Virus record (IMG/VR): IMGVR_UViG_3300028392_000221
Location: 1 to 30,250 of that record
DNA from: a virus
Direction: 5' to 3' (one strand)
DNA: 30,250 nt
Shown: piece by piece, positions 1 through 30,250 of the stretch
Layout: each line of letters begins with the position of its first letter
How positions within the stretch are numbered: the first letter of the stretch is position 1
Made by a program: the position numbers and the translations under genes
Notes under the pieces: generated by a model
What the model was told of the DNA's origin: nothing
The model's database searches: none
What the model saw: the letters and a program-made list of their open reading frames with translations, nothing else

Positions 1-1
1 C

Positions 2-220
2 ATGCGCAAAGGGCGGCTGCCAAAGAACGCCCCGGTGCATATGCAGGCCATGCACAAGCTGTCCATGGAGGAGATTCGCGGGGCGGTGGAGGGTAGCAGT
101 TCGAACGACGTTCGGTCGCGTTTAGCGTGGAAGATCATCCACGAGTTCGCGCCGCAGGCCGAGGCGTCGGACAACTTGTGGGTGCAGTTGGTGTATGGGC
201 TGGCGGGTGCCGGTTCTTGA
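2..220 (+). CDS. Hypothetical protein, possibly cut at its start by the window edge
   Basis: I do not recognise this 72-aa product. An ATG lies at base 2, but only one base precedes it, so the real gene may begin upstream. The protein is mixed helical and charged, with a basic start (MRKGRLPKN) and no membrane segment. It ends with TGA inside the first base pairs of the iteron array that follows, so its 3' end and the repeat region overlap by a few bases. It reads in the same direction as the cysteine-rich protein and nuclease downstream and could belong to the same early unit. Function unknown. Confidence 0.5.
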   Translation: MRKGRLPKNAPVHMQAMHKLSMEEIRGAVEGSSSNDVRSRLAWKIIHEFAPQAEASDNLWVQLVYGLAGAGS

Positions 221-276
221 ATGTGTTGAATGTGTTGAGTGTGTTTTGAATGTGTTACACATTCAACACATTCAAG
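216..276. repeat. Iteron array 1: four direct and two inverted 9-bp units
   Basis: TTGAATGTG occurs at 217-225, 226-234 and 246-254, TTGAGTGTG at 235-243, and the reverse complement CACATTCAA at 258-266 and 267-275. The outer parts form a perfect 20-bp inverted repeat (216-235 with 257-276). It could also fold as a hairpin after the upstream stop codon, but there is no T-run, so a terminator is less likely than a protein-binding array. Confidence 0.85.
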
Positions 277-296
277 GAAAGGCAGGGTCGGATCGT

Positions 297-324
297 TGCA
301 GTGCGCGCTGTAAAGCGCACTGCA
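297..324. repeat. 10-bp-stem inverted repeat in the candidate origin
   Basis: TGCAGTGCGC (297-306) pairs with GCGCACTGCA (315-324) around an 8-base loop. It lies between iteron array 1 and the DnaA boxes. It has no T-tail, so it is more likely a structural or protein-binding element than a terminator. Confidence 0.7.
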
Positions 325-343
325 CGTCCACCATCCGGTAGAG

Positions 344-364
344 TTATCCACAGAGTTATCCACA
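344..364 (+). promoter_or_regulatory. Pair of perfect DnaA boxes
   Basis: TTATCCACA occurs at 344-352 and again at 356-364, 12 bp apart start to start and in the same orientation. Both match the E. coli high-affinity DnaA box. They sit between the two iteron arrays, which supports binding of the host initiator here. Confidence 0.75.
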
Positions 365-385
365 GGCTGGGTTGGTTTTGAGTTC

Positions 386-452
386 TTGAGTGTGTTGAAT
401 GTGTTGAGTGTGTTTTGACTATAGGCAACACATTCAAGCCAACACATTCAAG
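386..452. repeat. Iteron array 2: three direct and two inverted 9-bp units
   Basis: TTGAGTGTG at 386-394 and 404-412 and TTGAATGTG at 395-403 are followed by inverted CACATTCAA at 429-437 and 443-451. The left half copies array 1 almost exactly. The inverted half differs in spacing (14 bp rather than 9 bp), so the two arrays look like an old duplication that has since diverged. Confidence 0.85.
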
Positions 453-490
453 AGAAAAAGAGTTGCTTAAAAAAGAGGCAGGATTTTGAA

Positions 491-988
491 ATGACACAAA
501 GTGCAATAGAGAAGGCGCTGGCAACCCCTGCCGGCATGGTCCTAGAGAAGCTGCGGGCGGAGCTAGGGGGGCGATGGCTGGAACCCGGCGATGACCCCGA
601 CGATCGGGTCAAGTGCGACGAGTGCGCCTGCAAGATGACGGCCTTTGCCGTTATGCGGTTCTCGTCAGATCAGTTCGAGCGCATACGCAAGAACAACCTC
701 AAACCCACCCAGTGGATGTTCGGGGTGGCCCGAATAAAGAACGGCCGGGTCACGGTGCCGTACCAGAACACCTTCTGCACGGCCACCAATCTGGACGTGC
801 TGCCGATACCGCACCGCTGCCACCTGTACAAGCCAAAGGGCGCCCCGGTCGAGGAAGGGGTAAACTGGTTCGATGACGACCCGGCCACGCCAGCAGCAGG
901 AGCACAACGAGCAGACCAAGCTGGTGATGTGGGTGCGGTCGTTCCTGCCCGAGGTGCTGATCGTGGCGATACCCAATGGTGGGACTAG
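491..988 (+). CDS. Cysteine-rich (zinc-binding type) phage protein of unknown function
   Basis: A 165-aa protein with a good ribosome site (AGGA seven bases before the ATG). It carries C42-x2-C45-x-C47 and later C96 and C110-H111, a spacing that suggests a metal-binding fold. The remaining sequence is soluble. From about residue 129 the sequence turns to low-complexity Ala/Asp/Gly/Arg text; this is where the gene overlaps the start of the nuclease gene in another frame (873-988), so this tail may be dispensable. The gene is coupled to the nuclease and may act with it, but no function can be assigned from sequence alone. Confidence 0.7.
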   Translation: MTQSAIEKALATPAGMVLEKLRAELGGRWLEPGDDPDDRVKCDECACKMTAFAVMRFSSDQFERIRKNNLKPTQWMFGVARIKNGRVTVPYQNTFCTATNLDVLPIPHRCHLYKPKGAPVEEGVNWFDDDPATPAAGAQRADQAGDVGAVVPARGADRGDTQWWD

Positions 989-1238
989 GAACCCCAAGGA
1001 GGCCATCAAACTGAAAAGTGAGGGGGTACTAGCCGGAATGCCCGATCTCGCGATTTTGGAGCCTTCCGGGGCCTTCCATGGCCTGTTTATTGAGATGAAG
1101 ACCGAGGACGGCGTGGTCAGTGATGCGCAGAAGAAAATACACGCGGTGCTCAAGCAGCGCCATTATGTCGTGCGGGTCTGCCGGTCGTTCGAGGAGGCCA
1201 AGCGCGAGGTGCTGGATTATCTCAAGCACGCAAAATAA
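873..1238 (+). CDS. VRR-NUC domain nuclease
   Basis: A 121-aa protein that is almost entirely a VRR-NUC domain, a member of the PD-(D/E)XK nuclease superfamily found as stand-alone genes in phages. The visible motifs are AIPNGG (32-37), PD at 57-58, the E-x-K pair E74 and K76 in IEMK, and Q86 after the G-x-V-S turn. The C-terminal part (HYVVRVCRSFEEA) is the usual final strand and helix. Stand-alone VRR-NUC proteins are thought to cut branched or flap DNA; which substrate applies here is unknown. The start at 873 gives the normal N-terminus of the family, so the 116-bp overlap with the preceding gene appears real. A GAGGAAGGGG run lies upstream of the ATG. A terminator follows directly. Confidence 0.9.
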   Translation: MTTRPRQQQEHNEQTKLVMWVRSFLPEVLIVAIPNGGTRNPKEAIKLKSEGVLAGMPDLAILEPSGAFHGLFIEMKTEDGVVSDAQKKIHAVLKQRHYVVRVCRSFEEAKREVLDYLKHAK

Positions 1239-1263
1239 AACCCGCCGAGGCGGGTTTGTTTTT
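1238..1263. terminator. Terminator, likely bidirectional
   Basis: AAACCCGCC (1238-1246) pairs with GGCGGGTTT (1249-1257), followed on the + strand by GTTTTTAATT. Read on the other strand the hairpin is followed by TTTTATTTTG. It lies between the convergent ends of the nuclease gene and the leftward small-gene block and can stop transcription from both. Confidence 0.9.
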
Positions 1264-1357
1264 AATTCCAAAAATACAGCATGTAAATAAACATCGGCCC
1301 CCACAGGAGGGCCACGAATATTATTGCCCCGAGCAGGTCAGATAATATTTGCTTCAT
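1262..1357 (-). CDS. 31-aa single-pass membrane peptide
   Basis: A short reading frame encodes MKQILSDLLG followed by a strongly hydrophobic segment (about residues 11-30, including AIIFVALLW and MFIYMLYFW) and a final Asn. Its ATG overlaps the TGA of the preceding gene as ATGA, and an AAGGTGG ribosome site lies seven bases upstream. The terminator begins immediately after its stop. Translational coupling, good ribosome site and exact fit between its neighbours make a real gene likely despite the length. It is predicted to sit in the inner membrane. Function unknown; small membrane effectors, lysis-timing factors and exclusion peptides are possibilities only. Confidence 0.7.
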   Translation of the reverse strand: MKQILSDLLGAIIFVALLWGPMFIYMLYFWN

Positions 1358-1557
1358 GCGGCCACCTTGGTCAGCTTGGCCTGACGCTCACGCAGGGCGT
1401 CGATCTCGGCCCACAGCTTGACGGCGTAGTCCTCGCTGATGTCCGCGCCCTGAGCGGCAAGGGTGTCGTGGCAGTCGATCAGGGCGCGGCGGCAGGTGTA
1501 GAAGTCGTAGGCCTTGACCTTGTTGGTGAAGACGGCGTGGTGGTTGTTGTAGTTCAT
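1354..1557 (-). CDS. Small hypothetical protein
   Basis: A 67-aa soluble protein beginning MNYNNHHAVF. I chose the ATG at 1557 because AGGAG lies eight bases before it; an upstream TTG at 1590 would place the start inside a hairpin. The C-terminal half is a charged amphipathic helix (LWAEIDALRERQAKLTK). It follows the 122-aa gene and is translationally coupled to the membrane peptide. No family recognised. Confidence 0.7.
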   Translation of the reverse strand: MNYNNHHAVFTNKVKAYDFYTCRRALIDCHDTLAAQGADISEDYAVKLWAEIDALRERQAKLTKVAA

Positions 1558-1580
1558 GGTGAGGGCTCCTGAGGTGTTGG

Positions 1581-1598
1581 CGGGGGCCAAGGCCCCCG
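1581..1598 (-). terminator. GC-rich intergenic hairpin
   Basis: CGGGGGCC (1581-1588) pairs with GGCCCCCG (1591-1598), just after the stop codon of the 122-aa gene in the leftward direction. No T-run follows, so it may be a weak terminator, a 3'-end stabiliser or a processing site. The same arrangement recurs at 2781-2796. Confidence 0.5.
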
Positions 1599-1604
1599 GG
1601 TTGA

Positions 1605-1973
1605 TTAGCGGGAGGTGCAGCGCACCGAGAACGAGGCGGCCACGGTGGTAAAGCGGTCCACGTCGGCCTGCTCGGGCTTCAAGGACAGCAGGTCCTGCAC
1701 CTGCTTGGCGCCGTGCTCGGTTGTGGGGTCCACGCCGGACCAGCGCACCACCGTGGCGGCCAGCACCGACAGGTTGTCCACGGCCTTGCGGTTGGCCTCC
1801 ACGACCGTGGCCTTGAAGAGGTTACCCTCGAAGACCTTGTCGCCGCCGGACGTGGCCTCGTTCTTGAACTCGTCCTTGATGGCGTCGGCCTGCTTGGTCA
1901 GTTGGGAAATTTGCGCCAGCAGTTGGCCGAGGCGGTCAGCAGGGGCGGCGGCGTTGATGTCGATGATTTGCAT
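1605..1973 (-). CDS. Coiled-coil phage protein of unknown function
   Basis: A 122-aa protein starting at the ATG at 1973, which has GGAG seven bases upstream. Residues about 10-45 form an amphipathic helix typical of a coiled coil (LGQLLAQISQLTKQADAIKD), followed by a short beta-type segment (FEGNLFKATVVEANRKAVD). This layout of a helix followed by a small strand domain is common in small early phage proteins that lack an assigned role. It is the first gene behind its own promoter-like site at 2024-2051, and so probably heads a unit with the two small genes downstream. Confidence 0.75.
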   Translation of the reverse strand: MQIIDINAAAPADRLGQLLAQISQLTKQADAIKDEFKNEATSGGDKVFEGNLFKATVVEANRKAVDNLSVLAATVVRWSGVDPTTEHGAKQVQDLLSLKPEQADVDRFTTVAASFSVRCTSR

Positions 1974-2023
1974 GTCGTTCTCCGGTTTCAGGTTTAAGGG
2001 TTGTGTCGTTGTTGACAGGTCCG

Positions 2024-2051
2024 ATGTTACAGGTGTTTCCGGCAACAAACG
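2024..2051 (-). promoter_or_regulatory. Leftward promoter-like site with shared GTTGCCGGAAAC element
   Basis: Read leftward, GTTGCCGGAAAC (2035-2046) ends seven bases before TAACAT (2024-2029), a possible -10 box. The -35 position (CGTTTG) is poor. The same element at the same distance from a TARMAT box occurs at 3731-3758 and 4962-4989. The near-palindrome GTTnCCGGnAAC suggests a regulator binding site. It lies about 50-80 bases before the 122-aa gene. Confidence 0.55.
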
Positions 2052-2053
2052 AA

Positions 2054-2425
2054 CTATTTGAAAAATAATTTTATGGTTGTTGCATCCACGCCACACCACA
2101 AGACCTTGGGCTTTTTGACGTAACGCTGCACGGTGTACTTGAGCCACGTCACGCCCACCGGGTAGCTCGGTGGCCGGATGCCGATGCAGAACAGCAGGCC
2201 GCCGGGGGTGGTGTAGATGGCGCGGCTGCCGCGTGGCAGCAGCACCCGGGCCGTCTCGTCACCGACCGACAGCCCAACCACCTTGGCCGGGCTGTAGTCC
2301 GGACCAAGGCGGCGGTGGCACTGCTCGGTGTTCCTGCACAGCATGACGCCGTTGACGGTCATCACGCCGGCATCGGCGTAGTGGTTGACGCCACACCGGG
2401 CGCAGGTGTAGATGACCTGCGACAT
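2054..2425 (-). CDS. Small cysteine-containing phage protein
   Basis: A 123-aa protein. The ATG at 2425 lies two bases after the stop of the preceding gene (TGACCATG), so it is probably translated by coupling. Near the N-terminus is C8-x2-C11 (CARCGVNHY), followed by further cysteines near residues 29 and 36, which suggests a small zinc ribbon. The rest is beta-rich (VVGLSVGDETARVLLP) and ends with a basic and aromatic tail. No enzyme motif is seen. A zinc-binding DNA or protein adaptor is possible, but the function is unknown. Confidence 0.7.
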   Translation of the reverse strand: MSQVIYTCARCGVNHYADAGVMTVNGVMLCRNTEQCHRRLGPDYSPAKVVGLSVGDETARVLLPRGSRAIYTTPGGLLFCIGIRPPSYPVGVTWLKYTVQRYVKKPKVLWCGVDATTIKLFFK

Positions 2426-2427
2426 GG

Positions 2428-2757
2428 TCAGGCCGCCTGCCTCACGGCTGCACGCAGGGCCTGCTCGACCATGCCGGCCACCCACGCGTGCTTGGCGCCG
2501 ATGTTCCAGTAGGTCATGTCCTTGATGGCCTTGCCGTCCGATCCCATGTAGTTGTGGCCGTTCTTCCAGTTGTAGATGCAGGCCACCGTGCCGTCCGAAA
2601 ACATGAGGTCCCAGCCCGCGTCGCACTTCATGTCGTCGACGTTGGTGTGGTGGGGGCCAAAGGCGGTGCACAGGTCCTCGTATGAGGCCTCTAGGTGCCC
2701 TTGCAGGCTGGTAAAGCTGACGTTGATGTCGCCGTCGTTGTGCGTCTTGAATTCCAT
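2428..2757 (-). CDS. Conserved phage protein (DGTVA-IYNWK type), unknown function
   Basis: A 109-aa protein starting MEFKTHNDGD at 2757, with TGGAG seven bases before the ATG. The sequence has the feel of a family of small phage proteins with a FG.P motif, a D/E-DGTVA-x-IYxWKN core (here SDGTVACIYNWKNG) and a WNIGxxH element near the C-terminus (YWNIGAKHAWV). That family is widespread but functionally unassigned, and the match is from memory. It lies directly downstream of the DUF932 gene, separated by a GC-rich hairpin, so both are probably co-transcribed. Confidence 0.8.
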   Translation of the reverse strand: MEFKTHNDGDINVSFTSLQGHLEASYEDLCTAFGPHHTNVDDMKCDAGWDLMFSDGTVACIYNWKNGHNYMGSDGKAIKDMTYWNIGAKHAWVAGMVEQALRAAVRQAA

Positions 2758-2780
2758 GATTTTCTCCAGTGTAAGGTGAT

Positions 2781-2796
2781 GGGGGCCGAGGCCCCC
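2781..2796 (-). terminator. GC-rich intergenic hairpin
   Basis: GGGGGCC (2781-2787) pairs with GGCCCCC (2790-2796), directly downstream of the DUF932 stop codon in the leftward direction. The surrounding text (TAATCA-CCCCGGGGGCC) closely resembles that at 1581-1604. There is no T-run, so termination would be partial at best. Confidence 0.5.
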
Positions 2797-2803
2797 GGGG
2801 TGA

Positions 2804-3673
2804 TTACAGGTAGGCGTGCTCGTAGGCTGCGACGAACTCGTCGGTGGACTTGCCCTGCTTGAGTTGGGCAAGGCCGTCAGCGAGGCTCCACAGGGCCTTG
2901 TTGAGCTTCACGTTCTCGTTGACGCCACCCACCTCGCGGGTGGACATGCGGCGGCCAGTGGCGCTGCGGCCACGCACGCCGCCGCGAACCAAGTTCTCCT
3001 GCACGCGGTTGAAGGTCGTCCATAGGTCGTCCTTGTAGTCAGCGTGGCGCTGGGGGTGCAGCACGCCGAAGGTGTTCACCGGGGCAGCGCCTTCGTCCCA
3101 GCGGAGCTGGAGCGCTGAGCTTGCGAAGACGTGCTGCTCTTGGTCTGTCAGGGTGATGGACTTGTACTCGGCGATGCGGTCGGTGACGGCCTCTGCGGCC
3201 TCCACGACGCGCCATGAGGCGTCGATCACGTCGCCCACCACGTTGCCGCTGTGGCGCACGCGGATGTCGTCGTGCACGTTGCCTGCGATCAGGCCGTTGG
3301 AGCACACGAAGCGGAACACGCCGGACATGATTTGGTAGGAGCTTGTGCCGTCGTGGCTGTTGACCAAAACGATCTCGGGCACTTCCTCGGTGGTCTGAAT
3401 GTGCGAGGCGTGGCGCAGGCGCACGAGGTGCTTGGTGTGCTCACGCTTGCTGGAGTCACGCACGCGGGTCTGACGCACCTCGTAGGGCTCGAAGCCCTCG
3501 GCACGCAGGCCGTCGATCACTTGGATCGTGGGGATGAAGCTGTAGCGCTCGCCACGGCTTTCGTGCGCCTCGTGGGCCATCACGCTGGGCGCGAAGCGGG
3601 CGATCATGTCGTTGGACAAGGGGGACTGAGCGCGGAAGGTGGCTTGATTGGAAGAGCGGCCAAAGTGGTACAT
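2804..3673 (-). CDS. DUF932 family protein
   Basis: A 289-aa protein that matches the DUF932 (phage/plasmid-like) family. The hallmark is the central stretch EIVLVNSHDGTSSYQI followed by a G-V-F-R-F-V-C-S-N-G-L pattern (about residues 102-131). A helical region and a basic Arg/Gly linker (GGVRGRSATGRR, about 230-241) follow. DUF932 proteins are common on plasmids and phages, near recombination or anti-restriction genes, but have no proven activity. AAGGA precedes the ATG at 3673. It heads a unit driven by the promoter-like site at 3731-3758 and followed by two small genes. Confidence 0.9.
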   Translation of the reverse strand: MYHFGRSSNQATFRAQSPLSNDMIARFAPSVMAHEAHESRGERYSFIPTIQVIDGLRAEGFEPYEVRQTRVRDSSKREHTKHLVRLRHASHIQTTEEVPEIVLVNSHDGTSSYQIMSGVFRFVCSNGLIAGNVHDDIRVRHSGNVVGDVIDASWRVVEAAEAVTDRIAEYKSITLTDQEQHVFASSALQLRWDEGAAPVNTFGVLHPQRHADYKDDLWTTFNRVQENLVRGGVRGRSATGRRMSTREVGGVNENVKLNKALWSLADGLAQLKQGKSTDEFVAAYEHAYL

Positions 3674-3730
3674 GGTGAAGTCCTTTTTTACAGTTTAGGG
3701 TTTAGCGTTTTGTCGTTGTCGACGGGGTTG

Positions 3731-3758
3731 ATGTTATCACTGTTTCCGGCAACAACAA
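3731..3758 (-). promoter_or_regulatory. Leftward promoter-like site with shared GTTGCCGGAAAC element
   Basis: Leftward, TTGTTG (3753-3758), a 16-base spacer and TAACAT (3731-3736) form a weak sigma-70-like promoter; an overlapping GATAAC is another possible -10. GTTGCCGGAAAC (3742-3753) fills most of the spacer. A run of A/T lies upstream (about 3759-3772), as expected for an UP-like element. It lies 58 bases or more before the DUF932 start. The rest of 3674-3799 holds no gene. Confidence 0.6.
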
Positions 3759-3799
3759 TCTTTTTTTTCAATCTTGACTAATTTGTGGGGTTATAGCTT

Positions 3800-4180
3800 T
3801 CAGGCCCACTGCTCGTCGGCCACCTCGCGACGCTCGAGCGCCACGTCGGCGGCCTGACCGTACTGGACGTAGGCGTCGGAGCCGTAGACGGCCCGGCCGG
3901 GGGTCCAGCGATCGAACGCGATCGGCAGCTTGCCACACGCCAGCCGGGCGCTCAGGCCCTCGGCAAAGCGCAGGGCGTTGGGCATGATGCGGTCGGCGAA
4001 CATGGCCGAGCCGAAGACGTGCTCGAACGTGTCGCCGTGCTCGTTGTAGGCCACCACCACGGCCTGCACGCCGTAGACGTGCCCGCGAGGGTTGGTGTAG
4101 TCGGCCATCTCGGGGTTGACGCCCAGCACGACGAGGTCGTCGCGCACTGAAAAGCCGGTGATGTTGTGGGTGTTGGTCAT
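3800..4180 (-). CDS. Hypothetical soluble protein
   Basis: A 126-aa protein beginning MTNTHNITGF. The ATG at 4180 has TGGAG eight bases upstream within the CTCC/GTCGTTTT leader shared by its neighbours. It has a beta-type N-terminal half (VRDDLVVLGVNPEMADY, then VYGVQAVVVAYNEHGD) and a more helical, charged C-terminal half. No catalytic motif, membrane segment or known family is recognised. A hairpin separates it from the preceding gene. Confidence 0.75.
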   Translation of the reverse strand: MTNTHNITGFSVRDDLVVLGVNPEMADYTNPRGHVYGVQAVVVAYNEHGDTFEHVFGSAMFADRIMPNALRFAEGLSARLACGKLPIAFDRWTPGRAVYGSDAYVQYGQAADVALERREVADEQWA

Positions 4181-4203
4181 GTCGTTTTCTCCAGTTGATT
4201 GAA

Positions 4204-4222
4204 AGGCCCCTAGAAGGGGCCT
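4204..4222 (-). terminator. Intergenic hairpin, weak terminator
   Basis: AGGCCCCT (4204-4211) pairs with AGGGGCCT (4215-4222) around a 3-base loop, and TTTC follows in the leftward direction. It lies between the 87-aa and the 126-aa genes. A similar but imperfect sequence (AAAAGGGGCCTAGAAGGGCC) occurs near 5163-5182. Confidence 0.55.
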
Positions 4223-4230
4223 AGATGGCA

Positions 4231-4494
4231 TCAAATTACGTTCAGGCCGGTGACGTCGAGGGAGTTGGCCAAGCGGCCATTGACCGCGATGCTGCGCTCG
4301 ATCTGCTTGAGCGTGGGCTTGTAGGAGCCGCTGTAGTCGGACCACTGGCCGCACTTGTGGGTGCCCTCGAACCAAACGAGGTAGATGGCGAGCCTTGATA
4401 TCACGCCCACGGTGTAGACCTGCGCCTCGTCGTGCTCGGTGCGCACGATCAGTTGGCCTAGGTAAATGTCCTTCAGTTCAAGTTGCTTTGTCAT
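4231..4494 (-). CDS. Small hypothetical protein
   Basis: An 87-aa protein starting MTKQLELKDI at 4494, with GAAGG eight bases upstream. It is beta-rich in the middle (GQLIVRTEHDEAQVYTVGVIS, then IYLVWFEGT) and helical at the end, like a small barrel-type domain. Its leader shares the CCTTAAACCTGAAACC text seen before the 122-aa gene. No family or catalytic residue is recognised. Confidence 0.7.
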   Translation of the reverse strand: MTKQLELKDIYLGQLIVRTEHDEAQVYTVGVISRLAIYLVWFEGTHKCGQWSDYSGSYKPTLKQIERSIAVNGRLANSLDVTGLNVI

Positions 4495-4527
4495 GTCGTT
4501 TCCTTCGGTTTCAGGTTTAAGGGTTAT

Positions 4528-4569
4528 GGTGAGATTCTCACCGTACAGCCCGGCACGCCGGGCTGTACG
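4528..4569. repeat. Two adjacent inverted repeats between the 111-aa and 87-aa genes
   Basis: A long hairpin, CGTACAGCCCGGC (4542-4554) with its perfect complement (4557-4569), starts eight bases after the stop codon of the 111-aa gene. Directly beside it is a 15-bp palindrome, GGTGAGA-T-TCTCACC (4528-4542). No T-run follows the hairpin, so termination is uncertain. The palindrome has the size of an operator for a dimeric regulator and lies just upstream of the 87-aa gene leader. Confidence 0.7.
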
Positions 4570-4577
4570 TTGGGTTA

Positions 4578-4913
4578 TCAGACCGAGCGCTCTGCGATGA
4601 ACTGTTCGGCCTTGCGGATGTCGTCTTTAACACCGTCCAAGGCCACGCTGAGTTTGATCCAATTCACGCGACTTTGAGAGGCCAGTTCGGCCACCAAGTT
4701 GGTGTAAAAGTAGCTAAGTGCGCCGTAGGCAATGATTGCGCCGGACATGGCCTTGCCGGCGTCCACCAGCGCGTCGATGCGATCGTCGACCTTGCGCTTT
4801 TGGGCCAGCAAGCCGTTTGGGTTCAGGTAGTGGAACAGGGCTACATCACGGTTAGACCATGTCTTGAGGTTGGGCTTGTCTGCGTCGCGGGTGATGGTGT
4901 TGAAATCAATCAT
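4578..4913 (-). CDS. Hypothetical helical protein
   Basis: A 111-aa protein starting MIDFNTITRD at 4913, with CGGAG nine bases upstream. It is mainly helical, with a KRKVDDRIDALVDAGKAM helix and a weakly hydrophobic centre (about residues 55-72, SGAIIAYGALSYFYTNLV) that is too polar to call a membrane segment. It ends with a charged helix. It is the first gene of the leftward block, behind the best of the three shared promoter-like sites, so it is probably expressed early. No family recognised. Confidence 0.75.
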   Translation of the reverse strand: MIDFNTITRDADKPNLKTWSNRDVALFHYLNPNGLLAQKRKVDDRIDALVDAGKAMSGAIIAYGALSYFYTNLVAELASQSRVNWIKLSVALDGVKDDIRKAEQFIAERSV

Positions 4914-4961
4914 GTCGTTTACTCCGGTTTAGGTTTGTCGTTTGCTGCTGTCAAGACTCGA

Positions 4962-4989
4962 ATTCTACAGATGTTTCCGGTAACGTCAA
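4962..4989 (-). promoter_or_regulatory. Leftward sigma-70-type promoter with shared GTTACCGGAAAC element
   Basis: Leftward, TTGACG (4984-4989), a 16-base spacer and TAGAAT (4962-4967) match the -35 and -10 consensus at five of six positions each. GTTACCGGAAAC (4973-4984) lies almost wholly in the spacer, where a bound protein could repress or activate the promoter. It would drive the leftward block starting at 4913. Confidence 0.7.
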
Positions 4990-5184
4990 CGCATTTGTTT
5001 TAATTGAAAACTGCAAGTCGATTAGTTTTTCCTATCGCAGTTTGCTGGCCTGTGCGACCATCAAGCCACTGAAAAAGAGCGCGTGATGCGCCTGCGCACG
5101 CGTAGCATGAAGCGTGCCAAGTGCCAAAAAATGGCTTATGCACCAAAATGGTGAAAACGCCTAAAAGGGGCCTAGAAGGGCCGC

Positions 5185-5196
5185 GTTTCCGGTAAC
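5185..5196. promoter_or_regulatory. Fourth copy of the GTTTCCGGTAAC element, without a promoter
   Basis: The 12-bp element is identical to that at 4973-4984, but no TARMAT box follows it. It lies in the non-coding control region between the leftward genes and the DnaA-box cluster, so it may be a regulator site connected with replication or looping rather than a promoter. Confidence 0.55.
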
Positions 5197-5220
5197 CTAG
5201 GGGGTAGGTGCCTAAAATAC

Positions 5221-5453
5221 TTGTGATCGCTTCTAGGGGTGTTTTAACGCGTTTTAGAGGGGGTAGGGTTATCCCTAGTTTTGTGGATAACTTGGCCTTT
5301 TTTGGCAAAAAAAATGTGGATAACTCTCCGACCACTGTGGATATGTATAACCTGTGGATAACATCCTGTGGATAACTTTCTTGGTTATCCACAGGAAGGA
5401 ATAAGCTGTGGACAAGTTGCGTTGCCGGGTGAAAGTGTGGTAGATTTCGCCGC
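5221..5453. other. DnaA-box cluster, candidate replication origin
   Basis: Five perfect DnaA boxes (TGTGGATAA at 5282-5290, 5315-5323, 5353-5361 and 5367-5375; TTATCCACA at 5385-5393) and two with one mismatch (5336-5344 and 5407-5415) occupy 134 bases. A T-run and A-run (5297-5314) between the first two boxes could ease strand opening. This density of the host initiator's site is that of a chromosomal or plasmid origin. The rest of 4990-5280 holds no gene that I can support, only scattered short CCTAGGGG-like repeats. Alternatives are a DnaA-regulated promoter region for the late genes or a DnaA-titration site. Confidence 0.7.
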
Positions 5454-5846
5454 ATGAGCGACCTCGAGCCAAATCAGCAAATTACCAGCGAGCCTGCTAA
5501 ACCCAAAGCGAAGCGGGGCGGTGCGCGCCCAAACAGTGGCGGCGCCCGACCCGGTTCAGGCAGACCAACTGGGCCGGGCGTGCAGGAACTGCGCAATGCG
5601 CTGATGACCAAAGTGCTGAGCGAGTACAAGATCACGCCGTTGCAGTACATGCTGGCCGTGCTCAACGGTGAGGACGCCGAGGCCACCAGCAAGGCCGACA
5701 AGCAGTGGGCCGCTAACGCGGCGGCGCCCTACATGCATGCCCGCCTGTCGCAGGTCAACGCGACCACCGACAACAAGCACACCATCGACACCACCGAGGC
5801 CGCTGCCCTGACCAAGGACATCGTCGGCTCCATGTTCGGGACCTGA
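5454..5846 (+). CDS. terS: Terminase small subunit
   Basis: A 130-aa protein placed directly before the large terminase with a 3-base gap. Residues 21-42 are a Gly/Arg/Pro-rich basic stretch (GGARPNSGGARPGSGRP), followed by helices (ELRNALMTKVLSEYKITPLQYMLAVL) and a segment PYMHARLSQVNA. The ITPLQYML and AAPYxHxRL patterns are typical of a terminase small-subunit family in podoviruses and related phages. This subunit recognises the packaging site and regulates the large subunit. The ribosome site is poor, and the start lies 39 bases after the last DnaA box, so its promoter must lie within or beside the origin-like region. Confidence 0.8.
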   Translation: MSDLEPNQQITSEPAKPKAKRGGARPNSGGARPGSGRPTGPGVQELRNALMTKVLSEYKITPLQYMLAVLNGEDAEATSKADKQWAANAAAPYMHARLSQVNATTDNKHTIDTTEAAALTKDIVGSMFGT

Positions 5847-5849
5847 CCC

Positions 5850-7277
5850 TTGACCGAGGTGGCCGAGCGCCCGAAGCTGACGCAGGCCGAGGTCGAGGCC
5901 AAGCTGGCGACTCTGCCCCTGTACGCGCTCAAGGCGGTCAAGGCCCGCACCGCGTGGCTCAAGACGGCCCACGACTACCAAGTGCCCGAGCGCGACTCCC
6001 TGTGGGACTCGTGCCATATCTACTTGCTCCTTGCGGGTCGCGGCGCGGGCAAAACTCGGGCGGCCGCTGAGTGGCTGTGGTGGCAGGCTTGGACCAACCC
6101 GGGCACGCGCTGGCTGATCAGCGCCCCAACGGCAGCCGACGTGCGCGACGTGGCGTTCAGCGGTGACTCCGGCATCTTGACGGTCTGCCCGAAGGAGATC
6201 ATCAAAAGCCACATGGTTACCACGGCGGAGATACAACTCATAAACGGAAGCATCATCAAGGGCATCCCGGCGTCGGAGCCCGAGCGCTTCCGGGGGCCGC
6301 AGTTCCATGGGGGCTGGCTGGACGAGCTTGCTGCATGGGACCAGCTAGACGAGGCGTGGTCGCAGATTCAGTTCGGCATGCGGCTGGGCAAGCATCCGCG
6401 CCTGATGTGCACGACGACGCCCCGGCCCAAGCCGCTGATCTTCGACCTCGTCGAGCGCGACGGCCACGACGTCTGCTACGTCAGCGCCACGACCTACGAC
6501 AACCTCGACAACCTCGCGCCCACCTTCCGGGCGCAGATACTCCAGTACGAGAACACCGCGCTGGGCGAGCAGGAGATCAACGCGGTGCTGCTCGACCCGA
6601 GCGATCACGGCATCATCAAGCAGTCGTGGTTCCGGCTGTGGGACGCGGACCGGCCGCTGCCCATGTTCACCATGGTGATCCAGTCCTACGACTGCGCCAC
6701 CAGCGAGAAGACGCAGAACGACAGCACGGCCTGCGTCGTGCTGGGCGTGTTCAAGCCCGAGGACCGGCCGACCAGCGTGATGGTGATCGACGCGTGGTCT
6801 GAGCGCATCCAGTACCCTGACCTGCGGGCCAAGGTGATCGAGCACTACGGCGAGGTGTACGGCGACCCGGACGAGTTCGGCTCGGGCAAGAAGACCGACA
6901 TCATGCTGATCGAGGACAAGAGCGCGGGCATCAGCCTGATCCAAGACCTCCAGCGTGCCGGCATGCCTGTGCGGGCCTACAACCCCGGCCGGGCCGACAA
7001 GGTGCTCAGGGCCAACCTCGTGGCGCCGATCATCGAGCGCGGCCTGCTGTACCTGCCCGAGAGCGACCGCACGCCCGGCACGGCGCGCTCGTGGCTCAAG
7101 GACGCCATCAACCAGTGGTGTGCCTTCCCCGAGGTCCGGCACGACGACTACGTTGACGCCCTGACCCAAGCGTTGCGCTACCTCAAGGATGCAGGGATAA
7201 TCCGCATCGACCCAGCGGACATCCCCGACGAGTACGCGGACGACGTCCGCCCTCGCTTCAACCCATACGCCCAATAG
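5850..7277 (+). CDS. terL: Terminase large subunit (packaging ATPase and nuclease)
   Basis: A 475-aa protein. The ATPase domain shows Walker A AGRGAGKT (62-69) and Walker B WLDEL (156-160), followed by a CTTTPRP coupling motif (188-194). The RNase H-like nuclease domain shows D281 in QSYDCA, E355 in MLIEDKSAG and the HDDYVDA motif (431-437). It pumps DNA into the procapsid and cuts the concatemer. Length and motif order are normal for the family. The first in-frame ATG lies past Walker B, so a rare start is required: TTG at 5850 or GTG at 5859. Neither has a good ribosome site, and coupling to the small subunit is likely. Confidence 0.95.
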   Translation: MTEVAERPKLTQAEVEAKLATLPLYALKAVKARTAWLKTAHDYQVPERDSLWDSCHIYLLLAGRGAGKTRAAAEWLWWQAWTNPGTRWLISAPTAADVRDVAFSGDSGILTVCPKEIIKSHMVTTAEIQLINGSIIKGIPASEPERFRGPQFHGGWLDELAAWDQLDEAWSQIQFGMRLGKHPRLMCTTTPRPKPLIFDLVERDGHDVCYVSATTYDNLDNLAPTFRAQILQYENTALGEQEINAVLLDPSDHGIIKQSWFRLWDADRPLPMFTMVIQSYDCATSEKTQNDSTACVVLGVFKPEDRPTSVMVIDAWSERIQYPDLRAKVIEHYGEVYGDPDEFGSGKKTDIMLIEDKSAGISLIQDLQRAGMPVRAYNPGRADKVLRANLVAPIIERGLLYLPESDRTPGTARSWLKDAINQWCAFPEVRHDDYVDALTQALRYLKDAGIIRIDPADIPDEYADDVRPRFNPYAQ

Positions 7278-7288
7278 GAGCCACGGCC

Positions 7289-9994
7289 ATGGCAAGCATC
7301 GAAGACATGATCAAGGAAGCCCAAGGGCCGGTGCCGCGCCGTCGCCAAGACTCGATGCGCGCCACGCCGCGCAACGCCGCGCTGGGCTCCGTGGCCGACC
7401 TGCTGGCGGCGGCATCCAGCCCCGAGCGGACCCAGCACATGCAGATGATGGCCGACACGTTCCAGTTGCCGTCCATGGCAAAGACCTTGGACCTGCTGTC
7501 CTACGGTGAGCCGCTGACCACCGGGGCTGGAGGCCTTGGCGGCACGACCCGGGTCAAGCCCGAGGTGCTGGACACGGCCATGAACTTGGCCCCATTCGCT
7601 GGCGACGTACTGGCGGCCACCAAGGGCCTGCCGGTCGGGCTGGGCACCAAGATGGTATCGAGCAAAGCGGCCAAAGCTGTGACCGAAGCCGAGCCCAAGA
7701 TGTCAGAGGCGCAGAAGGCCGTGATAGCCCGCTTCAACAAGGAACAACAGGCTAGCCCCTCGTCGGCCTTAACCGGGGCATTGGCGCCATCTAAGCAGCC
7801 GGTGAGGGGCAACACCAGTGCTGAGCTTCAGCGCATGCAAAAGGGCGCTTTAAACGACGATCAGAAGGAACTGCTTGAAATTTATTCGCAGAAGCACCCC
7901 GGCTTTGGCGAGGCGGCCAAATTCATGACGCCGCAGGAACTGACCAAGATTCTTGGCAACCCCAACGGCATCCGCGAGATGACCCGGCTGCTCGAGGTGC
8001 TGCCGCAGGCCAAAGAACTGGCCTCGGTCACCAAGGCTGGCGCTGAGAAGCAGGGCTGGTATCGCGCCTCGACGCAAGCTTTGATTGACGTGTTCGGTGT
8101 CGATGACGCGCCACGGTTTGCCGCGCTGCTGGCCGCCCAGTCCCCACAGACGTCTGTGGAAATGAACCTGACCAACTCACTGAACACTTGGAAGAACTGG
8201 ACGGCAGCCGGGCGCCCAACCGACGCCAAGTCGATCAAGGCCATCATGGGCCAGAGTGTCGCCGGTACGAAGGGCGAGGAGTCCGTGCTCGACGCATGGG
8301 TCAACAACAGCGTGCGCGCCCTGTCCAACCCCGACCCCACCAAGGTCGTGCTGTCTGGCCCCAAGGTTGACTCGTTCTTCCATAACTTGGCCGATGACGT
8401 CTACCGCGTGACCAATGACGCGTGGATGTCAAACGGCCTAAAGGTGAGCCAGCAGTCCTTTAGCGGGTCGCCCACGGCCCTGCAACTGGCCGCTGGTGAC
8501 CCGGGCCTATCCCCCGGCTACATCGGCACCAACGTGCGCATGCGCCAAGCGGCACAGAAGGCTGGCATGTACCCATCGGAGGCGCAAGAGACGGCATGGT
8601 CGTGGTTCATGCCCTTGATGGAAATGCAAACCAGCACCGGCATGCCTGCCCGCGAGATATTGCAAAAGGGCCTGCTGACGCCTGAGATGATTCGCGGCAC
8701 GCCCGACTTCTCCAGTTTGTTGCGCCAAGGCAACTATGGAAAAATCCTTGAGGAGGCTGGATACGGGGACCAATTGGCTGCATTGAAGCCGCACGATTGG
8801 CAGCGCCCCAAGTACGACATGTCTATGTCGGACCAGCGCAACTTGGAGGATATTGCCGGTAACCTCGAGAACTTGGGCCGGATGCGTCAAAGCTCTAGGC
8901 GATTCACAAGCTTGGGTATGCCTGCCGAGGAGGCCGCGTTACCTGAAACAGGATTCTTCACCAAGAACCAAGAGTACATCCCGGGGCAGGGCACGGGGCA
9001 TTTGGAGTACCTGATCAATGCGCCTGAGTCGGTCCGCAAGAATGTGTCGTCCAAGCTTTCCAACGCCTTCAACGACCAGCAAAACCGCAATCTTCTGTTA
9101 AGTGCCGCTGGCTACGAGCCGCTGCCGACTACGCCATTCACTGGGTCTTTCCGTCCACCGGGAGGCATTGGCAATGTCGGACCAAGGGCCGAGCCACCGT
9201 TTATTTCTGAAGAGGCATTCAACCAGCCCGGCATGGGTTTGCGTCCGTCTATGCCCGGAAGGCATGCCATGGAGTCGCAGCCCGGCTATGGTTCAACGGT
9301 TGAGTTACCTATAAGATTTAAAGGCGAAGAGCCTTCATTGAACCCAAAAGATCAATCTGTGATGGACGCCATCGCTGCAATTGAAGGCGGCATGACGGCC
9401 CAACTTGGAACGCCATACAGCGGCGCCATACCGCATAAAACTGGCCCCGGCCTGTTTGTCAAGTCGGAAAAGAAGGTTCCCGCTGAGAACATGTCGTATG
9501 CTGGGTCCATACTTGATCCGGGCACCGAAGCCGTTGCCGACACTGGCCGTGGCGCCACTGTGTTAAATTGGGGCGATCCATTTAACAAAACTCAAGCAGA
9601 GAAAATCAAGGAAATGCTTGGCGGAAGTGATGTGCTCAGAGTACATACTCCGGGCAATTACATAGATTACTCGGGTGAATTTGCTGCACCCCAAGGCTCT
9701 GGAGCGGTTACCCAGAAGATGCTTGACTACTTCTCCAAGATGCCGAAGTCCAAACAAAATGCTGTCAGTGAAGCTGCCAAGCGTCCTGCCGAAGATGTGT
9801 ACGACATTTACCGGAAACTGCAAGAGAAAACAAATGAGCCGACCAGAGAAGATTTAATGAACATGCTTGAGATCATTAAAAAATTTGGCATTGCTGGTTT
9901 GCCAGCCGCGTTGGCGTCTGGCGTTTCCTTGGCCGGTCAAGAATCTAGCGCAATCCCGCCGTCTGTATCGGACCTTGCCGAAGAGCCAAATTGA
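7289..9994 (+). CDS. Large virion-associated protein with a possible HhH-GPD-like domain
   Basis: A 901-aa protein between the large terminase and portal, with AGGAG eight bases before the ATG. Residues 1-250 are Ala-rich and helical. Residues 255-440 form a compact domain: LLAAQSPQTSV (280-290), SGPKVDSFFHN (356-366) and NDAWM (376-380). This pattern resembles the HhH-GPD DNA glycosylase fold, with K359 and D377 spaced 18 residues apart as in E. coli endonuclease III (K120 and D138). The rest is low in recognisable motifs and ends with a hydrophobic helix (about 873-888). Its size and position suggest a virion or ejected protein. Codons become more A/T-rich after about base 9200. It overlaps the leftward gene at its 3' end. 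Confidence 0.65.
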   Translation: MASIEDMIKEAQGPVPRRRQDSMRATPRNAALGSVADLLAAASSPERTQHMQMMADTFQLPSMAKTLDLLSYGEPLTTGAGGLGGTTRVKPEVLDTAMNLAPFAGDVLAATKGLPVGLGTKMVSSKAAKAVTEAEPKMSEAQKAVIARFNKEQQASPSSALTGALAPSKQPVRGNTSAELQRMQKGALNDDQKELLEIYSQKHPGFGEAAKFMTPQELTKILGNPNGIREMTRLLEVLPQAKELASVTKAGAEKQGWYRASTQALIDVFGVDDAPRFAALLAAQSPQTSVEMNLTNSLNTWKNWTAAGRPTDAKSIKAIMGQSVAGTKGEESVLDAWVNNSVRALSNPDPTKVVLSGPKVDSFFHNLADDVYRVTNDAWMSNGLKVSQQSFSGSPTALQLAAGDPGLSPGYIGTNVRMRQAAQKAGMYPSEAQETAWSWFMPLMEMQTSTGMPAREILQKGLLTPEMIRGTPDFSSLLRQGNYGKILEEAGYGDQLAALKPHDWQRPKYDMSMSDQRNLEDIAGNLENLGRMRQSSRRFTSLGMPAEEAALPETGFFTKNQEYIPGQGTGHLEYLINAPESVRKNVSSKLSNAFNDQQNRNLLLSAAGYEPLPTTPFTGSFRPPGGIGNVGPRAEPPFISEEAFNQPGMGLRPSMPGRHAMESQPGYGSTVELPIRFKGEEPSLNPKDQSVMDAIAAIEGGMTAQLGTPYSGAIPHKTGPGLFVKSEKKVPAENMSYAGSILDPGTEAVADTGRGATVLNWGDPFNKTQAEKIKEMLGGSDVLRVHTPGNYIDYSGEFAAPQGSGAVTQKMLDYFSKMPKSKQNAVSEAAKRPAEDVYDIYRKLQEKTNEPTREDLMNMLEIIKKFGIAGLPAALASGVSLAGQESSAIPPSVSDLAEEPN

Positions 9995-10148
9995 CTTCAG
10001 CTATGACTTCCCTCGGAGCCTCATCCCACCCAAAGCGTTTGAACATGCCAATGACACGCTGCCCATCCTCTCTGATGTACTCGACGGATAAGAATTCTCC
10101 ATTATTTTCTACGTCTACGACCTTTGCTTTGCGTTCTTCCAGTTCCAT
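9945..10148 (-). CDS. Small leftward gene within the head block (moron-like)
   Basis: A 67-aa protein, MELEERKAKV..., read against the surrounding late genes. An AAAGGA ribosome site lies seven bases before the ATG, and the intergenic space upstream is A/T-rich. It is charged and beta-type in the first half (VVDVENNGEFLSVEYIREDGQ), like a small barrel. Its last 50 bases overlap the 3' end of the 901-aa gene in antisense. Isolated genes of opposite orientation in a late operon are often later insertions expressed on their own. Function unknown. Confidence 0.7.
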   Translation of the reverse strand: MELEERKAKVVDVENNGEFLSVEYIREDGQRVIGMFKRFGWDEAPREVIAEVNLALRQGPIQTAGLR

Positions 10149-10229
10149 GGTTTTTCCTTTAAACGGTTAAGTGGAACCAAATAGTAACATACTTTTTGTT
10201 AATTTAAAAAAATCTTTGTGAGAAAAACC
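10149..10229. promoter_or_regulatory. A/T-rich divergent intergenic region
   Basis: Eighty-one bases separate the start of the leftward gene from the portal start and are much richer in A/T than their flanks. A 12-bp inverted repeat, CCATGGTTTTTC (10145-10156) with GAAAAACCATGG (10222-10233), contains both start codons. Several weak -10-like boxes (around TACTAT, leftward) are present, but I cannot fix a promoter. Confidence 0.4.
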
Positions 10230-12740
10230 ATGGCAATTGAATTCCCTCAACCGCAAGAAGACATCACCAGCAGTCCTGAGGACGACGAGGGCATGTCCTT
10301 CGACTTGGGCGCCGAGGAGATGTCAGACGTTGAAGAGCAGCCCGACGGCTCGGCCATTGTCCGCATGGAAGAGAAGATTGGTCCTGTTGAGGATGAAGAT
10401 TTCTACGGCGACATGACCGGCAGCCTGAAGTCATGGGACCTTAGTTCCATCGGCATGAAGTACTTGGACCTGATTGACAAGGACAAGCAGGCCCGCGAGG
10501 ATCGCGACAAGCAGTACGAAGAAGGCTTGAAGCGCACCGGCCTAGGCCACGACGCGCCGGGCGGGGCGATGTTTCAGGGGGCCAGCAAGGTTGTGCACCC
10601 GATCATGGCCGAGGCCTGCATCGACTTCGAGTCCCGCGCTATCAAAGAGATGTTTCCGCCGGACGGCCCCGTGCGCACTAACATTAAGGGCGAGGCAGAC
10701 CAAGAGGCCGTCGCCCGCGCTGACCGCAAGCGCGACTGGATGAACTGGCAGTTGACTGAGCAGATCGTCGAGTTCCGCGACGAGGAAGAGCAGATGCTGA
10801 CCCAATTGCCTTTGGGCGGATCGCAGTACCTGAAGATGTGGTACGACGAGCGCAAGCGCCGTCCCTGCGCCGAGTTTGTGCCGATCGACAACGTAATCAT
10901 CCCATTTGCCGCCGGCAACTTCTACACGGCGCAGCGCGTCACCGAGGTGCACTACATCACCCAGCAGGAGTTTGACAGCCGGGTCAAGTCCGGCCTGTAT
11001 CGCGACGTGGACGTGGGCTTTGCCAGCATGGAGCCCGAGACTACCGGGCCGGGAAAGGCCAACAACAAGATCGAGGGCCGCAAGTGGCAGGACAACGAGG
11101 ACGGCCTGCGCCGCGTGTACCACATATACGCGTACATGGACATCGAAGAGGATGAGGAAACTGGCGGCGAAACCGCTCCGTACATCCTGATGGTTGACGA
11201 GAACTCCACCGAGGTGCTGGGCCTGTACCGCAACTGGGAAGAGGGCGACGAGACCATGACCAAGCTGGACTGGCTCATCGAATTTAAGTTCATCCCATGG
11301 CGAGGTGCCTATGCGATTGGTTTTCCTCACCTCATTGGTGGTCTATCTGCTGCTCTTACTGGGGCTTTGCGTGCTCTGCTGGACACTGCTCACATAAACA
11401 ACAGCGCCACCATGCTAAAGTTAAAGGGCGCCAAGATGTCCGGCCAGAGCCAGAACATCGAAGTGACCCAAGTGACAGAGGTAGAGGCCGCCCCGGGCGT
11501 GGACGACATCCGCAAGATCGCCATGCCGATGCCTTTCAATCCGCCAAATCCTGTCCTGTTCCAGCTTTTGGGCTGGCTGACCGACGCAGCCAAGGGTGTT
11601 GTGACCACATCCGAGGAAAAAATTGCCGATGTGAACTCCAACGCGCCGGTCGGCACCACGCAGGCACTGATCGAGCAGGGCGCCGCAGTGTTCTCGGCCA
11701 TCCATGCCCGCCTGCATGACTCGCAAAAGCGTGTTTTGAAGGTCCTGAGCCGCATTAACCGCTGGTATTTGGACGAGATGCACCGTGGTGAGTCAATTTC
11801 CGACTTGGAAATCAGCCGCGATGACTTCAAACGCAATGACGACGTCATTCCGGTAAGCGACCCGCACATCTTCTCCGAGACGCAGCGCATGGCCCAGACC
11901 CAAGCGGTCTTGGCGATGATGGACAAGTACCCCCAGCACTTCGACCAGCGTGCGGTTCTTGAGCGCGCCATGCGCCAGATGAAGATTCCTAACCTGAACG
12001 AGCTGATGCCTAACTCCACGGACCCCGAGGAGTTGAACGCGGCAGAGGAAAACGCGGCCATGGCTATTGGCCGGGCGGCGTTTGCCTACGCCAATCAGGA
12101 CCAATTGGCGCATTTGCAGTCTCACTTGGACTTCTGCCTCAACCCAATCCTCGGTGGCAACCCAATCATTGCGCCGCAGTGCATCCCGCAGCAGCTTGAG
12201 CACATCAAACAGCACATTACCCTGTGGTATTTGCAGCGCATGAACGGATATGTGACCAAATCCATGAACGGACCCGTCAAAGACTATGGACAGTCTCCGT
12301 TGACTGGTCAGATTGACAAGCTGTACGCCTTGGCGTCGCAGCACACCAACTTAGACGCGCAAAAAGCGTTTGAAAAAATGCTGCCTGCCATCCAAAAGAT
12401 CACCGAGATGGCGAAACAGTTTGCTCCCAAGCCACAGATGACCAGCGACGACATGGTTTACATGCAAACCAGCATGGCCGAGACGCAGCGTCGTGCGGCA
12501 AAGGACCAAGCAGACACGGCATTGGCCCGCGACAAAATGCAGGCCGACGCCTTACGCGAAAACCGCTCGCAGCAGATCGAGATTGCGTTGAACGCCAACG
12601 ACAACTTGACCGACGAGCGCATCAAAACTGCGGAAATCTCGCACGACGCGCAGGTTTTGCAGCACGAGCAGCAGAAAACTGCTCTTTCCGCGCTACAAGG
12701 CGCACAACAATCCCTAGGAGGCCAATATGGCGGAACGTGA
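10230..12740 (+). CDS. Portal protein
   Basis: An 836-aa protein with an acidic N-terminal tail (residues 1-60, rich in Asp and Glu), a conserved core (for example SKVVHPIMAEACIDFESRA and GSQYLKMWYDERKRRP) and a long helical, Gln-rich C-terminal part. This matches the large portal type of podoviruses related to P22. The portal forms the dodecameric ring at one capsid vertex through which DNA enters and leaves. I chose the ATG at 10230; a GTG at 10218 would add four residues but has no better ribosome site. The long C-terminal helix region (about 690-836) would form the barrel that reaches into the capsid. It overlaps the next small gene by 14 bases. Confidence 0.85.
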   Translation: MAIEFPQPQEDITSSPEDDEGMSFDLGAEEMSDVEEQPDGSAIVRMEEKIGPVEDEDFYGDMTGSLKSWDLSSIGMKYLDLIDKDKQAREDRDKQYEEGLKRTGLGHDAPGGAMFQGASKVVHPIMAEACIDFESRAIKEMFPPDGPVRTNIKGEADQEAVARADRKRDWMNWQLTEQIVEFRDEEEQMLTQLPLGGSQYLKMWYDERKRRPCAEFVPIDNVIIPFAAGNFYTAQRVTEVHYITQQEFDSRVKSGLYRDVDVGFASMEPETTGPGKANNKIEGRKWQDNEDGLRRVYHIYAYMDIEEDEETGGETAPYILMVDENSTEVLGLYRNWEEGDETMTKLDWLIEFKFIPWRGAYAIGFPHLIGGLSAALTGALRALLDTAHINNSATMLKLKGAKMSGQSQNIEVTQVTEVEAAPGVDDIRKIAMPMPFNPPNPVLFQLLGWLTDAAKGVVTTSEEKIADVNSNAPVGTTQALIEQGAAVFSAIHARLHDSQKRVLKVLSRINRWYLDEMHRGESISDLEISRDDFKRNDDVIPVSDPHIFSETQRMAQTQAVLAMMDKYPQHFDQRAVLERAMRQMKIPNLNELMPNSTDPEELNAAEENAAMAIGRAAFAYANQDQLAHLQSHLDFCLNPILGGNPIIAPQCIPQQLEHIKQHITLWYLQRMNGYVTKSMNGPVKDYGQSPLTGQIDKLYALASQHTNLDAQKAFEKMLPAIQKITEMAKQFAPKPQMTSDDMVYMQTSMAETQRRAAKDQADTALARDKMQADALRENRSQQIEIALNANDNLTDERIKTAEISHDAQVLQHEQQKTALSALQGAQQSLGGQYGGT

Positions 12741-12897
12741 AGTAAATCAATCGGGCTCTGACGTGCCCATGCACAAACGAATTGCCATGGGCCAAAGCCT
12801 AGATGGCACGAAGCTGGAGGGCGGCGGCAAGTCTCAGCCCAAGTCAGGCAACTCTGAGAAAAAACAAAGCGGTCTGGCCGCCCTGAAGAAAAAATAA
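12727..12897 (+). CDS. 56-aa basic low-complexity protein
   Basis: A short gene, MAEREVNQSG..., ending with LAALKKK. An excellent ribosome site (TAGGAGG) precedes its ATG, which lies inside the last codons of the portal gene, and its TAA overlaps the next ATG as TAATG. Rich in Lys, Gly, Ser and Gln and probably unstructured. The position between portal and co-chaperonin suggests a small assembly or virion component, but nothing in the sequence proves it. Confidence 0.75.
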   Translation: MAEREVNQSGSDVPMHKRIAMGQSLDGTKLEGGGKSQPKSGNSEKKQSGLAALKKK

Positions 12898-13085
12898 TGC
12901 GGTACGTTAGCGACTTTATCGGTGCGATAGAAGCTGAACAAGGACGTATTGCAGGATCGTTAGCTGTTGGCAATGCCAACAGCTACGAAGCCTACCAATA
13001 TCTGGTAGGAGAGCACCAAGGGCTTGCAAAAGCTCTGGAAATTTTAAACAACCTTTTAAAGGAAGAAGACGTAGATGAGCGATGA
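12897..13085 (+). CDS. Small helical protein
   Basis: A 62-aa acidic protein, MRYVSDFIGA..., predicted to be one or two helices (AYQYLVGEHQGLAKALEILNNLL). The ATG overlaps the previous stop, and the 3' end overlaps the next start by 11 bases, so the three genes are tightly coupled. Small helical proteins of this kind are common next to portals in phages of this type. Function unknown. Confidence 0.75.
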   Translation: MRYVSDFIGAIEAEQGRIAGSLAVGNANSYEAYQYLVGEHQGLAKALEILNNLLKEEDVDER

Positions 13086-13509
13086 ACAACCGGTAGCTTC
13101 GAACGAAGCAGCGTTGCAGGAAGCATTTCCAGCAGTTGATCCCGGTGCAATCCCAGCAGGTGGTCGAGTTCTTGTGCAGTGGCGTGCCACGGCAGAAAAG
13201 ACGACCGCGTCTGGAATCGTACTTGTTGAAGAGACCAAGGAAACCGAAAAGTGGAATAACCAAGTGGCGAAAGTCATTTCGATGGGTCCACTAGCTTTCA
13301 AAAAACGCGACAGTCTTGAGCCGTGGCCTGAGGGCAACTGGATTGAGATTGGTGACTATGTCCGCATGCCCAAGTGGGGCGGGGACCGTTGGGAAGTGCC
13401 TTACGGCGACCCAAAAGAGGGCAAAACAGCCCTTTTCAGCGTGTTTAACGACCATGAGGTGATCGCCAAGGTCACCACAGACCCATTGAAAGTGAAGGCA
13501 TTCCTATGA
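13075..13509 (+). CDS. GroES-like co-chaperonin (Cpn10 family)
   Basis: A 144-aa protein with a recognisable Cpn10 fold. GGRVLVQW (29-36) is the first strand. The mobile loop TTASGIVLVEE (43-53) keeps the I-V-L tripeptide (48-50) by which GroES contacts GroEL. KVISMGP (66-72) follows, then the late strands GDYVRMP (93-99) and a C-terminal NDHEVIAKV. An N-terminal acidic extension of about 25 residues and an insert between residues 74 and 90 make it longer than GroES (97 aa). Phage co-chaperonins such as T4 gp31 replace GroES for folding the capsid protein, and this gene lies just upstream of scaffold and capsid genes, consistent with that job. Confidence 0.8.
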   Translation: MSDEQPVASNEAALQEAFPAVDPGAIPAGGRVLVQWRATAEKTTASGIVLVEETKETEKWNNQVAKVISMGPLAFKKRDSLEPWPEGNWIEIGDYVRMPKWGGDRWEVPYGDPKEGKTALFSVFNDHEVIAKVTTDPLKVKAFL

Positions 13510-14435
13510 ACCAAACAGAAAAGCTTGAGATGCAGGTGGACGAGGAGAGCGACGGCTCCGCGACCGTATCCCTGCCCGAACACATGGAGTCTCCCGACGA
13601 CATGGAAGATAACCGTGGCTCAAACGATGCAGCAGGGTCCGATCCGGACCGTGAAGCTATCCGAGCAGCCCGCCGGGAGGAGCGGAACCTGAAAAAACGG
13701 TTCCACAAGGCCAAAATCAACGAATCCAGCCATCTGATCAACTCGCTCAAGCGCCAGAATGAGCAGATGGCGGAGCGGCTGGTCGCACTTGAGAAGCGAT
13801 CGGCAGGCGCCGACGTTGCCCGGGTAGACAAGGCCATTGAGGACGCCCAAATGCGCCTTCAGTACGCCAAAGAGCAGATCAAACAGGCCACCGAGGTGGC
13901 TGACGGGACTGCTTTGGCTAACGCTCAGGAGATTTGGTACGAGGCCCGGAACCAAGTTGAGGCCCTCAATAACCTGAAGAAAAAGGTTGTTTCCACCCCT
14001 GATCCCTCCAGTATTCCTAAGGCGGCTGACCCCCGGCTGAAGAAGAACGCCGAGGATTGGATGTCCCGAAACAACTGGTACGACCCCAACGGAGGGGATA
14101 CCGACTCCCAAATCGCCATTAAGGTCGACGAGTCGATGCTTAAAGACGGCTGGGACCCAACCGATCCTGATTATTGGGAAGAGTTGGACAATCGATTGAC
14201 GAAGTATTTGCCGCACCATTACAATGGGGGCGACGGTCGTTCGTCAAATAGGAGACCCCGTTCCGTGGTTACAAGTTCTGGTCGCGAATCCTCAAGGATG
14301 GCTGGCGGAAACGAATTTCGTTTGTCGCCGGAGCGAGTGCGGGCCATCAAAGAAGCAGGACGTTGGGATAACCCAACAGAGCGCGAAAAGATGATCCGCA
14401 AGTATGCAGAATATGACCGCATGAATAGGAGTTAA
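13506..14435 (+). CDS. Scaffold-like protein
   Basis: A 309-aa protein whose ATG overlaps the previous stop as ATGA. It has an acidic N-terminus (residues 1-45), a long charged helical region with heptad character (about 50-165, including LINSLKRQNEQMAERLVALEK) and a basic, Ser/Arg-rich C-terminal part. Acidic, coiled-coil proteins located between portal and major capsid genes are usually scaffolding proteins that shape the procapsid and then leave. The C-terminal segment (NEFRLSPERVRAIKEAG...) resembles the short ends of such proteins that bind the capsid. The assignment rests on position and composition. Confidence 0.7.
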   Translation: MNQTEKLEMQVDEESDGSATVSLPEHMESPDDMEDNRGSNDAAGSDPDREAIRAARREERNLKKRFHKAKINESSHLINSLKRQNEQMAERLVALEKRSAGADVARVDKAIEDAQMRLQYAKEQIKQATEVADGTALANAQEIWYEARNQVEALNNLKKKVVSTPDPSSIPKAADPRLKKNAEDWMSRNNWYDPNGGDTDSQIAIKVDESMLKDGWDPTDPDYWEELDNRLTKYLPHHYNGGDGRSSNRRPRSVVTSSGRESSRMAGGNEFRLSPERVRAIKEAGRWDNPTEREKMIRKYAEYDRMNRS

Positions 14436-14437
14436 TT

Positions 14438-14977
14438 ATGTCAGATGAACGATTAAGAAAAGACCTCTCACTTGGTGGACGCGAGTCTCGCGCAAAGCAA
14501 GATAGTCAACGCGGTTCCGCTTCAAATGAGTTGGCAAGTCAACAGGAGCGTCGTAAGATGTTCCGCAACGAGTGGGTTCAAGAATCCCTACCGACCCCGC
14601 CTGATATTCCGGGGTTTCACTGTATTTGGCTTTCTTCCACAAACGGGTATGACCCAATCCATAAGCGTCAGCGGATGGGGTACACGCCAGTCGCCATCGA
14701 CGAGGTTCCGGGCTTTGAAAACTTTAAAGTTAAAGCAGGCGAACACTCAGGACTTGTTGCTTGCAACGAGATGATTCTCCACAAGATTCCCCTAGACATC
14801 TTTCAACAGATTATGGAGGAACTTCACCACTTTGCACCTCAGGACGAGGCGGACAAAATCCGTGTTCAAGCTGAGCAACAAATTGGACGAGATAGTAATG
14901 GTCGACGTTTAGGTATGGTTGAAGGCGAAGGTATCAGTGAGCTTGATAAACCTATGCCCGTTCCGGTATTTTCCTGA
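14438..14977 (+). CDS. Conserved phage structural-block protein, unknown function
   Basis: A 179-aa protein with AGGAG eight bases before the ATG. A polar N-terminus (1-40) is followed by FRNEWVQESLPTPPDIPGFH, then WLSSTNGYDPIHKRQRMGY and a segment VKAGEHSGLVACNEMILHKI. This order (basic tail, LPxPP, C/I-WLS-TN-DPI-KR, GEHSG) recurs in head-gene blocks of freshwater and marine phages, where it lies between scaffold and capsid. Its exact role has not been established as far as I know. A virion or head-assembly role is inferred from position. Confidence 0.75.
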   Translation: MSDERLRKDLSLGGRESRAKQDSQRGSASNELASQQERRKMFRNEWVQESLPTPPDIPGFHCIWLSSTNGYDPIHKRQRMGYTPVAIDEVPGFENFKVKAGEHSGLVACNEMILHKIPLDIFQQIMEELHHFAPQDEADKIRVQAEQQIGRDSNGRRLGMVEGEGISELDKPMPVPVFS

Positions 14978-15009
14978 CGGACTTGTTAACTAACTTGGAG
15001 TAAGAACTT

Positions 15010-15624
15010 ATGGCTTCTACATCTGCTCCGTTCGGCTTACGCCCTGCATACCATCCTAGCGGATTGGATCGTGCACAGGCGTTGGCTGGCGGTATCGTCT
15101 CTGGATATTCCACAGACATTTTGAAAGGCGCACCAATTCGCTACAACAGTACCGCTGGTACTTCTGTGGCGGCAGGTACGATCACTAACGCTGCGGCGAC
15201 TGGTGTTTGGACTGGTGCATTTGCTGGCGTCGAGTGGACTGATACCACTGGTCGTCGTCGTGTTAGCAACTACTGGCCCGCAAGCACATCATATGTGACC
15301 GGATCGTGCGTTGCTTATTTCTACAACGATCAAAACATCGTTTACGAAATTCAAACCGACGCAACCATTGCTCAGACCTCTCTGGGCGGCGAATACAACT
15401 TCTCCGCTGGTACTGGCTTTACCGTTACATCTGGTTCCAACACCACTGGCCTGTCTACGACAGCCCTTGGAGTTTCTACCGCTGCTGCTAATGGTTCACA
15501 AGGTCAGATGCGTGTCGTTGACATTGCCCCTTATGCTGATAACGCTTGGGGTGACGCCTACGTTATTGTTCGTGTTGTCAACGCTTCGTCTCAGTACTTC
15601 GGTTCTGTGACAGCTATTGTCTAA
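15010..15624 (+). CDS. Putative head decoration or minor capsid protein
   Basis: A 204-aa protein starting MASTSAPFGLRPAYHPSG, the typical opening of a family of capsid-associated phage proteins found beside the major capsid gene. It is beta-rich, with a GVFxGxxxTDTTGR-type element (GAFAGVEWTDTTGRRRVS) and SNYWPAS, then a Ser/Thr/Gly-rich C-terminal part. GGAG precedes the ATG. It may bind to the capsid surface as a cement or decoration protein; this is inferred from position and family resemblance. Confidence 0.75.
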   Translation: MASTSAPFGLRPAYHPSGLDRAQALAGGIVSGYSTDILKGAPIRYNSTAGTSVAAGTITNAAATGVWTGAFAGVEWTDTTGRRRVSNYWPASTSYVTGSCVAYFYNDQNIVYEIQTDATIAQTSLGGEYNFSAGTGFTVTSGSNTTGLSTTALGVSTAAANGSQGQMRVVDIAPYADNAWGDAYVIVRVVNASSQYFGSVTAIV

Positions 15625-15635
15625 GGAGTAGTTAA

Positions 15636-16550
15636 ATGGCTGCACCAATGAGAAGTACGGACTTCCGTAGTATTGTTGAACCTATCCTCAACGAATGCTT
15701 CGATGGAGTCTATGACCAACGTAAAGACGAGTGGTCGCGTGTTTTCCGCGAGGAAAATGGTATCCCCCGTAACTACCACGAAGAGCCGGTTCTGTACGGT
15801 TTTGGCGCGGCTCCGCAGTTGCCTGACGGCACTCCGGTTTCGTACCAACAAGGTGGTGTTCTGTTCCTCCAGCGCTATGTCTACCAAGTCTATGGTTTGG
15901 CATTCGCTCTGACCAAAGTTTTGGTTGAGGACGGTGACCACATCCGTATCGGTCAGGTTTACGCTAAGCACTTGGCTCAATCTCTGATTGAAACCAAGGA
16001 AACCCTGTCTGCGAACGTGTTGAACCGTGCGTTCAACTCATCGTATGTCGGCGGCGACGGCGTATCCCTGATCAACACTGCTCACCCCATCGTGAACGGT
16101 ACTTTCAGCAACCAACTGTCCACATCGGCAAACCTGTCGCAGACATCTCTAGAGCAGATGCTGATTCAAGTTCGTCAAGCAGTGGACAACAACGGCAAGC
16201 GTATTCGTCTGGTGCCCCGCCAACTGGTGGTCGCCCCCGGCAATATTTTCCAAGCCGAAGTGCTGCTGAAGTCTGTTCTGCGTGCAGGCACTGCAAACAA
16301 CGACATCAACCCAGTCAAGTCTATCGGCTTGCTGGACGAAGGTGCCGCTGTTATCAGCCGTCTGACCAGCGCTAACGCATGGTGGGTCCAGACCGACGCT
16401 CCCGAGGGCCTCAAGCTCTTGATGCGTCGTGAACTGGAGAAGACCATGGAAGGCGACTTTGAGACCGATTCGATGCGCTACAAGGCCACCGAGCGTTATC
16501 AAGTGGGTTGGACTGACCCACGTTCGCTGTACGGTACTGCTGGCGTTTAA
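15636..16550 (+). CDS. Major capsid protein (Mu gpT-like)
   Basis: A 304-aa protein that resembles the Mu gpT-like major head subunits. Typical parts are the N-terminal helix (MRSTDFRSIVEPILNEC), KDEWSRVFREE (29-39), the LALTKVLVED-type spine helix (here FALTKVLVEDGDH), the LSANVLNRAFNSS helix, and LVVAPGNIFQAEVLLKS near 200. The length is right for an HK97-fold subunit. It has an AAGGAG ribosome site seven bases before the ATG and is followed by a hairpin, consistent with high expression. It forms the icosahedral shell. Confidence 0.9.
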   Translation: MAAPMRSTDFRSIVEPILNECFDGVYDQRKDEWSRVFREENGIPRNYHEEPVLYGFGAAPQLPDGTPVSYQQGGVLFLQRYVYQVYGLAFALTKVLVEDGDHIRIGQVYAKHLAQSLIETKETLSANVLNRAFNSSYVGGDGVSLINTAHPIVNGTFSNQLSTSANLSQTSLEQMLIQVRQAVDNNGKRIRLVPRQLVVAPGNIFQAEVLLKSVLRAGTANNDINPVKSIGLLDEGAAVISRLTSANAWWVQTDAPEGLKLLMRRELEKTMEGDFETDSMRYKATERYQVGWTDPRSLYGTAGV

Positions 16551-16565
16551 TCGCTAATCGGCTTT

Positions 16566-16597
16566 GGGGAGAGAGCCGCTAATCTCTCCCCGCCTTT
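16566..16597 (+). terminator. Hairpin after the capsid gene, possible terminator
   Basis: GGGGAGAGA (16566-16574) pairs with TCTCTCCCC (16583-16591) around an 8-base loop, followed by GCCTTTATC. The weak T-tail suggests partial termination, which would lower expression of downstream genes relative to the capsid protein. Confidence 0.6.
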
Positions 16598-16631
16598 ATC
16601 AACATCGGTCAAACTTTTCAAGGAGCAGACC

Positions 16632-17621
16632 ATGCCTCAATTTTCAGACGACCTATTCTTGGGTTCGGCGCCTACCGCTATGGGTACGGCTTCCTACCCT
16701 ACCAACGGAACCTACACAGGCTCTATTGCAACCACTACTCTGACCATCACTGCTGTTTTGCAGGGCGACCCAATTGCCATCGGCCAATGGGTTAACGGAA
16801 CTGGCGTTACCGCTGGCACTTACATCACTGGCTACGGAACTGCCACTGGCGGCGCAGGAACCTACACCGTTAACGTGTCCCAGACAGCTTCCAGCACGAC
16901 CATCTATACGCAAGGCCAAGCCATTGCTGGCGATCCTTCGCTGATGGACACAGGCGTAGGCCCACTGGGTCGTATCTATGTGTTTGATGTTGTTCCTTTG
17001 ACTGCAAATGCTGCAAATATTTGCGCTTCGCAGACACCGACTGTTGCTGGTGCACTCACATTGCTGACAACCAGCACTTTGGGTGGCAAGCGCGTTGTTC
17101 GTGCAGACGGCCAGACTGTGACCCAACTGGATACCCCACGCGCTCTGAGCGTGACAACTGGTACGGGTACAACTACTAGCTCCAACATCACGATCACAGG
17201 TTGGGACCAGTACGGCCAGCCCATGAGCGAAGTTATTGCTTCGGGTGCTGTAGCGTCTACCACCACCAACGGTAAAAAAGCCTTTTACCAAATCTTGAGC
17301 GTTTCAGGTAGCGCCGGTACTACATCGACCATCACGGTTGGTACGACTCAGTTGCTTGGCATCCCTGTTCGTGTTACTAGCGGCGTGTACTTGTGTCACG
17401 TTGGTTGGAGCACTGGTTTTGCCATCGACTCTGGCAGTTTGGTTGCTGCTGACACGGCTACTGCAACCACCACCACTGGTGATGTGCGCGGTACGTTTAG
17501 CCCATCTAGCGCACCAGACGGCATCAAGCGCCTGATCCTTGGCATTATGCTTCCCGCCATCGCCGTAGGTCCAAACGCAACCCGTATCGGTGCTTTTGGT
17601 GTGAACCAAAACCTGAACTAA
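16632..17621 (+). CDS. Beta-rich virion protein with an inserted TGSI...TTL module
   Basis: A 329-aa Thr/Ser/Gly/Ala-rich protein beginning [13 protein letters not shown], with AAGGAG before the ATG. Residues about 28-92 are a module, [14 protein letters not shown] ... [14 protein letters not shown] ... [12 protein letters not shown], that recurs as an inserted unit in many unrelated phage structural proteins. The remainder alternates beta strands ([20 protein letters not shown], then [13 protein letters not shown]) and ends with a hydrophobic strand and GVNQNLN. It directly follows the capsid gene, so it is probably a capsid-associated or head-surface protein. The role is inferred from context. 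Confidence 0.75.
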
Positions 17622-17633
17622 TAGGAGAACACC

Positions 17634-18800
17634 ATGGCTGAATTTAAACCAATGGTTAAGATGGAAACGACCGAGCCTTCGGTCATCCTGAAACTTAAAA
17701 AGGGCGGCCATGTGAACATGAAACACTCCAAAGGTGAACATGGTCACAAGTCAATGAACCGTATGGCTATGGGTGGTGCTATGCCTGACGCTGCAATCCC
17801 TACTTTGGGACCTATTGCACGCGCCATGGCCGCTAAACGCCGCCCTATGCCCCGCACCGTGGCTGCTCCTGCTCCTGCTCCTATGCCTGCACCCTCAATG
17901 GGTGGAATGATGCGCCCCATGAAAAAGGGCGGAGAGTTCGAAGGCTCTGCCAAAGATATGGCTCAGGACAAAAAGCTTGCCAAAAAACATGGCATGTCCA
18001 TGAAAGCTTGGGAGAGCTCCAAGATGGACGACAAGCATGACCGCCAAGAGTCCATGAAGGGCTTGAAAAAGGGTGGCTCTGCTGGCATTAAGCTGGCTCG
18101 TCCGGGCGGTTACGCTAACGGCGGCACTGTTTCTGACAGCGTTGCTGCGGAATACAAGAACACCAAAATGCATGACGGCGACAAGCTAGATACAGCGGCA
18201 GGTAAAACTGGCGGTGTTCGCATGTCCAATGCCGGTGGGTTCAAGCATGGCGGAAAAGCTATGAAGAAGTACGCAATGGGCGGCGTTGTGGAAAATTCTC
18301 CAAGCATGCGTAGTTCATGGGAAAACCGTCCCGCTGATACGACGCCTGCTGGAAAGACCAACACCACCACTGGTGGTGTCAAGGATTCCAACGGCGGTGG
18401 CTATCGCAAAGGCGGTGCTGTAAAAAAGCACTTCGCCACGGGGGGCAGTGTTAGCACTGGCCGCGCCGTGGCAATGCCTGAAGGTCGCAAAGCTCCTTCC
18501 GCGCCTGTCTCCATTGATCGGCTCTCTGGCACCTTCAAAAAGGGCGGACGGGTAATGCGCAAGGCTGATGGTGGCGACATAGAGGACCTGAGCAAGGGAG
18601 CCTATGATGCAACCATGAATGAGCCCCCGATGGGAATGGGATTTGCGAAAAAAGTTCATGGAATGATGGACAATCTCTTTGCTTCCAAGAAAGAGGCTGG
18701 CGCAGGACGTGGATTTGTAAACCCCAAGAGTGTTACCAAGACCAAGGAGTCTGTAACAGTATCCCCGGGCAATAAACGTGGCGGTTCAGTAAAGTGCTAA
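17634..18800 (+). CDS. KGG-repeat basic low-complexity virion protein
   Basis: A 388-aa, Lys/Gly/Met-rich protein with a strongly basic character. K/R-x-GG motifs recur: KKGG at 22, 97, 145 and 302, KHGG at 204, RKGG at 258, KRGG at 381. Two longer repeats align (188-220 and 238-274): each runs AGKT, GGV, a GG-F/Y, a K/R-x-GG and a final TGG or MGG. An Ala/Pro linker (75-88) divides the N-terminal part. No membrane segment. TAGGAG precedes the ATG. It is probably disordered. A role in binding DNA or the capsid surface is plausible because of charge, but there is no direct evidence. Confidence 0.8.
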
Positions 18801-18803
18801 ATG

Positions 18804-18823
18804 GTGGGGGCTTCGGCCCCCGC
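18804..18823 (+). terminator. UUCG-tetraloop hairpin after the KGG-repeat gene
   Basis: GGGGGC (18806-18811) pairs with GCCCCC (18816-18821) closing a TTCG tetraloop, extended by two further pairs. It starts four bases after the TAA. Only TTCTC follows, so it may stabilise the mRNA end or terminate partially. Confidence 0.6.
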
Positions 18824-18844
18824 TTCTCAAAGAATAGGTGAAAT

Positions 18845-21499
18845 ATGTCACAAATCGTTACTTACACTGGCCCATCCAGCCAGACAGATAATCAATTACG
18901 CACTCAGACATCGTCACGTTCTGCTGCGTATGATCCAGTGGACAAGCTGCGTGTATCTCAGCCTCAGGCTTTGATTGACACCGACTTTGAGTACGGCCAA
19001 CAGCCTACCAAGTGGGAGTCCATTAACCTACAAAATAACCGTCAAGGTGCGTACTATATCCCTCAGGTGTATACGACTGTTGACAACTCAGCATCCAACA
19101 AAGGAATACAAACCACAAGTGCAAGCCGCACTGTTACGGTATTCATGGCAAGTACAGCAGCCTACACAGTTGGAACTCCGATTTTCATTCAAGGTGCAAC
19201 AAACCCCAACCTCAATGGCTGGTGGCTTGTTACAACTGTCACTGCCAGCACTTCTGTATCGTTTTTGATTGACGCCAATGCATCGGCAACGACCAATGTG
19301 TATAACCCCGGTAAATCTTATGTTTACCCCGGATATTTTTACAGCAACTGCGGTTTTCAAGTTGGCGCAAATTGCATTACTGCTAGTGCAACAACTACTC
19401 CGCTTTGCACAACCACTTATGCCCATGGATTAAACGTAGGCGACTATGTTTACATGGTTGGTTTTGCTAGTGACACAAACGTGAACGGCGCATGGATTGT
19501 TGCCACAACTCCAACTGCAAGCACGTTTACTTTCACGACTGCGGTAGCGGTTACTAGCCCGACAAACAGTGCAGGACAGCTTAACCTATACATGCGTCCT
19601 GCTGGCTGGGTTGAGTCTCGTCCATACGACGGCGGTGTTGCGTTCTCTGCTGGCGGCACGATTACCAATCAACAGTTGATCCGTCAGACCCGTCGTTACT
19701 TCCGCTACCAGTCTGGCAAGGGCATCCAGTTCTCTACTGGCTCCGCATTGCAACCAACGTTGTTCCAGCCCGTTTTGACGGCATCTGGAACCACTGTGAC
19801 GGTTACAACTTCTGCACCACATAACTTGGCTGTAGGAACAACGATTCAAGTAACTGGCGCTACTCCAACTCAGTACAACGGTACGTTTGTTATTGGTAGT
19901 GGTGGTTTCACAAAGACTACGTTCCAGTATTCAACTTCTGTAATTAACACTCCTCCTTCGACACCGGCTATTGGCAATGCCATTCGTGTGAATCCAACTA
20001 TTTGGTATGGCGCACAAAATTCAGTTGGTATTTTTGATCAGCAAAACGGTATTTTCTTCAGATACGATGGTCAAAACTTAACTGCTGTTGTTCGTTCATC
20101 TACCATTCAAACGGCTGGATATGTGCAAGTAACACAGGGTAATGCAACCGTTACTGGTGTTGGAACCAACTTCACCACAGCTTTGACGCCCGGACAGTTC
20201 TGCGTCATTCGTGGTCAGTCATACCGTGTTATTGCTATTGCAAGTGACACCTCTTTGACCATTGCTCCTGAGTATCGCGGTAATTCTTATAACTCGACCA
20301 ACTCACCAAACGGTGGTTACATCATGTCTGTCACCACGGACACTGTTTACCCACGTTCGACTTGGTTTGACCCAATGGATGGCACTGGACCATCAGGTTA
20401 CAACATTGACCTGAGCCGCATGCAGATGTGGTACATCGACTACTCTTGGTACGGTGCTGGATCGATTCGTTGGGGCTTTAGAGGCCAAAGCGGTGCGGTG
20501 ACGTATTGCCATCAAGTGCAAAACAATAATGTCCAGTATGAGGCTTACATGCGCTCTGGCAACCTGCCATCGCACTATGAGTCTTCTGGATTGACGCCTA
20601 CGACTTATCTGACGGCCTCAATTACTACTGGCGACACCACAATTCCTGTGGCTGATACTTCTGCTTTCAATACAAGCGGCACGGCCAAGATCACTGGAAG
20701 CGGAACCGCTGGTGTTGTTGAGTACGTTACCTACACGGGTAAGACCTCAACCTCGTTGACCGGATGCACTCGTGGAGCAACTGGTGGCTCAGCGGCCACA
20801 GCATTTACCTATAGTGCAACGGCATTTGTAACTGTTGAATACGCTACCCAAGACTCTGTTCCTTCAATCTCGCATTGGGGCTCATCGGTCATCATGGACG
20901 GCCAGTTCAACGACGACAAGTCGCTGATTTTCAACTATGGCATGACGTCATTCTTAACGATTACGCTGGCTGGCTCTTACGCTTTGATGGCAATCCGTAT
21001 TGCTCCATCGGTGGACAATGGAACAACCGACACCCTTGGTTTAAAAGAAAACATTAACCGTATGCAATTGCAGTTGGACTCGGTGTCCATCATTTCTACT
21101 GCCAACGTGTTGGTAAACTTGGTATTGAATGGTCGTATTGCTGCTGCATTCTCCGGAACTGGTTCTGTTGCATCATTTACATCGCCTCAACAGCTTGCTA
21201 ATGGATTCACGTCTTCCTTGGCTCAGATTGCAGTAAATGGAGCGACCGGAACAACCGCAACTATTACTGGCGGTGAATCACTAGCGGCTTTGTATGTTCC
21301 TGCTGGTGTGAACACATTAGACTTGACCAACGTTCGTGATTTGGGCAACTCAATTTTGGGTGGTGGTGTAAATAATACCGTTCCAACAACTCAAGCTGGC
21401 TTGTACCCAGACGGACCGGACATTCTGTACGTTGTTGTAACCACAGCAACTGCGGTCAACGTCCAAGCTCGTCTGTCTTGGAAAGAGGCACAGGCTTGA
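18845..21499 (+). CDS. Large modular virion structural protein
   Basis: An 884-aa protein with a conserved opening (residues 1-75, MSQIVTYTGP then DPVDKLRVSQPQALIDTDFEYG) known from many aquatic phage genomes. A repeated beta module, VGDxVxVxG-x-NG-xWxVxxxTxTxFxF, occurs three times (about 95-143, 181-233 and 310-365). It is followed by a TVTGVGTNFTT...IRGQSYRV...TSLTI module (432-475) and a TTIPVADTSAFNTSG...EYVTYTG...TRG module (597-645). These are widespread exchangeable phage beta domains. A further conserved block runs through FDPMDGTG and MWYIDYSWYGAGSIRWGFRG (508-546). Probably a virion surface or tail hub component; the exact place is unknown. Confidence 0.75.
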   Translation: MSQIVTYTGPSSQTDNQLRTQTSSRSAAYDPVDKLRVSQPQALIDTDFEYGQQPTKWESINLQNNRQGAYYIPQVYTTVDNSASNKGIQTTSASRTVTVFMASTAAYTVGTPIFIQGATNPNLNGWWLVTTVTASTSVSFLIDANASATTNVYNPGKSYVYPGYFYSNCGFQVGANCITASATTTPLCTTTYAHGLNVGDYVYMVGFASDTNVNGAWIVATTPTASTFTFTTAVAVTSPTNSAGQLNLYMRPAGWVESRPYDGGVAFSAGGTITNQQLIRQTRRYFRYQSGKGIQFSTGSALQPTLFQPVLTASGTTVTVTTSAPHNLAVGTTIQVTGATPTQYNGTFVIGSGGFTKTTFQYSTSVINTPPSTPAIGNAIRVNPTIWYGAQNSVGIFDQQNGIFFRYDGQNLTAVVRSSTIQTAGYVQVTQGNATVTGVGTNFTTALTPGQFCVIRGQSYRVIAIASDTSLTIAPEYRGNSYNSTNSPNGGYIMSVTTDTVYPRSTWFDPMDGTGPSGYNIDLSRMQMWYIDYSWYGAGSIRWGFRGQSGAVTYCHQVQNNNVQYEAYMRSGNLPSHYESSGLTPTTYLTASITTGDTTIPVADTSAFNTSGTAKITGSGTAGVVEYVTYTGKTSTSLTGCTRGATGGSAATAFTYSATAFVTVEYATQDSVPSISHWGSSVIMDGQFNDDKSLIFNYGMTSFLTITLAGSYALMAIRIAPSVDNGTTDTLGLKENINRMQLQLDSVSIISTANVLVNLVLNGRIAAAFSGTGSVASFTSPQQLANGFTSSLAQIAVNGATGTTATITGGESLAALYVPAGVNTLDLTNVRDLGNSILGGGVNNTVPTTQAGLYPDGPDILYVVVTTATAVNVQARLSWKEAQA

Positions 21500-21500
21500 T

Positions 21501-22013
21501 ATGCCAAGCAAGTCACCGGCTCAACATCGTCTGATGGAAGCAGCCGCCCATACAAAGGGCGGCTTTGGTGGCGTGCCTCAATCCGTAGGCAAAGAGTTTG
21601 CCAAGGCTGACAAGATGAAGGAAGGTGGACTGTATGCCAACATTCATGCAAAACGTGAGCGAATCGCTGAAGGCTCTGGTGAAAAGATGCGCCGAGTTGG
21701 CAGCAAAGGTGCGCCAACGGCTGACGCCTTCCGAGAGTCCGCTAAAACGGTTCAAGGAAAAGCTGATGGCGGTCCAAGCTTGGCTGTCGGACGGGGTGAA
21801 AAACTATCAACAAAGGCAGGGGCGGGGCTGACAGCCAAGGGCCGTGCCAAGTACAATCGAAAAACTGGATCGCATCTGAAGGCACCCCAGCCGCAAGGCG
21901 GAAAGCGCAAGAATTCGTTCTGCGCCCGCATGAGCGGTGTTGTGGAGCACTCCAAGGGTGATGCACCTCGTGCGAAGGCGTCGTTAAAGCGCTGGGATTG
22001 CCCCGGCTGGTAA
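21501..22013 (+). CDS. Three-module basic phage protein (DUF6321-type C-terminus)
   Basis: A 170-aa basic protein that combines three segments I know as separate small phage proteins: MPSKSPAQHRLM ... VPQSVGKEFAKAD (1-38), MKEGGLYANIHAKRERIAEG...KGAPTADAF (39-85), and RGEKLSTKAGAGLTAKGRAKYN ... SFCARMSG ... LKRWDC (98-166), the last resembling DUF6321. The ATG follows the preceding stop by one base, so translation is coupled. Function is unknown; position in the virion block and the basic charge suggest a structural or DNA-associated virion protein. Confidence 0.75.
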   Translation: MPSKSPAQHRLMEAAAHTKGGFGGVPQSVGKEFAKADKMKEGGLYANIHAKRERIAEGSGEKMRRVGSKGAPTADAFRESAKTVQGKADGGPSLAVGRGEKLSTKAGAGLTAKGRAKYNRKTGSHLKAPQPQGGKRKNSFCARMSGVVEHSKGDAPRAKASLKRWDCPGW

Positions 22014-22023
22014 AGGAACCTCA

Positions 22024-23097
22024 ATGGCTTACTCTGGGACCGTCGGTCAGACAGTTATCACGGTACAGCAGCTTATCGACCACGGCGCTCGTCGCTGTGG
22101 CAAGCTGGCCGAGGAGTTGACGTCTGAGCAGGTTGCCTCGTCCAAAGAGTCTCTGTTCATCCTGCTGTCCAACCTTGCCAACCTCGGCATCAACTACTGG
22201 GCCATCAACAAGACGGTTATTGGCCTGAACGCCAATGAGTACATCTACTCCCTACCTGAGGGAGCCGTAGACGCCTTAAATGTGCTCTACAGGACGCTAA
22301 ACCAGCCAACCGGCACCTACACCTCATCGGCAGGCGGAGTGACCGCAAACGTGGCCGATGACGACATCACGACCTACTGCCAGCAGTCGACCTCCAATGG
22401 CAACATTGTGGTTGATTACGGCGCCTCAGACCCGCAGTACATTGGCTCGATCGGCCTGATGCCATACGTCTCAGGCGGCGGAACGGCTACATGGAGCTAC
22501 CGCTACCAGTCGTCTAATGACAACATTAATTGGACGACTCTGTACACCGCCACAGCCGTTACAGTGACCGACAAGCAGTGGATATGGCAGGACATTGACC
22601 CGGGATCGAACGTCCAGTATTACCGCATTCAGGCCTTTGGCAACACCACTTTGGCGATCCGCGAGTGGTATTTGGGCAACAACAGTCGCGAGATTGAGAT
22701 GTCGCGCCTGAACCGTGACGACTACACCAACCTGCCAAACAAGAACTTCACGGCCAATCAGCCGTTTCAGTTCTGGTTTAACCGGACCATCCCGCAGCCG
22801 ACCATGTACCTGTGGCCGGTGCCATCCAATACGTTCGTGCAGATGACCGTCTGGTACTCGCGCCAGATCATGGACGTCGGGGCCTTGTCCGGGCAGTTGG
22901 AGATACCACAGCGCTGGTACGAGGCCATCCTGATGAACTTGTCCCACCGCATGTCTTTGGAGTTGCCCGGTGTCGGCCTTGACCGCATCGGTTACCTCGA
23001 GAAGATGGCCGCACAGTACCTCAATGATGCCGAGTCGGAAGAGCGCGACAAGTCGCCCATCTATCTGGCGCCAAATATTTCCGTTTACACGAGGTAA
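22024..23097 (+). CDS. Head-completion (P22 gp4-like) protein with inserted discoidin-like domain
   Basis: A 357-aa protein. Residues 13-91 (VQQLIDHGARRCGKL..., then LLSNLANLGINYWAI and YSLPEGAVDALNVLYR) resemble the packaged-DNA-stabilisation or head-to-tail adaptor family of P22 gp4, which seals the portal. After residue 222 the same family continues with the NNREIEMSRLNRDDYTNL, MYLWPVPS and WYEAILMNLSHRM parts. Between them (about 92-218) lies an extra domain with D111-D-D-I-T-T-Y, VDYGASDPQYIG, SSNDNINWTTLY and YYRIQAFG, a pattern like the F5/8 type C (discoidin) fold. AAGGA precedes the ATG. Confidence 0.8.
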   Translation: MAYSGTVGQTVITVQQLIDHGARRCGKLAEELTSEQVASSKESLFILLSNLANLGINYWAINKTVIGLNANEYIYSLPEGAVDALNVLYRTLNQPTGTYTSSAGGVTANVADDDITTYCQQSTSNGNIVVDYGASDPQYIGSIGLMPYVSGGGTATWSYRYQSSNDNINWTTLYTATAVTVTDKQWIWQDIDPGSNVQYYRIQAFGNTTLAIREWYLGNNSREIEMSRLNRDDYTNLPNKNFTANQPFQFWFNRTIPQPTMYLWPVPSNTFVQMTVWYSRQIMDVGALSGQLEIPQRWYEAILMNLSHRMSLELPGVGLDRIGYLEKMAAQYLNDAESEERDKSPIYLAPNISVYTR

Positions 23098-23100
23098 TCC

Positions 23101-23400
23101 ATGCCAAGGTTCCTCAACACCGAAGGCATGTCCACGCTGGCAATTGCCGTCTGTGACCGATGCAAGATGAAGCGCCCACTGGCGGTTATGAGCTCGGACC
23201 CAAACTTCCCCGGATTGCGCGTCTGCGATCAAGGCTGCAAAGACCAGTTTGACCCGTATCGCCTGCCAGCAAGGCAGACTGAGCGTATAAACTTGCGGTT
23301 CCCGCGCCCTGACGTGCCTTTGACGGACCTTACAACACCGTCGTACCCTTACGGCGGCTATGTGGATGGCTATGTGGCCGATCCGGGATTTGGAGATTAA
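23101..23400 (+). CDS. Zinc-ribbon-like phage protein
   Basis: A 99-aa protein with C18-x2-C21 and C42-x3-C46, which would bind a zinc ion, followed by a Pro-rich tail (RFPRPDVPLTDL, YPYGGYVDGY). Small zinc-ribbon proteins of this kind (CDRC...V-C-x-x-C...D...) are common beside head-completion genes of aquatic phages. The role is not known. GAGG precedes the ATG, three bases after the preceding stop. Confidence 0.75.
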   Translation: MPRFLNTEGMSTLAIAVCDRCKMKRPLAVMSSDPNFPGLRVCDQGCKDQFDPYRLPARQTERINLRFPRPDVPLTDLTTPSYPYGGYVDGYVADPGFGD

Positions 23401-23403
23401 AAG

Positions 23404-25314
23404 ATGGCACAGTCAACAAATTACACCCCCATATCTCTGTATTACAGCAGTACGGCTACCAATGTTCCGTCTTCTGGAAACCTTGTCAATGGGGAATTGG
23501 CACTGAACATTGCCGACATGAAGCTGTACGCCAAGAACAGTTCTGGCGTAGTGACTTTATTGGCGTCTAATACTGGCGCCACGGCCACCGTATCCAGCGT
23601 GGCGGTATCGGGCGGCACGACAGGTTTAACGACCTCTGGCGGCCCAATCACCACCTCAGGCACCATTACCTTTGCCGGGACGCTGATTGCGGCAAATGGA
23701 GGCACTGGGTTTGCTTCGTACACCACTGGTGATATGTTGTACGCCTCGGGCGCCACAACGATTAGCAAGCTGGCTTTGGGTACCACTAATTACGTTCTGA
23801 CGGCTGGAGCTTCTGGCCCTCAGTATGTAGCTCAAAGCACCTTGGCGGCAGGTTCTGCAACGACTGCAACCAACCTTGCAGGCGGTACGGCAAACCAAAT
23901 CCCATATCAGACCGGCGCCGGCGCAACGAGCTTTGTCACTGCACCTAGCACGGCAGGTTATGTTTTGGGATGGACTGGGTCCGCCTTCTCTTGGGTCAAT
24001 GCTCCTGCTGCAACATCTGCTACAACTTTAACTGGTGGCGGCGCATACACGGTTGTGTATCAATCTTCCGCAGGCACTACTGCGTATCTGACAAACGGAA
24101 CTACAGGTCAGGTTTTAACCGCAAATACTGGTGCAGCACCAACATGGACAACTGCCTCCAGCAATGCCTACACCCGAACCACATACACCGCTACCTCAGG
24201 TCAAACGAGTTTTGCTGTGACATATACCGCAGGGTATGTACAAGTGTATTTAAACGGCGTCATGCTGACAGCATCAGATTACACGGCTACCAATGGAACA
24301 ACCGTAGTCTTAACTGTTGGTGCAACATTGAATGACATTGTTGAGTTTATTGCTTTCAACACCACGGCAATAAGTAACACCACCGCAAACAATTTGCTGG
24401 CTGGCACGGCAGGTCAAGTTGTTTACCAAAGCGCACCCAATACCACGGCATTTACAGGGCCGGGAACAACTGGTCAGGCGTTGATCTCCAATGCATCTAG
24501 TGGGCCAACATTTGGCACATTAGGCATTGCTGGGGGCGGTACGGGCACAACCTCCACGCAATTTGCAAATTTAACCACCAACGTAACTGGAACACTCCCA
24601 ATCGCAAATGGCGGTACAAACAGCACAGCAACACCAACGGCTGGAGGTGTTGGATACGGGACAGGAACAGCCCACGCTTACACTGCGGTCGGCACAACTG
24701 GTCAGGCGTTGGTATCCGCAGGCGCAGGCGCTCCAGCTTTTGGGACTTTGGGCGTTGCTGGTGGCGGTACTGGCGCCGTTACATTGACTGGTGTCTTAAA
24801 GGGAAATGGTACAGGCGCACTCACTGCTGCTACGGCGGGGACAGATTATGTTGCACCCGGAACAGCAACGACCTTCACAGCCCTGCAAACCTTCTCTGGC
24901 TCAATCAGTGTGCTGGCAATGGCGATGGCTAATGCTGGCGAGGTTGCCACAGTGTCTGCCACGGCTGCGACCGGCACGATCAACTATGACGTGACCACCC
25001 AGAGCGTCCTGTACTACACGACAAGCGCATCAGCCAACTGGACGGTCAATATCCGGGCCAATGGCACAAATACGCTCAACTCCATAATGGCGGTAGGCCA
25101 GAGCGTTACTGTGGCGTTCTTGGTGACTCAAGGGGCTACGGCGTACTACAACAGTGCTTTGACGATTGATGGAACCTCGGTGACCCCTAAGTACCAAGGC
25201 GGTACTGCGTGGTCTGCTGGTAATGCCTCTGGCATCGACTCCTACGTCTACACCATCATCAAAACAGCCAGTGCTACTTTCACTGTCTTGGCTTCACAGA
25301 CCCAATTCAAGTAA
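23404..25314 (+). CDS. Tail-fibre-type protein with GGTG repeats
   Basis: A 636-aa Gly/Thr/Ala-rich protein. Its N-terminus (NYTPISLYYSSTATNVPSSG) is the attachment part common in these fibres. A repeated unit, GGGTG plus a T-G-Q-A-L or Q-I-P-Y-Q stretch, follows (about 95-480). One inserted module (about 256-320) has TYTATSGQTSFAVTYTAGYVQVYLNGV...DYTATNGTTVVL, a widespread phage fibre domain. The C-terminal domain (from about 512, TATGTINYDVTTQSVLYYTT ... TIIKTASATFTVLASQTQF) is also shared by many phages. It probably forms a trimeric, host-contacting or fibre-linking part. Two further fibre genes follow. Confidence 0.8.
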   Translation: MAQSTNYTPISLYYSSTATNVPSSGNLVNGELALNIADMKLYAKNSSGVVTLLASNTGATATVSSVAVSGGTTGLTTSGGPITTSGTITFAGTLIAANGGTGFASYTTGDMLYASGATTISKLALGTTNYVLTAGASGPQYVAQSTLAAGSATTATNLAGGTANQIPYQTGAGATSFVTAPSTAGYVLGWTGSAFSWVNAPAATSATTLTGGGAYTVVYQSSAGTTAYLTNGTTGQVLTANTGAAPTWTTASSNAYTRTTYTATSGQTSFAVTYTAGYVQVYLNGVMLTASDYTATNGTTVVLTVGATLNDIVEFIAFNTTAISNTTANNLLAGTAGQVVYQSAPNTTAFTGPGTTGQALISNASSGPTFGTLGIAGGGTGTTSTQFANLTTNVTGTLPIANGGTNSTATPTAGGVGYGTGTAHAYTAVGTTGQALVSAGAGAPAFGTLGVAGGGTGAVTLTGVLKGNGTGALTAATAGTDYVAPGTATTFTALQTFSGSISVLAMAMANAGEVATVSATAATGTINYDVTTQSVLYYTTSASANWTVNIRANGTNTLNSIMAVGQSVTVAFLVTQGATAYYNSALTIDGTSVTPKYQGGTAWSAGNASGIDSYVYTIIKTASATFTVLASQTQFK

Positions 25315-25323
25315 GGCTTAACC

Positions 25324-27282
25324 ATGCCATTAATTGAAACCAAAGGCGCTGGCTCTGCGCAGGGGTTTGGCGAGTTCACAAAAACAGGCCCAAAGGTTTA
25401 CATTGAAGATGTGTTTAGCACATACCTTTATACGGGTACGGGTGCTGCACAAACAATTACCAATGGCATTGACTTATCAACAAAGGGTGGATTAGTTTGG
25501 TGTAAAGATAGAGGAGCTACAACAAATCACATATTACAATACGACACATCAACTTTACTTAGAAGTAATTTAACTGATGCGGCAGTTAGTACAAGTGGTG
25601 TGTTTGTTAACGCATTTAATGCAAACGGATTTTCTGTATCTACTGGCTTAAATACTTCTGCTGCGCCTTACGTCTCATGGACATTCCGCAAGCAGCCAAA
25701 GTTTTTTGATGTTGTGACGTATACGGGAACAGGTTCTGCAACTACTATTGCGCACTCCCTTGGTGCCACACCGGGCTGCATTATTGTTAAACGTACTGAT
25801 ACCACAAGCAACTGGCAGGTTTATCATAGTGGATTGACTTCAGCCGCTTACAGCATTCAGTTAAATCTTACAAGTGCTCAAGCATCCGCAACAACAGTTT
25901 GGAACAGCACTGCACCAACCGCATCTGTTTTCAGTGTTGGCACTGATGCAACTGTAAATGCATCTGGTGGCACTTACGTCGCCTACCTATTCGCCTCCAA
26001 CGCTGGCGGGTTTGGCCTTACTGGTGCAGACAATGTAATTACTTGTGGGTCGTTTGCTACTGATAGTAGTGGTATTTATTCTGTAACGCTTGGGTATGAA
26101 CCTCAATGGGTAATGATTAAACGCTCTGACGGCACGGGGTCTTGGTTTATTCAAGACAATATGCGTGGTATGACAACTACCAATGGGCCAGCACTTTTAC
26201 CAAATACTTCTGGGGCAGAAGGCACCCCTAATGACAGAATTTGCCCAAATGCTACTGGCTTTTATAGTAATAATACTGGAGGAACAATTGATGGTTCTGC
26301 AACATACATCTACATAGCAATACGCCGTGGGCCAATGAAAACGCCTACGACAGGCACAAGTGTGTTTACTCCTGTCTCTAGAGCAGGCACATCCGCTAAC
26401 GCGCTTGTTACAGCAAATTTTCCAGTAGATTTATCTTTGATTGGTGAGTCTACCGGCGCTTCATATGACAAGTTTTTAACGACTGATAGATTAAGAGGCA
26501 CTTCCGCATCATTAGAAACTCGTGCAACTTTTGCGGAATTTGATGCAACTACTTCTTTTCAAACAAATGCGTTTGATAGTAATGTTGCTTTAAAAATTGG
26601 AACTGGTACTGGCACCAATTCAAGCACGACCAATTATGCAAATTGGTTGTTTGCTCGTGCCCCCAGCTTCTTTGATGAGGTTTGCTATACAGGTACAGGA
26701 ACTACTACCACGGTAAATCACAATTTGGGTGTTGTGCCTGAACTTATGATTATAAAAGACAGGGGTAATCACGCTAACCCATGGAAAATTGGATATTATT
26801 TATCAGCCAGTCAAGTTAAAGAAGGCTATTTAAATACTACAGCCGCATTTTTAACATACAACTGGACTAGTAGTACTTTTGCTAATGTTCCTACTTCAAC
26901 TGTATTTTCACTTGGCCCTTATGGTGAAGTTAATGATGTGGCATATAACTATGTTGCTTACCTATTTGCAACATGCGCTGGTGTTTCTAAAGTAGGTTCA
27001 TACACAGGAACAGGCGCATCCCAAGTAATTAACTGCGGTTTTACAGGCGGTGCAAGGTTTGTTTTAATCAAGCGCACCGACTTAACTGGTGATTGGTATG
27101 TCTACGACACAGCCCGTGGCATGGTCAGTGGTACAGACCCGTATTTGTTTATGAACAGCCTTACTGCTCAAGTGAATGCCGACTACGTCTTCACGTCCAG
27201 CACAGGCTTCACAATCCAAGCAGCAGCACCTGCGGGAATCAACGCAAACGGTGGCACTTACATTTTCCTCGCAATAGCATAA
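25324..27282 (+). CDS. Tail-fibre protein with DUF7483-type repeats
   Basis: A 652-aa protein opening MPLIETKGAGSAQGFGEF, typical of aquatic phage fibres. It contains repeats built from Y-T/S-GTG...H-S/N-LG..P..I-I-VKRTD...W..YH, followed by an AYLFA motif (230ish and 555ish), as in DUF7483 proteins. The unit occurs at least four times (about 35, 137, 455 and 560), pairing into two larger halves. It is probably the main variable receptor-binding fibre. Its codons are clearly richer in A/T than those of the packaging genes. The next gene is a tail-assembly chaperone. Confidence 0.8.
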   Translation: MPLIETKGAGSAQGFGEFTKTGPKVYIEDVFSTYLYTGTGAAQTITNGIDLSTKGGLVWCKDRGATTNHILQYDTSTLLRSNLTDAAVSTSGVFVNAFNANGFSVSTGLNTSAAPYVSWTFRKQPKFFDVVTYTGTGSATTIAHSLGATPGCIIVKRTDTTSNWQVYHSGLTSAAYSIQLNLTSAQASATTVWNSTAPTASVFSVGTDATVNASGGTYVAYLFASNAGGFGLTGADNVITCGSFATDSSGIYSVTLGYEPQWVMIKRSDGTGSWFIQDNMRGMTTTNGPALLPNTSGAEGTPNDRICPNATGFYSNNTGGTIDGSATYIYIAIRRGPMKTPTTGTSVFTPVSRAGTSANALVTANFPVDLSLIGESTGASYDKFLTTDRLRGTSASLETRATFAEFDATTSFQTNAFDSNVALKIGTGTGTNSSTTNYANWLFARAPSFFDEVCYTGTGTTTTVNHNLGVVPELMIIKDRGNHANPWKIGYYLSASQVKEGYLNTTAAFLTYNWTSSTFANVPTSTVFSLGPYGEVNDVAYNYVAYLFATCAGVSKVGSYTGTGASQVINCGFTGGARFVLIKRTDLTGDWYVYDTARGMVSGTDPYLFMNSLTAQVNADYVFTSSTGFTIQAAAPAGINANGGTYIFLAIA

Positions 27283-27291
27283 GGACACATC

Positions 27292-27774
27292 ATGGAAATC
27301 CGAATTAGAGAAACCGGCGCAGTGATGTATGAGAGCGAGTTCCGTTCCTACCTGCAAGCCAACAACGGCCCGTCTTACGACATGCTGACCCTAGAGGTGG
27401 CCGAGGCTTTGGGCGTGGACGTGGTGCTGGAAGGCCCGCAAGTTACAGGCAACCGCTATCAATACTCTGTACGCAATGGGGTAGAGCAGATCAATGGTGT
27501 CTGGTACACCAAATACACCCTTGGCCCAGTATTTATTGATGGTGAAACCACTGCTGCTGAGCAAGAGGCTGCATACCATGCCTACAAAGATGCAGAGCAG
27601 GCCAAGGCTGTGCGTGGACAACGAACTGTAAAATTGGCAGAATCGGATTGGACGCAATTGACTGATGCGCCAGTCAACAGTGCTTTGTGGGCTACCTACC
27701 GCCAAGCACTGCGCAATGTACCTGCCCAGTCTGGTTTCCCTTGGGAAGTCACTTGGCCTACGCAACCGGAGTAA
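27292..27774 (+). CDS. Tail-fibre assembly chaperone-like protein
   Basis: A 160-aa protein. The N-terminal half (MEIRIRETGAVMYESEF) is a conserved part common in aquatic phages. The C-terminal half has the signature LAESDWTQLTDAPVNSALW ... YRQALRNVPAQSGFPWEVTWP (about 115-157), which matches the phage tail assembly chaperone family (Pfam Phage_tail_APC). It likely helps fold or attach the fibre encoded just upstream. AAGGA precedes the ATG. Confidence 0.85.
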   Translation: MEIRIRETGAVMYESEFRSYLQANNGPSYDMLTLEVAEALGVDVVLEGPQVTGNRYQYSVRNGVEQINGVWYTKYTLGPVFIDGETTAAEQEAAYHAYKDAEQAKAVRGQRTVKLAESDWTQLTDAPVNSALWATYRQALRNVPAQSGFPWEVTWPTQPE

Positions 27775-27777
27775 CAC

Positions 27778-29412
27778 ATGAGCATCCCACGCAACCTATC
27801 TATTCTTGCCGACAACGTCAACTCGTCTGGCGTACTGGGCGTGTCAGGTGGTGGCACTGGATTAGCCACAACCCCCGCCAATGGCGCCTTGGATATCGGT
27901 AACGGCACTGGGTTCACCCGCACTACATTGACAGGTGGTACAGGCATCTCCGTGACTAATGGGTCTGGCTCTATTACGATTGCCTCAAGTAGTGGCAGTA
28001 CTCCTATTGCTACAGACATTGCATTTACTGATTACACATTGACGTTGCCATCAGCAATATCTGCGTCTGTTACACAATTTCCAAATATGACTCCGATTGC
28101 ACTTGATGCAACTAAAGAATTAATGCTGATTTATGGCGCAAGTTCTTTGCAAGCGGTTGTATGGGATAGCAGTAGTAGCACATTTGGAACTACAGTTCTT
28201 GTAAGAAGTGGCACGTTTACTAACATGGTTAGTGTTGCTGCCGTTTTGCTTTCCTCAACTTCAGTTTTAGTTTCATCATTACCACAAGGAACTGCCCTTG
28301 AAACAGTTGTTTTATCTATTAGCGGAAGCAGCATTACTGTAAATACAGCGGTTGCCACCACGTTAGGTGCAACTAGCAATTTAATTCTAGCAAACACAAG
28401 ATTTGTTACTTGCGGTACATCTTACATATTAAATTATTATGATTTTACAACAAGCCAGCCAAGATTTAGGGCAATTACTGTAAGTGGTACAACACCAACA
28501 TTGGGTTCTGAACTTGTTTATGCTGGTGGAACTGCTTATCACACTACATACGCTCTTTCTAGTTCTGTATTTTTGTCTTTGAGTGTTAGCAACACATTTG
28601 TTTATGCGTATCCTGTTTCTGTTAGCGGAACTACGCTTACGGGTGGAACTGCTGCTTCAACTGCTGCCACTAGTAATACTGCCCTTGTTTCTGGATTGCT
28701 TAGTACAAATAATGTAGCAATTTCTTATTTTTCAACATCGACAACCAATTGTAGTTGTGCTGTTGTTTCAGTAGCGGCAAATGTTGCATCTATTTCTGTT
28801 GCAGCAACAACTTTAACAGCAAATAGTGCTGCACCCGGTTTGGGAATGCAAATATTTAGTAATCAAGCATTTATTCTTGCAGGGCGTGGTGCAACTTCTC
28901 AACTTAGTGTTCTTACTGATACAGCGGGAGTTGCTACTGTTGGTACTCCAGTAACTCCAGTAAGTGTAAGTTTGGGAGGATATTTAAGTACTGGAAAAGT
29001 ACTTTTAACAAGTAGTTTGGGCGCTTATCAACAATATGGAATTTCTGCTGGTGCGCCGGTTTTAGAAAAAACCTTCCAAGGTGTTTATATAGCGGCTTCA
29101 GATATAGCTGGTCTTAGTACGTATTACACATCCCCCTTGTCTGGCCCACCAAATCAATTGAGTTTTAATACAACTACTACCAATTTGCGGCTTTCGTCTG
29201 GTAAATTTTGTCAAATTTCAACAGGTGGAAATGGTTTTACTTTAACTTTTGATGGAACGTCAATTGCAAAATGGCAACAAGCCGCTTGGACTGTTTCACA
29301 AAGTAGTGGCGCATATCCTGATGCACTTTCTACTGCTACTGGTTGGGGTATTGCACCTCCATTAAGCACAACTGCTACAAGTTTAGTTCTGAGAAAGATT
29401 GTCCTATCATGA
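27778..29412 (+). CDS. Second tail-fibre protein, probable repeat (propeller-like) body
   Basis: A 544-aa Ser/Thr-rich protein. The N-terminus has GVSGGGTGLATTPANGALDI-GNGTGF...TLTGGTGISVTNG (20-62), the attachment module also found in the 636-aa fibre. The body (about 80-460) is made of repeats of roughly 50 residues, each with a strand-turn pattern ending in VSGTT-x-T-x-G or SGSSITV, suggesting a beta-propeller or beta-solenoid receptor-binding domain. A short end domain follows (460-544). Codons are A/T-rich. The following ATG overlaps its stop as ATGA, coupling it to its chaperone-like gene. Confidence 0.8.
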   Translation: MSIPRNLSILADNVNSSGVLGVSGGGTGLATTPANGALDIGNGTGFTRTTLTGGTGISVTNGSGSITIASSSGSTPIATDIAFTDYTLTLPSAISASVTQFPNMTPIALDATKELMLIYGASSLQAVVWDSSSSTFGTTVLVRSGTFTNMVSVAAVLLSSTSVLVSSLPQGTALETVVLSISGSSITVNTAVATTLGATSNLILANTRFVTCGTSYILNYYDFTTSQPRFRAITVSGTTPTLGSELVYAGGTAYHTTYALSSSVFLSLSVSNTFVYAYPVSVSGTTLTGGTAASTAATSNTALVSGLLSTNNVAISYFSTSTTNCSCAVVSVAANVASISVAATTLTANSAAPGLGMQIFSNQAFILAGRGATSQLSVLTDTAGVATVGTPVTPVSVSLGGYLSTGKVLLTSSLGAYQQYGISAGAPVLEKTFQGVYIAASDIAGLSTYYTSPLSGPPNQLSFNTTTTNLRLSSGKFCQISTGGNGFTLTFDGTSIAKWQQAAWTVSQSSGAYPDALSTATGWGIAPPLSTTATSLVLRKIVLS

Positions 29413-29717
29413 AGAAAATTGTTACTGCAACGGGTAAGTTTGGCCCGTACAAATCTATTGAAGTGCTATCAGACCGTTACCATGTTGACGGCGCTGACTT
29501 GCCATTTACCGTTATTGGTCAAGGCGAGATTAGCGATGTTGTAGATGGTGACTTTCCTCCTCCTGAGCCATACCATGACCCAGAGGCATACAAGTACCAA
29601 CGTGCTGCGGCTTATCCTTCCTTCGCAGACCAGTTTGACTTGCTTTACCACGGTGGTATGGATGCATGGAAAGCAGCCATCCAAGCCGTCAAAGACCAAT
29701 ATCCGAAACCGGAGTAA
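29409..29717 (+). CDS. Second fibre-associated chaperone-like protein
   Basis: A 102-aa protein starting MKKIVTATGKFGPYKSIEVL at 29409, where ATG overlaps the fibre stop. The middle (PPPEPYHDPEAYKYQRAAAYP) and the C-terminal pattern YPSFADQFDLLYHGG..AWKAAIQAVKDQYP are shared by small phage proteins encoded after fibres, with the AYP..DQ.D.L...G...W...I..VK..YP signature. It probably assists assembly of the fibre just upstream. GAGAAAG lies about ten bases before the start. Confidence 0.75.
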   Translation: MKKIVTATGKFGPYKSIEVLSDRYHVDGADLPFTVIGQGEISDVVDGDFPPPEPYHDPEAYKYQRAAAYPSFADQFDLLYHGGMDAWKAAIQAVKDQYPKPE

Positions 29718-29720
29718 TGC

Positions 29721-29930
29721 ATGAGCGGTGAGATCGACCCAGTGAAGTACGGCGTGCTCTGGCAGAAAGTCCAAGACCTTGATAAGAAGGTGGACAAGCT
29801 AGAGAGCGGAATGGAAGAGCTACTGGCCCTTGCCAATCAAAGCCGTGGTGGCCTGTGGGTTGGCATGGCGATAATTTCAGCGGTCTCCACTGTCATTGGC
29901 TACCTGACGCACTGGATGCACAAGGGGTAA
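29721..29930 (+). CDS. Holin-like coiled-coil and membrane protein
   Basis: A 69-aa protein. Residues 12-40 form a coiled coil (WQKVQDLDKKVDKLESGMEELL), followed by SRGGLWVGMAIISAVSTVIGYL, a single hydrophobic segment (about 43-63), and a short basic tail. This layout is shared by small proteins near lysis genes of many phages, often called holins. The GGAG ribosome site lies eight bases before the ATG. One membrane segment would be unusual for a classical holin, so a holin partner or antiholin remains possible. Confidence 0.65.
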   Translation: MSGEIDPVKYGVLWQKVQDLDKKVDKLESGMEELLALANQSRGGLWVGMAIISAVSTVIGYLTHWMHKG

Positions 29931-29933
29931 ATC

Positions 29934-30250
29934 TTGATCGACCCCATAACGGCCTTTGCTGCTGCCCAAGCGGCTGTTAAGGGGGTGCAGGCAGCAATCA
30001 AGCTGGGCAAGGACATCCACGCCATCACTGGCGAAGCAATGAAGTTTTTTGAGGCCAAGGATGTTGTCCAGCGGGCAGCGTCCAAGCCAAAGACGGGGTT
30101 TGCGGGATCGGACACGGCGCAGGCATTTGAGATCGTCATGCAGGCCAAGAAGTTGGATGACGCAGAGAAGGAACTGAACCAGTGGCTGGTGCTTAATGGT
30201 CATGCGGATGTCTGGCAGCAGCTACTCATCACCAGAAACGACTTGATCCG
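29934..30250 (+). CDS. Conserved phage protein, cut by the window end
   Basis: An open frame starting at TTG (29934) with AAGGGG six to ten bases before it continues to the window end, giving at least 105 residues. The translation runs M-IDPITAFAAAQAAVKGVQ, then KLGKDIHAITGEAMKFFEAKDV, then a C-terminal helical and Trp-containing part (ELNQWLVLNGHADVWQQLL). This family follows the holin-like gene in many aquatic phage genomes. Function unknown. No upstream ATG fits, so TTG is the likely start. Confidence 0.75.
   Translation, partial: MIDPITAFAAAQAAVKGVQAAIKLGKDIHAITGEAMKFFEAKDVVQRAASKPKTGFAGSDTAQAFEIVMQAKKLDDAEKELNQWLVLNGHADVWQQLLITRNDLI

Follow-up and report, generated by a model that had tools for sequence, protein, structure and literature searches.

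A repeat-and-hairpin cassette beside a phage primase-helicase gene is a probable replication origin with lineage-specific repeat units

The DNA analysed here, called the window, is the whole of a linear viral contig of 30,250 bp (IMG/VR record IMGVR_UViG_3300028392_000221). Close to its left end a repeat locus separates a primase-helicase gene, of which the 3' end is present, from a gene for a small zinc-type protein, which is followed by a VRR-NUC nuclease gene. The features of this region are, in window positions:

2-220, plus strand: C-terminal end of the primase-helicase gene, truncated by the contig end; stop codon TGA at 218-220
217-275: array 1, with units at 217, 226, 235 and 246 (plus) followed by 258 and 267 (minus)
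297-324: middle hairpin, 10-bp stem and 8-nt loop; pairing kept, stem sequence lineage-dependent
386-451: array 2, with units at 386, 395 and 404 (plus) followed by 429 and 443 (minus)
413-424, plus strand: core of array 2, a T-run and then CTATAG (TTTTGACTATAG), immediately before the first inverted unit
453-480, plus strand: A-rich stretch, a weak candidate unwinding region by composition only, partly conserved in L015
491-988, plus strand: small zinc-type protein (C-x2-C ... C ... H-x-C), a conserved neighbour
873-1238, plus strand: VRR-NUC nuclease gene, a conserved neighbour

The product of positions 2-220 shares 75% identity with the C-terminal part of the L113/L063 primase-helicase, and the L063 protein contains the domains PriCT_2 and AAA_25. 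Judged by this similarity, the left flank of the arrays is the end of a primase-helicase gene, which was not visible to the earlier reader of the window, whose account we refer to as the original prediction. A single-sequence scan with the zinc-type protein gave no relatives. From 5.4 kb onward the window encodes terminase, portal-like and capsid proteins, 'portal-like' being a label given by position and size only. One contig (G002; L087, L111, L112) is 95% identical to window positions 6367-16273 and represents a near relative with other contig ends; it carries no exact DnaA box.

The original prediction described eleven copies of TTGARTGTG in two arrays and both orientations, a 20-bp inverted repeat with perfect arms, a 37-bp segment duplicated with a single mismatch, a hairpin with a 10-bp stem and two perfect DnaA boxes, all within positions 213-452. 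Each of these elements was recovered, and the span is correct. The eleven copies are exact and all lie within 217-451, with 0 copies in the rest of the window (shuffles: mean 0.76, maximum 4). The arms of the inverted repeat are at 216-235 and 257-276, and the duplicated segments at 213-249 (plus) and 382-418. Between the arrays, the hairpin stem (297-306/315-324, loop of 8 nt) was not equalled by any of 300 shuffled versions of the 104-bp gap, and the DnaA boxes follow at 344-352 and 356-364 (both plus). The term 'iteron-like' is reasonable for these tandem and inverted units as far as their arrangement goes; the unit itself, with 8-11 bp, is unlike classic plasmid iterons, which measure 17-22 bp.

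A profile search with the primase gave 48 loci, of which 44 were readable past the primase stop. An array-hairpin-array cassette was present in all 44 of these relatives, counting two records (L117, L139) that end inside the cassette at the contig end and one (L140) that ends just after it. The same cassette was also found between the primase stop and the next gene in L080, MW202879, L088 and L160; in the two distant relatives L088 and L160 its orientation is reversed relative to the primase. In public annotation the cassette of L161 (MW202879.1, positions 3078-3311) is entered as a hypothetical protein gene, which it probably is not. The plan is tripartite: direct and inverted repeats form the first array, a hairpin follows, and the second array surrounds a small core and a T-run. 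The layout of array 1 is common to all relatives read, and the 14-bp spacing of the inverted units in array 2 is shared by lineages A, B and E. Searches of phage and plasmid DNA with the cassette returned only unrelated matches or matches to DnaA boxes.

The repeat unit itself changes. By sequence, at least seven lineages could be distinguished, each with its own unit; the classes were assigned by eye, and many of the records are fragments:

Lineage A (the window's lineage): TTGAATGTG
Lineage B: TTCGACGGTG, 10 bp, carried by L080
Lineage C: GTCGACCGGAC
Lineage D: GTCGAAGGGAC
Lineage E: GTCGRRGATACC and variants
Lineage F: TCAAGGGGTG
Lineage G: AACGTCTAG

Unit and layout of another lineage A record, G001, are identical to those of the window. 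The primases of class C are 81-84% identical to each other and go with one shared unit; between classes C and D, primase identity is about 70% and the units differ. All lineage units resemble each other in a T-C/T-G/A-A/G start, which suggests that they diverged from one ancestral site. The original prediction had counted absence of the repeats from close relatives against itself; since the layout is kept and the unit changes by lineage, this does not apply as worded. In lineage E, the start of the zinc-type gene (e.g. L119, about position 5470) holds an extra copy of the unit, GTCGAGGATAC or GTCGAGGGGAC, within the codons for ESRIQ or ESRGQ.

The middle stem is wholly different in sequence between lineages and its pairing is kept; 11 of 14 stems lie beyond 95% of shuffles, those of B and F being imperfect, and in lineages E and D paired changes that preserve the stem were read by eye. 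Just ahead of the first inverted unit of array 2, most relatives carry a T-run together with a related core (TTTTCCCTATAG, TTTTCCTTAAGG, TTTTCCCATGGG and similar). This core is typically CC-WW-GG and keeps a near-constant distance to that unit.

One rival reading is a structured RNA: the stretch from the primase to the zinc-type gene would be an mRNA leader or attenuator whose hairpins act after transcription. Every piece folds stably (z from -3.2 to -12), several stems show, by eye, G-T and not A-C mismatches, and the plus strand gives the better fold in 21 of 22 relatives. This advantage is matched by dinucleotide shuffles, so that composition explains all of it, and the RNA reading was dropped. 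A strand bias that is compositional, together with the reversed cassettes of L088 and L160, speaks for a site acting as DNA. Rfam gave nothing above threshold, only sub-threshold hairpin matches, mostly to miRNA families, and a leader would leave unexplained the switch in GC skew described below. We consider an RNA function very unlikely.

The minimum of the detrended cumulative GC skew over the whole record fell in the cassette or at most 221 bp upstream of it in 15 of 16 long relatives. These 15 cover lineages A, C, D and E and include one complete circular genome; records are related within lineages, so that about four independent lineages carry the test. The exception, G033, is a 20.7-kb fragment and the sole record of lineage G that was tested. 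The test covers relatives, as the window has only about 200 bp to the left of array 1. Additionally, the third-codon-position skew of plus-strand genes flips at the cassette in 14 of 15 records, from between -0.08 and -0.19 before it to between +0.02 and +0.18 after it, the flip not being base-exact. In G001 this skew, based on few genes, only becomes less negative (-0.146 to -0.043); the overall GC-skew minimum of G001 is at the cassette. As the flip occurs within genes of the same strand, gene direction does not explain the switch.

Given the GC-skew minimum in relatives and the conserved placement beside the primase-helicase gene, the cassette is very probably the bidirectional DNA replication origin of the phage. 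The original prediction of an iteron-controlled plasmid-type origin is borne out in that respect, but the DnaA boxes are not a defining part. The cassettes of three of seven lineages (A, B, E) have such boxes; those of C, D, F and G have none, even when one mismatch is allowed. From this distribution the boxes are lineage-specific and accessory to the cassette.

Arrays of short tandem and inverted units are also known as operators and centromeres of ribbon-helix-helix proteins. A partition (centromere) or repressor protein array merely beside the origin would have a similar appearance, and would agree with most skew minima lying just upstream of the arrays and not inside them. We regard it as unlikely, as a search of 13 records, fragments among them, detected no ParA (PF13614), and as no neighbour was seen to track the cassette through the relatives except the primase and the zinc-type protein. 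No tyrosine integrase was found in the same 13 records either, which leaves the suggested phage-plasmid lifestyle unsupported.

Packaging sites are likewise repeat-bearing and divergent, and in MW202879 the cassette is about 1 kb from an annotated small terminase gene. That the cassette is a cos or pac site recognised by the small terminase is nevertheless very unlikely: in the window 5 kb separate it from the terminase genes, a skew minimum is not predicted, and most terminase relatives, though many are fragments, are without primase and cassette. Among 17 records with relatives of the packaging gene, the cassette was found only in L088, the one which also encodes a primase relative.

The original prediction called the locus a second possible origin, next to a DnaA-box cluster 5 kb away. 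The cluster exists, with five exact boxes at 5282-5393. The region 5282-5415 lies upstream of a small terminase-like gene, and boxes are clustered in the near relatives L063 and L077-L082 too, as would be expected if the true origin were here and the arrays an accessory control site. We give this little credence, since there is no skew flip at the cluster in the window or in G001, the skew minimum of G001 is at the arrays, and lineage E records have no such cluster away from the cassette. The cassette is thus the better candidate for the main origin.

Several known origins can be compared with the cassette. The pRN1 origin is a stem-loop that immediately follows the prim-pol/helicase gene orf904 and is poorly conserved in sequence and conserved in structure, and the same stem-loop origin has been proposed for the BPP-1/BIP-1 phages, which have PriCT_2-type proteins (PMC4234260). 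Similarly, a non-coding stem-loop is found directly 3' of the primase-helicase gene in all relatives read, and pairing in the cassette is kept although the sequence is not. The cassette differs in its two repeat arrays and separate hairpin, pRN1 being without iterons, and in a helicase that is AAA_25/DnaB-like and not of superfamily 3. By analogy it may work like a pRN1-type origin with added repeat arrays; because the helicase type differs, we do not file it as a member.

Satellite phage P4 carries iterons at ori and crr. The P4 alpha protein combines primase and helicase, recognises the origin via a winged-helix domain and has a primase of the bacterial (Toprim) type (PMC4234260). One primase and helicase protein with short repeats near its gene is common to both systems; the Toprim primase of alpha and the repeat unit are different, and in the window the units occur at this single locus only, compared with the two sites of P4. 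For iteron-type origins, the PLE satellite origin served as comparison together with iteron plasmids (PMC7145576). As in iteron plasmid origins, an array of directly repeated units adjoins the candidate initiator gene, and direct and inverted repeats, an initiator gene and, in some members, DnaA boxes are shared. Besides the shorter unit, the differences are that DnaA boxes are optional and that the likely initiator is the primase-helicase and not a separate Rep. The nearest precedents are the pRN1 stem-loop origin and the P4 alpha/iteron origin; the cassette would be a variant of this kind, and a new one.

The primase C-terminus, modelled with confidence (pLDDT 87.9), gave weak matches to the winged-helix region of CRP/CAP (Z about 3). 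A sequence search of solved structures with the primase found none, and Foldseek gave no significant match for the models of the primase C-terminus and the zinc-type protein. By analogy with P4 alpha and pRN1 (PMC4234260), the primase C-terminus is taken as the likeliest binder of the units, and we lean towards this assignment; the zinc-type protein is an alternative candidate. The C-terminal domain, probably a winged helix, would bind the units of both arrays; binding would bend and melt the T-rich core and extrude or expose the central stem. Loaded as helicase, the primase-helicase itself could then prime both forks, with host DnaA probably helping the melting in lineages A, B and E. Unit and initiator would change together, giving each phage lineage its own origin specificity.

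It is possible, though rather doubtful, that the cassette stands for a widespread and previously undescribed class of phage origin, in which the unit is a lineage-specific code diversifying under selection, while the mechanical tasks fall to the layout, the middle stem and an unchanging T-run with its small core. Such a code could reflect e.g. escape from competition, satellites or origin-directed nucleases. In any case, the uncultivated PriCT_2/AAA_25 phages, a large group, gain a concrete candidate origin in the cassette, and its natural unit variants, paired with diverged initiators, open origin-initiator co-evolution to swap tests. Switches in strand composition can also locate phage origins with a precision of a few hundred bases.

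A serine resolvase gene lies 1-2 kb from the cassette in all five lineage E contigs tested and in MW202879, and is absent from the tested A, C and D records. A resolvase site was therefore rejected for the window's lineage, the gene being found only in lineage E. A clear cassette was not seen in the PriCT_2 phages GB2A, pYD21-A and phiHSIC. In Pseudoalteromonas phage H103 (L165), a 505-bp non-coding region (5166-5670) lies 3' of the PriCT-2 primase gene; it contains a 19-bp stem and repeated TTGATAGTA/TACTATCAA, and is possibly an origin of the same type.
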